Shown: piece by piece, positions 1-64,000 of the stretch
Layout: every line of letters starts with the position of its first letter
Position numbering within the stretch: the stretch's first letter is position 1
Assembly (NCBI RefSeq): GCF_023111095.1
Contig: NZ_JALGYW010000005.1
Location: 62,001-126,000 of the forward strand
DNA from: Maribellus sp. YY47
Lineage (GTDB): Bacteria; Bacteroidota; Bacteroidia; Bacteroidales; Prolixibacteraceae
DNA: 64,000 bases
Direction of reading: 5' to 3'
The notes under the pieces: model-generated
What the model was told of the DNA's origin: nothing
Seen by the model: the letters and a program-made list of their open reading frames with translations, nothing else
The model's database searches: none
Translations under genes and position numbers: made by a program

Positions 1-378
1 CACCCGCTTCACCGATTCCGTTTGGTTGGCTTGTTCCAGTACATTGCGGGTTCCCAGTTTGGCCGGGTTGATGAGGTCTTTCTGCGGATCTTTTACATCG
101 GTAACAAAGGGCGATGCCGTGTGGAAAACCAGCTCACAACCGGTCATAGCTTCGGCATACGATCCTTCTTCGAGTAAATCGGCCCTGAAATAGCGGATCT
201 CACCCGGTGTGTTTTGGGCAATCCCGTCGAGGTATTTTAGTTTTTCCTTATCGTCCGGATTCCGAACTGCTGCATGCACCGTTAATCCTTCTTCAAGAAG
301 TTTTTTTACCAGCCAGCCTGCCACATAACCGGTGGCACCGGTAACCAGTACGGGTTTTGATTTATCGATCGTCTTCAT
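1..378 (-). CDS. NAD-dependent epimerase / dihydroflavonol-4-reductase-like protein (3' part missing)
   Basis: This is the N-terminal 126 codons of an extended short-chain dehydrogenase; the gene starts at the ATG at 378 and runs off the left edge. The start reads MKTIDKSKPVLVTGATGYVAGW, giving the Rossmann dinucleotide motif TGATGYVAG at about residues 12-20. A FHTASPF stretch near residue 82 is typical of dihydroflavonol reductase-like members of the family. The substrate cannot be told from this half; the catalytic YxxxK lies outside the window. The family uses NAD(P)H to reduce or epimerise small or sugar-nucleotide substrates in the cytoplasm. It is divergent from the oxidoreductase at 610. 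Confidence 0.85.
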   Translation of the reverse strand, partial: MKTIDKSKPVLVTGATGYVAGWLVKKLLEEGLTVHAAVRNPDDKEKLKYLDGIAQNTPGEIRYFRADLLEEGSYAEAMTGCELVFHTASPFVTDVKDPQKDLINPAKLGTRNVLEQANQTESVKRV

Positions 379-460
379 AATCTATTGGTTCATAAAGTTA
401 GTTTTCTATGCCGTAACGGGGCTTGTCCGGAAAATTCGTTGCCCCTAAGAATTTTGTTTG

Positions 461-468
461 CAAGTATA
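461..468 (-). promoter_or_regulatory. possible -7 box for the reductase at 378
   Basis: On the minus strand this reads TATACTTG, one mismatch from the Bacteroidota -7 consensus TAnnTTTG. It lies about 80 bp upstream of the ATG. No convincing -33 TTTG was found at the expected distance, so the call is weak. Confidence 0.25.
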
Positions 469-609
469 GTTTTACTTGATCTAATAATCCCTGATTCATC
501 ATTAATAAAATGTAAAATCAACCTTTCTTTTGGCATTAAAGATGCTTAAGAGGATAAAATTCGATAGCCTTGCGACACCTATAATATTTACCAACTAAAA
601 AACCGAAAT

Positions 610-1956
610 ATGGCCATTAACCGACGGAGATTTCTCTTGAACGGGGCATTGGGTCTTGGTGGGCTCATTGTTGCTGAGAGAACTTACGATTTTTTTTCAG
701 AGAGTAAAGCAAAGGCGAAGATACTGATTGTGGGGGGAGGTGCTGCCGGAATAACCATGGCCGCCTACCTTACCGATAAGTTGCGAACGCCTGATATTAC
801 CATTGTTGAGCCCAACGAAACACATTTCTACCAACCGGGCTATACCTTGATTGCATCGGGAACTTTTTCTCCCGAGCAGGTCACAAGATCTACCGAAAAG
901 CTGATTCCCAGAGGCGTGAAGTGGATAAAAGATTCGGTGGCCGAACTGGTGCCGGATGCCAACTATGTAAGCACAAAGAAGAGCGGGAAGATTGATTATG
1001 ACTTTTTGGTACTGACACCGGGTTGTCAGATGAACTTCGATTTGATTGAAGGAATTTCGCGTGAAACGCTGGGCGAAGGAAACGCGCACTGCATCTACGA
1101 TTACCAGGGAGCCATAAAATACCACCGGGCCATGGAGAAACTTACCTCCGGCCGCAAAGATGCCCGCCTGGTGTTTACCGACACCTACACAAAACTGAAA
1201 TGCGGCGGCGCGCCTAAAAAGATCTGTTTGATTACCGAAGATTTTCTGCGTGACAAAGAGATCCGGGACGGGTTTGATATTCAGTATTTCGGGAATTCGA
1301 CCAACCTGATGACGCCCGTGGTTTTTGGTGACCGCCTTCAGGAAATTTATGATGAACGAAACATTGGGATATCTTACAAACACCGCTTGGTATCGGTGGA
1401 TACTTCAGCAAAAAAGGCTGTTTTTCAGCAGATAGAGGAAGCTACGCTGGCTCCTTTGCCGGTGGACGATACAAAATTGATCACGGTGGATTATGATTTG
1501 CTTCATTTTATCCCGCCGATGAGTGCGCCCGATTTTGTGAAAAATTCTCCGCTGGCCATAACAACAGGCGATTTGCGTCACGGTGGCTGGGCCGATGTAG
1601 ACAATGCCACACTGGTTCATACGCATTATAAAAACATTATGGTGGTTGGCGATGCGGGCGGACTGCGTACCAGCAAAACAGGGGCGGCCATTCGCATGCA
1701 GGCCCCGGTGGCTGCTGCCAACCTGGTTTCGATTATGGAAGGCAACGAGCCCGAAGAAACGTACAACGGTTACTCTGCGTGTCCGATCGTAACGGAGTAC
1801 GGAAAGGTGCTGATGTGTGAATTTGGTTACGAGAAAGAGCTGATGCCAACCATTCCGTGGCTGGACCCTGCGGTAGAGCGCGGAATGTGGTGGATGTTGA
1901 AAGTGCACGGGCTGGAGCCAATGTACTATCATGGCATGTTAAAAGGCCTGATGTAA
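610..1956 (+). CDS. Tat-exported sulfide:quinone oxidoreductase-like flavoprotein
   Basis: A 448-residue FAD-dependent pyridine-nucleotide-disulfide-type oxidoreductase. The N terminus has a twin-arginine-like signal (RRRFLLNG, residues 5-12) and then the FAD-binding VGGGAAG at 41-47. C198 sits in KCGGAP and C391 in SACPIVT. These match the two redox cysteines of mitochondrial-type sulfide:quinone oxidoreductases, in which sulfide is oxidised to a persulfide and electrons pass to quinone. The export signal would place it on the periplasmic side, which is unusual to predict with confidence since the RR segment is short and could instead be a membrane anchor. A link to the sulfur genes at 26.7-30 kb is plausible but they are 25 kb away. 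Flavocytochrome c sulfide dehydrogenase subunit is an alternative. Confidence 0.78.
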   Translation: MAINRRRFLLNGALGLGGLIVAERTYDFFSESKAKAKILIVGGGAAGITMAAYLTDKLRTPDITIVEPNETHFYQPGYTLIASGTFSPEQVTRSTEKLIPRGVKWIKDSVAELVPDANYVSTKKSGKIDYDFLVLTPGCQMNFDLIEGISRETLGEGNAHCIYDYQGAIKYHRAMEKLTSGRKDARLVFTDTYTKLKCGGAPKKICLITEDFLRDKEIRDGFDIQYFGNSTNLMTPVVFGDRLQEIYDERNIGISYKHRLVSVDTSAKKAVFQQIEEATLAPLPVDDTKLITVDYDLLHFIPPMSAPDFVKNSPLAITTGDLRHGGWADVDNATLVHTHYKNIMVVGDAGGLRTSKTGAAIRMQAPVAAANLVSIMEGNEPEETYNGYSACPIVTEYGKVLMCEFGYEKELMPTIPWLDPAVERGMWWMLKVHGLEPMYYHGMLKGLM

Positions 1957-1983
1957 CCGATGCCGCGATCTGCTTGCCAGACT

Positions 1984-2649
1984 TTACTTTGCCAGAATAA
2001 TGATGTCTTTGGGGGCTAATACGTTTTGGGAATAGCCCTTCAGAGCTGAATTTATCATGGCTTTGCCCACCTGCGTGGTATCGACCACCGAGTGGGGAGA
2101 AAAGAATTTTACAAGGTTTACGAGCCAGAGAAAATAGTCGTACAAAAACTGGTAGGCTTTGGTGCGTGATTTTATGCCCCGTTTGGGGATAATCATTCCC
2201 GGGCGGAACATGTAGGCTTGCTTAAAACCAAGGCCGATGAGATCGTTTTCGGTTTTGCCTTTTACGCGGGCCCACATGCTTCTCCCTTTTTCGGTTGAGT
2301 CGGTGCCAACACCCGAAACATAGTTGAAGGTCATGTCCGGATTCAAGGTACGAAGTACCCGGGCCAGTGCCAGGGCGAAATCGTAGGTTACCCGCTGGTA
2401 ATCGGCTTCATTCATGCCCACAGAGCTCACTCCCATGCAAAAGAAGCAGGCATCGTAGCCTTCCAGTTCGGATTGTATAGCTGTGAAATCGGCAAAATCA
2501 CGATGAATCACTTCCTTTAATTTCGGATGCTGAATTCCGAGCGGGTTTCGGTTGATGACCAAAACCTCCGTAACGGCTTCATGATCGATGCACTCCAGAA
2601 GAACACCCTTTCCTACCATGCCGCTTGCGCCGGTTATTATTGCTTTCAT
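1984..2649 (-). CDS. NAD(P)-binding oxidoreductase, atypical SDR (HTATIP2/YbjT-like)
   Basis: A 221-residue Rossmann protein opening with MKAIITGASGMVGKGVL, whose TGASGMVGKG is the dinucleotide-binding loop. FNYVSGVGTDS (about 108-118) occupies the place of the family's catalytic serine segment, and FRPGMIIP follows. No canonical YxxxK pair stands out, as is usual in atypical SDRs. The enzyme is probably cytoplasmic; the substrate is unknown. It lies 1 nt downstream of the metallophosphoesterase gene on the same strand, so the two are almost certainly co-transcribed. Confidence 0.75.
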   Translation of the reverse strand: MKAIITGASGMVGKGVLLECIDHEAVTEVLVINRNPLGIQHPKLKEVIHRDFADFTAIQSELEGYDACFFCMGVSSVGMNEADYQRVTYDFALALARVLRTLNPDMTFNYVSGVGTDSTEKGRSMWARVKGKTENDLIGLGFKQAYMFRPGMIIPKRGIKSRTKAYQFLYDYFLWLVNLVKFFSPHSVVDTTQVGKAMINSALKGYSQNVLAPKDIIILAK

Positions 2650-2650
2650 C

Positions 2651-3748
2651 TTATTCCGGTTTTAGTGTTATGAAAGGCATTTCGCTGATGGTTCCCACGC
2701 GCATCGGAGGGCCGTAAGCGCCTGCGCCCTGCGATACATAAATATGGGTTCCTTTGTAGTTAAATAATCCTTTGTTGTATTTGAAAAACAAAGGAATGAG
2801 CAGGTTTATCGGGAACAATTGTCCGTTGTGCGTATGCCCGGCCAGGTAAAGATCCACGCCGTGTTGGTTGGCATACTCAATTCCGTCGGGGCTGTGGTGA
2901 AGCAGAACGGTTGGCGGCCCATCAAAAATATTCAGCTGATTAAGTGTCGATTCGATGGTGGGTCGTTTGGCGGTTGGGTTTTTGCGGTTGTCGCCCCGCA
3001 TGTGGTTGAGCCCGATAATCTGCAGCTCGCCAAAATGTGTTACCTCATTTTCAAGCACGTTTACTCCTATTTCCCTCAGTTTTGCTTTTACCTCCTCGGC
3101 GCCGGAGTATCCGTCGTGGTTTCCTTTCACAAAATAAACGGGTGCAGAAAGTTTGGTCAGCGGCTCAATGCTGGCTTTGTTTAGCCGTATTTTCCCGTCA
3201 AACAAATCTCCGGTAATAAATACCACGTCAGGTTTCTGCTCATTGGTTTTATCTACAATCTTTTGCAGTGTTTTGGGTCCCCAGAAATGCCCGATATGGA
3301 TGTCGGACAAATGCATGATGCTTACTTCTTTTTTCAGACCCTTTACCGGAATCTCAATTTTTGTGATTCTCTTGTAAGTCGCGTTCCAGATGCCCAGCGT
3401 TGTAACCAGCACAGCCAGCGCCAGTGACGAAATGCCAAGAATCCGGGGCGATAGTTTTGCGAATACACTCAGCAGGTGGATGGCCAGAGCAGATAAAACA
3501 AGATACAACATGAAGCCCATAAGAATGGATGCTGCGCTGTAGGCCAGGTTGGCAAATCGCGATTCAGCGTTCGAAAAAGCCACAATTCCGGCGATCATAA
3601 AAACGGTGATTGCACCAAAAGTAAGGTATAAAAACCTGGAGCTTTTCAGGTCGAAACAGAACGTGAATCGCCGGGCCAGATAAATGTTGGCGCTTATGAG
3701 AATGGTCAGAAAAATAATCAGAAATAATATTGGAAAGAAATTTCTCAT
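2651..3748 (-). CDS. membrane-anchored metallophosphoesterase (YaeI/YkuE-like)
   Basis: A 365-residue protein with about four hydrophobic helices in the first 125 residues and a calcineurin-like phosphoesterase domain from about 143 to the end. All metal motifs are visible: HLSDIHIGHF (DxH), ITGDLFDG (GDxxD), VKGNHDGYSG (GNHD), LLHHSPD and LAGHTHNGQ (GHxH). The family hydrolyses phosphodiesters; YkuE-like members act at the cell envelope and some are linked to UDP-lipid or lipid A precursor hydrolysis. The substrate here is not deducible. It is the first gene of a pair with the SDR at 1984-2649. Confidence 0.87.
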   Translation of the reverse strand: MRNFFPILFLIIFLTILISANIYLARRFTFCFDLKSSRFLYLTFGAITVFMIAGIVAFSNAESRFANLAYSAASILMGFMLYLVLSALAIHLLSVFAKLSPRILGISSLALAVLVTTLGIWNATYKRITKIEIPVKGLKKEVSIMHLSDIHIGHFWGPKTLQKIVDKTNEQKPDVVFITGDLFDGKIRLNKASIEPLTKLSAPVYFVKGNHDGYSGAEEVKAKLREIGVNVLENEVTHFGELQIIGLNHMRGDNRKNPTAKRPTIESTLNQLNIFDGPPTVLLHHSPDGIEYANQHGVDLYLAGHTHNGQLFPINLLIPLFFKYNKGLFNYKGTHIYVSQGAGAYGPPMRVGTISEMPFITLKPE

Positions 3749-3956
3749 TGTTGTATTGTTTTCAGTTGTCTGGATTAAAACGCTGCAATTTAATCAAACT
3801 TTGATCATTATAGGTTAATCGAATGTGAATACAGAAGCAGGCTTGTTGCAGAGAAAGTTTGCTGGCATTGCGGTACAAGGTCCACTGTTGTAGGGTCTTG
3901 TTGAACAAAAACGCCCGAAAATCCTTATCTTGAAGATATAATCTAAATCGACAGCA

Positions 3957-5363
3957 ATGAATGTATTCCGACTTTTGATTTTTGGATCTCTTTATTTCTT
4001 TTTGATCGGTAGCGTTTGCGCTCAGGATGGACAGGCGCTTTATCAGCAAAACTGTGCTCAATGTCATGGCGCTGATCTGAATGGCGGAAATGCCACCAGT
4101 CTTGTAGATGGTATCTGGCAGTTTGGGGCCGAGGATGGCTACATCTACCGAAACATAAAATTTGGGATTTCGCATTTGGGCATGCCTTCGTACGAGAAGA
4201 CCTTAAGTGATGTGGAAATCGGCGCGATTCTGAAATATATCCGGAGTTCAGAAAAAAATGCCGGAGCTGAACGGCCTCCTGTTGTAAAAGAACTGGAGAC
4301 GATGGATTATTTTATGAACGTGGATGTTTTTGCCGAAAATCTTGAGGTTCCGTGGGCGATTGATTTCATCGATGCGAGTACAGCTTTGATCACCGAGCGG
4401 CCCGGTCGTTTACGAATCGTAAAAAACGGCGTTCTGCAGAAGGAAGCGGTAAGAAATACTCCGGAAGTGTTGAACGAAGGGCAGGGTGGTTTGCTGGATG
4501 TGGCAGTGGATCCGGATTACAGTGAAAACGGATGGATCTATCTGGCCTACAGTCATGCTTTGAACAATGTTGAGGGAGCCGAGCGTCCTCCCGCGATGAC
4601 ACGTATTGTTCGCGGAAAGATCAGCGATAATACCTGGGTGGATCAACAGGTACTGTTTGAAGCGCCGCACGAAACTTACCGGACAACACGCCATCATTAC
4701 GGCTGTCGCATAGTTTTCGATCCCTGGGGATATCTTTATTTTGCCATTGGCGAGCGGGGAACCGATGTTCATGCGCAGGATATTACACGGCCCAACGGAA
4801 AGGTGCACCGGATTTACAAAGACGGAACTGTGCCTGTCGATAATCCGTGGTTTAATGAAGAGAATTCAATTAAATCGCTGTATTCGCTGGGTAATAGGAA
4901 TATTCAGGGCATGGCCATTCATCCGGAAACCGGTCAGCTGTGGGCGACCGAACACGGCCCGATGGGCGGTGATGAACTGAACCTGATTGAAGCGGGGAAA
5001 AATTACGGCTGGCCCGTTATTACCTATGGATTGAATTATAATGGAACCATTGTTTCGGAATATACCCGCAAGCCGGGATACGAGCAGCCTGTGTTCTACT
5101 GGAAACCTTCTACTGCTGTTTGCGGACTCGACTTTTACCGCGGCGACTTGTTTAAAAAGTGGAAAAACAAATTGCTGGTAGGGGCTTTGAAATACGAGGA
5201 AGTAAGTTTGCTGGATATTGAAGGCGACCGTGTGATGCACGAAGAGGTGATTGTGAAAGGACAGGGGCGTGTCCGCGATGTTTCTACCGGACCCGATGGC
5301 GCCATTTATGTGGTTCTGAATAAACCTGATATAGTGATTCGTCTGACTCCGAAAATGGAGTAA
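3957..5363 (+). CDS. cytochrome c - PQQ-dependent aldose sugar dehydrogenase fusion (YliI/GDH-B-like)
   Basis: A 468-residue secreted protein: signal peptide 1-22, monoheme cytochrome c domain about 23-100 with CAQCH at 33-37 and a candidate distal Met in HLGMPSY, then a beta-propeller of the soluble glucose/sorbosone dehydrogenase family from about 112. Propeller hallmarks include LEVPWAI, ITERPGRLRIV, LLDVAVDPDY, RHHYGCRIVFD, YFAIGERG, GNRNIQGMAI, EHGPMGGDELN and NYGWP. These enzymes oxidise aldoses in the periplasm with PQQ; the fused heme would pass electrons straight to the respiratory chain. No pqq biosynthesis genes are in the window, so the cofactor may be imported. It is divergent from the phosphoesterase operon. 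Confidence 0.86.
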   Translation: MNVFRLLIFGSLYFFLIGSVCAQDGQALYQQNCAQCHGADLNGGNATSLVDGIWQFGAEDGYIYRNIKFGISHLGMPSYEKTLSDVEIGAILKYIRSSEKNAGAERPPVVKELETMDYFMNVDVFAENLEVPWAIDFIDASTALITERPGRLRIVKNGVLQKEAVRNTPEVLNEGQGGLLDVAVDPDYSENGWIYLAYSHALNNVEGAERPPAMTRIVRGKISDNTWVDQQVLFEAPHETYRTTRHHYGCRIVFDPWGYLYFAIGERGTDVHAQDITRPNGKVHRIYKDGTVPVDNPWFNEENSIKSLYSLGNRNIQGMAIHPETGQLWATEHGPMGGDELNLIEAGKNYGWPVITYGLNYNGTIVSEYTRKPGYEQPVFYWKPSTAVCGLDFYRGDLFKKWKNKLLVGALKYEEVSLLDIEGDRVMHEEVIVKGQGRVRDVSTGPDGAIYVVLNKPDIVIRLTPKME

Positions 5364-5376
5364 TTGATTTTTAGAT

Positions 5377-5458
5377 GATATAAAAAATTCGTCTTTAGAA
5401 TTTTTGCTCCGGTGATGACCTCGAAGCGTGTTCTGAAGACGGATTTCTGTTTTATATC
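5377..5458. terminator. imperfect inverted repeat between convergent genes, likely bidirectional terminator
   Basis: The left arm (5377-5400, starting GATATAAAA) and the right arm (5431-5458, ending TTTTATATC) are near reverse complements apart from a few bases. An inner AT-rich hairpin (AAAAATTC...GAATTTTTG, about 5385-5407) could terminate the plus-strand dehydrogenase gene. The element fills the gap between two convergent genes. Confidence 0.45.
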
Positions 5459-5466
5459 TGAATAAG

Positions 5467-6636
5467 TTACTTGAATGCTTTCTCCAGCCGGTTTAATGCT
5501 TCTTCCAATATACTTCTCGGGCAACCAATGTTGATGCGAAGCCAGCCATCGCCGCCGGTGCCAAACCTTCCACCATCGTTAAGTGCAAGCTGCGCCTGTT
5601 CGATGGTGAACTTCATCAGTTCATCGTTTTTCATTTGGTAATCGGAAAAATCGAGCCAAACCAGGTACGTGCCTTCAGGTTTCATCACTTTTACCCGGGG
5701 CAGATGCTTTTCCACAAAACTTTCGAGCAACAAGTAGTTTTCCCATAAGTAGCTCAGCATTTGGTCGAGCCAGCTGTCGCCATGGGTGTAGGCTGCTTCC
5801 AACGCAATTGATCCGAATATATTGCCCATTCCCAGATGTCCCACTCCCAGATGCCTTTCGTAACGGGCAAACTTGGTTTTATTGGGAATGATTACGAGCG
5901 AAGAAGATAGTCCGGCAACGTTAAATGTTTTGCTGGGGGCCATGGTGATCATGCAGTTCTCTTTTATTTCGTCGGAAATAGTGGCAATCGGAATGTGGCG
6001 GTTTCCTTCATAGATGAGATCGGAGTGAATTTCATCCGAAACAATCATGATCTTGTGTTCGAGGCAAAGGTTTGCTAATCCTTCCAGCTCTTCGCGTGTC
6101 CACACCATGCCTCCCGGGTTTTGCGGATTGCAAAGCAACAGTAGTTTAGTATTGGAATCGATCTTGGCTTTCAGATCATCCAAATCGAAGGTATATCTGC
6201 CGTTTACCAGTTTTAACGGATTCTCGATCAGTTTGCGTTTGGTTCCCTTTACGCTGTCGAAAAACGGAAAATATACCGGCGGTTGAACTACCACGCTATC
6301 GCCTGGATTGGAGAACGTCTCAATTCCCATGGTAAGACCGGCCACTACGCCCGGGCTAAAAGAAATCCATTCTCGTTGAATTTCCCAGTCGTGTCTGCGT
6401 TTCATCCATCCCATGATCGCGTTAAAATAAGAGTCGGGTTTAAAGGTGTAGCCCAGTATCTCGTGCTGTGCTCGTTCCCTGATGGCTTCCATGATAAAAT
6501 CGGGTGTGCGAAAATCCATGTCGGCCACCCAGAGCGGAAGCAGGTCGGGCGATTTGAAATAAGATCCCAGTGCGTCGTACTTTAGCGAGTTGGTGCCTTT
6601 TCTCTCTATAATTTCATCAAAATTGTATGTCTTCAT
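5467..6636 (-). CDS. PatB/MalY-family PLP aminotransferase (cystathionine beta-lyase type)
   Basis: A 389-residue fold-type I PLP enzyme. The N-terminal MKTYNFDEIIERKGTNSLKY and LPLWVADMDF are characteristic of the MalY/PatB subfamily. Other marks are the CNPQNPGG segment, SDEIHSDL, and the Schiff-base lysine K236 in MAPSKTFNVAGL. Members cleave cystathionine or other cysteine S-conjugates to pyruvate, ammonia and a thiol. The enzyme is cytoplasmic. Whether it serves methionine biosynthesis or general C-S lyase activity cannot be told here. It is upstream of the ComB-like gene in transcription of the opposite order (separate promoter likely, 90 nt gap). Confidence 0.88.
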   Translation of the reverse strand: MKTYNFDEIIERKGTNSLKYDALGSYFKSPDLLPLWVADMDFRTPDFIMEAIRERAQHEILGYTFKPDSYFNAIMGWMKRRHDWEIQREWISFSPGVVAGLTMGIETFSNPGDSVVVQPPVYFPFFDSVKGTKRKLIENPLKLVNGRYTFDLDDLKAKIDSNTKLLLLCNPQNPGGMVWTREELEGLANLCLEHKIMIVSDEIHSDLIYEGNRHIPIATISDEIKENCMITMAPSKTFNVAGLSSSLVIIPNKTKFARYERHLGVGHLGMGNIFGSIALEAAYTHGDSWLDQMLSYLWENYLLLESFVEKHLPRVKVMKPEGTYLVWLDFSDYQMKNDELMKFTIEQAQLALNDGGRFGTGGDGWLRINIGCPRSILEEALNRLEKAFK

Positions 6637-6726
6637 GTTTTCCTTTTTCTGATCATTAACTGGCGTTCATTTTAGGCTCTTGGGGGAAGTTTTATTGTGA
6701 GGAGTAGGTGTCGTCCGACCGACTTT

Positions 6727-7416
6727 TTACACCTCGATGGGGCGAAGATAAACTAATTCACCCTCCTTTTCAACTTTCAATACAAAATTGAACCGGCTGA
6801 GTTGGGTGCAGAGATGGAAGTCGTTTTCGGGCGACCAGCTTTGTTTGGCAGGATCAAAAAAACGTGCGCCATTGCCTGCTTTAATGGTTTTTACCATTTC
6901 CGGGAAATTGTTTTCTCTGCCTTCCAATGCATTTTTAATGTATTGGGCGCACAGTGTGTCTTCGTCGGTAGGGCGCTGGCAGGCATAGCCCATGCATACG
7001 AGTGAAACGATAGCCGGATTTTTGGTGCGGATGTACCGGACTATAGCGTCGGCATTTACAAAGGCGCCCGTCAGAATTTCTTTAGCGTTGGTGGCGTTAA
7101 CGATTCCCTGTGTCCCCGAGCTGGTAGTGTGAAGCATGGTTTTGGCAGTAAAGGTAGCGTTCATCAATTGAAAGGGAGAGTTTCCAAAATCGAAGCCCTC
7201 CGGTTTTTGCTCGTTTCTTTCTCCAACCAGCAGGAATTCCGGATGTTCGCTTTTCATTTGATAGGCCGTGGCAATTTCTCCCAGCGGGTAAATCTTTTCA
7301 ATGCCTTTGTCGATGGCAAAGCACGCTGTCGAGAATGCCCGGAAGACATCAATAATTACCGTAATTCCTTCGGCAATTCGCGCTCCTTCAATTAGTTGAA
7401 GTATGTTGATCTTCAT
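6727..7416 (-). CDS. 2-phosphosulfolactate phosphatase family protein (ComB-like)
   Basis: A 229-residue protein matching the ComB family: VIIDVFRAFSTACFA near the N terminus, LVGERNEQKPEGFDFGNSP, LHTTSSGTQGI, and CMGYACQRPTDEDTLCAQYI. In methanogens ComB dephosphorylates 2-phosphosulfolactate on the way to coenzyme M. The bacterial homologues, including those in Bacteroidota, usually lack the rest of that pathway, and here no comA or comC is nearby, so the true substrate is uncertain; sulfolactate or capnine-type sulfonolipid metabolism is a reasonable guess only. The start is followed by MKINILQLIEG, with no alternative ATG close by. Confidence 0.82.
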   Translation of the reverse strand: MKINILQLIEGARIAEGITVIIDVFRAFSTACFAIDKGIEKIYPLGEIATAYQMKSEHPEFLLVGERNEQKPEGFDFGNSPFQLMNATFTAKTMLHTTSSGTQGIVNATNAKEILTGAFVNADAIVRYIRTKNPAIVSLVCMGYACQRPTDEDTLCAQYIKNALEGRENNFPEMVKTIKAGNGARFFDPAKQSWSPENDFHLCTQLSRFNFVLKVEKEGELVYLRPIEV

Positions 7417-7634
7417 CGTTTTTATTTGAATGTAATCTTAATAAAAATTATTTAACAATAAAATGAATAATTTGGCATGATAATTGATAGGAGCCGGCCC
7501 TTATTGCTACAAAAAGCCTTTTGTTATTGACATCCAGAAATTTGACAAAAAATCCAATCAAGATTCAACGTTAATTTTACATTTAATTTTCCGGTTTTAA
7601 AATATGTTTTACAGCATTTATGTTGAAAAACATA

Positions 7635-7642
7635 TAAATTTG
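7635..7642 (+). promoter_or_regulatory. -7 promoter box for the secreted protein at 7674
   Basis: TAAATTTG is a full match to TAnnTTTG, 32 bp before the start codon. No clear -33 TTTG is found about 19 bp upstream; a TTTT run lies nearby instead. Confidence 0.45.
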
Positions 7643-7673
7643 TCCTGTCATTCAGAGTTAAACTTAAAATTGA

Positions 7674-8264
7674 ATGGTTATGAAAACAATTAAATTTTTA
7701 TTTACAGTATTGGCAGTGGCAATTGTAGCAGTTGCATCTGCGGTTGAAAAACCAAAAATGGATGTTGTTCCCTTGACTCCGGACAGAGCAGTTGTTTCGA
7801 TCTTAAATAACAAAGAAGCGATGTTTGAGTTAAGCATTAAGGCTGAGAATGGTGAGTTGGTGTACTACAAGCAATCGGCAAAGCCATTGAATTCGTACCA
7901 GAAAGTATTTGATTTTACTGAGCTTACAGATGGTAAATACACCATGAATCTGAAAGTGAACGATACCCGTTTGTCAAAAGAATTTGAAGTTGCATCGAAC
8001 GGTATTTCGGTGGGAGAATCAAAACTGCGTTTCGATCCGTATTTTGCTTATGCAGACGATGTGTTGAAACTTTCGTACCTGAATTTTGATCAGGAGCACA
8101 TGTCTTTGAACATTTATAATGAAAACGGTTTGGTTTACCAATCGAAGTTGGGTAAAGAATTCAACATGGTAAACGGATACGATCTTTCTGCACTGGAGAA
8201 AGGCAAATACGAAGTTGTATTAAGTTCTTCGAATAACGAGTACACATATAGTTTGGTAAAATAG
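7674..8264 (+). CDS. secreted protein with two beta-sandwich (T9SS sorting-domain-like) repeats
   Basis: 196 residues; an in-frame ATG two codons on (7680) is an equally good start giving MKTIKFLF. A signal peptide ends near AVASA. The mature part looks like two related beta-sandwich modules, each with a 'Y..K....F...DL/FTEL..GKY' pattern: FDFTELTDGKYTM in the first and YDLSALEKGKYEV in the second. The second resembles the type A C-terminal domain of type IX secretion substrates, but there is no large passenger domain. The function is unknown. It stands alone between its own promoter and a strong terminator, with low GC and high expression features such as a short leader. Confidence 0.7.
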   Translation: MVMKTIKFLFTVLAVAIVAVASAVEKPKMDVVPLTPDRAVVSILNNKEAMFELSIKAENGELVYYKQSAKPLNSYQKVFDFTELTDGKYTMNLKVNDTRLSKEFEVASNGISVGESKLRFDPYFAYADDVLKLSYLNFDQEHMSLNIYNENGLVYQSKLGKEFNMVNGYDLSALEKGKYEVVLSSSNNEYTYSLVK

Positions 8265-8291
8265 TTCAGAAAATGTTATTGGTTTAGCAAG

Positions 8292-8324
8292 GCCGGGAAT
8301 CGACAGATTACCGGCTTTTTTTTT
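8292..8324 (+). terminator. intrinsic terminator
   Basis: GCCGG (8292-8296) pairs with CCGGC (8311-8315), followed by nine T. It follows the secreted-protein gene by 28 bp. Confidence 0.75.
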
Positions 8325-8351
8325 GCCTGTTATTTTGTGTTGAAAAACGTC

Positions 8352-8477
8352 AAAAAAGAAAAGGCTGCCCTACTGACAGCCTTTTTAACCTAAACCAACT
8401 AAACCTAATAAACCACGGATTTACCAGAACAGTAAACCCGGATTGTCTTAAATATTTTCTTGTCTTGTTTACTTTCC
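8352..8477 (-). ncRNA. candidate small RNA, about 125 nt, unknown family
   Basis: The gap 8265-8590 holds a minus-strand unit with three parts. A perfect TATCTTTG -7 box lies at 8490-8483. A 9-bp hairpin (8416-8424 with 8432-8440) forms, and its one non-Watson-Crick position is G-U on the minus strand but A-C on the plus strand. A terminator stem (8360-8367 with 8377-8384) is followed by a U-run on the minus strand. No ORF is present. The linker has a GU-rich TTTAGTTGG/TTTAGG character. The terminator stem could also work on the plus strand, so antisense or plus-strand use is not excluded. Confidence 0.42.
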
Positions 8478-8482
8478 TGATG

Positions 8483-8490
8483 CAAAGATA
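8483..8490 (-). promoter_or_regulatory. -7 box of the candidate small RNA
   Basis: Reads TATCTTTG on the minus strand, a perfect TAnnTTTG. There is no TTTG at the expected -33 position, which weakens the call. Confidence 0.4.
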
Positions 8491-8557
8491 GGATTTTTTT
8501 TCGCAGATGAATGCACCTTCATGTAATCAGATGATAATTTAAAATTTAGGGAATGAT

Positions 8558-8565
8558 TACATTTG
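8558..8565 (+). promoter_or_regulatory. -7 promoter box for the GHL10-like gene
   Basis: TACATTTG matches TAnnTTTG and lies 25 bp before the ATG at 8591; the -33 region is AT-rich without TTG. Confidence 0.42.
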
Positions 8566-8590
8566 CTGCAAATAAATTGAAAAATCTGTT

Positions 8591-10090
8591 ATGAGCCGGT
8601 ATTTATTTCTAATCATTTTTGTTCTGACGGTCTTGATTTCGGGCGCGCAACCCAAGTACGAATTCCGTGCTGTTTGGGTGGCAACTGTTGCCAATATAGA
8701 CTGGCCTTCGAAACCGGGGTTGGATACTGAAACCCAAAAGGCAGAGGCAATTCGCATTTTGGATATGCACAAGGATTTGGGGATGAATGCAGTAATTCTG
8801 CAAATCAGGCCTTCCGGCGATGCTTTTTATCGTTCCGAAATCGAACCGTGGTCGAGATATTTGGAGGGAACACAGGGACAGGCTCCCAATCCGTACTACG
8901 ATCCGCTGGAGTTTTGGATCAGTGAATGCCATGCACGGGGGATGGAACTGCACGCCTGGTTGAATCCTTACAGGATTACACAAAAAGTTAACGAGGAACT
9001 TTCTGCCAATCATATTGTATTTCAGCATCCGGAATGGGTTCTTGAGTATGGGAACAAATTATATTTTGACCCGGGAATCCCGGCCGTTCGAAGCTTTATT
9101 GCCGAGGTGGTGAAAGATATTGTAAAAAGATACGATGTGGATGCCATTCATATGGATGATTATTTTTATCCATATCCTACAAAAGAAGCCTTTCCTGATA
9201 CAGCTTCTTTTCAGTTATACAGCCGTGGTTTTTTAGCTGAGAACATTGGCGACTGGCGCAGGGAGAATGTTGACATTACCATAAAAATGTTGAACGAAAC
9301 CATTAAATCGGTAAAACCCTGGGTGAAATTCGGAATCAGTCCTTTTGGTGTTTGGCGGAATAAAGCCGATGACCCACGCGGATCGGAAACAAAAGCCGGT
9401 ACAAGCAATTACGACGGGTTGTATGCAAACATTATCAAATGGCAGGAAGAAGGATGGATCGACTATTCGCTGCCGCAATTGTACTGGCACATTGGTATGC
9501 CTGCTGCCGATTTTGAAGTTCTGGCTCACTGGTGGTCAAATCATACATACGGAAGAGCGCTTTATATTGGGCAGGCGCCCTATCGCATCGATCCCGGATC
9601 GAATACCCCGGAGTGGACAGAGCCCGACCAATTGCCCAAACAGCTTCGCATGATTCATAGCATTCCCGAAATAGGCGGTTCCGCTTATTTTAGTTCGAAG
9701 AGCTTTAATAAAAATCTTTTGGGATTTCAGGATAGTCTGCGCCTCGACTTTTACAAGCACCCTGCCATTATTCCACCTATGCCGTGGCTCGATGCAATGC
9801 CTCCAAAGGCCATAACCAAATTGAAAAGATCGGGAAGAAAAGTAATGTGGAGCGTTGCTGAGGCTTCCGCTGAATTGGATAAACCCTGGCAATTTGTAGT
9901 TTACCGAAACGAAGTTGGGAAAAGCTTCGATCCTGAAAATAGCCAGAATATGTTCATTATTACAAAAGATAAGGAAATTAAATTCGACCGGATAAACCGG
10001 AAAAAGAAGAAATATGAAGTTCGTATTTCTGTGCTCGACAGGCTGAATAACGAAAGCCGGTTGTCGGTTCCGGTAACTGTAAAAATGTGA
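8591..10090 (+). CDS. secreted glycosyl hydrolase-like family 10 protein (GHL10/DUF187, YddW-like)
   Basis: 499 residues with a signal peptide (cleavage near SGAQ, residue 19). The family signature begins with YEFRAVWVATVANIDWPSKPG and continues with NAVILQIRPSGDAFY, HAWLNPYRI, DAIHMDDYFYPYP, the asymmetric SPFGVWRNK and DYSLPQLYWHIG. This is a TIM-barrel related to glycoside hydrolases; characterised relatives act on polysaccharide or peptidoglycan-derived material. A fibronectin-III-like module fills the last 100 residues (VMWSVAEASAELDKPWQFVVYR). It is probably periplasmic or surface. The exact substrate is unknown. Confidence 0.85.
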   Translation: MSRYLFLIIFVLTVLISGAQPKYEFRAVWVATVANIDWPSKPGLDTETQKAEAIRILDMHKDLGMNAVILQIRPSGDAFYRSEIEPWSRYLEGTQGQAPNPYYDPLEFWISECHARGMELHAWLNPYRITQKVNEELSANHIVFQHPEWVLEYGNKLYFDPGIPAVRSFIAEVVKDIVKRYDVDAIHMDDYFYPYPTKEAFPDTASFQLYSRGFLAENIGDWRRENVDITIKMLNETIKSVKPWVKFGISPFGVWRNKADDPRGSETKAGTSNYDGLYANIIKWQEEGWIDYSLPQLYWHIGMPAADFEVLAHWWSNHTYGRALYIGQAPYRIDPGSNTPEWTEPDQLPKQLRMIHSIPEIGGSAYFSSKSFNKNLLGFQDSLRLDFYKHPAIIPPMPWLDAMPPKAITKLKRSGRKVMWSVAEASAELDKPWQFVVYRNEVGKSFDPENSQNMFIITKDKEIKFDRINRKKKKYEVRISVLDRLNNESRLSVPVTVKM

Positions 10091-10098
10091 CTTTTGTT

Positions 10099-10129
10099 TT
10101 TGTAAAAACTCATTTTCCGGTTACCTTTG
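10099..10129 (+). promoter_or_regulatory. promoter of tRNA-Lys (-33 TTTG, 19 bp, -7 TACCTTTG)
   Basis: TTTG at 10099-10102, a 19-bp spacer, and TACCTTTG at 10122-10129 make a textbook Bacteroidota housekeeping promoter. The predicted start of transcription falls just before the tRNA. I used this spacing to judge the other promoter calls. Confidence 0.75.
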
Positions 10130-10137
10130 ATGCACCG

Positions 10138-10210
<73 letters not shown>

Positions 10211-10224
10211 CAATTTATTTTCTC

Positions 10225-10623
10225 TTATCCCGGGGCCAACACCGAAAAAGGATACCACGGGAGATTTCTAAAAATCCAAAACGCGATCACTACAATTAAA
10301 ATAATCCAGGGCGTTTGTTTTTTATACAACAGGTTGGGGAGGTTCCATCCGAAAAACCGGTTCAAAATCGAATAAACATAATGGTAAAGCACCAAAAGTG
10401 CTGCTGGTAGAAACAGGAAGTTATAACTAACCACACCGGCAATGTTCAAATGCAATAAACTGTGTAATGCCCGCTGCGAGCCGCATCCGGGGCAATAGCC
10501 ACCCGTAATGGCATGAAACGGACATTGCGGAAACAATTGGGTCTTGCCTGGATCGAGCACAAAAAATACCACGGCCACTCCTAATATTAAAAGCAGCAAA
10601 ACAAAATGGACTATTTTTTTCAT
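10225..10623 (-). CDS. DUF2752 family membrane protein
   Basis: 132 residues, with hydrophobic helices at about 5-22, 60-85 and 105-120. The DUF2752 signature CPFHAITGGYCPGCGSQRALH is plain (conserved cysteines and the GxxCPGCGxxRA motif). The function of the family is unknown; cysteines on a short loop between helices suggest metal or redox roles, which is inference. It sits 3 nt from the next gene and forms a two-gene operon with the CD225-like protein, a pairing that recurs in Bacteroidota. Confidence 0.85.
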   Translation of the reverse strand: MKKIVHFVLLLLILGVAVVFFVLDPGKTQLFPQCPFHAITGGYCPGCGSQRALHSLLHLNIAGVVSYNFLFLPAALLVLYHYVYSILNRFFGWNLPNLLYKKQTPWIILIVVIAFWIFRNLPWYPFSVLAPG

Positions 10624-10626
10624 GTA

Positions 10627-10920
10627 TTATAAGTTCATTCCACCGAGCGAAATCCCGGCCAGAATACCAAATACAGACAGTAAAACAGCGATGGTTGCAA
10701 GTGCTAATCCACTGGCCAGTCCAATCCAGGCCCACATTTTGGCATTTTTACTGGCAATGCGGGCTCCTTCCAGGTCGCCGGCATTCCATTTGGAATTGAC
10801 CTGTGCGGCAAAAACGATGGAGACAATACCTAGAATCTGGCAACAAAAAATTGTAACTAAAATTGCAAATACCAGATAGTTAGGAGGAGGAGTGCCCGGG
10901 TGTGAAACTTGTTCGTTCAT
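10627..10920 (-). CDS. CD225/dispanin-like small membrane protein
   Basis: 97 residues from the ATG at 10920 (MNEQVSHPGTPPP...); an in-frame upstream ATG at 10962 would add a poor N terminus. The proline-rich head is followed by NYLVFAILVTIFCCQILGIVSIVFAAQVNSKWNAGDLEGA, the typical dispanin pattern with a first helix, a CC pair, and a short amphipathic linker. A second helix follows. The bacterial function is unknown. It is upstream of DUF2752 in the same operon. Confidence 0.75.
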   Translation of the reverse strand: MNEQVSHPGTPPPNYLVFAILVTIFCCQILGIVSIVFAAQVNSKWNAGDLEGARIASKNAKMWAWIGLASGLALATIAVLLSVFGILAGISLGGMNL

Positions 10921-11319
10921 AATGTATATGTTAATTGATCTTTTTTGGAAGATGCCTTTCAAAATTAAGTTAAGTAATTTTAAAAAAAAATAAATAATGC
11001 AAGATTGATTCGGACAAATTATAACGCATTATGAATTCTTGTATAAGTTCGTCGTCCGGTGGATGAAGCTACATCAGTACATTTTTCCATAGACTTTAAG
11101 TTTTGATGAAATGTCATTCTATAGTGTGGTATTTCTCTTTTTAGTTGAAAAATGAAAATGTGTTTTTATCCGGTGGTTTAATATGGTCTGTACGGTGTTT
11201 GACATCTCGGGAAAAGCCTTTAACACTTTATTAACAAAACAGGATTTAAACCTACTTCAGACAAAGTTGTCTTATTTGAAGTTGAATTAATTAAACAAAT
11301 CAGAAAACAGAATTCAGAA
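10921..11319. other. 399-bp gap before the TonB-type receptor
   Basis: AT-rich sequence with no ORF worth calling, no hairpin-T run and no full TAnnTTTG within 100 bp of the ATG at 11320. It must carry the two divergent promoters, but I cannot place them with confidence. Confidence 0.5.
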
Positions 11320-13767
11320 ATGAAAAAGCTGCTAGGAATTTTTTTGTCACTCCTGATACACATCAGTTTTTTTAATGTGTATGCCAATGGCGATGATGAT
11401 AAAACAGGAAGAATAAAAGGAGTAATCGTTGAAGAACATTCGGGGCAACCCATGGAATTTGCCAATGTTGCGGTTTATAACACGGCCAGTTCGGCGTTGG
11501 TTTCCGGAGGAATTACGGATGGGAAAGGCGAATTCGAAATTACAGGATTACAGTTAGGAGAATATTACCTGGAAGCCAATTTTATTGGTTTTGATAAGTC
11601 AAAAGTAGATAACATTGTTATCACCCGTGACAATCCAACCTTTAATTCAGGAAAAATAAAGTTGAGTAGTTCGTCGGTTGAACTCGAAGGAGTTGAAGTA
11701 GTGGCCGACCGTAGTCCGGTTGAATTCAAACTCGACAAGAAAGTGGTGAATGTAAGCCAAATGATTAGTGCAACCGGAGGTACAGCGGTAGAAGTTTTGG
11801 AAAATACACCCTCGGTACAGGTCGATCTCGAAGGGAACGTTTCATTGCGCGGGTCATCGAATTTTACGGTGTTGATCGACGGGCGTCCCAGCGTATTAAC
11901 CGGGAGCGATGCATTACGCCAGATTCCTGCTTCAGCGATCGAAAATATTGAGATTATTACCAATCCTTCCGCGAAATACGAACCCGATGGAACCACAGGG
12001 ATTATCAACCTCGTTATGAAAAAGAATTCGCTGAACGGATTAAGCGGAATCGTTAACGCCACCATCGGATCGAACGATAAATACCGGGGCGACGTTACCC
12101 TTAATTACCGGACCGAAAAATTTAACTTTTTTGGAGGTTTTGATTGGCGCGACGATACGTTTAAAGGTGGTTCGCACTCGCTTAGCGAAACCTATTCGGG
12201 AGATACTACATCGTATATAAAAATTGATGGCGACCGTAATTTTAACAGAAACGGAAAGAACGTTAAGGCAGGCGCCGATTGGTTTGTAACCGATAAATCA
12301 ACCTTGTCGCTTTCCGGAGAATTGGGGCGTTCGGATAATACCAATAACGGCGGAGGAAGAACACACGAATATTCGGTTCCGGCCGGCGACGAACTTTTTT
12401 CGATTAGCGAGGAAGTGTCCAATAACGAAAGCAAATTTTACAGCGGAACATTGAGCTTTCAGCATAAATTTGATAAAAAGGGACACCAGCTGGACGCATT
12501 GGCTTTTTATTCGCGCGAAAAAGGCTCGGACGACGAAGTCGAAGGCGAACTTCTGGCTGATGAAGATTACAACCGGACACCCGATTATATAGAAAGGGTG
12601 GCAACGCTCGAAAATGAAAAGCAAAGGGAATTTCGCCTCAAACTAGATTATGTTTATCCATTTAGTGAAGACGGTAAATTCGAAGCCGGAATGCTGAGCC
12701 GAATGGAAACCGATAAGGAAGACCTGGCGTTTCAGGATTACAATCAAAGCAACGATAGCTGGATTATTAACGAAGATTATACCAGCTCTACCGATTTCAC
12801 ACGCGACATTCATGCGGTTTATACCACATTCAGCAATAAGTTGGGCGAACTGCAATACATGGGCGGACTGCGCGGGGAACTGACACACCGTGAAACCCGG
12901 AATACCAAAGCAGATGAACCATCGAAGCTGAATCGTTTTGATTTGTTCCCAACCGTTCATTTTTCGTATGGTTTAGGTGATAACATCGAATTTATGACGA
13001 GTTACAGCCGGCGAATTAATCGTCCGCGCGGACGTGATCTCGATCCAACACCAAATTATTACAACCGGTACACCATTCGCTTCGGTAATCCCGATTTGAA
13101 GCCCGAGTTTACCAACTCCTATGAATTGGGTGCGATGTATCGCTTCGATCGTTCCTATATCTCGCTCGATGCCTTTCACCGGATTACCAACAATAAAATT
13201 GACCGCATTGAAACGCTCGGCGACGATGGAATTTATTATTTGAACACCGACAATTTTGACAAAGATTATTCAACCGGGGCAGAACTTACCGGGAATGTCA
13301 ATTTTACCAAATGGCTGCTGGTAAATGCGAGCGTTTCGCTGTATCATTACCGGATTACAGGAGATCTGAACGGCGAGTCGGTCGATCGTAGCAGCAACAA
13401 CTTGAGCAGCAGAATGAACACGACTTTCAAAATATCTCAAAGTTCGAGATTGCAGTTGCAGGGATTTTTTAACGGAAAATCGGTTTCAGCACAGGGAGAA
13501 AGAAAGGCGATGATATTTACGAATATTTCTTACCGACAGGATTTCTGGAACAACAAATTAACAGCAACACTAAATGTACGCGATATTTTAGGTACCGGTA
13601 AATTTGAAAGTGAATCCTACGGAACCGATTTTAAACGCTGGAGCCAATGGAAGCACGAACCCCGAACAGTAATGCTTACCCTTAGTTATAAGTTGAATAA
13701 TTTCAAAGAAGATCGAAACAACCGCGGAGAAGGTGGAGGAATGGATATGGACGGCGGAGAATTCTGA
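11320..13767 (+). CDS. TonB-dependent-receptor-like outer membrane protein (CarboxypepD_reg / plug / OMP_b-brl_3)
   Basis: 815 residues: signal peptide 1-23, carboxypeptidase-regulatory-like beta-sandwich about 30-115, plug-like domain about 130-235 (VVEVLENTPSVQVDLEGNVSLRGS, TNPSAKYEPDGTTGIINLVMKK), then a 22-strand-like barrel ending WKHEPRTVMLTLSYKLNNF. The final tail is acidic and glycine-rich (GEGGGMDMDGGEF). It lacks a SusD partner, so it fits the single-gene OMP_b-brl_3 class rather than SusC. Such proteins import, or exchange, small ligands; the substrate is unknown. It lies upstream of the BlaI/M56 pair, which has its own promoter. Confidence 0.85.
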   Translation: MKKLLGIFLSLLIHISFFNVYANGDDDKTGRIKGVIVEEHSGQPMEFANVAVYNTASSALVSGGITDGKGEFEITGLQLGEYYLEANFIGFDKSKVDNIVITRDNPTFNSGKIKLSSSSVELEGVEVVADRSPVEFKLDKKVVNVSQMISATGGTAVEVLENTPSVQVDLEGNVSLRGSSNFTVLIDGRPSVLTGSDALRQIPASAIENIEIITNPSAKYEPDGTTGIINLVMKKNSLNGLSGIVNATIGSNDKYRGDVTLNYRTEKFNFFGGFDWRDDTFKGGSHSLSETYSGDTTSYIKIDGDRNFNRNGKNVKAGADWFVTDKSTLSLSGELGRSDNTNNGGGRTHEYSVPAGDELFSISEEVSNNESKFYSGTLSFQHKFDKKGHQLDALAFYSREKGSDDEVEGELLADEDYNRTPDYIERVATLENEKQREFRLKLDYVYPFSEDGKFEAGMLSRMETDKEDLAFQDYNQSNDSWIINEDYTSSTDFTRDIHAVYTTFSNKLGELQYMGGLRGELTHRETRNTKADEPSKLNRFDLFPTVHFSYGLGDNIEFMTSYSRRINRPRGRDLDPTPNYYNRYTIRFGNPDLKPEFTNSYELGAMYRFDRSYISLDAFHRITNNKIDRIETLGDDGIYYLNTDNFDKDYSTGAELTGNVNFTKWLLVNASVSLYHYRITGDLNGESVDRSSNNLSSRMNTTFKISQSSRLQLQGFFNGKSVSAQGERKAMIFTNISYRQDFWNNKLTATLNVRDILGTGKFESESYGTDFKRWSQWKHEPRTVMLTLSYKLNNFKEDRNNRGEGGGMDMDGGEF

Positions 13768-13797
13768 TCCATAATAAAATAATACGTCATATTTTTA

Positions 13798-13834
13798 TGG
13801 AATGCTGCTCTTTGGGCGGCATTCTTTGTTTTTC
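13798..13834 (+). terminator. intrinsic terminator of the receptor gene
   Basis: GAATGC (13800-13805) pairs with GCATTC (13820-13825), with an additional partial pair inside, followed by a T-rich tract TTTGTTTTT. Confidence 0.65.
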
Positions 13835-13866
13835 AAAGGTTCATTAATCTGGTTATTGGGAATGCC

Positions 13867-13922
13867 AACTGAAAAATCAGTTTAAAAACTGAAAAAATAG
13901 TTGCAAAACTGAAAAATCAGTT
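13867..13922 (+). promoter_or_regulatory. three phased palindromic operators, probable BlaI-type binding sites
   Basis: Sites at 13867-13882 and 13907-13922 are identical perfect inverted repeats, AACTGA-AAAA-TCAGTT. A third, imperfect copy (AACTGA-AAAA-ATAGTT) lies at 13887-13902. The starts are exactly 20 bp apart, so the sites face nearly the same side of the helix. The last abuts the -7 box at 13924, ideal for repression of the gene that follows, which encodes a BlaI-type repressor. The DNA-binding specificity is inferred from position, not known. Confidence 0.7.
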
Positions 13923-13931
13923 ATATGTTTG
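13901..13931 (+). promoter_or_regulatory. promoter of the BlaI/M56 operon
   Basis: TTG at 13901-13903, 20 bp spacer, TATGTTTG (TAnnTTTG, perfect) at 13924-13931. The core promoter is overlaid by operators two and three. Confidence 0.68.
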
Positions 13932-13956
13932 TTGTGACAGATGAAAAAACATTTTA

Positions 13957-14328
13957 ATGAACCGTAAAATGAAAAGACTTACCAGAAAAGAAGAAGAGGT
14001 AATGAAAATCCTCTGGCAGCTGAAAAGGGCTTTTGTAAAAGACATCATCGAAGAGTACGACGATCCGAAACCACATTACAACACCATTTCGTCGCTGGTG
14101 CGTTTGTTGCAGGAGAAAGGAGTGGTGGGCTACAAACAATACGGAAACACCTATCAGTACTTTCCTCTTCTCTCAAAAGAAGAATACCGCCGAACGTTTA
14201 TGAAACAGGTGGTGAGCGATTATTTTGACAATTCGTATAAAAGTGCGGTTGCTTTTTTTGTAAAAGAAAAAGGCCTTTCGGAACAAGAGATTGATGAGCT
14301 GATAAAAATGATAAAGGAGGGAAATTAA
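13957..14328 (+). CDS. BlaI/MecI/CopY family transcriptional repressor
   Basis: 123 residues. The N-terminal winged helix (LTRKEEEVMKILWQLKRAFVKDII, then HYNTISSLVRLLQEKGVVGYKQYGNTYQYFPLLSKEEYRRTF) is typical of the family and the C-terminal helices allow dimerisation. BlaI repressors are removed by proteolysis or other signals from a partner M56 membrane protein. The start at 13957 adds four residues ahead of the ATG at 13969, which could also serve. The stop and the next ATG overlap by one base (TAATG), so the pair is translationally coupled. The operator array just upstream indicates autoregulation. Confidence 0.92.
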   Translation: MNRKMKRLTRKEEEVMKILWQLKRAFVKDIIEEYDDPKPHYNTISSLVRLLQEKGVVGYKQYGNTYQYFPLLSKEEYRRTFMKQVVSDYFDNSYKSAVAFFVKEKGLSEQEIDELIKMIKEGN

Positions 14329-16592
14329 TGGAAAGCTTCTTAATCTACCTCGGAAAATCGGCGTTGGCTGCAGGCGCTTTTTACCTGGTTTACATGGCGC
14401 TTTTTCAGAATCGGAAGCAGTTTTTATTTAACCGGATCTATCTGCCGGTGTCGTTGGCGATCAGCTTTCTGATTCCTCTGATTACCTTTGCTACGGTTCA
14501 TTACATCTCAACTGATACAGCGGGTTACGCCGATAGTTTTACCTATTTACCCGAAGTTGCTGTCTCGACAGTAGCAGAGTCAAAAATGGATTGGATGGAT
14601 GTGCTGGTTTTGATTTATGCGACCGGAATTGTCCTGTTTCTGGGCTACTTGCTTTTGGGGCACTACAAGGCTTTTCGGATGGTTCGAAACAGTAGTGTAA
14701 AAATACTTTTTGGAACCCCGGTAAATGTAACCGGCCAGGACGTTCACCCCTTTTCGTTCTTCAATAAAATTGTACTTTCTGAAAAAACAATCCGGAATCC
14801 CAACCTCGAAATGATTGTTTGCCACGAGCGAATTCATGTACAGGAGCACCATACGATCGATATTCTGGTGGCAGAAATTCTTTTTCTGTTCCAGTGGTTT
14901 AATCCTTTTGCCTGGCTGATTAAAGATGCCATGAAAAATAACCTCGAATACCTTGCCGATCACCAGGTTACGCAATGCCACAATGCCGAAGCTTACCAGT
15001 TGGCAATGGTAGGACTGGCCGATAAAAAAGGTGTTGCTCCTTTTCTAACTGCATTAAACGGATCACAACTTAAAAACCGAATTATTATGATGAAACAAAA
15101 ATCAGACAACAAATACCCGCTGCTCAAACAGCTGGTAGTGCTTCCTTTGCTGGCCATCCTAATTATGGGGCTTTCGAATAAGGAAGTAAAAACAGAGCTT
15201 GTACAAAGTAATCTTTCTACGGAAATTACCAGACCAGAAAAAACAATCACTGGGAAAATAACCGACGAAAAAGGCAAGCCCTTAGCCGGAACAGCAGTAC
15301 TGGTAAAAGGGACAACCATTGGTACGGTTGCCGATGCAGACGGAAACTATAAGATTGATACTAATGAAACTGCTACGCTGGTTTTTATGTTGCCCGGTTT
15401 CGAAAAAGAAGAGATGGGCGTTGATGGAAGTAAAGAACTAAACGTTACGCTAAAAAAAGCTTCGGAAGACAGTCAGTCCGGATTTCAAATTACCGGTATG
15501 CAGAAGGGTACTGTTGATTTTAACAGCGATAAAACGAAAATTACACCGGGTTCGTCCGGCGGATTAAACCTTTCGCAATATGGGCTTAACGATAAACAAC
15601 CGCTGTATGTGGTTGATGGTAAAAAAGCGCCTACGGTTGAAGAGGTAAATCCAGATGATATCGCATCAATAAGTGTTTTGAAAGATGTAAGTGCTACTGC
15701 CCTTTATGGCGATTTAGGAAAGAACGGGGTGATAATTATTACCACTAAATCAGGTCAGAAAAAATCTGAAATGGAAAATGCTGAAGGGAATAAAACAGCA
15801 ACTGTCGGAATACAAGATAAAGCGCAGCAATCTTTTAATGGGAAATCACCCCTTGTAATTGTTGATGGCGAAAAATACAAAGGAGATATTAACGATATTT
15901 CTCCCGGTGAAATTGAATCTGTATCAATATTAAAAGGCGATGAGGCCAAACAGAAGTATGGAGAAGAGGCCGTTGACGGAGTGGTTGTTATTACCTCGGC
16001 AAACAGGGCTGAGCAGTTGGCTCAAACCGAAATTCCTGTGGTACTTAATGGGAAACCAATCAGTAAAAAGATAAATGAGGTTGATCGGGATCTGATTGAA
16101 AAAATAAAGCGGGTAGAACCGAAAGAAGCGGTTAAAAAATATGGCGATTTTGGAAAATCCGGTGTGTTAGAGGTAAGTAGTCGAAAATTGTATACGGATC
16201 AGGTTACTGTGAAGAGTTCTGAACAATTGCAAGATGAAAAAATTGATTCGGATTTAAAACTTCGCAAATTTATTGCCTACAGAATCAAATATCCGGTTGT
16301 AGCTCAGGAGTGCAATCAAACAGGCGATGTGAATGTATTTATTCATGTGGCTGAAAATGGAAGTATTACATTTTTAGATGAAAAGCCTAAAGATGCAGTT
16401 TCGCTCGATGAGGTGGTTGTGGTTGGCTTCGGGCCCAAGTCGCCGAAAGTCGCCGAAACTGATGCCGCCATGGAAGCTCTGAAGAAAGAAGCAAAGCGGG
16501 TGGTTTCCCTGATGCCTGCAATCGATATTCCGGAATTGCTGGGCAAGGATGTAATAATGACTGTAAAATTTATGTTGGAGGAACCCAAGTAA
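14328..16592 (+). CDS. BlaR1-type M56 peptidase fused to CarboxypepD, plug-like repeats and a TonB-like C terminus
   Basis: 754 residues in a mosaic. The first 290 form an M56 membrane metallopeptidase with hydrophobic helices, HERIH at 166-170 and a third zinc ligand E207 in NNLEYLADH. At 305-372 there is a carboxypeptidase-regulatory-like domain. Three plug-domain-like repeats follow (about 425-475, 506-555, 568-617), each 'VVDG...ISVLKD...YG...GVIIITT'-like. From about 645 is a TonB C-terminal-type domain (IKYPVVAQECNQTGDVNVFIHV). By family knowledge, M56 partners sense a signal and relieve BlaI repression. The distal modules suggest contact with outer-membrane receptors, which is inference. 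Coupled to the repressor gene by a one-base overlap. Confidence 0.86.
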   Translation: MESFLIYLGKSALAAGAFYLVYMALFQNRKQFLFNRIYLPVSLAISFLIPLITFATVHYISTDTAGYADSFTYLPEVAVSTVAESKMDWMDVLVLIYATGIVLFLGYLLLGHYKAFRMVRNSSVKILFGTPVNVTGQDVHPFSFFNKIVLSEKTIRNPNLEMIVCHERIHVQEHHTIDILVAEILFLFQWFNPFAWLIKDAMKNNLEYLADHQVTQCHNAEAYQLAMVGLADKKGVAPFLTALNGSQLKNRIIMMKQKSDNKYPLLKQLVVLPLLAILIMGLSNKEVKTELVQSNLSTEITRPEKTITGKITDEKGKPLAGTAVLVKGTTIGTVADADGNYKIDTNETATLVFMLPGFEKEEMGVDGSKELNVTLKKASEDSQSGFQITGMQKGTVDFNSDKTKITPGSSGGLNLSQYGLNDKQPLYVVDGKKAPTVEEVNPDDIASISVLKDVSATALYGDLGKNGVIIITTKSGQKKSEMENAEGNKTATVGIQDKAQQSFNGKSPLVIVDGEKYKGDINDISPGEIESVSILKGDEAKQKYGEEAVDGVVVITSANRAEQLAQTEIPVVLNGKPISKKINEVDRDLIEKIKRVEPKEAVKKYGDFGKSGVLEVSSRKLYTDQVTVKSSEQLQDEKIDSDLKLRKFIAYRIKYPVVAQECNQTGDVNVFIHVAENGSITFLDEKPKDAVSLDEVVVVGFGPKSPKVAETDAAMEALKKEAKRVVSLMPAIDIPELLGKDVIMTVKFMLEEPK

Positions 16593-16657
16593 GAAAAAAG
16601 CTTTTTTTAAAAATTAGTTGAAAGCAAGAACTGGCTGTTGAGTCATTTTGGCAAATA

Positions 16658-16693
16658 GGAAGAGGGAGGATCCATTCGGAATCTCCCTCTTCC
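16658..16693. terminator. hairpin between convergent genes, probable bidirectional terminator
   Basis: GGAAGAGGGAG (16658-16668) is a perfect 11-bp partner of CTCCCTCTTCC (16683-16693). The T-run on either strand is short, so termination may be weak. Confidence 0.45.
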
Positions 16694-16736
16694 AGTATCT
16701 TTATTAGCTAGAGTTTTGCGCTTAGATTCTCTGCTT

Positions 16737-18686
16737 TTATTTCTTTTCAATAATAGCTACCCAGCCACCGCCTGGTGCCATGTTTACTTTTACGGTAGAA
16801 CCGGAAGTTACATTTACGGTTTCCTGAGCAAAATCGGAAGCATGCTTGGAGGCATTCACACCGTCTTTCCAAACTTTCATCGTGTAATTTCCTTCACCTA
16901 GAAAATCGAGTTTCAATTCCAGCGAGCGCGGATCCCAATCCGTCATGGCGCCCACATACCAGGTGTCGCCGGAGCGACGGGCAACAGCTATGTAATCGCT
17001 TACTTTGCCTTCCAGAACTTTTGTATCGTCCCAAACCGATGGAACTGCCGACAGAAACTCCATACATTGCGGTTCACGGTAGTAGTTCGATGGATTGTCG
17101 GCCAGCATTTGCAGCGGACTTTCATACACCACATACATTCCCAACTGGTGGCAACGGGTTCCCTGGCTCATGGGTTCGGTAAAAACCGGATTGAAATTCT
17201 GTTTTGTTTTGTTGATCATTGCACCCGGAGTGAAATCCATCGCACCGGCAACCATGCGGATAAAAGGTAAGGTAACATCGTGTTCCGGGTCCGGAAGTGT
17301 TGACCATTTTGCATTTTCAAGCCCTTTAACTCCTTCGTAAGAAATCACATTGGGATAAGCACGATCAAGACCACAGGGTTTGTAGGCTCCGTGGTAGTCT
17401 ACCAGTAATTCGCGCTTTGCACATTCCAAAGCAACTTTTTCGTAGAAATTGACCATCCACTGATCATCGCGCTGCATGAAATCCATTTTGATCCCTTTTA
17501 CTCCCCATTTCTGGAATTGGTCCAAAGCTTCGATCAGTTTATCGTCGAGAGATTTCCAAACTACCCAAAGAATGATATCAACATTTTTCGATTTGCCGTA
17601 ATCTACCAGTTCCTGGATATTGATCTCGTCCACAACATCCAGAACATCGCCTAAATGATACCATCCTTCATCCAGAATAATATACTCTAAACCATATTTG
17701 GACGCAAAGTCGATGAAATACTTGTAAGTTTCATTGTTTACCCCCGATTCGAAATCAACACCGTAAATATTATTGGCGTTCCACCAGTCCCACGCAACTT
17801 TTCCTGGTTTGATCCAGCTGGTGTTTTCAATTTTTTGTTCCGGAGCAAGTTTGTAGATCAAATCAGATTCAACCAGGTCGGCATCGTTTTCAGTGATCAA
17901 CATAACACGCCACGGGAAAACCCTCGGTCCGCTGCATTCAGCAATATAATCAGCATATTTGGTAGGTTTTACGTTACGGTCGTTTTGTTGTTTCTCTTCC
18001 AGAACGACACCTGGAAATTTACCAATCAGTGTATTTTGGTTTTCGTCGCTACCGCGCAGCCAAAGTCCGGCGTAGTCCATTAATCCTGATTCCGAAATGT
18101 AGGTTTTAACGCCGTTGCCACAATCCACCAACATCCCCGTAGAGCAAAAACGGTCGCTTCCAACATTCGATAGTTTTTCTCTCAGGTATTCTCTTTCCTG
18201 GTGCGACATCAGGCTTTCTTCTTCGGGAAACCAGATGGCATGATCAGCAGGAAATGCAAAGGTTACTTCCTCCGATATTACTTTGTAATCGCCTTTGGTA
18301 GCCGAAACCCAACGATAGGCAGTACCTTCGTCATAAGCCCTGAATTCGAGCGAATAACCGCTGAAAGTCAGCGTCAGCAAGTTGTAATCATCTTTAATAA
18401 CCGCGTGTTTGCGGGCTACAACAGGGTGAAGTTCCTGCGACACCGAAGTGGTTTTTGCCTTTTTAACTTTCGCTTTTGCTCCCCAAACCGTTCCGTCCGA
18501 AATTTTCATCGAAATGGTGGAAGGAGCAACAATTTCTTGTCCGTTTAAAAGAACGGTGTAAGAAACCTGTTCGTTTACCGAAACCTTTACCGCAAGTTTC
18601 CCCGAGGGAGAAGAAACGGTGTAGTCTTTTGCTGATACTGCTGACACAATAAGCGCCAATAGTACAATGATGGTTAATTTATACAT
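16737..18686 (-). CDS. glycoside hydrolase family 97 protein
   Basis: 649 residues with a signal peptide (first 19), an N-terminal beta-sandwich (about 20-270), a (beta/alpha)8 barrel and a C-terminal beta domain. WIKPGKVAWDWWNANN and YIILDEGWYHLGD begin the barrel. GIKMDFMQRDDQ supplies D402 at the position that carries the nucleophile in retaining GH97 enzymes (alpha-galactosidase type), whereas the inverting SusB type has no Asp there. E451 in SYEGVKG is a candidate acid/base. It probably acts in the periplasm on alpha-linked sugars. No SusC/SusD pair is adjacent. Confidence 0.88.
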   Translation of the reverse strand: MYKLTIIVLLALIVSAVSAKDYTVSSPSGKLAVKVSVNEQVSYTVLLNGQEIVAPSTISMKISDGTVWGAKAKVKKAKTTSVSQELHPVVARKHAVIKDDYNLLTLTFSGYSLEFRAYDEGTAYRWVSATKGDYKVISEEVTFAFPADHAIWFPEEESLMSHQEREYLREKLSNVGSDRFCSTGMLVDCGNGVKTYISESGLMDYAGLWLRGSDENQNTLIGKFPGVVLEEKQQNDRNVKPTKYADYIAECSGPRVFPWRVMLITENDADLVESDLIYKLAPEQKIENTSWIKPGKVAWDWWNANNIYGVDFESGVNNETYKYFIDFASKYGLEYIILDEGWYHLGDVLDVVDEINIQELVDYGKSKNVDIILWVVWKSLDDKLIEALDQFQKWGVKGIKMDFMQRDDQWMVNFYEKVALECAKRELLVDYHGAYKPCGLDRAYPNVISYEGVKGLENAKWSTLPDPEHDVTLPFIRMVAGAMDFTPGAMINKTKQNFNPVFTEPMSQGTRCHQLGMYVVYESPLQMLADNPSNYYREPQCMEFLSAVPSVWDDTKVLEGKVSDYIAVARRSGDTWYVGAMTDWDPRSLELKLDFLGEGNYTMKVWKDGVNASKHASDFAQETVNVTSGSTVKVNMAPGGGWVAIIEKK

Positions 18687-18847
18687 AGATTCGATTTTGA
18701 ATTGGAAGATAGGCAGCGAATGTCAACAGTATGTAGTTGAAGTTCGTCGCCATTCATAGTTTATTAGATAATTTATTTAGACTTTAAACGGCATGCAAGA
18801 TAGCCAAATTATGGTTAAATTAGTAAGGAATAAAAAAACCGTTGAAT

Positions 18848-19579
18848 ATGAAAAAGCATGTAATATTTTGGATTTTTATTGTTCTGACAGGTGTGCAATC
18901 GACTGCAAGTGAATTTGAAAAAGATGTTTTTCAAACCTCGGCAGGCGAGTTGAAAATATCTTTTATCGGGCACGGAACGTTAATGATGGAGTTTAACGGG
19001 ATGGTCATTCATGTTGATCCGGTATCGTGGTTTACCGACTATGAAACCATGCCCAAAGCCGATTTAGTGCTGATTACGCACGAGCACGGCGATCACCTCG
19101 ATCCAAAAGCGATTGATGCGATTAAAAAAGAATCGACCCATGTTGTGCTGACAGAGAGCTGCTCTGATAAATATACCGGAACCGATGTAATGAAGAACGG
19201 CGATACCAAAGTATTTGGAACAATAACGGTTGAAGCAGTGCCGGCGTATAATATTAAACAAATGCGGTCGGAAGGGATGCCGTTTCATCCCAAAGGCCGG
19301 GGCAACGGTTATGTCATTCGCTTTGCCGATAAAAAAGTGTACATAGCCGGCGATACCGAAAATATCCCTGAAATGGCCAACGTGAAAGACATCGATATTG
19401 CTTTTCTGCCAATGAATTTACCCTATACCATGACTCCGGAAATGTGTGCAGCTGCAGCTCGTATGTTTCATCCTAAAGTTTTATATCCGTATCATTTCGG
19501 AGAAACCGACACCAACGAACTGCTCAAGTTAATGGAAAACGACAAGGATATTGACATCAGAATTAGAAAGTTGAATTGA
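18848..19579 (+). CDS. secreted MBL-fold metallohydrolase (UlaG-like)
   Basis: 243 residues from the ATG at 18848; a TTG six bases earlier is a less likely start. A signal peptide of about 20 residues is followed by a UlaG-type metallo-beta-lactamase fold. H78, H80, D82 and H83 form the THEHGDHLD motif. GNGYVIRFADKKVYIAGDTE carries the next aspartate and PYHFGETDTNEL the terminal histidine. This fold hydrolyses phosphodiester, lactone or ester bonds; the substrate here is unknown. Export is a little unusual for UlaG-like proteins but common in Bacteroidota. Confidence 0.82.
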   Translation: MKKHVIFWIFIVLTGVQSTASEFEKDVFQTSAGELKISFIGHGTLMMEFNGMVIHVDPVSWFTDYETMPKADLVLITHEHGDHLDPKAIDAIKKESTHVVLTESCSDKYTGTDVMKNGDTKVFGTITVEAVPAYNIKQMRSEGMPFHPKGRGNGYVIRFADKKVYIAGDTENIPEMANVKDIDIAFLPMNLPYTMTPEMCAAAARMFHPKVLYPYHFGETDTNELLKLMENDKDIDIRIRKLN

Positions 19580-19723
19580 TTTTTTGCAGAAAAGCGAATA
19601 GGTGGGCAGAAGTTGTATTCAGCCAATAAAATCACTCGCTAATACAGTGTGGTGATATGTTTTGCCACTTGCAGCTCAGTAAACCAATTCCTCTGAGAAT
19701 CGTATAGTTTATTTGCATCAATG

Positions 19724-19930
19724 CTATTTTGCTGCTTTTTTGCATCCCCGTGAAACGCAAAAAGAGGTGGCAATGAGTCCGACTAGTGCAAAGATCACCA
19801 GAAAACCGTAAAAGAAGTTTTCAGAAAGATGGGCGCAGCACGATAAAAAGCCAAGCAGCAGCGTGGCAAAGAATCCAAGGATTCCCCAGAGCGCGAGGTT
19901 GTAGCAGGTTAAAACAAAAATTTTTTTCAT
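19724..19930 (-). CDS. small two-helix membrane protein, unknown function
   Basis: 68 residues, starting MKKIFVLTCYNLALWG, with two hydrophobic helices (about 5-30 and 40-60), a CC pair between them and a basic C terminus RGCKKAAK. No domain is recognised. The short gap to the divergent Crp/Fnr gene holds the promoter of both. Confidence 0.5.
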   Translation of the reverse strand: MKKIFVLTCYNLALWGILGFFATLLLGFLSCCAHLSENFFYGFLVIFALVGLIATSFCVSRGCKKAAK

Positions 19931-20005
19931 GACTCGAAGTATTAAGATTGTTTCTTATAACAAAGAAAAGAATTGAAAATAACATATGTTCATAAATAAA
20001 TATGA

Positions 20006-20013
20006 TATATTTG
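20006..20013 (+). promoter_or_regulatory. -7 box before the Crp/Fnr gene
   Basis: TATATTTG (perfect TAnnTTTG) lies 90 bp before the ATG at 20103, implying a leader of about 85 nt. A -33 TTG is not evident. Confidence 0.4.
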
Positions 20014-20102
20014 CTTTGTACATGAGATGTTAAAGGTGTAAATACGTGATGGGACACACTTGAAAGTGTGATAATTGCAACATTTTGATAATAAATTGAA
20101 CG

Positions 20103-20795
20103 ATGGAAATAAAATACGATGCCTGCTTAAATTGTAATATTAAATCGAATATGGTATCGATTTTAAATGAGGAAGAGCTCTGTGAGTTAGGAAGGGGATG
20201 TCTGCAGACAGAATTCAAAAAGGGCGAGCTGATTTTTAAGGAGGGCACGCCAGCGCATCATGTGGTATATATTAGGGAAGGTTTTGTAAAGCTTAGCAAA
20301 AAGGGGATAGGTGACAAGGATTATATTCTTAGCATTCATAAAGAAGGAGCTTACCTGGCGTTAAATAATTTAAACAAGAGGAGTCGCCAAAACAGTGTTT
20401 CAGCCACTGCTATTACACCTTCGAAAGTATGTTTTATCGATGCCGAGGTATTTGGCTTGCTGCTTAAAAAGAACGGGCAGTTTGCGTCGGAGGTGATTCA
20501 ATACATTGTGAACGATGAAATGAATTATTTCGAACGGCTGGTAAACAATATTCAGCAGCAGGTTCCAGGGCGGCTGGCCAATTCGCTGTTTTATTTCAAA
20601 AACCAGGTTTATGGTGAAAATCCTTTTAACCTGAACATTACCAAACAGGAACTCGCGGCATTGATTGGGACTTCACGCGAAAGTGTAGCTCGTTTGCTAA
20701 AGGAATTTCAGGATGCCGGTATCATTCGGGTTGAAAAAAGTAAGGTTACGATTGTTGATGAAAAGAAGCTGGAAGAAATTCAGCGAAAAGGTTAA
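20103..20795 (+). CDS. Crp/Fnr family transcriptional regulator
   Basis: 230 residues: cyclic-nucleotide-binding-like beta roll about 20-130 (FKKGELIFKEGTPAHHVVYIREGFVKL) and a C-terminal winged helix with the recognition stretch LNITKQELAALIGTSRESVARLLKEF. The N terminus has C8, C11, C27 and C33, reminiscent of Fe-S-ligating cysteines of FNR, but the spacing does not match E. coli FNR and other cysteines are sparse, so Fe-S binding is speculative. The cofactor is unknown. Bacteroidota members commonly regulate respiration or stress genes. Confidence 0.88.
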   Translation: MEIKYDACLNCNIKSNMVSILNEEELCELGRGCLQTEFKKGELIFKEGTPAHHVVYIREGFVKLSKKGIGDKDYILSIHKEGAYLALNNLNKRSRQNSVSATAITPSKVCFIDAEVFGLLLKKNGQFASEVIQYIVNDEMNYFERLVNNIQQQVPGRLANSLFYFKNQVYGENPFNLNITKQELAALIGTSRESVARLLKEFQDAGIIRVEKSKVTIVDEKKLEEIQRKG

Positions 20796-20840
20796 TCGTC
20801 GCTCATAATCATTCAGAAATTTCAAAAGAACATAAGGCAT

Positions 20841-20870
20841 AAAAAAAGCCACCCGGGAACTCCGGATGGC
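20841..20870 (-). terminator. intrinsic terminator of the lipoprotein gene at 20895-21437
   Basis: On the minus strand GCCATCCGG pairs with CCGGGTGGC (20848-20870), with one bulge, followed by a run of seven T. Confidence 0.7.
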
Positions 20871-20894
20871 CTTGAAGTATTTTGATGCTGATGG

Positions 20895-21437
20895 TTAATT
20901 CATGATATTGGTTTTCACGTCAAGTGTGCCAAGATCTTTCATTTGAATATTTGGCGCATTGATAACCGTGTTGATGTCATTTATATCGACATCTTTCCTT
21001 GACGCAAATTCAGCAGGAAGGATGGCTACCCTGAAGATTTGATTATCTGTTTCTCCTGCTTGCAGCTGTTCTTCAGGGATGGTGAATTCAAGGAATACCC
21101 GCACATTTTCGAGAGTATAATCATAATTGTACTGAATGACACCTTCGTCTAAGACTACTGTTTGAGGCATTAACCGCCAAACATCCAGGCCATTATCCTG
21201 TTCCCATAAGATGTACACCAGTACTACATCGCTGTTGTATACTGTAACATTGCTTGGAAAATCTTCGATCACGCTGTATCCGTTTCCTGAATTGAAATCG
21301 ATGTTTTCCATTTCAAACACGGTACCGATAAAATTATAACCATCTTCCCCGGGAAGTCCGGGAGGGCCAACCGGTCCTTCGCAGGCGCTGATTATCAGGG
21401 CTGCTGCGAGTAAAAAAATGTTTGCTAGCTTTTTCAT
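20895..21437 (-). CDS. secreted lipoprotein with a collagen-like N-terminal stretch, unknown function
   Basis: 180 residues. A lipoprotein signal (AALIISAC, C19) is followed directly by EGPVGPPGLPGEDG, a short Gly-X-Y run, and then a compact domain rich in beta-strands. The short G-x-y lead is common in Bacteroidota surface lipoproteins, but no family is recognised. It sits alone between two terminators and is likely monocistronic. Confidence 0.65.
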   Translation of the reverse strand: MKKLANIFLLAAALIISACEGPVGPPGLPGEDGYNFIGTVFEMENIDFNSGNGYSVIEDFPSNVTVYNSDVVLVYILWEQDNGLDVWRLMPQTVVLDEGVIQYNYDYTLENVRVFLEFTIPEEQLQAGETDNQIFRVAILPAEFASRKDVDINDINTVINAPNIQMKDLGTLDVKTNIMN

Positions 21438-21497
21438 GTCTTAATGATTTTCTGATGAATAATATGTTTTGATAGTTTTTTAATCAAGTATGGTGCC

Positions 21498-21528
21498 AAA
21501 AAAAACCTTCGGCAGTTAACCGAAGGTT
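21498..21528 (-). terminator. intrinsic terminator of the Gfo/Idh operon
   Basis: AACCTTCGG and CCGAAGGTT (21504-21528) form a 9-bp stem; on the minus strand it is followed by a run of T (21498-21503). Confidence 0.7.
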
Positions 21529-21552
21529 TTATATCTGATTTCGCAATTGAAA

Positions 21553-22914
21553 TTAGTCGGCAGATCCGGGAACGGGTACAGTTGCATTGGCAATAAAACC
21601 AATGTCTCCCATGATGTAGGTGTCAGGACCCAGTTTCATGTCAGAGTTCATCATTTCGTCCCAGGTTACTTCTTTTCCGGTGTAAGCAGAAACACGGCCC
21701 ATAATAGCTGTCATTACCGAATTAGCTGTTTCTTCAGCTTCGTTAAACGGAATGTTCTGGCGGATACAGGTAATCAGGTTTTTGTGCTCCTGAACGTACG
21801 GACTGGTTTCATGATCTTCGAAACTAAACAGTTCGTTGCCCTGAAGGTCGGTAATTTTTGCAGTACCTCCCTGTGAGGTGAATGAATGTCCTTTTGTTCC
21901 GTGGAAAAGTTCGTTTACTGCGTTGGCACATCCGTTGATCTGACGACAAGTACTTAAAAGATGTCTGTCATCATCCAGAACAAAATCAACGGCAAAGTTA
22001 TCGAACTGGTCTCCGGTGGGGCGACGTTGGCGCGAACCAAAACCGAGCGCTTTTACCGGGTGTTTTCCAAAGAACCAGTTGGCAACGTCGATGTTATGTA
22101 CGTGTTGTTCAACAATGTGGTCGCCTGATAACCAGCACCAGTTCACCCAGTCGCGGATCATCCATTCCATTTCACTCCAGTTCGGATTTTTATCACGGTA
22201 CCACAACTGACCACCATTCCAGTAAACTTCAGCTGTAACCAGTCGTCCGATGGCGTTGTTGCTCAATTCTTTGTAGATACTCTGGTATTTGTGCTGGTGG
22301 CGACGTTGTGTTCCGGTAACCACTTTCAGGCCCAGGCTGTCAGCCATTTTTGCAGCGGCAAGTACCTGGCGAACACCTGCAGTGTCAACAGCAACGGGTT
22401 TTTCCATGAATACATGTTTGCGCGCTTTTACAGCAGCCGCAAATTGTTCGGGACGGAATTTCGGAGGAGTAGCCAAAATTACAATGTCTACACCCGAGTC
22501 AATTACTTTTTCGAAAGCATCAAAACCAACAAAGCAGTTTTCTGCAGGAACTTCAACGCCTTTTTCGTTTTTAATTTTATCGCGGCAACTGTCAAGGCGA
22601 TCCTGAAAAACGTCTCCAAGTGCAGTAATGGTTACTGTAGATCCACCGGCTTCAAGGAAATTAATGGCTGCACCGGTACCCCGACCTCCGCATCCGATTA
22701 CACCGGCTTTAAGTTCTGTTCCTGCCGGAACTTCATCTAACATTGGCGGGAAATTGTATTCCCTTGGTTCCCAATCGTAAGACACTCCGGCTGCTGAGCC
22801 TTCTCCACCTCCTGATGAACAGGATGTAATGGTTCCTACTCCCATGGCACTGGCTGCACCGACCATAGCTGCTCCGGTCAAAAACCTTCTTCTCGAAAAA
22901 TTATTTTCACTCAT
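21553..22914 (-). CDS. Tat-exported Gfo/Idh/MocA family oxidoreductase
   Basis: 453 residues from the ATG at 22914 (MSENNFSRRRFLTG...); the longer reading frame adds an implausible N terminus. RRRFLTG at 8-14 is a Tat motif and ITSC gives a lipobox at C32, so it is probably a membrane-anchored periplasmic protein. VIGCGGRGTGAA is the dinucleotide-binding loop and EKPVAV the family's catalytic-site stretch. Members use NAD(P) to interconvert sugars or inositols or to remove glycosyl groups; NAD in the periplasm would be tightly bound. Forms an operon with the NapC-type fusion upstream (40-nt gap). Confidence 0.88.
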   Translation of the reverse strand: MSENNFSRRRFLTGAAMVGAASAMGVGTITSCSSGGGEGSAAGVSYDWEPREYNFPPMLDEVPAGTELKAGVIGCGGRGTGAAINFLEAGGSTVTITALGDVFQDRLDSCRDKIKNEKGVEVPAENCFVGFDAFEKVIDSGVDIVILATPPKFRPEQFAAAVKARKHVFMEKPVAVDTAGVRQVLAAAKMADSLGLKVVTGTQRRHQHKYQSIYKELSNNAIGRLVTAEVYWNGGQLWYRDKNPNWSEMEWMIRDWVNWCWLSGDHIVEQHVHNIDVANWFFGKHPVKALGFGSRQRRPTGDQFDNFAVDFVLDDDRHLLSTCRQINGCANAVNELFHGTKGHSFTSQGGTAKITDLQGNELFSFEDHETSPYVQEHKNLITCIRQNIPFNEAEETANSVMTAIMGRVSAYTGKEVTWDEMMNSDMKLGPDTYIMGDIGFIANATVPVPGSAD

Positions 22915-22954
22915 GATGATAAATTTTAGTTGTAATTTAGGAATAGAGTTATGT

Positions 22955-24487
22955 TTATTTTTTACCTGTATTTTCGTCGAATTCACAAACTACCCTGAAG
23001 CTGATGTAATTACAGTCGGATAGCCACCAGATACTTTTTGGTATTTGCGGATCTGTTTTTAACCATGCCACACTTTGCGTATGATCACGTGCAGCGCTTC
23101 GGACTTCGCCAACCGGACTTTTGAAAGTTCCTCCTCTTACCACTCTTTCTTCTCCTGAAGCCGGACCTTTGGGGTCGGTAGCTCCGTCCTGGAGTTTGGT
23201 GTAGCTGTCTTCAGCATACCAGTCGAGACAGTATTCAGCAGCATTTCCAAGCATGTTTTTCAGCCCAAATGGATTGGCTTCCACTTCTTCGGGTGTTCCG
23301 GTTTTCAGTCCGCTGTTCTTTTCGTAGATCACGAATTCGTTGATAGCATCGCTGCTTTTTCCGAATAATCCTCCCAGGAATCCTTTTTTGCCAAAGTCTT
23401 TTGGATTTCCTGCAAAGAAATAAGGTGTTTCAGTGCCGCTTCGTGCCGCGTATTCCCATTCTGCTTCGGTTGGCAGTCGATAAGTTTTGCCGGTTACCTG
23501 TGATAACCATTTGCAGTAGGTTTCAGCTGAATGGTAACTCATGGTAATCGCCGGGCGGGTTCCCATGCCCCAGTTTTGATCGGGTTGTCCGTATGGCGGA
23601 GTTGGTCCTGAAATCGCATCTACGTCGCCGCTGGCGCGTGTTCCTTCTGTATCCGAAGTTCTTCCTTCGGTTGCTGTAGCCGTGTAGAAAGCGAGGTATT
23701 CGTTCCAGGTTACCTCTACTTCAGCCATAAAGAAAGGACTGATATTTACTGTTTTTTGCGGACCTTCGTCTGCTTCGCGCATTTGTTCGTTATCGGGGCT
23801 ACCGATTTTGAAACTACCGCCAGGAATGGCTTTCATGTTGAAGGAAATTGTAGTTGCCGGGATGGTTTCGGTAAAATCTTCCAAACCTGTAACTTTCGCT
23901 GCCTCGGTAAATTTCTCCAGGTTTTCAGCGCCCGTGCTTCCAAACTCAACATTTTTAGCATGTAAAGCTTTGGGGTCGTAGTGCCCCACATTGAGATGGC
24001 AGTTGATGCATCTCAGTTCTTTTTCGTTTTGACTGTAATATAAGTGGGCATCCTGTCCCTTCTGCGAAAGCGTTAGCGGGAAAAGATTCGAATGGCATTT
24101 AACACACGAGGCTTCAAATACATGGTGTTGCGCCTGTTCGAGGCTGGATTTTGCTTCCCAGTTAAAATCGGCCGAGTCTTTAAACACATAACCGTAAAGA
24201 TCGCGGGCCGAAGCTTTGATTTTTTCTTTAAAATAACCTTGTCCTTTGGGCGGTAAATGGCAGTCAACACAACCAATTTTTATTCCGACGCGGGTGTCGT
24301 GATGCACGGAAAGTTTCCACGAATCAGTTACGTGTGGATGTACATGACACATTTCACACGATTCCGGTGTCGACGTAGCTTCAATAGCTTTATTCGCATA
24401 AATTGTGATCAGGATTCCAACCACAAAGCCAAGGAAAAGAACAAGTAAGAGCTTCTTTTTAAGGTAATTGCCAAATTTGTTGAACAT
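22955..24487 (-). CDS. NapC/NirT-like tetraheme cytochrome fused to a formylglycine-generating-enzyme-like domain
   Basis: 510 residues. Residues 1-180: an N-terminal membrane anchor (KKKLLLVLFLGFVVGILITIY) and four CxxCH sites (CEMCH 44-48, CVDCH 73-77, CVKCH 128-132, CINCH 160-164), the layout of a NapC/NirT quinol dehydrogenase. Residues about 215-503: an SUMF1/FGE-sulfatase domain (AIPGGSFKIGS, LPTEAEWEYAAR, NMLGNAAEYCLDWYAEDSY, VVRGGTF). The two copper-binding cysteines of true FGEs are missing: the RGGTF segment continues KSPVGEVRSAARD. The enzymatic role of the second half is therefore unknown. It is upstream of the Tat Gfo/Idh/MocA gene, suggesting one periplasmic redox process. Confidence 0.82.
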   Translation of the reverse strand: MFNKFGNYLKKKLLLVLFLGFVVGILITIYANKAIEATSTPESCEMCHVHPHVTDSWKLSVHHDTRVGIKIGCVDCHLPPKGQGYFKEKIKASARDLYGYVFKDSADFNWEAKSSLEQAQHHVFEASCVKCHSNLFPLTLSQKGQDAHLYYSQNEKELRCINCHLNVGHYDPKALHAKNVEFGSTGAENLEKFTEAAKVTGLEDFTETIPATTISFNMKAIPGGSFKIGSPDNEQMREADEGPQKTVNISPFFMAEVEVTWNEYLAFYTATATEGRTSDTEGTRASGDVDAISGPTPPYGQPDQNWGMGTRPAITMSYHSAETYCKWLSQVTGKTYRLPTEAEWEYAARSGTETPYFFAGNPKDFGKKGFLGGLFGKSSDAINEFVIYEKNSGLKTGTPEEVEANPFGLKNMLGNAAEYCLDWYAEDSYTKLQDGATDPKGPASGEERVVRGGTFKSPVGEVRSAARDHTQSVAWLKTDPQIPKSIWWLSDCNYISFRVVCEFDENTGKK

Positions 24488-24834
24488 CTGGTAATAATTT
24501 ATCAGGTATTATCGATTGATTTAAGTGGCCCTAAATTAACTATTTTATCTTTCCCAACTGTTCTGTATTTGATTATTTGTAGCAGACCAGATATTTTATT
24601 TGTTGTTTAACTGGCCATAAAGATGAAAAGGTTGCCGGAAACGACAACCTCTGGATAGTTCCCGATAGGAATACAAGAGAGATAAAGGGAAATAATTGTT
24701 AGGGCAAGGTATAACCAAAATGTTGAAATTGTGTTAGTGCTTGATTACAAAAGGATTAAAAATTAATTAAGAAACTACCGAACAATCGCTAAATTGTGTT
24801 AAACGGATCTGGAATTATTTTGTAACTTATTGCT
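24488..24834. other. 347-bp divergent promoter region
   Basis: AT-rich gap between the NapC fusion gene (minus) and comF (plus). TTATTTTG near 24813 has one mismatch to the -7 box. A hairpin AGGTTG...CAACCT (24633-24653) with a short T-run on the minus strand could be an attenuator or weak terminator. No gene is called. Confidence 0.4.
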
Positions 24835-25536
24835 ATGAACAAACTCAGGCATAGTGTTTCCGACATCGTTGAATTATTTTTTCCATCGCTTTGTGTAACC
24901 TGTGGCGAACGACTGGTTTCGCAGGAAAAGTTTCTTTGCCTGAAATGCTGGTACGATTTACCGGTTACGAATTTCCATTTACATGATGAAAACAAGGTGG
25001 AGCAATTGTTCTGGGGAAGAGTGAATATTGATGGCGCGACTGCTTTTTATGCCTATAAAAAAGGAAGTCGCTACCAGCAACTGATTCATTTTATTAAATA
25101 CAAAGGGCAGAAAGAACTGGGTGTTGAAACCGGAAGAAAATTCGGATACCGCCTTGCGGAAAGCGAACGGTTTGCAGCGGCAGATGTTCTGGTTCCGGTT
25201 CCGCTTCACCCCAGGAAAGAAAAAAAGCGGGGCTACAATCAGTGTCTTTACATTGCGCGGGGAATGGCGGAAGCTTTGGCGAAACCTGTGTCGTCGGATA
25301 ACCTTTACCGAAAGGTGTTTACCAAAACGCAAACCCGCAAGAGCCGTTTTGAGCGCTGGCAAAACGTTGAAGGAATTTTTGACATTCACCGTCCGGAAGA
25401 ATTTACAGGGAAGCATGTTTTGCTGGTGGATGATGTGGTTACCACCGGATCGACCCTCGAAGCCTGTGCTTACCAACTGTTAAAGATAGAGGGAGTGAAA
25501 GTTAGTATTGCCACTCTGGCTTTTGCCGATTTTTAA
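24835..25536 (+). CDS. comF: ComF family phosphoribosyltransferase-like protein
   Basis: 233 residues with the ComF layout: N-terminal zinc-ribbon-like cysteines (SLCVTCGERL, LCLKCW), a double-wing domain, and the PRPP-binding loop HVLLVDDVVTTGSTLEA. PLHPRKEKKRGYNQ is a family hallmark. ComF proteins serve natural transformation and have a PRTase fold; the exact reaction is unsettled. No other competence genes are near. Start chosen at the only ATG that keeps the cysteine motif. Confidence 0.9.
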   Translation: MNKLRHSVSDIVELFFPSLCVTCGERLVSQEKFLCLKCWYDLPVTNFHLHDENKVEQLFWGRVNIDGATAFYAYKKGSRYQQLIHFIKYKGQKELGVETGRKFGYRLAESERFAAADVLVPVPLHPRKEKKRGYNQCLYIARGMAEALAKPVSSDNLYRKVFTKTQTRKSRFERWQNVEGIFDIHRPEEFTGKHVLLVDDVVTTGSTLEACAYQLLKIEGVKVSIATLAFADF

Positions 25537-25643
25537 TATTTGGCGTTATAATCGCAGAGTCCAACCATTCATTACTAAACAATCTATTCCGGAAAGTGTT
25601 ATTTCAACACCACACAGTAATTATTCATTTAAAACGATAAAAG

Positions 25644-26693
25644 ATGAACATCAGGTATTTATTTATCTTGGTTATAATGGTGTCAGGAATGTATTCCTGT
25701 ACTCAAAAGCCTGTTGCCGAACAGGAGAATGTAAAATATTACCGGCAGTTGTTGTTTAGCGAGACACCGTGGGATTTGGAACGCGGAACTTATCCACTTT
25801 CAGAAGAAGAAGCAAAAACAGTAAACAATTATAAATTTACCTGGAATGAAGCAGGTAAACTTGCTTCGGTTGAATATAATCGTGGCGGCGTTTTGTTGGG
25901 CTATTCGAACCTGTGGGCAGCGAAAATCACGTATACCTATGACGGGGATAAGCAGGTTAAACATTTCTTTAACGAAGCCGGCGAGCCCATAGAGAATGGT
26001 GGCGCTTATGCATTCGAGTACACGCTTGACCAAGAAGGAATGAGAACTGCTATGCGTTTCCTGGACAAAAACGGAGAAGCCATCGAAAACCGCAACAACA
26101 TTCACAATTATGTGTGGACAAGATTACCCGATGGAATGATCAGGGAATTGCGCTATAACTTAGCCGGTGAGGAAACGATTATGAATCCGTTTTGTCCCTT
26201 TTACGAGCTTCGTTTTTCATATGACGATAACGGCTACATAACCCGAATGGCCAACTTCGAAGCTGATACGCTTTACAATTGTACTGCGGAGAATTGCGGC
26301 GATGTAGGCGTTTCCTATTTTACTTTTAAGAACAATGAGAAAGGCGATGTGCTGAGTTTCTCGGTGCACAGTACCACAGGGCAATTGTCGAACCTGTATT
26401 GGGGATGGGCAAAAAGAGAGAATTCGGTGGATGAAAACGGCAATGTTTTGGAAACTGTGGTGTATGATCAGGATGATGAGTTGTGGGGAGGGAAAAATAT
26501 TCCGGTAACCCGCAACGAATACGATGAGCACGGCGCTGTGGTGAAAAGTATTTCGATGGATGCCAATAAAAACGTGGTGAACCATCCGGACAACGGTGTC
26601 GCCATTGTTGAATACAAATACGACGAACAAGGCCGTCGAACGGAAACACTGCGTTACGATAAAGACATGAACCCGGTGGAAAGTAAAAGCTAG
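25644..26693 (+). CDS. lipoprotein with RHS/YD-like repeats, unknown function
   Basis: 349 residues; signal peptide with lipobox GMYSC (C19), then repeated beta strands of the form 'Y.YD..G...' (ITYTYDGDKQVKHFF, FRFSYDDNGYITRM, NEYDEHGAVVKS, VEYKYDEQGRRTETLRYD), like YD repeats that build a beta shell. No catalytic motif is seen. It lies between comF and the rhodanese lipoprotein (21-nt gap) and may be co-transcribed with the latter. Confidence 0.6.
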   Translation: MNIRYLFILVIMVSGMYSCTQKPVAEQENVKYYRQLLFSETPWDLERGTYPLSEEEAKTVNNYKFTWNEAGKLASVEYNRGGVLLGYSNLWAAKITYTYDGDKQVKHFFNEAGEPIENGGAYAFEYTLDQEGMRTAMRFLDKNGEAIENRNNIHNYVWTRLPDGMIRELRYNLAGEETIMNPFCPFYELRFSYDDNGYITRMANFEADTLYNCTAENCGDVGVSYFTFKNNEKGDVLSFSVHSTTGQLSNLYWGWAKRENSVDENGNVLETVVYDQDDELWGGKNIPVTRNEYDEHGAVVKSISMDANKNVVNHPDNGVAIVEYKYDEQGRRTETLRYDKDMNPVESKS

Positions 26694-26714
26694 ACTATTT
26701 TATTGCTGAAAAAT

Positions 26715-27758
26715 ATGATTCTACATCAATCGATTTTAAAAACCTTATTTGTTGTATTTGTTGCTGCTGTAGTTGCATGTTCAGGTGGAAAAAAGCCAAG
26801 CGCGGAAGCCAGCATTAAGTTGGATACAAATGCTCCAAAAGTGGAGATCAACGCTGAAGCAAAAATGCTGCTTTCCACATTAAATGAACTGGGAGACTAT
26901 GTAAACAGCCGAAATTTCCCTTCGTTGATCAAACCTTCGGCAGTATATGAAGAACTGAACGGGAATAACCTGATCATCGATATTCGCAGGCCCAAAACAT
27001 TTGCTGGCGGCCATATTAAGGGCGCCGTAAATGTTGACTTTACCGCGATACCTGATTATTTTACCAAGCAGATAAAACCTTTCGAATACGATAAGATTAT
27101 TTTGGTTTGTTACTCGGGTCAAATTTCGAGCTATGCCACTTCTTTGCTGAGGCTTGAAGGTTATGGTAATGTTTATTCGATGCGCTGGGGGATGAGTGGT
27201 TGGAACAGGGATTTTGCAGAAGATGCCTGGCTGGCCAATATATCATCCGATTATCAGGGTCAGTTGGAAACCAAAGAGAATCCGGGTAATCCGGCAGGTG
27301 ATTTTCCGGAATTGAATGCCGGAGAAAGCACTGGTGAAGCTTTGTTGCAGGAGCGGGTGAAGACCTTGTTTGCAGAAGGATATGCTGATGCTCTCATCAC
27401 GGCTGAAGAGGTGTTTGAAGATCCTGCGCATTATTACACCATTAACTACGAGCGAAAAGATAAATACGAATCAGGGCACATTCCCGGCGCGGTACGTTAC
27501 AAACCTGGCGGAACCCTCGGGATTGTTACTGAAATGCAAACCATTCCCCGCGATAAAGACGTGGTCGTGTATTGCAACACCGGGCATAATTCGAGCTTTG
27601 TTACCGCTTATTTGCGCTTGTTTGGCTACAATGCCAAAACGCTCACTTTCGGGAACAATGCTTTTATGTACGATAAAATGAAAGAAGAGGAAAGCACATT
27701 GTCGTGGATGCCTTTCACCGAAGAAGAAATAGAAGATTTTCCGTATACAAAGAATTAG
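26715..27758 (+). CDS. lipoprotein with two rhodanese domains, both with catalytic cysteine
   Basis: 347 residues from the ATG at 26715 (MILHQSIL...); an upstream TTG at 26703 is less likely. Lipobox VVAC, C22. First rhodanese domain about 78-170 with catalytic C132 in LVCYSGQISSY; second about 225-320 with C287 in VVYCNTGHNSS. Both keep the Cys of active sulfurtransferases, unlike the two rhodanese-like proteins encoded opposite it. A periplasmic, membrane-anchored sulfur carrier or sulfurtransferase is the likely role; thiosulfate or polysulfide chemistry is an inference. Converges on the YeeE/YedE operon (13-bp gap). Confidence 0.85.
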   Translation: MILHQSILKTLFVVFVAAVVACSGGKKPSAEASIKLDTNAPKVEINAEAKMLLSTLNELGDYVNSRNFPSLIKPSAVYEELNGNNLIIDIRRPKTFAGGHIKGAVNVDFTAIPDYFTKQIKPFEYDKIILVCYSGQISSYATSLLRLEGYGNVYSMRWGMSGWNRDFAEDAWLANISSDYQGQLETKENPGNPAGDFPELNAGESTGEALLQERVKTLFAEGYADALITAEEVFEDPAHYYTINYERKDKYESGHIPGAVRYKPGGTLGIVTEMQTIPRDKDVVVYCNTGHNSSFVTAYLRLFGYNAKTLTFGNNAFMYDKMKEEESTLSWMPFTEEEIEDFPYTKN

Positions 27759-27771
27759 TTTTTATTGTTAC

Positions 27772-28224
27772 TTAATTCGATTCCAGTCTGATCATTGTGT
27801 CGGGCTGGAATTTGTATTTTAATACCTCCGGGTTTGTATCGTCCGATAAAATAAATATCCGCTCTATGCCCAGTTGATTCAATATAACCCAGGCTTTTGC
27901 CGAAGTTGCAGGATTTTCGGAATACAGAAGAAGATCATTCTCGGCGGTATTAAGTTTCTTACGGTTTTCGGGAAGCAAAATATCTTTGAGCGGAATCGGC
28001 CACGCGTTTTTAAATTTTGTCGAGTCTCCGTCAAGGTTCACCACCTGATAGGGGTGTTGGAAATCGGCTAAATGCTGTATGCTGATCGTTTTATTTTTGA
28101 CTACAGATATTGCATCCTCCACGTTGCGGGTAAACAGGTTTTCGTTAAAAGAACGAAGCAAGACCATAATCAGCAAAAGGGTCAGAGCGGCTATAATAGC
28201 GGTTGATACTTTTAAATTTCCCAT
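27772..28224 (-). CDS. membrane-anchored rhodanese-like protein without catalytic cysteine
   Basis: 150 residues: one transmembrane segment (STAIIAALTLLLIMVLL) and a compact domain that aligns with rhodanese beta strands (HPYQVVNLDGD, PIPLKDILLPE, LLLYSENPATSAKAWVILNQLGIERIFIL). The loop YSENPATSA stands where YCxxGxxS is expected, so the cysteine is Ser. Last gene of the YeeE/YedE operon (11 nt after the previous one). A binding or scaffold role rather than sulfurtransfer is an inference. Confidence 0.55.
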   Translation of the reverse strand: MGNLKVSTAIIAALTLLLIMVLLRSFNENLFTRNVEDAISVVKNKTISIQHLADFQHPYQVVNLDGDSTKFKNAWPIPLKDILLPENRKKLNTAENDLLLYSENPATSAKAWVILNQLGIERIFILSDDTNPEVLKYKFQPDTMIRLESN

Positions 28225-28235
28225 ACAATTGATAT

Positions 28236-28868
28236 TTATTCGCAGCCTCCGTCCAGTTGAGATTCTTCCAGTCGTTTGGCTTCCAGGTACTGGCGTTTTA
28301 AACTATCGGGTAAGCTGTTGATTTGGGTGAAGGTGCGGCGGGCTTTTAACCGGTTTTCAAAAAGTACATTTTCCCGGGCCGAAATATGTTCTCCTTCAAA
28401 CTTACTCAGCATCACCGTTCTGAACCACTCGTTCATTCCTCCCCGCATCATAAAGTTGTTTTCGTATCCCAATCCCGAAACGATGGTCCACGCCAGTGAA
28501 GCATTCTGATCGTCGTTCGAATAGAATATATTCTTTACTTTTTTTTGGTTGAGATAACCTTCCCAGTCCGGATTTAGCAAATCGTTAAACGGGATGTTGA
28601 TGGATCCCGGAATGTTACATTCCATAAATTCAGCATCGGTTCGAAGATCGATCAGTTGTATGCTGGTGTCTTCGTTGTTTATAAAACGGGCAACCTGATC
28701 AACCGATAAATAACTTTCGTCGTTGAGCGACATCGCCAACAGTTCATCGGGCTGCAGCCGAAACGTTTTGGACGGATTGTAGGGGAGAAAAGCCAGTATT
28801 GTCCCCAAGCCCAACAATAATATAGCGATGTTTAAACGTGGTGTCATATTCCGTATTTTAAATTTCAT
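28236..28868 (-). CDS. rhodanese-like protein with serine in place of the catalytic cysteine
   Basis: 210 residues, starting MKFKIRNMTPRL (28868, overlapping the upstream gene by 11 nt) or at M8. A signal anchor precedes a rhodanese domain at about 45-145 (LSVDQVARFIN, LIDLRTDAEFMECNIPGSINIPFND, FYSNDDQNAS). The active-site loop has FYSND instead of YC, the same substitution as in the next gene. The C terminus ends LDGGCE, leaving one cysteine near the end. Translationally coupled to the YeeE/YedE gene upstream. Confidence 0.72.
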   Translation of the reverse strand: MKFKIRNMTPRLNIAILLLGLGTILAFLPYNPSKTFRLQPDELLAMSLNDESYLSVDQVARFINNEDTSIQLIDLRTDAEFMECNIPGSINIPFNDLLNPDWEGYLNQKKVKNIFYSNDDQNASLAWTIVSGLGYENNFMMRGGMNEWFRTVMLSKFEGEHISARENVLFENRLKARRTFTQINSLPDSLKRQYLEAKRLEESQLDGGCE

Positions 28869-29460
28869 TTGAAATTTCGGGACGTTTAAATTTCTTTTCT
28901 GCTTTTTCAGCGATCCAGAACAGGAATACCGCGATTAAAATCAAAATCAGGGTAAACATTCCCGGAGAAAGGTTCATCCATTCGTCAATACGAACAGGTC
29001 CTTTGTAATGGCTGTTTGCCAGGTTTTGAATAAAAGGATAGGTTTCTGCAAAAAGAAACGCGCCGGTGAGCCCGCCGACGAGGAAGAATAAGGCATCGAT
29101 TTTCCCGATCGACAGTGCGCTGATACCCGTGCCGGGGCAAAACCCGCCCATAATAAATCCGGCTCCCATAATAACACCTCCAACCAAAGCCGCCCAAACA
29201 TAATACGGATTAACATACACCAGCTGAAGATTCAGGTATCCAAAGTAACTCAGGAACTGAGAACCCACCAATGCAACAATTGCGGCGGTGAAGAATACCT
29301 TCAAAACAGTAGTGTCGTAGCCATAGAACATGCCAGCCAGTTTTCGGCTCGAAGAAAAACCGGCCTGCTCCAGTGCAAATCCAAACCCGGTACCGATCAG
29401 AAATGCGATGAGTAAATTGACCCACTCCGGCATTGTTGTTAAAAGCGATATTGGCCCCAT
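28858..29460 (-). CDS. YeeE/YedE family sulfur transporter subunit
   Basis: 200 residues with about 5 hydrophobic helices. The family's cysteine-bearing loop GGFCPGTGISALSIGKIDALFFLVGG is intact. GFGFALEQAGFSSSRKLAGMFYG is the first conserved loop, as in thiosulfate-importing YeeE. It overlaps the pseudo-rhodanese gene by 11 nt and follows a second, shorter YeeE/YedE gene. Confidence 0.85.
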   Translation of the reverse strand: MGPISLLTTMPEWVNLLIAFLIGTGFGFALEQAGFSSSRKLAGMFYGYDTTVLKVFFTAAIVALVGSQFLSYFGYLNLQLVYVNPYYVWAALVGGVIMGAGFIMGGFCPGTGISALSIGKIDALFFLVGGLTGAFLFAETYPFIQNLANSHYKGPVRIDEWMNLSPGMFTLILILIAVFLFWIAEKAEKKFKRPEISNEI

Positions 29461-29517
29461 ATTTTATGTGTCTTGAATGTTGTGATTATGAACATATCTC
29501 GTCATTGCAGTTACTTT

Positions 29518-30030
29518 TCAGATCCATAATTTTCTAAAAAACCAGGAAAAAAGGAAGGCCGATCCAAAAATGTAGATCATGGTCAGAAAACCTGCAACTG
29601 ACAGTACTGCCATTCCGGAAAGTGCTGCGCCGCTGGTACATCCCCGGGCCAGTTGTGCCCCGTACACAAAAAATACGCCTCCTAGAAAAGCAAAGAGCAG
29701 ACGCTTGGAATTTGATATTTTCGGCGATTTTTCAATTTTAAAGGTAAGTCGTCCCGAGAACGCTCCTGAAAGAAAGCCCCCGAGGAACATGCCCAGCACT
29801 TCGAGTGCCAGCCAGTTTGTTAACGGATGTTCCCCGTTTTCAAAATATTTACTGTAATACTGCGATTCCCGCACATGCTGAGGGTGGATGGCTTCAACAG
29901 TTGCCACAACAGCATATTTGAGCCCGCCACTGGCGCCCAGGCCCCGCCCCGAAAAAAACATGGCGGATAACAACACTAAACCAAGCATAATTCCTGCAAG
30001 GTAGGGATTCATATACTTTTTACGTTTCAT
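29518..30030 (-). CDS. YeeE/YedE family sulfur transporter subunit (short)
   Basis: 170 residues with 4-5 helices and the loop AQLARGCTSGAALSGMAVLSVAGFLTM, carrying the conserved cysteine. The two half-size YeeE/YedE proteins probably act together as one transporter, as in other two-gene arrangements. The first gene of the four-gene sulfur operon that runs to 27772. Thiosulfate or a persulfide is the likely substrate by family, not proven here. Confidence 0.82.
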   Translation of the reverse strand: MKRKKYMNPYLAGIMLGLVLLSAMFFSGRGLGASGGLKYAVVATVEAIHPQHVRESQYYSKYFENGEHPLTNWLALEVLGMFLGGFLSGAFSGRLTFKIEKSPKISNSKRLLFAFLGGVFFVYGAQLARGCTSGAALSGMAVLSVAGFLTMIYIFGSAFLFSWFFRKLWI

Positions 30031-30178
30031 ACCTGCTGTTTGAGTAAAATCGGTTTTGCTATTAATACAACTGAGACTGGCGCTTTGTTTTTTATTCGGG
30101 AAATTATCTGCTATTTCCGTAAAATCTATTCAACATCTTTAGGCTTTCTTTGTTTTTTCTTGCAAACACAAAAATTAA

Positions 30179-30604
30179 ATGAACTTCGAAATCAGTAAAT
30201 ATTTTCCGGGTGTACGGCCCAATGTACCCATGCCATCGCACGAGCTGCTTGTTTTATTAAAGGAAGAGGGAATGCGAAAACTGGTGAGCGATCATTACGA
30301 TTTGTTGGTGCAGAGCCCGATAAAACACCTGTTTCCCAAAAATCCGATAGCGCTGGAAAAGGCAAAGGAACACGCCGCCGATTTTTTTATTCAAATTTGC
30401 GGAGGCCCCGATTATTTTAACCAAAACCGGGGTTTGCCACAAATGAATCGTCGGCACCGGCCATTTCAGATTACGGCCGAAGCCCGTATTGAGTGGTTGA
30501 ATTGTTACCGCGAAGTGCTCAAAAAGCTGGATTTGCCCGAGAATGTGGTACTGTCGTTCTGGAATTACCTCGATGTGTTTTCGAAATGGATGGTCAACAG
30601 CTGA
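30179..30604 (+). CDS. group II/III truncated hemoglobin-like protein
   Basis: 141 residues of a 2-on-2 globin. Proximal His H93 in RRHRPFQIT, B10 Tyr Y40 (DHYDLLVQSPI), and the G8-region Trp W106 (ARIEWLNCY) are all visible, as is FPKNP. Such globins handle O2, NO or H2S-like ligands. It is divergent from the YeeE/YedE operon with a 148-bp gap, so shared control with sulfur uptake is possible. Confidence 0.85.
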   Translation: MNFEISKYFPGVRPNVPMPSHELLVLLKEEGMRKLVSDHYDLLVQSPIKHLFPKNPIALEKAKEHAADFFIQICGGPDYFNQNRGLPQMNRRHRPFQITAEARIEWLNCYREVLKKLDLPENVVLSFWNYLDVFSKWMVNS

Positions 30605-30622
30605 TCGCGACTACCGACAAAT

Positions 30623-31225
30623 TTACAATCGGTAATACAAGGCCAGCGAAATTACGTTGTTGAATTGGTTGTTAAGCCAGTACGATGTGGTAGCTTCGGG
30701 TTTATTACGCACCGGTACTACCGAAAGCGCAAACCTCAGATCGACTGACATGCGCTCCAGAAAATCGAACTGAAACCCGGCAAACGGTTGAAGATCGAAT
30801 TCTTTGAATGGTGTTTTGTTCGGATCGTCGACATCATCAACTCCGATAATTTCGCGCGAGTGGATCAGCACTCCCGGTGAAATTCCGCCGATAATCATGC
30901 TTTTGTCGTTGGTTCGAAAGGCCAGGAATACCGGAACTTCAACATAGCCGAGCCGCATAATGTATTGATCCTCGTTGGTTTTTGGATTGAAATTTCGTCT
31001 CGATCCTTTTTGTGAATATTTGATTTCAACACCGGCAGAGATAGCGGGGGCGATGTCGGTTTGTACAAAAATCCCGGCCAAAAGGCCTACTTTGTGGTAG
31101 CCTTTGAAAGCGTCACCTTCCACCTGAGTTCCGTTGAACCCGGCAATCAGGCCCGCATCGAAACGCTGGGCAAATGAAAGGTTTGTTGCCAGCAAAAAGA
31201 TCAGGATGACTAGATTCTTGTTCAT
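30623..31225 (-). CDS. outer-membrane beta-barrel protein (PorT/OMP_b-brl family)
   Basis: 200 residues from the ATG at 31225; a TTG three codons upstream gives the longer frame. Signal peptide MNKNLVILIFLLATNLSFA then a small barrel: FDAGLIAGFNGTQVEG, GLLAGIFVQTDIAPAISAGVEIKYSQKGS, ending VISLALYYRL with the terminal aromatic-hydrophobic strand. Roles of such small barrels are usually unknown. It follows the sirtuin gene by 10 nt and is probably in its operon. Confidence 0.82.
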   Translation of the reverse strand: MNKNLVILIFLLATNLSFAQRFDAGLIAGFNGTQVEGDAFKGYHKVGLLAGIFVQTDIAPAISAGVEIKYSQKGSRRNFNPKTNEDQYIMRLGYVEVPVFLAFRTNDKSMIIGGISPGVLIHSREIIGVDDVDDPNKTPFKEFDLQPFAGFQFDFLERMSVDLRFALSVVPVRNKPEATTSYWLNNQFNNVISLALYYRL

Positions 31226-31235
31226 TAATGCCAAG

Positions 31236-31922
31236 TTACATTAATTTTTTGAGTTCTTCTTTTAGTAACTCCACTCCTTTGCCGGCTTTTTCCTGAATAT
31301 AAAAGACATTGGGTTGGTGAATGGCAGGTTTGCCCGGGTCGATCACAAAAACCGGCGTGCCGCTTTGCACGTAATTAACCAGCCCTGCAGCGGGATAAAC
31401 GGCCAGCGAAGTTCCGATAACAACCAGGATATCGGCTTGCTCAACAATTCGGATGGCCTTCGGAATTTCAGTCACTGCTTCGCCAAACCACACAATATGC
31501 GGACGGAGCTGACTGCCTTTTTCACATAAATCGCCCAGGTCGAGCGCCCAATGATCGAGCTCATAAACCAGGAAAGGATCAATCGTGCTGCGGGCTTTTG
31601 TTAGTTCGCCATGCAAATGCAAAACGCGCGAACTCCCGGCCCGCTCGTGCAGGTTGTCGACATTCTGTGTTACTACATCCACATCAAACCATTGTTCCAA
31701 TTCGGCAATTCCAAGGTGCCCGGCGTTCGGTTCCACTTCATAAAGTTGTTTGCGGCGCTGGTTGTAAAAACGAAGTACCAGTGCCGGATCGCGTTCCCAG
31801 GCTTCGGGCGATGCCACTTCGGTAACATCGTATTGTTCCCACAATCCGCCCATGTCGCGAAAGGTTTTTAATCCGCTCTCCTGGCTCATGCCGGCCCCTG
31901 AAAGTACCACCAGTTTTTTCAT
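31236..31922 (-). CDS. Sir2-family NAD-dependent deacylase (class III type), zinc site degenerate
   Basis: 228 residues from the ATG at 31922 (MKKLVVLSGAGMSQESGL). The NAD loops GAGMSQESG and TQNVDNLHERAG and catalytic HLHGEL are intact. YNQR matches the Tyr-x-x-Arg pair that selects succinyl-/malonyl-lysine in class III sirtuins. The usual four zinc cysteines are not there: only one Cys lies between HGE and RPHIVWFGE. The enzyme would use NAD+ to remove acyl groups from lysine, giving O-acyl-ADP-ribose. Cytoplasmic. A 454-bp stretch with the 21-bp repeat lies upstream. Confidence 0.85.
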   Translation of the reverse strand: MKKLVVLSGAGMSQESGLKTFRDMGGLWEQYDVTEVASPEAWERDPALVLRFYNQRRKQLYEVEPNAGHLGIAELEQWFDVDVVTQNVDNLHERAGSSRVLHLHGELTKARSTIDPFLVYELDHWALDLGDLCEKGSQLRPHIVWFGEAVTEIPKAIRIVEQADILVVIGTSLAVYPAAGLVNYVQSGTPVFVIDPGKPAIHQPNVFYIQEKAGKGVELLKEELKKLM

Positions 31923-32034
31923 TTTTTTGAAAAGGATTTTCAGTTTCTTCAAAAATACAATTTCGGTGAAGAAAAAGAATCCTGGATCATTGGTTTACTC
32001 CGGGTAAATATGTTTTTAAGCTTGTCGGTAATGG

Positions 32035-32286
32035 TTGCCCATGTCTTTTGGCTTTGTGCCCCAAGGGGATTATTCCGTGCCCCATGAAACATGGTTTGCG
32101 AAACAAGGGGCACGGTTTGTGCCCCAATCTTTTTGTTCTCTGCCCCATGGGGATCGAAATCCGAAAACAGGGGCACGGCCTGTGCCCTAAGGGAATGCTT
32201 TTGTGAAAATAGGGACGCGTTTTGTGCCCCTTGGGGATTGTACAGAGAACCAAGGGGATTATCTTGCGCCCCGAAGTATCTGTCGT
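32035..32286. repeat. degenerate 21-bp tandem repeat array, at least 12 units
   Basis: Twelve consecutive 21-bp blocks starting at 32035. The first base of a GTGCCCC (or near) motif recurs at 32056, 32077, 32119, 32140, 32182, 32224 and 32266, all multiples of 21 apart. GGGG runs recur at 32065, 32107, 32149, 32170, 32191, 32212, 32233 and 32254, also in exact 21-bp phase. The fresh unit is GTGCCCC, two bases, GGGG, then an AT-rich 8-bp tail; a second flavour has GGGGCAC reversing the GTGCCCC, so the core is palindromic. Because 21 is a multiple of 3, several frames stay open across it, but no protein is supported. Confidence 0.85.
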
Positions 32287-32363
32287 GTTTCCCGGCATAT
32301 GAATTTTACTTTCCGTCCTTCCCGGTGTTCATAAAAATAACCGGAATCTTAATTTGAAATCTC

Positions 32364-32371
32364 TACATTTG
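32364..32371 (+). promoter_or_regulatory. -7 box of dnaG
   Basis: TACATTTG, perfect TAnnTTTG. It ends 5 bp before the GTG start at 32377, so transcription would begin at or next to the start codon (leaderless mRNA). No -33 TTTG is present at the expected distance. Confidence 0.5.
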
Positions 32372-32376
32372 CACTT

Positions 32377-34320
32377 GTGATCGATCATGCTACCATAGAG
32401 CGAATACTGGATGCAGCCGAGATATCAGATGTGGTATCCGACTTTGTGACACTTCGAAAACGAGGGGTTAACATGTTGGGCGTGTGTCCGTTTCATAACG
32501 AAAAAACACCTTCGTTTACGGTTTCTCCGGCCAAGGGGATTTTTAAGTGTTTTGGATGCGGAAAAGGAGGAAACTCCGTGAACTTCATCATGGAACACGA
32601 GAACCTGACTTACCCCGAAGCGCTCAAGTGGCTGGCTAAAAAATACAACATCGAGATTGTTGAGGAAGAGGAAACCGATGAGCAGAAACAGCTAAAAGAC
32701 GAGCGCGAAAGTTTAATGATCGTGTCGGGTTTTGCCCAGAAATATTTTAGCCGTTTTTTGTGGGAAGAAAACGAAGGACGTACCATTGGACTGAGTTATT
32801 TCAGGGAACGCAGTTTTCGCGACGATGTGATGAAAAAGTTCGAAGTGGGCTACGCCCCTGACGGCAAAACACCGTTTACCGATGCTGCTCTGAAACAAGG
32901 GTACAAAATCGACTACCTTGAAAAAACGGGGCTGACCATTAAACGCGACGACTGGTTGCGCGACCGCTTTGCTGCCCGGGTGATTTTCCCGATCCACAAC
33001 CTGGCCGGGAGGGTGATCGCTTTTGGGGGCCGTATTCTGAAAGACGATAAGAAAATTGCCAAATACCTCAATTCTCCGGAATCGGAGATTTACCACAAAA
33101 GCAAAGTTTTATACGGAATTTATCAGGCCAAACGTGAAATGACACGTTCTGATAAAGCCTACCTGGTGGAGGGTTACACCGATGTGTTGTCGATGCACCA
33201 GGCCGGAATTGAGAATGTGGTGGCCTCTTCGGGTACGGCTTTGACCGTGGAACAGATTCGTTTGGTGAGACGATTCACGCCCAATATTACCATTATTTAC
33301 GATGGCGATGCAGCCGGAATAAAAGCTTCGTTGCGGGGAATCGACCTGGTGCTGGAAGAGGGAATGAATGTAAAAGTGTTGCTTTTGCCCGATGGCGAAG
33401 ACCCCGATTCGTTTGCCAAGAAAATGGGGGCCAGCGCTTTTCTTTCCTACATTAAGGAACACGAAACCGATTTTATCCGCTTCAAAACCCAGTTGTTGAT
33501 GAAAGATACCGAGAACGATCCGATTGCCCGGGCAAGGCTTATTTCGGAAGTGATCCGCTCGGTGGCGATTATCCCTGATTCGATTACCCGCTCGGTTTAT
33601 ATCAAAGATTGCAGCAACCTGTTGGGTGTCGACGAAGAAGTATTGTACAACGAAGTCAGAAGGCAAAAACAGAAGCAGGAAGGAGATTTTCAACGGAGAG
33701 ATACCCGGGAGCAACAAGTGCGTCCGGTACCCAAAATGGAAGTTCCTCCGGTTTTAACTCCTTCGGGATTTCAGACCGAAGAACTTGAGTTTTTGAGGTT
33801 TCTGTTAAAACATGCCAATGCCCTCATTTATTTCAGGGAAAAAGGAAGCGACGAGAAGATTGCCGTAAGCGTGAAAGACTTTATGGTGGCTGAAATCGAA
33901 GAAGATGAGCTGGTGTCGCAAAATCCTTTGTTTCAGAAGATCTTTTACGACGTGGCTGACAATATCGAAAACGATGCCTTCGATTCGTGGAAACACTTTA
34001 TTTATCATCCTAACGGAGAAATCAGCAAGCTGGCAACCGATTTACTTTCGGATAAATACATCGAGAGTAAACGCTGGACAAAAGCCGGGGCCTTTACCGA
34101 GCGGGAGGAAGACATTCTGGATATACTCATACCGCGAATCGTAAACGAGTATAAGCTGAACAAAGTGAGAGGCATGTTGTCGGGTATTGAAAAAGCGATT
34201 GAAGAGGCAAGCGCTGCCAAAGATTTCGACCGGGTGATTGAAGAACAATCGATGTATATGAACCTGAAACGTGTGGAAAAAGAACTTACCATGCAATTGG
34301 GGAACCGAATAATAAGTTAA
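32377..34320 (+). CDS. dnaG: DNA primase
   Basis: 647 residues. Zinc-binding CHC2 domain (C37, H40, C58, C61: VCPFHNEKTPSF, KCFGCGKGG), then the catalytic core with YLVEGYTDVLSMHQAG and toprim DGD in IYDGDAAGIKAS, and a helicase-interacting C-terminal part. DnaG makes RNA primers at the replication fork in the cytoplasm. Start is the GTG at 32377 (MIDHATIERILDAAEI); no upstream ATG exists in frame and the next internal Met lies inside the zinc domain. Stop is followed by 7 nt to the next gene. Confidence 0.95.
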   Translation: MIDHATIERILDAAEISDVVSDFVTLRKRGVNMLGVCPFHNEKTPSFTVSPAKGIFKCFGCGKGGNSVNFIMEHENLTYPEALKWLAKKYNIEIVEEEETDEQKQLKDERESLMIVSGFAQKYFSRFLWEENEGRTIGLSYFRERSFRDDVMKKFEVGYAPDGKTPFTDAALKQGYKIDYLEKTGLTIKRDDWLRDRFAARVIFPIHNLAGRVIAFGGRILKDDKKIAKYLNSPESEIYHKSKVLYGIYQAKREMTRSDKAYLVEGYTDVLSMHQAGIENVVASSGTALTVEQIRLVRRFTPNITIIYDGDAAGIKASLRGIDLVLEEGMNVKVLLLPDGEDPDSFAKKMGASAFLSYIKEHETDFIRFKTQLLMKDTENDPIARARLISEVIRSVAIIPDSITRSVYIKDCSNLLGVDEEVLYNEVRRQKQKQEGDFQRRDTREQQVRPVPKMEVPPVLTPSGFQTEELEFLRFLLKHANALIYFREKGSDEKIAVSVKDFMVAEIEEDELVSQNPLFQKIFYDVADNIENDAFDSWKHFIYHPNGEISKLATDLLSDKYIESKRWTKAGAFTEREEDILDILIPRIVNEYKLNKVRGMLSGIEKAIEEASAAKDFDRVIEEQSMYMNLKRVEKELTMQLGNRIIS

Positions 34321-34327
34321 GCCGATT

Positions 34328-34810
34328 ATGCGAACCTATAAGATTGAGAACCGAGAAGACGTTGACCAGGTGATCCGCGCCTGTAAAACCTGTTACCTGG
34401 CCATGTCGGTGGATAATAAACCCTATGTGCTGCCCATGAATTTTGCCCTCGACGGCGACGTGGTTATTCTGCATTCGGCACAGGAAGGCCGCATGTGGGA
34501 AAGCATTGTAAAGAATCCAAACGTTTGCATCAACTGGACATTGGGTGAAGAACTGGCCTGGCAGGATGTGCAGGTGGGTTGCAGCTATCGCGTTAAGTCG
34601 AAATCGGTGGTATGGGAAGGAACGGAGGAAATTATTGACGATTTTGACGAAAAATACCGCTGCCTTGAAATTCTGATGAAACAGTACAGCGATCGTGAGT
34701 TTAAATTCGGAACACCGGCGGTAAAAAATGTAGGAATTTTCAAAGTACACCTGGATTCGCTCGGAGCAAAGGAATTTGGCGCGAAAGCAATTACTCCCTG
34801 GAATAGTTAA
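34328..34810 (+). CDS. pyridoxamine 5'-phosphate oxidase-family flavin-binding protein (NimA-like)
   Basis: 160 residues with a split-barrel fold signature: CYLAMSVDNKPYVLPMNFALDGDVVILHSAQEGRMW near the N terminus, INWTLGEEL and GTPAVKNVGIFKVHLD. The relatives bind FMN or heme and some (Nim) reduce nitroimidazoles. The exact role is unknown. It lies 7 nt after dnaG and 12 nt before the epimerase, so all three may be co-transcribed. Confidence 0.8.
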   Translation: MRTYKIENREDVDQVIRACKTCYLAMSVDNKPYVLPMNFALDGDVVILHSAQEGRMWESIVKNPNVCINWTLGEELAWQDVQVGCSYRVKSKSVVWEGTEEIIDDFDEKYRCLEILMKQYSDREFKFGTPAVKNVGIFKVHLDSLGAKEFGAKAITPWNS

Positions 34811-34822
34811 TACAACTTCGAT

Positions 34823-35845
34823 ATGATATTTGTAACAGGAGGAACAGGACTGGTAGGATCACACCTGCTTTTTGAACTCACAAAGCAAGGTAAAAAGGTG
34901 CGTGCACTAAAGCGGGAAACAAGCAACCTGCAACAGGTAAAAAAAACATTCTCCTGTTATGTCGAAAATGCACAACAGTTGTTTGACCGGATTGAATGGG
35001 TAAACGGTGACATTCTTGATTATTATTCATTGGAACCGCTTCTTTCCGGTGTAACAGAGATTTATCATTGTGCCGCCATCGTGTCTTTTAGCAGAAAAGA
35101 GCGGCAGCAAATGATCGATAACAATGTGGAAGGTACAGGTAATCTGGTAAACGCGGCGCTGATCAACGGGGTAAAGAAGATTTGCCATGTTAGTTCCATC
35201 GCTGCTTTGGGAAAAAAGCAAAACGGAGAGCCGGTTACCGAAGAAACCAATTGGAATCCTTCGAAAAAGAATTCAGCTTATTCTGACAGCAAATTTTATT
35301 CTGAAACCGAGATCTGGCGGGGGATGGAAGAAGGGCTGGAAGGCGTAATCGTTAATCCGTCGATCATATTTGGCCCCGGAAACTGGGAAAGCGGGAGTTC
35401 AAAGTTTTTTAAGACCATTTGGGATGGAATGAAGTTTTACACCAAAGGAACCACCGGTTTTGTCGATGTACGAGATGTGGTGCGGGCGATGGTGCTGCTA
35501 ATGGAGCCGGAGAATTTTGAAAAATGCAAAAGTCAGCGTTTCCTGCTGAATGCGGAGAATTTAAGTTATCAGAATGTTTTTAATCAGATTGCTGATGCGC
35601 TCCAAAAACCACGGCCTTCTGTATTTGCCTCCGATTTTATGTCGGGCATTGCCTGGCGCGTTGCGGCGATTGCAAGCCTTTTTACCCGGAAACCGGCCGC
35701 TATTACCCGTGAGGTAGCCACCGGAAGAAATGAAATTCACAATTACGACGGATCGAAAATAAAAGGGATATTGGATTTTGAGTATATCCCGGTAGCTGAT
35801 TCGATCCGGTTCACGGCCTCTTGTATGTTAAATGAACTCAAGTAA
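34823..35845 (+). CDS. NAD-dependent epimerase/dehydratase (extended SDR)
   Basis: 340 residues: Rossmann loop GGTGLVGSHLL at 6-16, HVSSIAALG with the catalytic serine, YSDSKFYSE with Tyr-x3-Lys, and NPSIIFGPGNW. This is an extended SDR related to dTDP-/UDP-sugar or steroid-type reductases; substrate unknown. End of a likely dnaG - flavin protein - epimerase transcription unit, closed by a terminator 1 nt after the stop. Confidence 0.85.
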   Translation: MIFVTGGTGLVGSHLLFELTKQGKKVRALKRETSNLQQVKKTFSCYVENAQQLFDRIEWVNGDILDYYSLEPLLSGVTEIYHCAAIVSFSRKERQQMIDNNVEGTGNLVNAALINGVKKICHVSSIAALGKKQNGEPVTEETNWNPSKKNSAYSDSKFYSETEIWRGMEEGLEGVIVNPSIIFGPGNWESGSSKFFKTIWDGMKFYTKGTTGFVDVRDVVRAMVLLMEPENFEKCKSQRFLLNAENLSYQNVFNQIADALQKPRPSVFASDFMSGIAWRVAAIASLFTRKPAAITREVATGRNEIHNYDGSKIKGILDFEYIPVADSIRFTASCMLNELK

Positions 35846-35873
35846 AAAGAGCAGGTTCATCCTGCTCTTTTAC
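35846..35873 (+). terminator. intrinsic terminator
   Basis: AAAGAGCAGG (35846-35855) and CCTGCTCTTT (35861-35870) form a 10-bp stem with a TTCAT loop; a few T follow. Confidence 0.7.
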
Positions 35874-36286
35874 GTCCGTAAACATTTTTATTTCCCGATA
35901 AGAAATGCCCTCTCAGGCACTTAGCCAGCTTTTATTCAGTGCTGACCGGTTCTTTATGGTTATCTCAATAAGTAGTCTCTTTTTAAGTTTTACTATGTGA
36001 ACTCCTTCATATATAAAAAAAGGGGGCAACTCTTGTCCAAAAAGCTGCCCATAATAAAAAACAAAAAGATAAAAAATAAGGGTTTGTGCTCGTAAAATAA
36101 AGACACTGCAGCGAGATTTCCAAATTTTTCAACCGGAAATTATGTAAACGAGGCGGTTTCCGTGCATTTATGGGCATAATGGAAAGAAGAGCGAACATTT
36201 TTCTGAGCCCCGATTGTTCAAATTTCTGATCATCTTTTTAAAAAGTAGTTTCGTATGTTTGTCTTTGATTTTAAATCAAAAGAAAA
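35874..36286. other. 413-bp gap with a minus-strand orphan terminator-like hairpin
   Basis: No ORF is supported here (a 63-residue minus-strand frame lacks any protein-like pattern). GGGCAAC (36024-36030) and GCTGCCC (36044-36050) form a 7-bp stem on the minus strand with one G-U pair, followed by CC and seven T (36015-36021). No gene on that strand is upstream, so it may end a small RNA or an antisense transcript. Confidence 0.4.
36254..36261 (+). promoter_or_regulatory. -7 box before the HAD hydrolase
   Basis: TATGTTTG, perfect TAnnTTTG, 25 bp before the ATG; no clear -33 element. Confidence 0.4.
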
Positions 36287-36910
36287 ATGAAAACCGATCT
36301 CTCAAATATCCGCAATATCATCTTTGATCTGGGTAACGTTATACTCAACCTTGATTTTGATGCTTCCATTCGTGCATTTCAGGAATTGGGTTTGGATCGT
36401 GGAGTGATTAACCGGCAGCAGGCCTATGCCGATCCAGTGTTTTATCAACTGGAAACAGGTGCGGTTTCTCCGGAAGAGTTTCGGAATCGCGTACGGGAAA
36501 TTTTAAATAACCCGATGGCAAGTGATCAGCAGATTGACGATGCCTGGTATGCTATGATTCGGGATATTCCGGAGAATCGGGTAGAAACGTTGAAGCGTCT
36601 TAAGGCGAATTACAGGATATTTCTTTTTAGTAATACCAACGAAATCCACATCTCGCGCTTGCATCCTGAATTTGAGGAAAGCTATGGATTTGCTTTTCCT
36701 GCCTTGTTCGAACAGGATTTTTACTCCCACGAAATTCATGAGCGAAAACCTGATTTAACTTCTTTTGAGAAGGTGATTCAACTGGCTGGAGTTAATCCGG
36801 AAGAAACACTTTTTGTCGATGATCTGGAAAAGAATATCGAAGCTGCAAAAGATGCCGGGCTAAAAGTGTTGTGGTTAAAAAACGGGATGGAGATGGCCGA
36901 TTTATTTTAA
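36287..36910 (+). CDS. HAD-superfamily hydrolase (YihX-like)
   Basis: 207 residues. Motif I IIFDLGNVILNLD (nucleophile in DLG), motif II LFSNTNEIHISRL, motif III HERKPDLTSFEKV, and motif IV LFVDDLEKNIEAA. This HAD-IA group includes alpha-D-glucose-1-phosphatase YihX and related sugar-phosphate phosphatases. Cytoplasmic; the substrate is unknown. Convergent with the cyclophilin operon; the two coding regions overlap by 9 bp at the 3' ends. Confidence 0.88.
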   Translation: MKTDLSNIRNIIFDLGNVILNLDFDASIRAFQELGLDRGVINRQQAYADPVFYQLETGAVSPEEFRNRVREILNNPMASDQQIDDAWYAMIRDIPENRVETLKRLKANYRIFLFSNTNEIHISRLHPEFEESYGFAFPALFEQDFYSHEIHERKPDLTSFEKVIQLAGVNPEETLFVDDLEKNIEAAKDAGLKVLWLKNGMEMADLF

Positions 36911-38233
36911 AATGCGCACCCGTTTTATGCGGATATCTTTGACCGGTCTCCAGCGCTGGTCGGTTTCCACTTTTGCTATTTTGTCGACTACATCCATACC
37001 GGAGATTACTTTTCCGAAAATGGTGTAAGATCCGTCGAGATGAGGCGCTCCGCCAATGGTTTTATATACCTGACGTTGTTCTGCCGAAAATTTGTAATCG
37101 TTTTGCTTTTCAATTTCGTCGAGTTCATTGTCGAAGTATTTTCTTCCGGATACGATGTAAAACTGTGATCCGTCCGAACGCCTTCGCTGATTAGCCGTAT
37201 CTGGTTTCCGGGGTGAACCTACCATTCCCCGTTTGTGATACAGCCCCGGAATGATGTGGGCAGGGATGGTATAACCGGGTCCTTTCCAACCAACATTATC
37301 GCCGGGTTCGGCATACCGAGTGTCGGCTGCTCCGGATTGAATGCCGAAATTGGCAATTACACGGTGAATCAGTAAACTGTCGAAATATTGTTCTTTGGCC
37401 AATCGGATAAAATTATCGCGGTATTCGGGTGTTTCATTAAACAATTGAAGGGTGATGTTGCCGGCATCGGTTTCCAGTACAATGCCTTTGATTTTTGCAT
37501 TTTCGGCGGCGGTTTCAGCATTGGCGTTTACACTCAGTGCAGCGAGCGATTCAGGTTTTTCCTTTTGCTTTTTCAACATGTCGGAAATATACACGGACGG
37601 AATCGCAAAACTCTGCATTTCGTAATCAACAGTGGCCGAATACGCCACGCCGATCGCTTTTTTGTCGGCTGTAAAAATGGGAGTTCCAAACTGCGATTTT
37701 CGAATAACATTGGATAGCCGGTACAGCCTGGAGCCTTTAACATTGGCCAGATTGAGTACTTTACCCGAGAATAGCTGAATAGTTTTTCCTGTTTTGGGTG
37801 CTACGTACATCGATTTTGTAAAGTTGGGCAGACTTCCCTCAAACAACTGAATTGGATTTCGGTCGATTCCGTCAACCTGCAAAATGATCAGGTCGTTGAT
37901 GCGATCGAAAGCCACAAACTTATCGGCAGTATAAGTTTTGTTTTCGTTGAATGGTTTAACTTTTACGTTGGTGGCCTGACTGACCAATGAATATTGGGTA
38001 ACCAACAGATTGTTTCCCACAAAAAATCCCTGGCCGCTTTCCAGAATTCGTGTCCCGTCAAACGATTCAATTTCTGCAATGGATGCATGAATTTCTTCCC
38101 AATCGCTGTTATCTGGCAGAGCTTCGGTTTGGAGTGTTGCTTTTTGAGTTGCAGTTTCCTGCTGTTTTTTTGCATTTCCACCGCAGGCAGCTGCGAAAAA
38201 TGCTAAAATAATTATGGCTGCAATTTTATTCAT
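36902..38233 (-). CDS. lipoprotein: degenerate trypsin-like domain fused to a cyclophilin-type peptidyl-prolyl isomerase
   Basis: 443 residues from the ATG at 38233 (MNKIAAIIILAFFAAACGG, lipobox AAAC). Residues about 45-230 have an HtrA/trypsin-like layout: SGQGFFVGNNLLVTQYSL, DRINDLIILQV, RKSQFGTPIFTADKKAIGVAY. The histidine position (TQYSL, usually NHVV) and the nucleophile position (SQFGT, usually GNSGG) are changed, so peptidase activity is unlikely. Residues about 250-443 form a cyclophilin (IVLETDAGNITLQLF, IHRVIANFGIQSG, GMVGSPRKPDTAN...GSQFYIV, YTIFGKVISGMDVVDKI). Third gene of a cyclophilin operon, overlapping the previous one by 8 nt. Confidence 0.8.
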   Translation of the reverse strand: MNKIAAIIILAFFAAACGGNAKKQQETATQKATLQTEALPDNSDWEEIHASIAEIESFDGTRILESGQGFFVGNNLLVTQYSLVSQATNVKVKPFNENKTYTADKFVAFDRINDLIILQVDGIDRNPIQLFEGSLPNFTKSMYVAPKTGKTIQLFSGKVLNLANVKGSRLYRLSNVIRKSQFGTPIFTADKKAIGVAYSATVDYEMQSFAIPSVYISDMLKKQKEKPESLAALSVNANAETAAENAKIKGIVLETDAGNITLQLFNETPEYRDNFIRLAKEQYFDSLLIHRVIANFGIQSGAADTRYAEPGDNVGWKGPGYTIPAHIIPGLYHKRGMVGSPRKPDTANQRRRSDGSQFYIVSGRKYFDNELDEIEKQNDYKFSAEQRQVYKTIGGAPHLDGSYTIFGKVISGMDVVDKIAKVETDQRWRPVKDIRIKRVRILK

Positions 38234-39038
38234 CCCGAACATTCACTTTTATAACAACGTCGGTGTAAGGGCGGTTGTTGCTGTCCGTTTTTAAAGCTGC
38301 AATTTTATCGATCACATCAAAACCTTCAATACATTCCCCAAAAATGGTGTACTTCCCATCAAGTTCGGGGTAGCCTCCAACAGTGGTGTATGCTTTACGC
38401 TGGGCTTCGGAAAAAGTCAGTACACCCGGATCGAGGGCGTATTCTGTTTCAATTTCGGTTTTTACGTTATCGGCCAATTCCCTGAACTCCTCTACTTTTT
38501 TTTCTTCTTTTAGTTTTTTGAGTGTTTCCCGCACTTCGGGCGTCATGTATTTTTGGATAATTTTATTGCGGATGGGTCTATTTACCGCGAGTTCCATAGT
38601 GTCGAGCGCCCCTTCGGTACAAACGCTTCCTTTTATAATAAAGAATTGGGAAATATCAGACTGTTTAAACGGATTTACTTCATCGGGTTGGCGTGGTGCG
38701 CACAGCGAGCCTTTCTTATGAAAGTATTTCGAGAGGATTTCGTCATCCACTGTTTTGTCGGGATCGCCATAACCAATTCTTTTTCCGGGAGGGGCATTTC
38801 TTGAACTTTTGGAACCTCCCTGAATCAGAAAGTCCTGAATTACACGGTAAAAAAGCGTGCCGTCGTAATAACCCTGGCCGGCCAGTTCGATAAAAGCATC
38901 CCGGTGTTTGGGCGTATCGTCGTATAGTCTGAATTTCATGGAGCCCATGTTCGTGGAGATTTCCACTACGGTTGACTGCGCCTGCGAATTAAAACTAAAA
39001 AAACTAACGATTAAAAGAATTAAACTGAATCTGATCAT
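38226..39038 (-). CDS. periplasmic cyclophilin-type peptidyl-prolyl isomerase
   Basis: 270 residues with a signal peptide (SFFSFNSQAQ). The cyclophilin fold opens VVEISTNMGSMKFRLYDDTPKHRDAF, then TLFYRVIQDFLIQGGSKS and SQFFIIKGS, and it closes ELDGKYTIFGECIEGFDVIDKIAALKTD. An insert of about 80 residues (KYMTPEVRETLKKLKEEKKVEEFRELADNV) is typical of Bacteroidota enzymes of this type. Folding of envelope proteins is the probable role. Middle of three tandem cyclophilin genes. Confidence 0.92.
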   Translation of the reverse strand: MIRFSLILLIVSFFSFNSQAQSTVVEISTNMGSMKFRLYDDTPKHRDAFIELAGQGYYDGTLFYRVIQDFLIQGGSKSSRNAPPGKRIGYGDPDKTVDDEILSKYFHKKGSLCAPRQPDEVNPFKQSDISQFFIIKGSVCTEGALDTMELAVNRPIRNKIIQKYMTPEVRETLKKLKEEKKVEEFRELADNVKTEIETEYALDPGVLTFSEAQRKAYTTVGGYPELDGKYTIFGECIEGFDVIDKIAALKTDSNNRPYTDVVIKVNVRDE

Positions 39039-39040
39039 AC

Positions 39041-39862
39041 CTATTTTATCACCTCTATTTCCATTTTTATATCTGATTTCGGACGGTTGTATCGGTCGGT
39101 TTCCACCGCTGCAATTTTGTCGAGTACCTCCAGTCCTTCCACAACCTCGCCAAAAACGGTGTATTCTCCGTCGAGCGAAGGATAGCCACCAATGGTGGTG
39201 TAGGCCTCACGCTGCTCGGGAGTAAAAGAGAATTTATTCTGACCGTCCCATAAACTGTCGGCTTTGGCGCGGATTTCGGCCACAAACACGTTAAAGCCCG
39301 CTTCGTCGTTGTTGCTGCGGAACTCATTCAATTTTTCAGATGAGGCTTTAAACTGCTCCTGAAGAAACTGATTCTTTGCCCGGCCGTTTATCATTATCTC
39401 CATGGTATCGAGTTTGCCCGGTGTAAAAATTTCACCCTGTACAAGGTAAAATTGCGATCCGCTGGAGCGTTTATCAGGGTTTTCAGGACCACCGGTGCGG
39501 GCTGCAGCCAAAGCTCCTTTTTTATGAAAGTGCGCCGGCACAAACTCGGCGGGAATGGTATAACCCGGATTTCCGGCACCAAGACGTACGCCGGGTGCTG
39601 CATCTTTCGATTTTGGGTCGCCTCCCTGAATCATGAAATTTTGCATCACACGATGAAACAGGAGTCCGTCATAAAATCCTTCATCAGCGAGTTTCAGGAA
39701 GTTCTTTTTGTGCTCAGGAGTGTCGTCGTACAACTTTACCGTAATATTCCCCATATCGGTCTTGATAAGGACCTGTGTCTCTTTAGAGGTTTTATTGGCA
39801 TGACTGCACGAGATTCCAAAACCAACAAGTATAATGAACACTAAAACTCCGAACTTCTTCAT
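39041..39862 (-). CDS. lipoprotein cyclophilin-type peptidyl-prolyl isomerase
   Basis: 273 residues from the ATG at 39862 (MKKFGVLVFIILVGFGISC), where C19 is a lipobox cysteine; the longer frame adds ten residues. The fold matches the other two: VLIKTDMGNITVKLYDDTPEHKKNFL, LLFHRVMQNFMIQGGDPKS, GSQFYLVQGE and SLDGEYTVFGEVVEGLEVLDKIA. First gene of the operon; 2-nt gap to the next. The three proteins share 'TIGGYP.LDG.YT.FG'-type motifs, pointing to tandem duplication. Confidence 0.92.
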   Translation of the reverse strand: MKKFGVLVFIILVGFGISCSHANKTSKETQVLIKTDMGNITVKLYDDTPEHKKNFLKLADEGFYDGLLFHRVMQNFMIQGGDPKSKDAAPGVRLGAGNPGYTIPAEFVPAHFHKKGALAAARTGGPENPDKRSSGSQFYLVQGEIFTPGKLDTMEIMINGRAKNQFLQEQFKASSEKLNEFRSNNDEAGFNVFVAEIRAKADSLWDGQNKFSFTPEQREAYTTIGGYPSLDGEYTVFGEVVEGLEVLDKIAAVETDRYNRPKSDIKMEIEVIK

Positions 39863-39920
39863 CTGAATGATAATTTGTTTAACTTGACGCACTTCTTAAA
39901 ATTCCTGTAAAGATATAAAG

Positions 39921-40850
39921 ATGACCAAAATACTTTCGAATTTGTTGATCTTGTTCCTCATTTTTTCGTGCATTGGTTCAGGTAAAAAACAAAATGCAAA
40001 AGATGTGGAGCCTTCGGTGATAACGGCAAAAATGCGCGTTCAGTCCTTTATTCCCGAACTTCCCGACGAGTTGCAGGAGGTATCGGGTTTGCTGATGTAT
40101 CGCGATCTGTTCTGGGGCTTTAACGATAGCGGAGGCAAAAACGTTTTGTATGCTTTTAACCGAAAAGGGGAGATACAAATGGAGGTCGAAATTGAAAACG
40201 CGATGAACCAGGATTGGGAGTCGATTACCCAGGATGCAAAGCATATTTATATCGGTGATTTTGGGAACAATCATGGCAGCCGGAAAAACCTTCGGGTTTA
40301 TAAAATCAAAAAGAAAGATATTCACGACGAAAGGCGCCAGAAACTGAAAGCGGAGGAAATTTCTTTTGAATACAACAATCAGCAGTCGTTTGTTTCTCCT
40401 GTAAACGGAACAGCGTACGATTGTGAAGCCATGGCTTTTCGCGATGGAAAGTTGCACCTCTTTAGTAAAAACTGGAAAGACCGGATAACCCAACATTATG
40501 CTTTGCCGGTGAAAAAAGGGAGTTACCAGCTTGAAGCAGACGGTTCATTCAATGTCCGGGGCCTGGTCACCGGCGCTGATTTCAGCCCCGATGGCAAAAC
40601 TCTGGCCTTGTTGCAGTACGAAAACTGGAAAGCGTATTTGTGGCTGTTTTCCAATTTTAAAGGGGAAGCATTTTTCGCCGGGAAAAGTGTCTGCATATAT
40701 CTTGATAACCTGGACGGCGTACAAACGGAAGGGATTAGTTTTTTGAGTAACGACTCGGTTCTGATTTCGTGCGAGCAGACAAAGTCATTCCGGCAACAGG
40801 TATTTCTGCTTGATTTAAACGAATTGAAAAATGGAACACATCCGAATTAA
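39921..40850 (+). CDS. lipoprotein with beta-propeller-like fold, unknown function
   Basis: 309 residues: lipobox LIFSC (C17), then a strand-rich domain with LPDELQEVSGLLMYRDLFWGFNDSGGKNVLYAFN, IYIGDFGNNHGSRKNLRVYKI and GTAYDCEAMAFRDGKLHLFSK, resembling SdiA-regulated or phytase-like propellers. No catalytic residues are evident. The last 20 nt overlap the GNAT gene in another frame, so the two are co-transcribed. Confidence 0.65.
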   Translation: MTKILSNLLILFLIFSCIGSGKKQNAKDVEPSVITAKMRVQSFIPELPDELQEVSGLLMYRDLFWGFNDSGGKNVLYAFNRKGEIQMEVEIENAMNQDWESITQDAKHIYIGDFGNNHGSRKNLRVYKIKKKDIHDERRQKLKAEEISFEYNNQQSFVSPVNGTAYDCEAMAFRDGKLHLFSKNWKDRITQHYALPVKKGSYQLEADGSFNVRGLVTGADFSPDGKTLALLQYENWKAYLWLFSNFKGEAFFAGKSVCIYLDNLDGVQTEGISFLSNDSVLISCEQTKSFRQQVFLLDLNELKNGTHPN

Positions 40851-41367
40851 CGACAAGATCAGGCTTGAACGTGTGAAAGCCTCCATGGCTCCGGTTATTT
40901 TTCAGACCATTGATCGCGATCGGGAATATTTAAAGGAATGGTTGCCTTTTGTGAATTTTACGGAAAAGGTAAGCGACACCGAAATGTTTATCGAGAGCAT
41001 CAGCTCGCCTGAAAATGTACGCGATGAAATATTCAGTATCTGGTACAACGAGGAGTTTGCCGGTTTGGTGGGTTTTAAAGATACCGACTGGACCAACAAA
41101 AAAACCGAAATTGGATACTGGCTGGCACAAGCCATGCAGGGGAAGGGGATTATTTCTGCCTGCGTGCAAAAACTACTGTCGTATGCATTTCAAAAACTGA
41201 AGTTAAACAGGGTTCAAATTAAAGTGGCCGAAGGCAATCAGAAAAGTGAAGCCATTCCGCAGAAACTCAACTTTACATTTGAAGGTATAGAACGAGCCGG
41301 AGAGCTCCACGGCAAGGATTATTTAAACCTGAAGATATTCAGTCGATTGGCAGCAGATTCAGTTTAG
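40831..41367 (+). CDS. GNAT-family N-acetyltransferase (RimJ/RimL-like)
   Basis: 178 residues: LERVKASMAPVIFQTIDRDREYLKEWLPFV near the N terminus is typical of the RimL group; WLAQAMQGKGIISACVQKLLSYAF is the acetyl-CoA-binding V/I-x-x-x-x-Q/R-G-x-G/A region and LNRVQIKVAEGNQKSEAIPQKLNF the following strand. The target is probably an N-terminal amine of a protein or a small amine. Overlaps the preceding lipoprotein gene by 20 nt. Confidence 0.88.
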   Translation: MEHIRINDKIRLERVKASMAPVIFQTIDRDREYLKEWLPFVNFTEKVSDTEMFIESISSPENVRDEIFSIWYNEEFAGLVGFKDTDWTNKKTEIGYWLAQAMQGKGIISACVQKLLSYAFQKLKLNRVQIKVAEGNQKSEAIPQKLNFTFEGIERAGELHGKDYLNLKIFSRLAADSV

Positions 41368-41455
41368 TCTCAGAAATATTTCCGCTTTAGTTTCTTAAAG
41401 CGAAGTAAAAATGAATTTATTTCGCAAAAAGTATAGAGAACTAATGGATTATTTA

Positions 41456-41463
41456 TAATTTTG
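41456..41463 (+). promoter_or_regulatory. -7 box before the ACP-like gene
   Basis: TAATTTTG (TAnnTTTG) ends 38 bp before the ATG at 41502; the -33 site is not recognised. Confidence 0.4.
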
Positions 41464-41501
41464 ACCCGAAAATTCATTTGTTCGAATTTTAATAAAGCAA
41501 T

Positions 41502-41768
41502 ATGAAAGCAGAAGTTTCGGCAGAAAAGTCGATAAGAAGAAACCTATACAGGGTGCTGCGAAAGACAGGTGTTATGAAAGAAAACATCTGCCTGACGGCG
41601 TCGTTTATCGATGATCTGAAATTTGACAAAGTTGACTGGACCATTTTTACGTATTACCTGGAGCGTGTTTTTAACATCTCGGTGAGGGACGAAGAATTAA
41701 GTAAATTTGGCAATGTGAACGACACTCTTCATTATTTAAGAGGGGAGTTAAATTACTTGAGTAATTAG
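41502..41768 (+). CDS. acyl-carrier-protein-like protein without the phosphopantetheine serine
   Basis: 88 residues of helical ACP length and spacing: ITASFIDDLKFDKVDWTIFTYYLERVFNISV resembles the ACP segment around the DSL motif, followed by NVNDTLHYLRGEL. The attachment serine of DSL is replaced (FDKVD), so no phosphopantetheine arm is expected. It may be a degenerate ACP acting as a regulator, or a small helical protein only resembling ACP. Own promoter and terminator indicate a monocistronic gene. Confidence 0.6.
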   Translation: MKAEVSAEKSIRRNLYRVLRKTGVMKENICLTASFIDDLKFDKVDWTIFTYYLERVFNISVRDEELSKFGNVNDTLHYLRGELNYLSN

Positions 41769-41787
41769 GTTAAATCTATGGAAATAG

Positions 41788-41819
41788 AAAGGGACTGAAA
41801 AAATAAGGTCCCTTTTTTT
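41788..41819 (+). terminator. intrinsic terminator
   Basis: AAAGGGAC (41788-41795) pairs with GTCCCTTT (41808-41815), followed by a T-run. Confidence 0.75.
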
Positions 41820-41879
41820 ATGAACTTTCTCTTCATGATTTTGTAGTTGCAGTTAACAAAAACATTCAAAACACATCGT

Positions 41880-42704
41880 ATGGATAATATTGAAAACATT
41901 CAGAACCTTTCAAAACAGATTTACGACATCGTATTGGAGTATGGCCCAAAGCTAATAGGTGCCATTATTACATTAATTATTGGTATGTGGATGATCTCGG
42001 TGATTCGCAATGCCCTGAAAAAAAGATTTGAAAAAAGAAACGTCGATCCTTCACTTCGCGGATTTCTTAACAGCATGATCGGAATAGGTTTAAAGGTGAT
42101 GTTGTGGGTAAGCGTGATCGGAATGATGGGAGTTCAGATGACTTCTTTTGTCGCGATTTTGGGTGCTGCAGGTTTGGCTGTTGGTATGGCGCTGTCGGGT
42201 ACGTTGCAGAACTTTGCAGGCGGTGTAATGATTCTGGCATTCAAACCCTTCAAGGTGGGCGACTACATTGATGCACAGGGACACGCCGGAAGCGTGCACG
42301 AGATACAGATTTTTAATACCATCTTGAAAACGCCGGATAATAAAACCATCATTATTCCGAATGGTGGCTTGTCGACTGGGTCGATGGTTAATTTCTCGGC
42401 AGAAGCCAAACGACGCGTTGATTTTACGTTTGGTATTGCCTATGGCGATGATGTTGACAAGGCAAAAGAAGTATTGCTGAAATTGATAAAAGATGACAGC
42501 CGTATTGTCAATGATCCTGCCGAACCCTTTGTTGCAGTTAGCGAATTGGCCGACAGCTCGGTTAATCTGGTCGTTCGGGTATGGGCAGAAGCAGCCAACT
42601 ACTGGGGAATTTATTTTGATCTGAACGAGAAGGTGTATAAAACGTTTGCGAAAGAAGGTATCAATATTCCTTTCCCTCAAATGGATGTGCATATTCAGAA
42701 ATAA
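41880..42704 (+). CDS. mscS: small-conductance mechanosensitive channel (MscS family)
   Basis: 274 residues from the ATG at 41880 (MDNIENIQNL); a TTG 33 nt upstream is less likely. Hydrophobic helices around residues 20-45 and 65-110, then the pore helix VAILGAAGLAVGMALSGTLQNFAGG with the glycine-alanine packing of MscS, then GVMILAFKPFKVGDYIDAQGHAGSVHEIQIF and a C-terminal beta domain. It releases solutes during hypo-osmotic shock in the inner membrane. One of the shorter MscS types. Confidence 0.92.
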   Translation: MDNIENIQNLSKQIYDIVLEYGPKLIGAIITLIIGMWMISVIRNALKKRFEKRNVDPSLRGFLNSMIGIGLKVMLWVSVIGMMGVQMTSFVAILGAAGLAVGMALSGTLQNFAGGVMILAFKPFKVGDYIDAQGHAGSVHEIQIFNTILKTPDNKTIIIPNGGLSTGSMVNFSAEAKRRVDFTFGIAYGDDVDKAKEVLLKLIKDDSRIVNDPAEPFVAVSELADSSVNLVVRVWAEAANYWGIYFDLNEKVYKTFAKEGINIPFPQMDVHIQK

Positions 42705-42728
42705 AACGTTACAATAAGTGATAAAGGA

Positions 42729-42765
42729 AAGGCTGTCGGGGAGTTACCGGCGGCCTTTTTCTTTT
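42729..42765 (+). terminator. intrinsic terminator of mscS
   Basis: An 11-bp stem (42729-42739 with 42747-42757, two G-U pairs in the RNA) has a 7-nt loop and is followed by TTT-C-TTTT. Confidence 0.8.
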
Positions 42766-42836
42766 GGTTTTGTCGAATAGTAAACCTTTCAGAATTAATT
42801 AAACTGTAACATTATCAGAGAAATAGCCTTGCGGGA

Positions 42837-42866
42837 TTGCCGCGTCTGAAAAATCGATTAGATTTG
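42837..42866 (+). promoter_or_regulatory. promoter with long leader for the gene at 43033
   Basis: TTG (42837-42839), 19 bp, TAGATTTG (42859-42866, perfect -7). Transcription would start about 42873, leaving a leader of about 160 nt. I see no hairpin-T attenuator within it. Confidence 0.6.
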
Positions 42867-43032
42867 TGCGCTCATAAATCTAAAGGTGTTGATCAAAGCC
42901 TTTGTTCGATTGTTTAGAGAAAGTAAGTAACAGCAGAGTAAACCTGAGATGAGCCGGAAATAGTTTCTGCAGTATTCAAAATTTTGAGCTGTGGATTCAG
43001 TTTAAAGCATTGAAAGCATAAAGTGTAGGAAG

Positions 43033-43440
43033 ATGAAGATTATACTGTTAATTTTTTTGGCCTTTGGAGCCTTGATTGCACTTGGAACCTGGGTAAGCAA
43101 TAAATTTTTTGGAAGAAAAAAGGAAACAGACGCTCCGGCGGAAGAAGAGGTGGTGAAAATACCTACCGATTGCTGCGGGGCACACGAGGTTTGCGAAGTG
43201 GAAGAAATGCTTCAAAACCCCGAACAAATTCTTTATTTTGAAGACGAGGAACTGGACCGTTTTCAGGGCATAGCAGCCGATGCGTACAATGATGCACAGA
43301 TCGACGAGTTTCGCGATGTTTTATATACGCTGAAAAACGATGAGATTAAAATGTGGCTGATCAGTATTGAACGACGCCAGGTACAACTGCCCGGCATTTT
43401 GCGTCAGGAAGCATTTATGTTGCTGTCTGAAGCTTCTTAA
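43033..43440 (+). CDS. small membrane protein with a cysteine cluster, unknown function
   Basis: 135 residues. One N-terminal helix (IILLIFLAFGALIALGTWV), a charged KKETDAPAEEE stretch, then TDCCGAHEVCEVEEM, a Cys-Cys-Gly...Cys cluster that may bind a metal, and a helical C terminus (YFEDEELDRFQGIAADAYNDAQIDEF...LWISIERR). I do not recognise the family, though the combination looks conserved. Monocistronic, with promoter at 42837. Confidence 0.6.
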   Translation: MKIILLIFLAFGALIALGTWVSNKFFGRKKETDAPAEEEVVKIPTDCCGAHEVCEVEEMLQNPEQILYFEDEELDRFQGIAADAYNDAQIDEFRDVLYTLKNDEIKMWLISIERRQVQLPGILRQEAFMLLSEAS

Positions 43441-43443
43441 ATT

Positions 43444-43650
43444 TCATACGATTTTAATCGTTTCCCCCATCACTTCAATAAGGTCGCCTTTTATTAGCTT
43501 GGCCCGTTTCCGGTATTCCGTTTCGCCGTTTCGAATTACTTCGCCTTCTTCGACTATTATTTTGGCATGGCCTCCCGTTTGGGCTATCCGGAGCAGTTTT
43601 AAAAGTTTAACCAGCTCAATGTATTCTTCTGTTAGTTGAAATTCCCTCAT
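43444..43650 (-). CDS. S4-domain RNA-binding protein (YbcJ-like)
   Basis: 68 residues consisting of an S4 domain: YIELVKLLKLLRIAQTGGHAKIIVEEGEVIRNGETEYRKRAKLIKGDLIEV, with the conserved GGHAK and RKRxKLxxGD stretches. It probably binds ribosomal or transfer RNA. The start codon overlaps the stop of the peptidase gene by one base (TAATG), so the two are translationally coupled. Confidence 0.88.
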   Translation of the reverse strand: MREFQLTEEYIELVKLLKLLRIAQTGGHAKIIVEEGEVIRNGETEYRKRAKLIKGDLIEVMGETIKIV

Positions 43651-44735
43651 TATAGTCCGAGTTTTGTTTTAATGGCTTTCGGTATTGCATCTTTGTGTAC
43701 CAATATGGCGACGGTTTTTAACCGAACGTAGTCTTCGGTCATGTGCAAATAGCCACCGTATTCGTTGCTCTCCGGACCCCACGAATTTTTGGTGTAATAG
43801 CAGGTTCTTCCGGCCGAATCTTTCGACAGGCCAACCAAATGCATTAAGTGATCGTCGGTAGTGGAACGGTCGTAAAACGTTTTTTGCCGCAGTTCCTGAT
43901 CCACTTTCCCGATTTGTTTTTCGGGCAGGTCAGCTTTTCCTTTTTTATGCTGAAATGTTTTTTCGCTGGTATCGCCGTCCCAGCAAACGCTGTGGCCGTT
44001 GTTCAACGCATAATTCATCACCTCCATTAACTCATCGATGGGTAAATTGTAATATAAGTCGTGCGACCAGTTGTCGGGAACTTCGAGCGAAAACTGTTGG
44101 TAATACGGATGATGATTGTACGAAGTCAGCTCAACGTAATCTTCCGCATTCAGTTTAAATTGATCTCGTAATTCAGCCGGTGTCAGTTTATCTCCGTCTG
44201 TTTTTATTTTATGGGGAAGTTTTCCCAGTCCTTTTTCCAGGATCGGTTCGAGCGATTTCAGGTTCGATGCATCAAAGTCATCCGATTTTTTCTTGTTGAG
44301 TTCCGAAACTTCCAACTCGAGTTTTGCAACCAGGTCGCGGTGTTTGTAGCGGCCGTCTTCCATTTCGCCGGGGAAAGCATCAAATGTGGCCATGCCGTAT
44401 TCCCGCAAAACATTCATGACATCGTGCGCCTGTCCACCCTGGCTAAAACTGTTGTTCCCTTGGAGAAGCAGATACTCTTTCGCCTTGTTCTTGTAGGTAT
44501 GATACACAAAAAACATCTCAGAAAGATTGGTTTCGGGGAATCCAAGGCGCATAATTTCCGACTCCAGAAAACTGGTAGTTGCAAAACTCCAGCAGGTACC
44601 GGTGCTTCCCTGGTTTATAACGGGGGTGTGTTTTACTTCTTTTACAAGCGTAAATGTTTCTTTTTCGTCCTGCGCTTTCGAAGTGACTGGAACGATGAGA
44701 AGTAATGCAATAAAAAGTGCTAGTATTTTCGACAT
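43650..44735 (-). CDS. secreted C1-family cysteine peptidase (aminopeptidase C / bleomycin hydrolase-like)
   Basis: 361 residues with a signal peptide (VTSKAQ, about 1-22). Papain-type active site: C48 in GSTGTCWSFATTSF with the preceding NQGS, His in DDHLMHLVGLSKD, Asn in TKNSWGP. The group (bleomycin hydrolase/PepC) trims N termini; the secreted and shortened form here may act on periplasmic peptides. Coupled to the S4 gene. Confidence 0.88.
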   Translation of the reverse strand: MSKILALFIALLLIVPVTSKAQDEKETFTLVKEVKHTPVINQGSTGTCWSFATTSFLESEIMRLGFPETNLSEMFFVYHTYKNKAKEYLLLQGNNSFSQGGQAHDVMNVLREYGMATFDAFPGEMEDGRYKHRDLVAKLELEVSELNKKKSDDFDASNLKSLEPILEKGLGKLPHKIKTDGDKLTPAELRDQFKLNAEDYVELTSYNHHPYYQQFSLEVPDNWSHDLYYNLPIDELMEVMNYALNNGHSVCWDGDTSEKTFQHKKGKADLPEKQIGKVDQELRQKTFYDRSTTDDHLMHLVGLSKDSAGRTCYYTKNSWGPESNEYGGYLHMTEDYVRLKTVAILVHKDAIPKAIKTKLGL

Positions 44736-44737
44736 GC

Positions 44738-45088
44738 CTAAATGTTTTTATATTCTTCCTGTACTTTTTTGGGTAAGCTTTTTAAGATGATCTCGTAGGA
44801 TTCATCGATCATTTCGTGTAATAGTTTGGCAGGAACCGTTCCGTTCAGGTCGATCGTGTTCCAAAGTTGTTTGTTCAGGTGATAGCCCGGAATAATGGCG
44901 GGATAATGTGCCCTGAGTTCAATGTTTTTCTCCGCATCGTTTCTAAGACTCATACGGATTTCGTCAAGACTTAGCAGGCAAAAAATCTTGTTCATCACCT
45001 TAAAAACAAGCGTGGTTTCATCGAACGGAAAACTCTCTGTTACCGCTTTCTTCGCAATACAATATTCCCTGACTTCTTCAACGTTCAT
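44738..45088 (-). CDS. MmcQ/YjbR family DNA-binding-like protein
   Basis: 116 residues with the YjbR pattern: VEEVREYCIAKKAVTESFPFDETTLVFKVMNKIFCLLSLD, then IELRAHYPAIIPGYHLNKQLWNTIDL and ELLHEMIDESYEIIL. The fold binds DNA by structure but the biological role is unclear. Ends 2 nt before the C1 peptidase start, so they probably share a transcript. Confidence 0.85.
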   Translation of the reverse strand: MNVEEVREYCIAKKAVTESFPFDETTLVFKVMNKIFCLLSLDEIRMSLRNDAEKNIELRAHYPAIIPGYHLNKQLWNTIDLNGTVPAKLLHEMIDESYEIILKSLPKKVQEEYKNI

Positions 45089-45176
45089 ACGAAATGATTT
45101 GAATGCCTAAATTTAGCAGAATAAGTGCAACTTAAAAATGATTGGCAGATGGTAAAACTGCAGATTGTTGATTTGT

Positions 45177-45539
45177 TTACATGGTGGGGTAAAAGGCATC
45201 TTTGAAATGTTCGAGTTCAAATTTTTGATGGACGAAAATTACGGTGATGACATCGAAGCGGGTGTCTGATTCTATCTTTTTCTCAATGATGTAGGCATCT
45301 GCCGCTTCAACAATTCTCCTGATCTTGGCATCGGTAACGGCTTCCGAAGGGTGTTCGTACCGCAATCCCGAACGGGCTTTTACTTCTACAATTACCAGCT
45401 CGTCGCCGTCTTGCGCAACAATATCGAGCTCCAGATGCCCATAATGCCAGTTGCGTTCCAGGATTTGGTAGCCCAGTTTTACAAGGTGATCTTCGGCCAG
45501 GCCTTCAGCAATTTCTCCTAATTTACGAGTGCTAACCAT
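45177..45539 (-). CDS. yraN: YraN/UPF0102 family nuclease-like protein
   Basis: 120 residues: GEIAEGLAEDHLVKLGYQILERNWHYGHLELDIVAQDGDELVIVEVKARS has the PD-(D/E)xK-like catalytic E-LDIV...VEVK of the UPF0102 family. It is probably a resolvase-type nuclease; biochemical activity has not been established for the family generally. Start at the ATG at 45539. Follows a short repeat region (45541-45631). Confidence 0.88.
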   Translation of the reverse strand: MVSTRKLGEIAEGLAEDHLVKLGYQILERNWHYGHLELDIVAQDGDELVIVEVKARSGLRYEHPSEAVTDAKIRRIVEAADAYIIEKKIESDTRFDVITVIFVHQKFELEHFKDAFYPTM

Positions 45540-45540
45540 G

Positions 45541-45631
45541 GGAGGTAGAGTTTAATAGTTTAGCGTTCAGTGTTCAAAGTTCAGTGTTTAAAGTTGTTGA
45601 GAGGGATATGCGATTTGTAATCGCATTATAT
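45541..45631. repeat. short degenerate intergenic repeat element
   Basis: Direct copies of GTTCAGTGTT/GTTCAAAG and a perfect hairpin TGCGATT-TGT-AATCGCA (about 45609-45625). The mix of tandem GTTCA words and a nearby hairpin looks like a degraded insertion- or repeat-derived remnant. Confidence 0.4.
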
Positions 45632-46534
45632 TTAGTTTTTTAGTGTTGTCGTTTCATCTCCTACATTCAGTTCCCATTCTTTTCCAAACATCAGCGCGAG
45701 GTTTCGTTTGTCGTGGCCTGCAGGAAATCCAAAGCAAACGGGGTAAGAAAAATCTTCCACCGCCTCGCAGATAATTTCCTGCACGGTTTTTCCAAAAGGC
45801 GATTCGTTGTCTTTCATGTCGGTAAAATCGCCCAGGATTAAACCGGCCAGTTTATCCAGTTTGCCGCTTAACTTGAGTTGGTGAATCATGCGGTCGGTGT
45901 GGTATAAAAACTCGTCAATGTCTTCCAGAAAAAGAATTTTGCTGTCGGTATCCAAATCATAACTCGTTCCCTGTAAGCTGCTAATAATCGACAGGTTGCC
46001 GCCCACCAGTTCGGCTTTTACCTCACCTTTTCGATTGGCTTCTGATACAGGAATGTGATATTCAATGCTGTTTCCGGTGAGCAGTTTCATCAGGCTTTGC
46101 AGGTTTTCGGTAGGCTGACCTGATTCATCCAGGAAATATCGCGGCATTACGCCGTGAATCGTGGGCACGGCGTAATTGTTCAGGCAGGAGTGCAGGATAG
46201 TGATATCGCTAAAGCCAACCAGCCATTTCGGATATTCCAGGAAATTGCTGAAATCGAGTTTATCGATGATTCTGACGGTTCCGTATCCGCCTCTAGAGCA
46301 AAGAATCACATCACATTCCGGATCATCCAGCGCTTCCTGAACATCGTGGAGGCGTTGTGCGTCGGAACCTGCAAACTGATAGTAAGTGGAAAAAACATGT
46401 CTGCCCAATTCCACCTCGTAACCTTGGTCCTGCAACCATTCTGCTGCCGGTAAAACAAACTGATCGCTAATCTTTCCGGCGGGGGAAACAATACGGATCT
46501 TCGATCCCTGTTTGATGGGTGATGGCTGGATCAT
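45632..46534 (-). CDS. ldcA: LD-carboxypeptidase (S66 family)
   Basis: 300 residues. Peptidase family S66: SRGGYGTVRIID early, LVGFSDITILHS with the nucleophilic serine in GxSD, and the C-terminal KRNLALMFGKEWEL with the glutamate/histidine region. It removes the terminal D-alanine from tetrapeptides during peptidoglycan recycling. Length matches the family. Placed between yraN and a lipoprotein hydrolase. Confidence 0.88.
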   Translation of the reverse strand: MIQPSPIKQGSKIRIVSPAGKISDQFVLPAAEWLQDQGYEVELGRHVFSTYYQFAGSDAQRLHDVQEALDDPECDVILCSRGGYGTVRIIDKLDFSNFLEYPKWLVGFSDITILHSCLNNYAVPTIHGVMPRYFLDESGQPTENLQSLMKLLTGNSIEYHIPVSEANRKGEVKAELVGGNLSIISSLQGTSYDLDTDSKILFLEDIDEFLYHTDRMIHQLKLSGKLDKLAGLILGDFTDMKDNESPFGKTVQEIICEAVEDFSYPVCFGFPAGHDKRNLALMFGKEWELNVGDETTTLKN

Positions 46535-46543
46535 AAAAAGAAT

Positions 46544-47761
46544 TTATTTCAAATTTACCTCAATTTGTGCAGAAAATACCTGCTCGGGGTCGTTCCTTTC
46601 CGAAAGCGATTTCCAGATGGTCGCCACGTTCCGGGTAGGAACTGCATCATACAAAAGCTGGCCGTTATAAAATACCCTGACTTTTTGATCGAGTTTTAGC
46701 ATGTCGCCGTTTAAACGAATGGATAAAGTATCGATCAGTTCTGCTTCTTCAATGGTAATGGTTTGATCATCAAGGGTTGCAATGACTTCAGCATCCTTTT
46801 TTGCACTTCCCGAAGGAACCACCAGCCAGTAAAAACGATTGTGTGTTACGCCGCTTTGTTTCCAGACGACCTTTTTAGGATAAGGATTGCGTGTAAATTG
46901 CGCCATCCACTCGATGGCAACTGTATCCTGTCTGTCCATCCAGTGGCCTTTGCCTTCGTGAATCTGTACATCGTGAATATAACCTTCGGGATCCTGTTTT
47001 TGCAAAGAATCCAGTTTGTTTTTCCATTCGGCGGCAATCTTGTTTCGGTTGTAAGCGCCGTCATCGCCGCCCATGTGAATGGTGAAAGGAAGGTTGCGCA
47101 ATCCGAGTGGAGAAGCATCGTTTGGATGACCGGCCATCATGGCGGCAGCGGCCAGCTGATCGGCCATTCGCGGAGCCAGTTGATACGTTCCGTCACCTCC
47201 GGCAGAATACCCGGTTAAATAAACGCGGTTGGTATTGATGTCTTCAAAAGCATCGGCTATTTCAATCAGTTGCGTAAACATACTGTCGATATGTGGCTCA
47301 TGCCAAAGATTCCAGGTGTTGGTGGGTGCACGGGGTGCAAGGTAGATACCTTCTTTGGGACGGTACAGGTTGATCTGATTTTTCCATTGCTGGTCGTTTA
47401 CTTCAGGAGCCGCGTTGCCTCCTCCATGCATCGAAATATAAAGGCTCCAGCCTTGCGGTGGTTTTTCTCCAAACTTCCGGTATTTGAATTTTAGTTCTTT
47501 GTGGTTTACAACAAGTTTCAGGCTGTCCCAATCAGCCTGATAGGCAGCTTTTATTTTGTTTTCGAGATAGGCATGAATTTCCTGTTCAGCTTTTGTGGCT
47601 GCTTCAGCAGAAATTTCGCCGGTAAGTTCCGATACTTTTTCGGGGGAAGACTGAAGATAGGTATTCAGTGTTTCCAGCATTTTTACGTCTTTTTTGTCCT
47701 GATTTTCACACGAAGAGATCAGGGCAAGGACGAATGAAAAAAGAATCAATTTTTTTAACAT
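46544..47761 (-). CDS. lipoprotein alpha/beta hydrolase, PHB-depolymerase-like
   Basis: 405 residues. A lipobox (LISSC) is followed by an alpha/beta hydrolase core with the nucleophile elbow GYSAGG in VYLTGYSAGGDGTYQL and HGGGN as a likely oxyanion site. IHMGGDDGAYNRNKI and HEGKGHWMD contain the acid and the terminal histidine. The C-terminal 80 residues form a beta module (IATLDDQTITIEEAELIDTLSIRLNGDM...YNGQLLYD). The class includes esterases and polyhydroxyalkanoate depolymerases; the substrate is unknown. Confidence 0.8.
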   Translation of the reverse strand: MLKKLILFSFVLALISSCENQDKKDVKMLETLNTYLQSSPEKVSELTGEISAEAATKAEQEIHAYLENKIKAAYQADWDSLKLVVNHKELKFKYRKFGEKPPQGWSLYISMHGGGNAAPEVNDQQWKNQINLYRPKEGIYLAPRAPTNTWNLWHEPHIDSMFTQLIEIADAFEDINTNRVYLTGYSAGGDGTYQLAPRMADQLAAAAMMAGHPNDASPLGLRNLPFTIHMGGDDGAYNRNKIAAEWKNKLDSLQKQDPEGYIHDVQIHEGKGHWMDRQDTVAIEWMAQFTRNPYPKKVVWKQSGVTHNRFYWLVVPSGSAKKDAEVIATLDDQTITIEEAELIDTLSIRLNGDMLKLDQKVRVFYNGQLLYDAVPTRNVATIWKSLSERNDPEQVFSAQIEVNLK

Positions 47762-47803
47762 TTCTGTTGTTTTTATGGTTGCTGAATAATTTTCAAATTT
47801 AAA

Positions 47804-48457
47804 CTACATGGCCAGTAATTCGTAAAGTTCATCCACGTCTTCGGCATAATAGTCGGGTTGCGCAGCCTTTAGTTCTTCTTCTTTGCCAAAACCATAGGCC
47901 ACCGCAATGGTTGATAAGCCATTTTGTTTTCCGCCTTCAATATCGAATAAGGTATCGCCCACCATAACAATCTCTTCAGAAGGAGTCAACTGCTGCATTT
48001 GCAAAAGATCGGTAATGATCTGTGTTTTCGTGGCTTTCTCTCCGTTGTAATCTGCTCCTTTCAGCTGAAGGATGTATTTGTCCATTTCAAAATGCTGCAT
48101 GATTTGTACCGCAAATTTTTCGAGTTTCGAAGTGGCAATGTACATGCGTTTTCCCAGGCGGTCGAGTTCGGCCATCATTTCGAGGATTCCGTCGTAAGGA
48201 ACATTCTGGTGCCAGCCGTTTTCGCTGTAATATTCCCTGAAATATTCCACGGCCAGTTTGGTGTTTCGTTCGTTCATGCCAAACAACTGGCTAAAACCCC
48301 ACTGTAGCGGCGGACCGATAAAACCATCCAGAACATTTTCGGGGTATTCATCGATTTGCATGCGGTTGAGTGCGTATTTCAACGAGTTAATAATTCCCTG
48401 CGTGTTATCGCTAAGCGTTCCGTCGAAGTCGAAAATGATGTGATAGAATGCTGCCAT
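47804..48457 (-). CDS. HAD hydrolase, phosphoglycolate phosphatase-like
   Basis: 217 residues: motif I IIFDFDGTLSDN, cap domain, motif II ATSKLEKFAVQIM, motif III around KATKTQI, and motif IV IVMVGDTLFDIEGGKQNGLSTIAVAYGFG. It belongs to the Gph/PGP-like group that removes phosphate from phosphoglycolate or related small molecules. Cytoplasmic. The metG gene is divergent. Confidence 0.88.
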   Translation of the reverse strand: MAAFYHIIFDFDGTLSDNTQGIINSLKYALNRMQIDEYPENVLDGFIGPPLQWGFSQLFGMNERNTKLAVEYFREYYSENGWHQNVPYDGILEMMAELDRLGKRMYIATSKLEKFAVQIMQHFEMDKYILQLKGADYNGEKATKTQIITDLLQMQQLTPSEEIVMVGDTLFDIEGGKQNGLSTIAVAYGFGKEEELKAAQPDYYAEDVDELYELLAM

Positions 48458-48566
48458 ATCAGATTAAAACAGCGAAGTTAACGGAATGCTCAAATATCCG
48501 CAACCAAAGGGGCAAATTGCCTCAAAATTTGCTTTTTAATGCGAAGTCATTGCTGTTCCTTTTTAT

Positions 48567-48574
48567 TATCTTTG
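48567..48574 (+). promoter_or_regulatory. -7 box before metG
   Basis: TATCTTTG, perfect TAnnTTTG, 43 bp before the ATG. A TTG at 48550 is only 14 bp upstream, so a canonical -33 is not clear. Confidence 0.45.
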
Positions 48575-48617
48575 CACCCCTGAAACAGAAATCAAGGAAT
48601 CTTCAAAATAATTCAGA

Positions 48618-50651
48618 ATGAGTAAGTTCAAACGTACGCTGATAACCACTGCACTGCCTTATGCCAATGGCCCGATTCACATCGGTCACCTGGCCGGAGT
48701 TTATGTCCCGGCTGATATTTATGCACGTTATCTTCGATTGAAAAAGGAAGACGTGATCATGATTGGCGGTTCCGACGAGCACGGAGTGCCGATTACGATC
48801 AAAGCTAAAAATGAAGGTGTTACACCGCAGGATATTGTCGACAGGTACCACGAAATTATCAAGGAATCTTTTCAGAAACTGGGTATTTCGTTTGATGTGT
48901 ATTCGCGTACGAGTTCGGAGATTCATCACGAAACGGCTTCTGAGTTTTTCAGAAAGCTTTATGAAACGGGTAAGTTAATTGAAAAAACATCGGAACAATA
49001 TTTCGACGAGGAGAACAAACAATTCCTGGCCGACCGTTACATTATTGGTACCTGTCCGAAATGTGGATTTGAGAAAGCTTATGGCGACCAGTGCGAAAGC
49101 TGCGGAACATCGCTTAGCCCGACTGAATTGATCAATCCAACATCGACCCTTAGCGGAAACCAGCCGGTTTTAAAGGAAACCAAACACTGGTATTTGCCGC
49201 TCGATCAGTACGAGCCGTGGTTGCGCGAGTGGATTCTGGAAGGCCACAAAGAGTGGAAACCGAATGTGTACGGCCAGGTGAAATCGTGGATCGACGGAGG
49301 TTTACAACCGCGTGCGGTTACCCGCGACCTAGAATGGGGCGTGCCGGTGCCGGTGGAAGGTGTCGAAGGCAAAGTGTTGTACGTTTGGTTTGATGCACCG
49401 ATAGGTTATATTTCGGCTACCAAAGAACTGACTCCCGAGTGGGAAACGTACTGGAAAGACCCGGAAACGCGGATGTTGCATTTTATCGGGAAAGACAACA
49501 TTGTTTTTCACTGTATCATTTTCCCGGCTATGCTGAAAGCAGAAGGAACCTTCAACTTGCCTGAAAATGTGCCGGCAAATGAATTCCTGAACCTGGAAAA
49601 CGATAAAATCTCCACTTCACGAAACTGGGCGGTTTGGTTGCACGAGTACCTGGAAGAATTCCCGGGAAAAGAAGATGTGCTGAAATATGTGTTGACAGCC
49701 AACGCGCCGGAAACCAAAGACAACGATTTTACCTGGAAAGATTTTCAGGCACGCAATAACAACGAGCTGGTGGCGGTGCTGGGGAACTTTGTAAACCGCG
49801 CGCTGGTGCTTACGCAAAAATATTACGACGGTGTAATTCCGGCAGCCGGAGAACTTTCGGATTTTGACAAAGAAACACTGGCTTCCATTTCAACGATTAA
49901 AGCGGATGTGGAGAAGAGCCTGGATAATTTCCGGATTCGTGAAGCGCTGAAAAATGCCATGGACCTGGCGCGGTTGGGAAACAAATACCTGGCCGACGAG
50001 GAACCGTGGAAAGTAATCAAAACTGATCCTGAGCGGGTAAAAACCATCCTGAATGTTTGTTTGCAGGTTACCGCCAACTTAACCATCTGTCTGGAGCCCT
50101 TCCTTCCGTTTAGTATGGATAAACTGCGTGGCTTCCTGAACCTGGAGAAAATGGATTGGGAAAAACTGGGTGACACAGCTTTGTTGCCGGTTGGACATCA
50201 GGTAAACAAACCCGAGCTTCTTTTCGAAAAAATTGAAGACAGTGTGATCGAAACCCAGCTTCAGAAACTGGAAAATACCAAGAAAGCCAACGAAATGGCG
50301 ACTGCCAAAGCGGCTCCTGCTAAAGAAAACATTGAGTTTGATGATTTTGCAAAAATGGATGTTCGTGCCGGAACCGTTATCGAATGCGAAAAAGTGGCTA
50401 AAACCAAGAAGCTGCTGAAACTTACCATCGATACCGGTATTGACAAACGCACAGTGGTTTCAGGAATTGCGGAATACTACCAGCCCGAAGAACTGATTGG
50501 CAAACAGGTTTCTATTCTGGTGAACCTGGCGCCTAAAAGCCTGAAAGGCATCGAATCGCAGGGAATGATTCTTTGTGCGGAGAATGCTGACGGGACTCTG
50601 TCGATTGTTTCGCCGGATAAAAAGGTGAAAAACGGCTCTGAAATACGATAA
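48618..50651 (+). CDS. metG: methionyl-tRNA synthetase
   Basis: 677 residues of the class I synthetase: HIGH motif in [12 protein letters not shown], zinc ribbon [23 protein letters not shown]-like signature KISTSRN, and a C-terminal tRNA-binding (EMAP/Arc1-like) domain from about 570 ([31 protein letters not shown]). It charges tRNA-Met in the cytoplasm; this longer form with an appended tRNA-binding domain is common in bacteria. Preceded by a TAnnTTTG box at 48567. Confidence 0.96.
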
Positions 50652-50663
50652 TACCCGTCCTAA

Positions 50664-50704
50664 CCTCCTCAAAGGGGAGGAATATTTTCTCCTTCGGGGG
50701 AATT
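50664..50704. repeat. paired intergenic hairpins after metG
   Basis: Two adjacent hairpins: CCTCCTC-AAA-GGGGAGG (50664-50680) and a second with stem TTCTCC-TTCG-GGGGAA. No long T-run follows, so a dedicated repeat (REP-like) is as likely as a terminator. Confidence 0.45.
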
Positions 50705-50869
50705 AAAAGTGGGTCAAAAAATACAAGCGCCAACTCTTGTTGGTGCTTTTCCGTAAGGGTTCTTGCCGAGTTAAATCGGGTAGAAAACTTACACTATTAT
50801 ATTAAACCGTTTCTGTACGCAGAGGCGGTTTTTGTTTATGAAGACAAGAGTTTGGCAAGAAACGTTGCG

Positions 50870-51064
50870 TTAATCTTCCAGTTCAAATAGCTCTTCTACA
50901 GTAAGGTTGAAAAATTGAGCCAGCCGCATGGCTGTTTGCACCGAAGGGACGAACTTGTTTTTTTCGATGGCGTGAATGGTTTGCCGCGAAACCCCAATGG
51001 CATTGGCCAGTTCCTCCTGCGTTTTATCGAGCATCACACGGTGAAATTTAAGCTTGTTCTTCAT
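50870..51064 (-). CDS. XRE-type helix-turn-helix regulator (YozG-like)
   Basis: 64 residues from the ATG at 51064 (MKNKLKFHRVMLDKTQEEL); the longer frame starts at a TTG. The HTH LANAIGVSRQTIHAIEKNKFVPSVQTAMRLAQFFNLTVEELFELE is unmistakable. It is a stand-alone DNA-binding domain. The coding region overlaps the end of the upstream membrane-protein gene by 17 nt, so they are translated together. In Firmicutes and Bacteroidota such pairs regulate membrane or stress functions; here the target is unknown. Confidence 0.85.
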   Translation of the reverse strand: MKNKLKFHRVMLDKTQEELANAIGVSRQTIHAIEKNKFVPSVQTAMRLAQFFNLTVEELFELED

Positions 51065-51497
51065 AGTCTCCAAGAATAAATTTTCGTTTTAATGCTCTAA
51101 TAATTAAATAGACAATCATTTGTAATGAAAGTAGAGAGGAAGGATCTAGCTTGAAATCCGGATTAAAACCATAAAATATTAGAATGACAGTTAATGAAAG
51201 AACCATGACTAAGAATGCCGATTCATAACGCAATTTCTGCATGAATTCATCTTCCCGCTTATTTTTTGAAAGAACATAAATTAACAAGCCTGCTATACTG
51301 ACAAAATCTGCAAGATGAGTGACGCTTTTGGGAAGAATTCTTTCGAAATTTATTTCAATTCTATCCGATGGGTCGTCAATTGCATCATTATATCCTTCAA
51401 TAAATCCTTTTCTTCCATCGTCAATAGCTCCTGTGATTAAACCTAAGAAAAACAAGGTAATTCCAATCCATTTAAAGTAGTGAGGTAGAAGTTTCAT
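51048..51497 (-). CDS. small membrane protein paired with HTH regulator, unknown function
   Basis: 149 residues with about four hydrophobic segments (IGITLFFLGLITGAI; VTHLADFVSIAGLLIYVLS; ESAFLVMVLSLTVILIFYGF; SSLLSLQMIVYLIIRAL) and charged loops. No recognised domain. Its stop codon lies within the start region of the HTH gene (17-nt overlap), indicating a coupled pair with a shared role. Confidence 0.7.
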   Translation of the reverse strand: MKLLPHYFKWIGITLFFLGLITGAIDDGRKGFIEGYNDAIDDPSDRIEINFERILPKSVTHLADFVSIAGLLIYVLSKNKREDEFMQKLRYESAFLVMVLSLTVILIFYGFNPDFKLDPSSLLSLQMIVYLIIRALKRKFILGDYEEQA

Positions 51498-51595
51498 GGT
51501 TTGTTAAGTTAAAATTACATGACAAATGTAAAAAATAATAGAATTAAAAAACATAAATTTCAGAAAATAATCCTTAAATTTTTAAAATGATGGAG

Positions 51596-52096
51596 TTATA
51601 CGATAACCAAAACTGCAATCAACAGGATCAGCAACATAAAAAGAATAAACTGGTTGCGCACAAACAGTCCCAGCAGAATAAGGATTTCCACCTCGTCGTT
51701 GATGGGTGTCGCCAGATCGATGGTGCCTTTGTCTTTGGTGATAAATTCGTGAGACGTGTAACTAACGATGTCGTTGCCGTTGAATTTCCACGACCACCGC
51801 GATTGCCAGAAGTTTTTGATTTCGAGTTCGAAACGTTTTCCGTTAATCAGCACATCGCTGCGGGTATTAAGGAAATTGATCATAATGGTTCCGAGTAGCG
51901 ACTGGCTGTTCGAATCGTAAATCTCGAGTTTCGAGAGAAAAAATTCGCGGTTAAGTGTAAACAGTTTTCCGTTTATCATGGCCTGTGCCTGCGAACTGAG
52001 CATATTGTCCCAGTTAATGCTGCCTATTTTGCTCGCTCCCTGCCTGATTTCAAGCTTCGACCCAAAAATATCCTTTGTCCAACTTAGCTTTTCCAT
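51596..52096 (-). CDS. LURP1/scramblase-like beta-rich protein with C-terminal membrane helix
   Basis: 166 residues from the ATG at 52096 (MEKLSWTKDIFGSKLEIRQ). Repeated strand blocks (KIGSINWDNMLSSQAQAMINGKLFTLN; SLLGTIMINFLNTRSDVLINGKRFELEI; WSWKFNGNDIVSYTSHEFITKDKGTIDL) recall the tubby/LURP1-related fold, and a C-terminal helix (FILFMLLILLIAVLVIV) would anchor it. The family assignment is tentative; a hypothetical membrane protein is the safe name. Confidence 0.5.
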   Translation of the reverse strand: MEKLSWTKDIFGSKLEIRQGASKIGSINWDNMLSSQAQAMINGKLFTLNREFFLSKLEIYDSNSQSLLGTIMINFLNTRSDVLINGKRFELEIKNFWQSRWSWKFNGNDIVSYTSHEFITKDKGTIDLATPINDEVEILILLGLFVRNQFILFMLLILLIAVLVIV

Positions 52097-52242
52097 CTTT
52101 TTGTTTGAGTTACAGGGATGCAATTTATGAAAATTAGGATGAACTTTTAATGCGAAAAACGTCCATTAAATCGTTTTTACATTAATTAACAAAAAGAAAG
52201 AAATGTAGAGACTTGCTTTTCTGATCCAGTAGTTTGACCGGC

Positions 52243-53121
52243 TTAGCCCAGGTATTTTTTGAATTCGCGATGATCTTTTACCGTTTTAAAGTTGCGGGGC
52301 AGATCAGGGTTGTTTTCCCGAACCTGGTGTCCGGTAATAAATATCTTTTGTTTCGGGAAGCACTCTCTCAGGCGGACGAGGTAATCTTCCAGCTCGTCGG
52401 TTGGGATGGAATTAATAAAGGCCGTAAAAACGTAATCGATTTCTTTGATTGCACTGATTTTTTCAAGGTCTTCAAACGGTACCGACTGCCCCAGATAAAA
52501 AACGTTGTAGCCACTTTTGCGTGCCAGGTACGAGTAGAAAAGCAAACTCATTTCGTGTAGTTCGTTTTCGCGCAGGTAAAACAAAATGGTACGCTTGCCT
52601 TCCTCCGAACTGCCCATTTTGTCAATTTCGGCAATTAACTTTTGGCGAAACAAATGGGTGACGTAATGTTCCTGTGCCGGAAAAATGGAACCCACCTGCC
52701 AATAGGTGCCAACGCGTTCAAACAGCTTAAAAATAATATTGAAATGCGCATCTTCGAACGAAAATTCTGCAAGTACTTCGTTTAACAGTTTCTCGAAACC
52801 AACAGTGTTTAATTCCACCATCAGAAACATAAACCGATCGATGTAGTCGGAATAGGAAGTTTTTGAAGAGGCCAGCTTTATAACGGTGTCTTTTATCTCG
52901 GAGTCGTTCCATTGGGCGACTTTCGAAATTTTGTAGCCGTTTTTTGTCAGCAGCGAAACGTTCAGAAGGCGTTTCAGGTCTTCATCGTCGTATAGGCGAA
53001 TGTTGGTGTCGGTGCGGTCCGGATTCAAAAGTTCATACCTTTTTTCCCAGATCCGAATGGTGTGCATCTTAATTCCCGAAAGCACTTCCAGGTCTTTTAT
53101 GGAATAGCCTGCTGTCTTCAT
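52243..53121 (-). CDS. MerR-type regulator with B12-binding CarH/LitR-like architecture
   Basis: 292 residues. MerR helix-turn-helix about 1-70 (YSIKDLEVLSGIKMHTIRIWEKRYELLNPDRTDTNIRLYDDEDL), a helical middle, then a Rossmann-like cobalamin domain (YLGQSVPFEDLEKI and VFTAFINSIPTDEL). W141-x9-E151-H152 is the CarH motif, and H189 in ELHEMS (ExHxxS; usually ExHxxG) is a good lower-ligand candidate, 37 residues after H152 versus 35 in Thermus CarH. CarH His132, next to the Trp, is Gln142 here. If it binds adenosylcobalamin, light would break the Co-C bond and release DNA. Probably a light or B12 sensor. Confidence 0.78.
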   Translation of the reverse strand: MKTAGYSIKDLEVLSGIKMHTIRIWEKRYELLNPDRTDTNIRLYDDEDLKRLLNVSLLTKNGYKISKVAQWNDSEIKDTVIKLASSKTSYSDYIDRFMFLMVELNTVGFEKLLNEVLAEFSFEDAHFNIIFKLFERVGTYWQVGSIFPAQEHYVTHLFRQKLIAEIDKMGSSEEGKRTILFYLRENELHEMSLLFYSYLARKSGYNVFYLGQSVPFEDLEKISAIKEIDYVFTAFINSIPTDELEDYLVRLRECFPKQKIFITGHQVRENNPDLPRNFKTVKDHREFKKYLG

Positions 53122-53145
53122 TTTTCCTGCTCTTCTGACTTTTTG

Positions 53146-53176
53146 TAAAGGTAATTAATGTACTTTGTTTAATCAA
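53146..53176 (-). promoter_or_regulatory. promoter of the CarH-like gene
   Basis: On the minus strand: TTG (53176-53174), 20 bp, TACCTTTA (53153-53146), one mismatch from TAnnTTTG in the last base. Confidence 0.42.
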
Positions 53177-53250
53177 GCTGGGTTAAGATTAAACGAAAAT
53201 TAGCTCGCCATAATAAGCAAATTGCTCATTGTTTTGTTCAGTGAAAGGAG

Positions 53251-53282
53251 AAAAATGAAAGGATTCCACCCGGAATCCTTTC
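53251..53282 (-). terminator. intrinsic terminator of the FAS1 gene
   Basis: GAAAGGATTCC and GGAATCCTTTC (53257-53267 and 53272-53282) form an 11-bp stem; on the minus strand it is followed by ATTTTT. Confidence 0.72.
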
Positions 53283-53305
53283 TATAAATGTCATGGCTGC
53301 GACGT

Positions 53306-53809
53306 TTACTCTGGAATTAATACTTTGTCGATTACATGTACCACTCCGTTTTTACCTGAAATATCTGCTTTTACTACTTTGCTTTCGTTGATCATAGCTC
53401 CGTTTGTCAGGTCTATTTTAATCTTCTGGCCGTTCAGGGTAGCCACAGAAGTATTTGAAAGATCACTTGACATTACTTTTCCCGGAACAACATGATAAGT
53501 CAGAATCGGGGTAAGTTGCTCAGCGGTGAGATCTTTAATCCCATCTACTCCCAGTTGTTCGAACAAATCATTAAAAGCTTTATTGGTAGGTGCAAATACG
53601 GTAAATGGTCCTTCGGCGCTAAGCGCTCCGGCTAAATCAGCTTTTTTCACTGCATCCACCAGGATTGAAAAATCCGGATTCGAGGCTGCTATTTCAACTA
53701 CAGTGGAAGAAGCCGTGTCGCCATCGTTTTTCGCGTTGGAATTCAGACTTAACGAAAGGCTTACTACTGTGATTAAGACAACGGATAGAAATTGTTTTGC
53801 TGTTTTCAT
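53306..53809 (-). CDS. secreted single-domain FAS1 (fasciclin) protein
   Basis: 167 residues: signal peptide (VSLSLSLNSNA), then one FAS1 domain (SSTVVEIAASNPDFSILVDAVKKADLAGALSAEGPFTVFAPTNKAFNDLF...NGVVHVIDKVLIPE). FAS1 domains mediate surface adhesion or carbohydrate binding. The neighbour upstream has four FAS1 domains with near-identical motifs, suggesting duplication. Separate promoters, as the gap is 52 bp with no hairpin. Confidence 0.92.
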   Translation of the reverse strand: MKTAKQFLSVVLITVVSLSLSLNSNAKNDGDTASSTVVEIAASNPDFSILVDAVKKADLAGALSAEGPFTVFAPTNKAFNDLFEQLGVDGIKDLTAEQLTPILTYHVVPGKVMSSDLSNTSVATLNGQKIKIDLTNGAMINESKVVKADISGKNGVVHVIDKVLIPE

Positions 53810-53861
53810 GATGTTATTTTTTAAAGTTATTCGAAATGTTTGTTTATCTGAATGCTGGTTT

Positions 53862-55649
53862 TTATTCGGGGATTAGTACTTTATCGATTACATGAACCAC
53901 GCCGTTGTTTGCCTGTATATCAGCCGCTATAACGTTGGCATCGTTAATTTTAACACCAGAGCTGAGGTCAACAGTCAGGTCACTGTTTTCGTTCAGAGTG
54001 CCCACTGTGCCGTTGCTTAATGCGGTTGAAAGGACATTTCCCGAAACTACGTGGTAGGTTAATATAGGTGTCAGCTGTTCGGCGGTTAAGTCAGCTATCC
54101 CCGATATTCCGAGTGCCGAAAACAGTTGTTCGAATGCGTCGTTGGTTGGAGCAAATACGGTAAACGGACCTGCTGCGCTGAGTGCATCGACCAGACCGGC
54201 CTTAACCACCGCATCAACCAGTATGCTGAAATTGCTGTTGTCGATCGCGATGTTTACAACCGAAGGCGGAAGTATTACCTTGTTAACCACGTGAATAACG
54301 CCGTTGTCCGCTTCAATGTCGGCAGTGGTAACCGTTGTGTTTTTGTTTATCGTAACACCGTTGTCGACCTGGATGTACATCGAGATGTTATTTCCGCTGT
54401 AAGTCGAAAGAGTCGGGAAGTATCCGCTACTTAAATCAGTTGACATCGCTTTACTGCCAATAACGTGGTAAAGTAAAATGTTGGTCAGTGTTTCTACAGG
54501 GATGTCATCCAAAGAGTTGGCTCCTAGGTCTGAAAGAAGCGCCACAAAGGCATCGTTGGTTGGAGCAAAAACTGTCAAATTCGCCCCCTCATCCGAAACT
54601 GCTCCTACCAGGTCAGCTTTCATGAGCGCTTCAACCAGAATTGAAAACTCCGAATTGGCCACAGCTATGTCTGCTATGGTATTCGACTTTAAAGTTGGCG
54701 GAACCAAAACTGCATCAATTACGTGAACCACGCCGTTTGATCCCTGGATATCTGTTGCTGTTACTTTAATGTTTCCGTTCAGCATAACGCCGCCATCGGT
54801 AGTTACGTCAAATATTTCACCCGACAGGGCTTCCACCATTCCTGCTGAAAGTTCTGTTGATAATACGTTATCGCCAACAACATGGTAGGTTAAAATTGAG
54901 GTAAGATCGTCCATTGATACTTCATCAAGACTCATAATTCCCAGAGCAGCAAAAAGCTCGGCGAAGGCATTGTTAGTGGGTGCGAAGACAGTAAACGGTC
55001 CTTCTCCGCTAAGTGTTTCAGCTAAATCGGCTTTAACTACCGCACTTACAAGTGATGAAAAATCAGCTGAATACATTGCAATGTCGACCACCGAAGGAGG
55101 TAGTAGGACTTTGTCGATTACATGAATGATTCCGTTTGATGCCATTACATCGGCAGCTGTAACTTTTGCGTTGTTAATCATCACGTCAGTTCCAACATTG
55201 ACCATTAAGGAAAGCGGCTTTTGATCGGGCGAATTGTTGTTTAAGCTTTGCAGAACTCCCGATGAAAGCGTGTTGGAGTAGGCCATTCCACTTACCACAT
55301 GATACGTGAGGATGGAAGCGAGGGTCGCATTGTCGATATCGTCAAGGCTGCTCAACCCCAAATCGCTTAACAGGCTTGCAAAAGCAGCATCGGTTGGCGC
55401 AAAAACAGTAAGATTTTTCTCTGTACTTAAGAAGTTGGCCAACCCCGCTTTTTGTGCAGCTTGTAACAACACATCGAATGACCCGGCTTCAGCGGCAACA
55501 TCCACAATCGTTTTTTCCATTTCGGTTTCAGGCATCATTTCGTCATCGTCTTCGCACGATGTCAGTGAAACGATTCCAAGCGTGAGCAATAGCATCATCA
55601 GCAGGTTAAATCCTGCTTTGGTGTTCTTGAATAGATTCTTTGTTTTCAT
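53862..55649 (-). CDS. lipoprotein with four FAS1 domains
   Basis: 595 residues. A lipobox (IVSLTSC, about residue 33) and EDDDEMMPETE linker precede four FAS1 domains of roughly 135 residues each. Each ends with a variant of the H-box, for example NGIIHVIDKVLLPP, NGVVHVIDAVLVPP, NGVIHVVNKVILPP and NGVVHVIDKVLIPE. The protein would be anchored to a membrane and project adhesive domains, perhaps for surface or matrix attachment. Similar domain counts occur in Bacteroidota surface proteins. Confidence 0.92.
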   Translation of the reverse strand: MKTKNLFKNTKAGFNLLMMLLLTLGIVSLTSCEDDDEMMPETEMEKTIVDVAAEAGSFDVLLQAAQKAGLANFLSTEKNLTVFAPTDAAFASLLSDLGLSSLDDIDNATLASILTYHVVSGMAYSNTLSSGVLQSLNNNSPDQKPLSLMVNVGTDVMINNAKVTAADVMASNGIIHVIDKVLLPPSVVDIAMYSADFSSLVSAVVKADLAETLSGEGPFTVFAPTNNAFAELFAALGIMSLDEVSMDDLTSILTYHVVGDNVLSTELSAGMVEALSGEIFDVTTDGGVMLNGNIKVTATDIQGSNGVVHVIDAVLVPPTLKSNTIADIAVANSEFSILVEALMKADLVGAVSDEGANLTVFAPTNDAFVALLSDLGANSLDDIPVETLTNILLYHVIGSKAMSTDLSSGYFPTLSTYSGNNISMYIQVDNGVTINKNTTVTTADIEADNGVIHVVNKVILPPSVVNIAIDNSNFSILVDAVVKAGLVDALSAAGPFTVFAPTNDAFEQLFSALGISGIADLTAEQLTPILTYHVVSGNVLSTALSNGTVGTLNENSDLTVDLSSGVKINDANVIAADIQANNGVVHVIDKVLIPE

Positions 55650-56201
55650 GATTCTGATTTTAAGTGATTAAAAATATTTCTATTACTGTTCAACTTTTTT
55701 TGTTTGACGTTAACTAAGACAACTCTAAACAAAAAATGTTTAAACAATAAATAAAAAACATAAACAAAAATATCGTATGGTGCCAAGAATGTCTTTATTT
55801 ATAGGGCTTTGATATGAATAGTTAATAAATGTTAAAAATTATTTTGATTGATTTCGTTAGGTGTTGGCAGATACTCAGAACTGTTACTGTTAACCCTGAA
55901 TTAAATCTTCTTTGTCGTTGATATTTATCAAGTGTGGCCCGTCGGGGCAGGGTGATAAAATACTTATATTTAAATAGATACATCTTTGTGAGTGACGGAG
56001 GTACACTTAGGCGGGTAAAAGCCGGGTTTTCAGATCATGTTGAGGTATCAAAAACGAAATGGTCGTAAAACGAACCCAAAAAAGTTTTGAGCTTGTTTGT
56101 TTTCGACGTTCTGGGATGTTGCGCTTATGAACGGCGCTTTTATGGGGTAGAGCTTTCCGAAGAAATTCAACGGTAAAGTAATCAATCACAGATCAAAGGT
56201 C
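55650..56201. other. 552-bp divergent promoter region, no gene
   Basis: AT-rich, with no ORF of protein-like composition on either strand. It must hold the promoter of the FAS1 lipoprotein (minus) and of the DUF2339 operon (plus); CATCTTTG at about 55981-55988 is a one-mismatch -7 for the latter. Nothing resembling a riboswitch was recognised. Confidence 0.45.
55720..55747 (-). promoter_or_regulatory. promoter of the four-FAS1 lipoprotein
   Basis: Minus strand: TTG (55747-55745), 17 bp, TAGAGTTG (55727-55720), one mismatch from TAnnTTTG. Confidence 0.38.
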
Positions 56202-57857
56202 ATGCAGGGAGAAACATCAAATTCCCCCGAATTTGAAAATCTCAGAAAGGAACTGAGTGCTTTAAGCGAGCGCTTGACCAACATTGAGCGATCGCTCGAA
56301 AAAGCCGGCGTTCGTGAATTTATCTCAAAGAAAAAAGAGCATCTTCCTCAAGATGATGGGATAGACATCAAACTGCCGTTCGATACCAAAGGTTCCATTG
56401 AATTTCGTGTTGGCGAATACGGAATGGCGTGGTTGGGAAATATTGTTCTTTTTCTGGGTTTAATATTTCTGGTCAATTATTTACAGAATTCAGGGAACCG
56501 GGTTATTTCCATGTTGGTGGGTTTTGCCGCAGTAGCTTCGATCTATGTTTGTGCCCATTACATCCGGCAATCGCTATCGGTGATCTCGAAATTACTGGTG
56601 TATAACGGGCATTTCCTGTTGTACTTTTTTACACTTCGGCTCCATTTTTTTCAGGAGAATCCACTAGTAGAAAGTAAAATTCCCGTTTTTATATTATTGA
56701 TTTTAGTGTCAGCGGTGTTTTTTTACATTGCTTTTCGCAAAAAGTCGCCGGGTACTGCAGGCTTGTCGTTGATTATGCTGATGGGCGCTGCAGTTGTTTT
56801 CGATTCATCAGCGGTAATTGCAATAATGGCTGCAGTTGTCGCTATCCTGACATTGGAATTGTATCGCCGTTTTGCCTGGCTGAAGCTCGCTTTGTTTTTC
56901 ATTTTTCTGGTTTATGTGCTGCATCTGGCCTGGATGCTCAGTAATCCTTTTATGGGAAATAATCCGGAGTTTGTGGCTTCGGTGAGCGGGTTGTATGTTT
57001 TCCCGATACTCACGGGAATTGTCTTCTCAGTCATTGCCATTATTCCAAGAAAAGAAACTATTTCCAGCGAACTGGTGATTGTCACCATTATTTGGAACGG
57101 ACTGGGTTTTACCGTTATTCTGGCAACCATCCTGCTTACATTCTTCGAAAACAATTATGTTCCGATATCAGCTGTCGTAACCGTGTTGTGTATTTTGTAT
57201 GCGGCACTGCTCCGCGTAAAGTCCGACATCCGGTTAATCGCTTCCATCTATGTTCTTTACGGATTTTTGACTTTAAGTGTGGTCATTTTTGGAGTTTTCG
57301 GATTGCCCGATTCTTACGGTCTTTTTGCGCTTCAGAGCTTATTGGTGGTTTCGTTTGCTTTGTGGTTCAGGTCGCGGTTTATGATTGTTATGAATACCAT
57401 TTTATTTGTGGTTTTTCTGGCATTTGCAGTGCAGTCGCATCAAAATAACCACCTCACGAATTTCTCGTTTATGCTGGTAGCCTTTATTTCGGCCCGAATC
57501 ATAAACTGGCAAAAAGAACGATTGAATATTAAAACCGAACTGGTTCGAAACCTGTATTTGCTGCTTGGATTTGGAATGACGCTGGTTGCTTTTTATCATG
57601 TTTCTCCTCCATCTTACATCACCGCAACCTGGATATTTGCCGGCCTGCTTTTCTTCCTTGTCAGTTATCTCTTGAAAAATATCAAATACCGTTGGCTGGC
57701 CATTTCGGCTGTAGTTGTATCTGCAGTACGCCTGATTTTTGTCGATATGTCGAGTGTAAATATTGGGTATCGGATTCTGGCTTTTCTGGGACTGGCAATT
57801 ATTTCGATTACCGTTTCGATCTGGTATACAAAATACCAGGTCAGGAAAAAGGAGTAA
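56202..57857 (+). CDS. DUF2339 family polytopic membrane protein
   Basis: 551 residues. The soluble N terminus has a coiled-coil-like segment (LRKELSALSERLTNIERSLEKAG), followed by IEFRVGEYGMAWLGNIVLFLGLIFL and about 14 hydrophobic segments to the end (ISITVSIWYTKYQVRKKE). This matches the DUF2339 layout; function unknown. It is 20 nt upstream of the tetraheme lipoprotein and probably in the same operon. Confidence 0.78.
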   Translation: MQGETSNSPEFENLRKELSALSERLTNIERSLEKAGVREFISKKKEHLPQDDGIDIKLPFDTKGSIEFRVGEYGMAWLGNIVLFLGLIFLVNYLQNSGNRVISMLVGFAAVASIYVCAHYIRQSLSVISKLLVYNGHFLLYFFTLRLHFFQENPLVESKIPVFILLILVSAVFFYIAFRKKSPGTAGLSLIMLMGAAVVFDSSAVIAIMAAVVAILTLELYRRFAWLKLALFFIFLVYVLHLAWMLSNPFMGNNPEFVASVSGLYVFPILTGIVFSVIAIIPRKETISSELVIVTIIWNGLGFTVILATILLTFFENNYVPISAVVTVLCILYAALLRVKSDIRLIASIYVLYGFLTLSVVIFGVFGLPDSYGLFALQSLLVVSFALWFRSRFMIVMNTILFVVFLAFAVQSHQNNHLTNFSFMLVAFISARIINWQKERLNIKTELVRNLYLLLGFGMTLVAFYHVSPPSYITATWIFAGLLFFLVSYLLKNIKYRWLAISAVVVSAVRLIFVDMSSVNIGYRILAFLGLAIISITVSIWYTKYQVRKKE

Positions 57858-57877
57858 AATGGATAAGAAATTAAGAT

Positions 57878-58510
57878 ATGCGAATTATGAAAATAAATAC
57901 AAAAAGGCGCTTCATCCGGTGGATTCCGGCGCTGTTTATGTTGGTCGTTTTGGGAGCTTGTTCAGCTTCCGGTTCACAGGCGGGGCAGGAAGAAGCTGAT
58001 TCCAATTTGAAAGCGGGAAACGTCGTACAATATACTAACGAGTCAACAGAAATTGCGGTAGAGGCGCCTCCGCTTACCGACGGAATTTTCCCGTGCAACG
58101 ATTGTCATTCGGATATTGTGCCTAATCCGCAGCGAAGAGAACTGGTTGATTTTCACGATGACATCAGCGTCCTTTTTAACCACGACAGCGAGAACCGGTG
58201 GTGTCTTGATTGTCATGATATGAATAACCGGGATTCACTCAGACTGGCCAGCGGCAAACTGCTTTCTTTTGAAGAATCATATAAACTCTGCGGACAATGC
58301 CACGGAGAGAAACTTCGAGACTGGAAAGTGGGCGTTCATGGAAAACGAATCGGGGAGTGGAATGGCAAAAAAGAGTATTTGCTTTGCGTTCATTGCCACA
58401 ATCCTCATTCCCCGAAGTTTGAATCGATGACACCGGAGCCTCCTCCTGTGAGGCAAGAGGACATAAGGATTTACGAACCGAAAAACCAGGAGAACGATGA
58501 AGAAAAGTAA
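57878..58510 (+). CDS. tetraheme c-type cytochrome lipoprotein
   Basis: 210 residues: lipobox VVLGAC at C28; four CxxCH sites (CNDCH, CLDCH, CGQCH, CVHCH), with extra histidines nearby (HHDD-type stretches DFHDDIS, HDSENR) as heme ligands. It would be anchored on the periplasmic face of the inner membrane or exported to the outer membrane, moving electrons between the membrane and soluble partners. Overlaps the Fe-S gene by 14 nt. Confidence 0.85.
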   Translation: MRIMKINTKRRFIRWIPALFMLVVLGACSASGSQAGQEEADSNLKAGNVVQYTNESTEIAVEAPPLTDGIFPCNDCHSDIVPNPQRRELVDFHDDISVLFNHDSENRWCLDCHDMNNRDSLRLASGKLLSFEESYKLCGQCHGEKLRDWKVGVHGKRIGEWNGKKEYLLCVHCHNPHSPKFESMTPEPPPVRQEDIRIYEPKNQENDEEK

Positions 58511-59387
58511 TTCAAGGAGGTCCTTCCTCAAAAATATTTCACTGGCTTCAGCTTCTGCCCTTGCACTTTCGGGGTGTTCGTTAGCTGAGTTGGAGAAGTT
58601 TTTCCAAAAGAATTTCAGGACCTTGTCTGAAAAGGAGAGGAAGCAGTTGATTGAAGACCTGGAGGCGGAATACAAGCAAAAGTACCACAAGGAGTTTCAT
58701 TTGTCGGATAAGCCGGCCATCGACGGGACTTTGTTTGGTTATGCCCTTGATATTTCAAGATGTATCGGCTGCCGAAAGTGTGTGTATGCCTGTGTCGAAG
58801 AAAACAATCAGTCGCGTGAGCCACAGATTCACTGGATTCAGGTGCTGCAAATGGAAAAGGAAAAAGGTATCGACTTTGTGCATTCCGATGTTCATTACAA
58901 TCCGGAGACCGTTCCCGAAGAAGGACATTTTTATCTGCCGGTTCAGTGTCAGCAATGCCGAACGCCGCAGTGCACAACGGTTTGCCCGGTAAAAGCAACC
59001 TGGCAGGAACCCGATGGAATTGTGGTGGTCGACTACAACTGGTGCATTGGCTGCCGGTATTGCATGGCTGCCTGTCCTTACGGGGCGCGGCATTTCAACT
59101 GGGGGAAACCCGAAATTCCGGAAGAGGAAATAAACACCGAAATGCATTACCTCGGAAACCGGCCAAGAATGAAAGGCGTGGTGGAGAAATGTACTTTTTG
59201 TATTCAGCGGGTGAGGGAGGGAAGGTACCCAGCCTGTGTTGAGGTCTGCCCCGTTGGTGCCCGGAAATTTGGCAACCTGCTCGATCCCAACAGCGAAATC
59301 AGGTACATCCTGGAGAATAAAAGAGTTCTCGTATTAAAAGAGGAATTAAACACGCAACCCAAGTTCTATTACTTTTTTGGTGTGTGA
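58497..59387 (+). CDS. Tat-exported Fe-S electron transfer protein (NrfC/HybA-like)
   Basis: 296 residues. Tat signal (SRRSFLKNISLAS, residues 6-18) with a possible lipobox LALSGC (C27). Four ferredoxin-type cysteine sets: CIGCRKCVYAC, CQQCRTPQCTTVCP, CIGCRYCMAACP and CTFCIQRVREGRYPACVEVCP, so up to four [4Fe-4S] clusters. HMLG-type short inserts are absent. It would sit on the periplasmic face, passing electrons between NrfD-type membrane and cytochrome partners. Confidence 0.9.
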   Translation: MKKSNSRRSFLKNISLASASALALSGCSLAELEKFFQKNFRTLSEKERKQLIEDLEAEYKQKYHKEFHLSDKPAIDGTLFGYALDISRCIGCRKCVYACVEENNQSREPQIHWIQVLQMEKEKGIDFVHSDVHYNPETVPEEGHFYLPVQCQQCRTPQCTTVCPVKATWQEPDGIVVVDYNWCIGCRYCMAACPYGARHFNWGKPEIPEEEINTEMHYLGNRPRMKGVVEKCTFCIQRVREGRYPACVEVCPVGARKFGNLLDPNSEIRYILENKRVLVLKEELNTQPKFYYFFGV

Positions 59388-59426
59388 TTTATTCAGTTGA
59401 AGCTTTAAAAATAAAATGCGTTAGAT

Positions 59427-60668
59427 ATGAATTTCATCCGTTTTGTAAAAGGTAGTGTGCAGCTGTTTTTCCGGGGAACAAAAACCTATTATGCCTGGTT
59501 GCTGTTTCTTTTTTTGTTGATCGTGTGGGGAGCCGGCGGATACGCAGAACAGCTTCGCGACGGTCTGATAACCACCAATATGCGCGATTCGGTATCGTGG
59601 GCATTTTACATCGGTAATTTTACGTTTTTGGTGGGAGTTGCTGCGGCAGCTGTGATGCTGGTAATTCCGGCTTACATTTACAACTGGAAACCCATCAAGG
59701 AGATTACAATTTTTGGCGAATTGCTGGCCGTTTGTGCGGTAATCATGAGCATCGCATTTATTGTGGTCGACATTGGAAACCCCATGCGGTTCTGGCACAT
59801 GCTGCCCATTTTTGGGACGATGAATTTCCCGTATTCCATGCTTTCGTGGGACTTCTTCTTTTTGCTGGCTTACCTGATCATCAACTTCGTGGTGGTGTCG
59901 CATCTGTTGTATTCCATCTTCTATCAAAAGGAGTATCGTAAAAAGATGGTGCTCACCATCGTTTTTATCAGTATCCCGATGGCAGTGGGGATTCATACTG
60001 TAACAGCCTTTTTGTACAATGCACTGCCTGCCCGTCCGTTTTGGAACAGCGCTTTGCTGGCGCCGCGTTTTCTTGCATCTGCTTTTTGTTCGGGACCGGC
60101 TATTTTGCTGATTCTTTTTCAGATACTCCGGAAAGTTACCAGTTTCGAAATTAAAGACGAAGCCATCTGGCGAATTGCCGAATTAATGGTTTACGCCATG
60201 TTTATCTACCTGTTTTTTACGATCGCCGAACTTTTCAAGGAGTTTTACTCCGGAACGCAGCACTTGTTGTACTGGAAATATTTGCTCTTTGGAATTGGTG
60301 AAAACAAGGAACTTGTGCCGTACAGTTGGTTGTCGATTGGGATGGGTTTTGTCGCTTTTATCCTCTTCCTGATTCCCAAAACACGAAAAAACTTTGTGAC
60401 GCTGAATATCGGAACGGTGCTGATTTACGCCAGTGTGTACGTAGAAAAGGGAATTGCACTGATCATCCCGGGTTTTACGCCCGATGTGTTGGGGCAAATT
60501 TATGTGTACACGCCTTCGATGACCGAGATCAGAACTGCGGTTATGATCTTTTCGCTGGGGTCACTCCTTTTTACTTTTTTGGTGAAAGTTGCCATAGCGA
60601 TTATTTTCGAGAATTATAACATTGGTTCTATTCGCCGGAAGGAAGAAAGTGTGAGAATTCAAGCGTAA
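59427..60668 (+). CDS. NrfD/PsrC-type integral membrane quinone-interacting subunit
   Basis: 413 residues with about 10 transmembrane helices. Features of the family include LLIVWGAGGYAEQLRDGLITTNMRDSVSWAFYIGNFTFLVG near the start and DIGNPMRFWHMLPIFGTMNFPYSMLSWDFFF and LIDPxxTP-like positions. NrfD/PsrC proteins exchange electrons with the menaquinone pool. The operon has no catalytic (NrfA, PsrA or molybdopterin) subunit, so the final acceptor must be encoded elsewhere or be shared. Confidence 0.88.
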   Translation: MNFIRFVKGSVQLFFRGTKTYYAWLLFLFLLIVWGAGGYAEQLRDGLITTNMRDSVSWAFYIGNFTFLVGVAAAAVMLVIPAYIYNWKPIKEITIFGELLAVCAVIMSIAFIVVDIGNPMRFWHMLPIFGTMNFPYSMLSWDFFFLLAYLIINFVVVSHLLYSIFYQKEYRKKMVLTIVFISIPMAVGIHTVTAFLYNALPARPFWNSALLAPRFLASAFCSGPAILLILFQILRKVTSFEIKDEAIWRIAELMVYAMFIYLFFTIAELFKEFYSGTQHLLYWKYLLFGIGENKELVPYSWLSIGMGFVAFILFLIPKTRKNFVTLNIGTVLIYASVYVEKGIALIIPGFTPDVLGQIYVYTPSMTEIRTAVMIFSLGSLLFTFLVKVAIAIIFENYNIGSIRRKEESVRIQA

Positions 60669-60928
60669 GTCAAATTTAGCTGGCATATTAATGTTTTTTG
60701 GAGGCGTTTGTTGACAGATAGTTTATTTAGAATAAGTCTTATTAATGCATTGGTATGCAGTTTTTTGGAGTCGGTCTTTTGATTTGGCTCTTTTGGGGTG
60801 GAGTAAAAATTGAGGGTAAAAAATTCCCTCTTTTAATTTAACCTTAAGTTTAAAGCATCCGAAATATGATTTTTGTTAACATTCCTGAAAAACAAAGTGC
60901 TTTCACTCTCTCAATCAGCCAAAACCCT

Positions 60929-60936
60929 TAATTTTG
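60929..60936 (+). promoter_or_regulatory. -7 box of the mutAB operon
   Basis: TAATTTTG (TAnnTTTG, perfect), 30 bp before the ATG at 60966; -33 unclear. No cobalamin riboswitch motif is recognised between the previous gene and this site. Confidence 0.42.
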
Positions 60937-60965
60937 CCGCACGATTTTCAAAAACAACTTTCAAC

Positions 60966-62828
60966 ATGGCAGAAAAAGATAAAAAGCTTTTCACTGACTT
61001 TAAACCTGTAACAACAGAAGAGTGGGAAGCTAAAATTATTGCCGATTTAAAAGGCAAAGATTACGACCGCGCGTTGGTCTGGAAGACTTTCGAGGGCTTC
61101 AACGTTCGTCCGTATTACCGTCAGGAAAACCTTGCCGGGAAAGATTACCTGGAGTCACTTCCGGGAGAATTTCCTTACGTGCGGGGAAACAATAAAACCA
61201 ATAACACCTGGTTTATCCGTCAAAACATTTTTGTAACCGATTTCGAAGAAGCCAATGCAAAAGCATTAAAGGTTTTGGGAAAAGGAGTTACATCTTTGGG
61301 TTTTCTGTTCAGCGACTGCTGTTCGGTAACCAAAGAAAACCTGGCAATTTTGCTGAAAGACATTTGTCTGGAAGCTGCTGAAGTAAACATGGTTTGCCCC
61401 GGCGACGATTGCAACCTGGCTGAACTTTTTGTTGACTACGTGTCGGCCGGAAAATGGGATAAGAAAAATGTTGTGGCATCAACGGCTACCGACCCAATCG
61501 GAACCTTTGTATTAAAAGGAGTTCTGGAAGAAGGCGCTGTGGCACAGTTGAAATCGACCATCGAAAAAGCAAAGGCTTTGCCACAGTTCAGAACGGTTGC
61601 CGTTCATGGCAAATTCTTCGCCAACAGCGGATCATCCATTGTTCAGGAACTGGCATTTTCATTGGCGCAGGGAGCCGAGTATTTAACTCAACTTACCGAA
61701 GCCGGAGTTTCAATCGACGACGCTGCAAAAGCTATCAAATTTAATTTTGGTATCGGCAACAACTATTTCATGGAAATTGCCAAGTTGCGTGCCGGACGTC
61801 TTTTGTGGTCAAAAATTGTGGAAGCTTACGCGCCTGAGTGCAAGTGTTCGGCAAAAATGATCGTTCACAGCGAAACCAACCGTTACAACAAAACGATTTA
61901 CGATCCGTATGTAAACATGCTTCGTACACAAACCGAAGCCATGTCGGCCATTTTGGGTGGTGCACATTCGGTAACTGTACTTCCGTTTAACGCTGTTTAC
62001 GAAGATCCGACTGAATTCTCGGAAAGAATCGCCCGCAACCAGCAGATCCTGTTGCAGGAAGAGTCGCATTTAAGTAAGATTGCTGACCCGTCGGCTGGTT
62101 CTTACTACATCGAAAGCCTTACCGAATCGATCGCCGATCAGGCATGGAACCTGTTCCTGACTATTCAGGAAAAAGGCGGATTTATTGCTGCGTTCAAAGA
62201 AGGATTTATTCAGGCTGAAATTAAAAAGATGGCAGCTGAACGCGACAGACGTTTTGCTCAACGTCGCGAAAACCTGCTGGGGACCAACCAGTTTCCGAAC
62301 TTCAACGAAAAACTGAAACCCGGTTTTGACGGTTCAGTATTCGAACCGGTCGATCTGACCGTTGAAGGCGCTGAAGTGGAGACTTTGAAACCATACCGCG
62401 GGGCACAGGCTTTTGAAGCATTGCGTTATTCTACCGATATGTACTCGCAGGATAATAAACGTCCGCTGGCATTTATGTTGACGATCGGTAACCTGGCATT
62501 CCGCAAGGCACGCGCACAGTTTAGCTGTAACTTCTTTGCTGTGGCCGGTTTTGATGTACAGGACAATAACGGATTTGCAACCGTTGAAGAAGGTGTTGCT
62601 GCTGCTAAAGCTGCCGGTGCCGAAATTGTTGTGATCTGTAGTTCTGATGATGAATATGCTGAAATTGCTCCAAAAGTGGCCGAACTGTTGGATGAGGAAA
62701 TTTTGGTAGTTGCAGGAGCTCCGGCTTGTATGGCTGAACTTCAGGAAAAAGGAATTACCAATTTCATTCACGTGAAAAGCAACATTCTGGAGGATCTGAA
62801 AGCGTATCAAACAAAATTGGGAATCTAA
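60966..62828 (+). CDS. mutA: methylmalonyl-CoA mutase small subunit
   Basis: 620 residues from the ATG at 60966 (MAEKDKKLFTDFKPVTTEEWEAKI); an earlier in-frame ATG would add 31 residues of poor quality. Typical MutA: VWKTFEGFNVRPYYRQENLAG, ANSGSSIVQELAFSLAQGAEYLTQL, and a C-terminal B12-like fold without the cobalamin-binding DxHxxG (the small subunit does not hold the cofactor). Together with MutB it interconverts (R)-methylmalonyl-CoA and succinyl-CoA in propionate metabolism. 12 nt before mutB. Confidence 0.95.
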   Translation: MAEKDKKLFTDFKPVTTEEWEAKIIADLKGKDYDRALVWKTFEGFNVRPYYRQENLAGKDYLESLPGEFPYVRGNNKTNNTWFIRQNIFVTDFEEANAKALKVLGKGVTSLGFLFSDCCSVTKENLAILLKDICLEAAEVNMVCPGDDCNLAELFVDYVSAGKWDKKNVVASTATDPIGTFVLKGVLEEGAVAQLKSTIEKAKALPQFRTVAVHGKFFANSGSSIVQELAFSLAQGAEYLTQLTEAGVSIDDAAKAIKFNFGIGNNYFMEIAKLRAGRLLWSKIVEAYAPECKCSAKMIVHSETNRYNKTIYDPYVNMLRTQTEAMSAILGGAHSVTVLPFNAVYEDPTEFSERIARNQQILLQEESHLSKIADPSAGSYYIESLTESIADQAWNLFLTIQEKGGFIAAFKEGFIQAEIKKMAAERDRRFAQRRENLLGTNQFPNFNEKLKPGFDGSVFEPVDLTVEGAEVETLKPYRGAQAFEALRYSTDMYSQDNKRPLAFMLTIGNLAFRKARAQFSCNFFAVAGFDVQDNNGFATVEEGVAAAKAAGAEIVVICSSDDEYAEIAPKVAELLDEEILVVAGAPACMAELQEKGITNFIHVKSNILEDLKAYQTKLGI

Positions 62829-62840
62829 AAAGCGGAAACT

Positions 62841-64000
62841 ATGAAACCGAATTTCAAAGACATAAACATAAAAGCAGCCGCTGCTCAAAAAGATTTGGGC
62901 GACTGGACTGCAAAAAACAATATCAAAAAAGACTGGATCACTCCCGAGCAGATTCCGGTAAAACCGGTTTATACGAAGGAAGATCTGGAAGGCATGGAGC
63001 ATCTGAACTATGCTGCCGGTGTTGCTCCTTATTTGCGTGGACCTTATTCCACGATGTACGTAATGCAACCCTGGACCATCCGTCAGTATGCAGGATTTTC
63101 TACTGCTGAAGAATCAAACGCTTTCTACCGTAGAAACCTCGCTGCCGGTCAAAAAGGTTTGTCGGTTGCATTCGACCTTGCTACACACCGCGGATACGAC
63201 TCGGATCACCCGCGTGTAATTGGCGATGTTGGTAAGGCTGGTGTGGCTATCGACTCAATCCTCGATATGAAAATCCTGTTCGATCAGATTCCGCTTGATA
63301 AAATGTCGGTATCGATGACCATGAACGGAGCTGTGCTTCCGATTATGGCATTCTACATTGTAACCGGTCTGGAGCAGGGTGCAACATTGGAACAGCTTTC
63401 CGGAACCATTCAGAACGATATTCTGAAAGAATTCATGGTACGTAACACTTACATTTACCCGCCGGAGTTCTCGATGAAAATCATTGCTGATATTTTCGAG
63501 TTTACTTCGCAAAACATGCCGAAGTTCAACTCTATTTCCATTTCGGGTTACCATATGCAGGAAGCCGGTGCTACAGCCGATATTGAAATGGCATACACGC
63601 TGGCCGATGGTTTGGATTATCTCCGGACGGGTGTTAAAGCCGGTTTGGATATCGACGCTTTCGCTCCGCGTTTGTCGTTCTTCTGGGCCATTGGTATGAA
63701 CCACTTTATGGAAATTGCGAAAATGCGTGCTGCCCGTATGATCTGGGCAAAACTGGTGAGCCAGTTCAATCCGAAAAACCCAAAATCGATGGCTTTGCGT
63801 ACACACTCGCAAACATCGGGATGGTCGCTTACTGAGCAGGATCCGTTTAACAACGTAGGCCGTACAGCTATTGAAGCGATGGCAGCAGCACTGGGTCACA
63901 CCCAGAGTTTGCATACCAACGCACTGGATGAAGCTATTGCATTGCCAACCGACTTCTCGGCCCGTATTGCACGTAACACCCAGTTGTACATTCAGCAGGA
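62841..64000 (+). CDS. mutB: methylmalonyl-CoA mutase large subunit, N-terminal part (runs off the right edge)
   Basis: The first 386 codons of mutB, starting [50 protein letters not shown] is the conserved substrate-binding start of the barrel; [19 protein letters not shown] and the [13 protein letters not shown] and [16 protein letters not shown] stretches follow the family closely. The adenosylcobalamin-binding C-terminal domain lies beyond the window. It is the catalytic subunit of the MutA/MutB pair. Confidence 0.95.

Follow-up and report, generated by a model that had tools for sequence, protein, structure and literature searches.

Iterons and the operator arrays of dimeric regulators, as found at plasmid origins and partition centromeres, carry protein-binding sites in tandem with a phase of about two turns of the helix. 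BOX elements of pneumococcus are modular and dispersed, and contain a variable number of inner units. Two further classes of intergenic repeat are relevant: REP/BIME elements are dispersed extragenic palindromes that occur in clusters (PMC3733652), and heptanucleotide intergenic repeats are degenerate, tandem, present in Bacteroidetes and seen as insertions relative to close relatives (PMC4679880, PMC4692102).

Here we describe a phased 21-bp array at positions 32,035–32,286 (+ strand) of the window, the whole 64,000-nucleotide stretch of Maribellus sp. YY47 DNA that was analysed, and the dispersed family to which it belongs (family 1). Family 1 resembles iterons and operator arrays in having tandem, here putative, binding sites at a phase of about two turns, and it shows phase and core conservation, the cognate protein being putative. 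It is nevertheless a low-copy dispersed chromosomal element with varying neighbours and no known partner gene, and it uses two interchangeable half-site words in a polar order. With BOX elements it shares a modular, dispersed character but differs in unit length, sequence and phase. As far as the available text of the sources describes them, heptamer repeats and REPs differ from family 1 in period, copy number or grammar. REP/BIME elements are likewise dispersed, clustered extragenic palindromes (PMC3733652), whereas family 1 has a 21-bp phase, a conserved order of 11–15 units, few copies and no association with counts of Y1 transposase genes; heptanucleotide repeats are likewise degenerate intergenic tandem repeats found as insertions relative to close relatives, but they are 7-bp direct repeats (PMC4679880, PMC4692102), in contrast to 21-bp units with paired half-sites. 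We found no description of such phased arrays in the open-licence PubMed Central literature, which is not proof of absence.

A phased 21-bp array between the sirtuin and dnaG genes

The 21-bp array is real. Autocorrelation of 32,035–32,286 gave an identity of 0.459 at lag 21, 0.495 at lag 42 and 0.497 at lag 63, compared with a lag-21 mean of 0.2495 (s.d. 0.030) in dinucleotide shuffles. None of 2,000 shuffles was as high as the real array at lag 21, and the highest value at any lag from 5 to 69 among them was 0.396; the 21-bp peak that the preliminary description had proposed looking for is therefore present. When the full window was scanned for periodicity (lags 5–99, in 231-bp segments), the top four values, at lags 42, 21, 63 and 84, all fell at the array. 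Stepped by 21 from 32,035, its 12 units stay in register without slip. Tandem Repeats Finder, run at a minimum score of 30, returned no row there. GTGCCCC-like motifs had been reported at seven starts and occur at all seven, in a single phase modulo 21, with variants at 32,140 (CTGCCCC), 32,182 (GTGCCCT) and 32,266 (GCGCCCC). G runs are likewise present at all eight starts given for GGGG, although those at 32,191 and 32,212 are GGG.

We assigned the array to the + strand, the orientation in which units read TGCCCC..GGGG, and distinguished three kinds of unit rather than the two flavours originally proposed: H (CCCC-nn-GGGG), F (AAAA-nn-GGGG) and R (CCCC-nn-TTTT). The order is R H (C?) F R H F H F H (?G) and an end unit. 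The left end is formed by an R unit, TGCCCATGTCTTTTGGCTTTG (32,036–32,056), followed by an H unit, TGCCCC AA GGGG (32,057–32,077), an irregular unit, TGCCCC AT GAAA (32,078–32,098), an F unit, CGAAAC AA GGGG (32,099–32,119), an R unit, TGCCCC AA TCTTTTT (32,120–32,140), and units 6–10 in the order H F H F H (32,141–32,245); units 11 and 12, AGAACCAAGGGG.. and CGCCCCGAAG.., make an irregular right end (32,246–32,286). Pfam matches identify the neighbours, as had been proposed, as a sirtuin gene on the left (SIR2, PF02146; 31,236–31,952, − strand) and the dnaG primase gene on the right (PF08275 and PF01807; 32,377–34,320, + strand). Because these two genes are divergent, the array lies in the upstream region common to both.

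Two half-site words in a polar order

Each unit consists of two inverted half-sites with 2 bases between them. The CCCC word recurs throughout, and a second word (AAAA in the genus) takes its place on one side of some units. Simple thresholds applied to 212 units from 19 arrays typed 115 as CG, 53 as AG, 29 as CT, 15 as ambiguous and none as AT; for the arrays from which opening unit orders and flanking genes were read, typing relied on position weight matrices derived from those very arrays, with ambiguous units forced to H, F or R. Core departures in the 115 H units included 8 T at position 6 and 7 A at position 9, and such strand symmetry is as expected of double-stranded recognition. In H units, however, symmetry is confined to the core, the left flank being mostly TG and the right flank AT, which is a point against reading the units as sites for a dimer.

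GCCCC starts keep a single phase modulo 21 in 16 of the 19 arrays, and among the 26 arrays of at least nine units the unit-to-unit step was 21 in 296 of 305 cases, 42 in four, and 20 or 22 in five, under a chaining that allowed only steps of 19–23 and 41–43 and favoured 21.

The order of units is polar: R units tend to lie leftward and F units rightward, and the two are seldom adjacent. R preceded F in 154 pairs and followed it in 44, against a shuffled expectation of 99 (s.d. 11), and adjacent non-H pairs numbered 8 versus about 56 in shuffles (0 of 2,000 for each). With one array per site (n = 12), R preceded F in 78 pairs and followed it in 17, and adjacent non-H pairs numbered 4 against about 27 in shuffles, again with 0 of 2,000 shuffles in each case. 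R H R H opens 18 of the 26 longer arrays, but not the window array.

A dispersed, low-copy chromosomal family

Family 1 is a dispersed element of about 230–315 bp, typically with 11–15 units of 21 bp. A sequence-only detection model (R1), built from 52 array fragments of the window's genus and therefore favouring it, detected the element in 15 of 37 congeneric genomes, with one to about four arrays in each; several matches in G010 and G001 are array pieces cut by contig ends. The window's own genome yielded a single family-1 array. When the array was compared by BLASTN with 101 relatives, strong matches (E < 0.001) were confined to the same genus and often numbered several per genome; a match of any kind at E ≤ 0.1 was obtained in 24 of the 101, the window's genome included. 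A pattern scan of genome contigs returned 17 stretches, three of them from Draconibacterium. The search for the unit elsewhere in the genome and in relatives thus bears out the earlier suggestion of an intergenic repeat family.

Neighbours vary between sites. Arrays lie between phospholipase-D-like and PALP enzyme genes (site A), glyoxalase and tilS (site B) or M48 and M20 peptidases (site C); a papain-like protease is the right neighbour at site D and a methyltransferase at site E, and the site-F array adjoins a small protein that has no Pfam match. An array next to dnaG was seen at the window site only. Of 30 loci examined for the sirtuin/dnaG site, 27 have no 21-bp array, some of these with another neighbour than dnaG (best periodic score at most 0.41, against 0.52–0.57 for the other three). 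Several sites lack an array in some congeners, so arrays come and go. Identical unit orders at unrelated sites indicate copying of whole elements. Family-1 arrays all appear to go back to a single common element, so that counts over arrays are not independent. Arrays went undetected in 22 of the 37 congeners, some of whose genomes are incomplete, and their function therefore seems dispensable.

As a separate observation, two separate family-1 arrays of only six units each in G013 (L134, L135) have the same gene pair beside them at a distance of about 300 bp, one of its members being an rve-type transposase.

Conserved phase and cores, drifting spacers and linkers

Four of six arrays beside the site-F gene (G034, G014, G003 and G005; set F) are orthologous and share the same unit order and length, 294 bp; L127 and L132, which adjoin the same gene with a different unit order, are excluded from the set. 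Pairwise differences in set F amounted to 6.2% in the left core and 7.7% in the right core, 9% at the first two bases, 19.7% in the linker and 29.8% in the spacer, against differences of 41–49% at the fourfold sites of a gene that these genomes share. Neither of the two further orthologous pairs shows a clear contrast. The pair of arrays in set E had 3 of 48 differences in the left core, 0 of 48 in the right core and 2 of 24 in the spacer, so that here the left core is not clearly slower. Set D arrays (G034 and G014) differ at 5 of 273 positions. Such near identity in two species suggests recent exchange, which weakens the gene-based neutral yardstick; that spacers differ more than cores in set F holds independently of that yardstick. 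What is retained is the phase and the core sequence; spacers and linkers change. The two-turn phase noted in the preliminary description is kept between species, as judged from the order and length of set F, the single phase of most arrays and the 300 of 305 steps that are multiples of 21. Its word 'decaying', by contrast, lacks support as it stands: in the four set F arrays, which come from relatives, cores are conserved and unit order is fixed, although the window copy is more irregular than most.

Among 140 genomes of the family, six from outside the genus matched the model. In the five that we inspected by eye (the sixth is G143), arrays are phased at 21 or 42 bp and the CCCC half is kept. 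The second word, again by eye, reads GTCAC in G044, GTTACC in G171, TGTAC in G154 and AAAA plus ATATCC in G169, and in G160 TTCCCC and AAAAAA units alternate at 42 bp. Since the 21- or 42-bp phase is kept with a changed second word, the architecture outlives the words.

Other phased arrays

Non-coding arrays with a period of at least 12 in 1.26 Mb from three congeners had periods of 20, 21, 21, 21, 41, 41 and 41, one of them being the window array and two of the 41s starting at a stretch edge; a CRISPR array (period 65–66, counted four times) was set aside. A genome of a different family, sampled over 400 kb, yielded no such array. A second 21-bp element, with GGCGACTGCAGTAGGC-like units in similar order in the printed copies, has four strong matches in the window's genome; in G032 and G004 it is nested, at the sirtuin/dnaG site, in what is left of a family-1 array. 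Site C of G006 (L302, about 1,140–1,350) holds an unrelated 20/21-bp dyad array, whereas in G030 and G005 this site is occupied by family 1. Its CCTGT words are spaced at 20, 21, 20, 20, 21 and 20 bp and the inverted ACAGG words that follow at 21, 20 and 20 bp, and its sequence is able to form a long hairpin. Two chromosomal sites carry different array families in different species.

Within the window, a row of three 16-bp dyads, AACTGAAAAATCAGTT, lies at 13,867–13,922, spaced exactly 20 bp apart and with two mismatches in the middle copy, just upstream of a Penicillinase_R (BlaI/MecI-type) repressor gene (13,957–14,328). These dyads are probably operators of that repressor, and the row may show what an ordinary operator row looks like here.

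Several further repeats were observed. A third 21-bp array, with TAAAACCGGATGCTCGTTTGA units, occupies L209:17384–17570 (G000:C54, about 37.4 kb), adjoining 7-bp repeats and upstream of what by eye looks like a sulfatase gene. A 20/21-bp array with GGAAA on the left and ATTTCC or TTTCC on the right occurs at L246:6465–6690 (G008) and L218:17143–17345 (G034, near cas1), and a 21-bp array with TTCTC on the left and GGGAGAA on the right lies beside a HydF-like gene at L246:17038–17232 (G008). Degenerate 7-bp (17) and 10-bp (6) repeats make up the 23 non-coding matches in samples L258–L277 of G084.

Coding, folding and replicon readings

The proposal that this is not a coding repeat agrees with the reading frames: none is open across all 19 arrays, the best is open in 9, and there are 15 to 52 stops per frame. 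A heptad-repeat protein, suggested by the 7-codon period and an open 103-aa frame on the minus strand, was rejected on account of stops in several arrays in every frame, and the 103-aa open reading frame has no Pfam match. That the array is not a CRISPR likewise stands, the units being degenerate and contiguous, with no cas gene among the four neighbouring open reading frames tested by Pfam. An ordered RNA fold was rejected: for 19 arrays on both strands, z scores against unit-order shuffles ranged from −2.4 to +2.2, so that for family 1 the RNA folding suggested at the outset gives no support to a structure-forming array, the real order folding no better than shuffled order on either strand. 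Scores against dinucleotide shuffles (−0.4 to −6.6) would alone have suggested structure. Curved DNA was also discarded, as the predicted curvature of 12 arrays, based on wedge angles, lay within about 1.2 s.d. of base shuffles, and an Rfam search of 31,800–32,500 gave five weak matches, none at the gathering score.

A macrodomain or partition site was rejected because coordinates compared by eye revealed no constant distance to dnaA in G034, G003, G013 and G030, and a phage or plasmid origin because the G034 array (L032) had no BLASTN match in phages or plasmids; the window region had matches in five plasmid records, all confined to dnaG or sirtuin sequence. Among eight pattern matches on viral contigs, L279:1–135 and L282:2537–2600 are short 21-bp arrays of CACCCCGTGGGGCCGAACTGA-like units, the latter between primase-like and helicase-like genes (by eye). 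L283 and L284 represent one GC-rich viral contig with a 21-bp period, by eye apparently a coding repeat, and the remaining four matches contain no 21-bp array.

Competing explanations

Our preferred reading, offered tentatively and as somewhat short of probable, is that the array is a row of half-sites that a putative dimeric DNA-binding protein would occupy along one side of the helix. Each 21-bp unit would bind a dimer, and two helical turns per unit would align the dimers on a single DNA face, where, at a few places on the chromosome, they could assemble cooperatively into a nucleoprotein patch. Its two ends would be marked by the words standing in for CCCC, R on the left and F on the right, and these would so give the patch a direction. 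Its candidate roles would be to silence or insulate neighbours, to position DNA or to copy the element itself.

Polar order could also reflect a two-way transcription terminator or insulator, in which R on the left and F on the right halt transcription entering from either side: GGGG followed by R makes a hairpin and a T run on the plus strand, and F followed by CCCC makes the same on the minus strand. Terminator-like consensus matches lie at the F4–R5 junction (GGGGCACGGTTTGTGCCCC AATCTTTTTG; 32,107–32,135, + strand) and at the F7–H8 junction (32,161–32,187, − strand). The 551 bp around the array hold four such sites against 0.7 expected, three of them wholly within it, and 12 arrays (three from site A and two from site C, hence not one per site) hold 24 against 3 in their flanks of at most 600 nt each. 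A C that extends the stem occupies linker position 1 at 47 of 89 junctions beside a T/A tract but at 1 of 40 plain H–H junctions (19 arrays, leaving out the 7 of 26 that have steps of 20, 22 or 42), and these features fit the R-left/F-right order. However, shuffled unit order still gives 19.2 sites (s.d. 2.8), with 21 of 300 shuffles reaching 24, so the excess largely follows from the unit types themselves, and the linker-C count holds few independent cases because junctions in different arrays are homologous. Neighbours are convergent at 5 of 11 readable sites but divergent at four, the window site included, and tandem at two; the second half-sites of G044, G171 and G154 have no T run, and termination has no need of a 21-bp phase. 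We consider this account unlikely. The kept phase also counts against a neutral satellite decaying after replication slippage from 7-bp repeats (21 = 3 × 7), which are common in these genomes: degenerate 7-bp arrays are frequent in our samples of them and of G084, and border some arrays. Such an origin is very improbable given the conserved cores and fixed order of set F, and the window array has a lag-7 identity of only 0.282, against 0.459 at lag 21, unlike STRR-type heptamers. The unrelated G006 array, moreover, alternates 20 and 21 bp, unlike a copied fixed unit. A selfish repeat mobilised through hairpins, in the manner of REP/BIME or MITE elements and with no host function, would accord with the shared unit order at unrelated sites, the empty sites in relatives and the second 21-bp element that two genomes carry, at one and the same site, inside what is left of a family-1 array. 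It is set against the low number of arrays per genome, core conservation at a fixed site and the failure to establish a target-site duplication. Y1 transposase genes (PF01797) occur in 35 of the 37 genomes, with 1–12 matches in array-bearing and 0–15 in array-free genomes; these counts do not track the arrays, and mobilisation by RAYT was rejected on this basis. A selfish element is, in our judgement, improbable.

Implications

More broadly, family 1 might be one instance of a wider group of arrays with units of 20–21 or 41 bp, helically phased and in part built of dyads, whose conserved signal lies in the spacing and the half-site grammar and whose words are replaceable; several unrelated families at chromosomal sites would then serve one undescribed DNA-organising or insulating machinery. 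We regard this as a rather doubtful extension. A repeat class defined by geometry over sequence can escape ordinary repeat finders, as the window array did. The half-site grammar is specific enough for direct testing, and such a class would point to a novel DNA-organising or insulating protein in the Bacteroidota.
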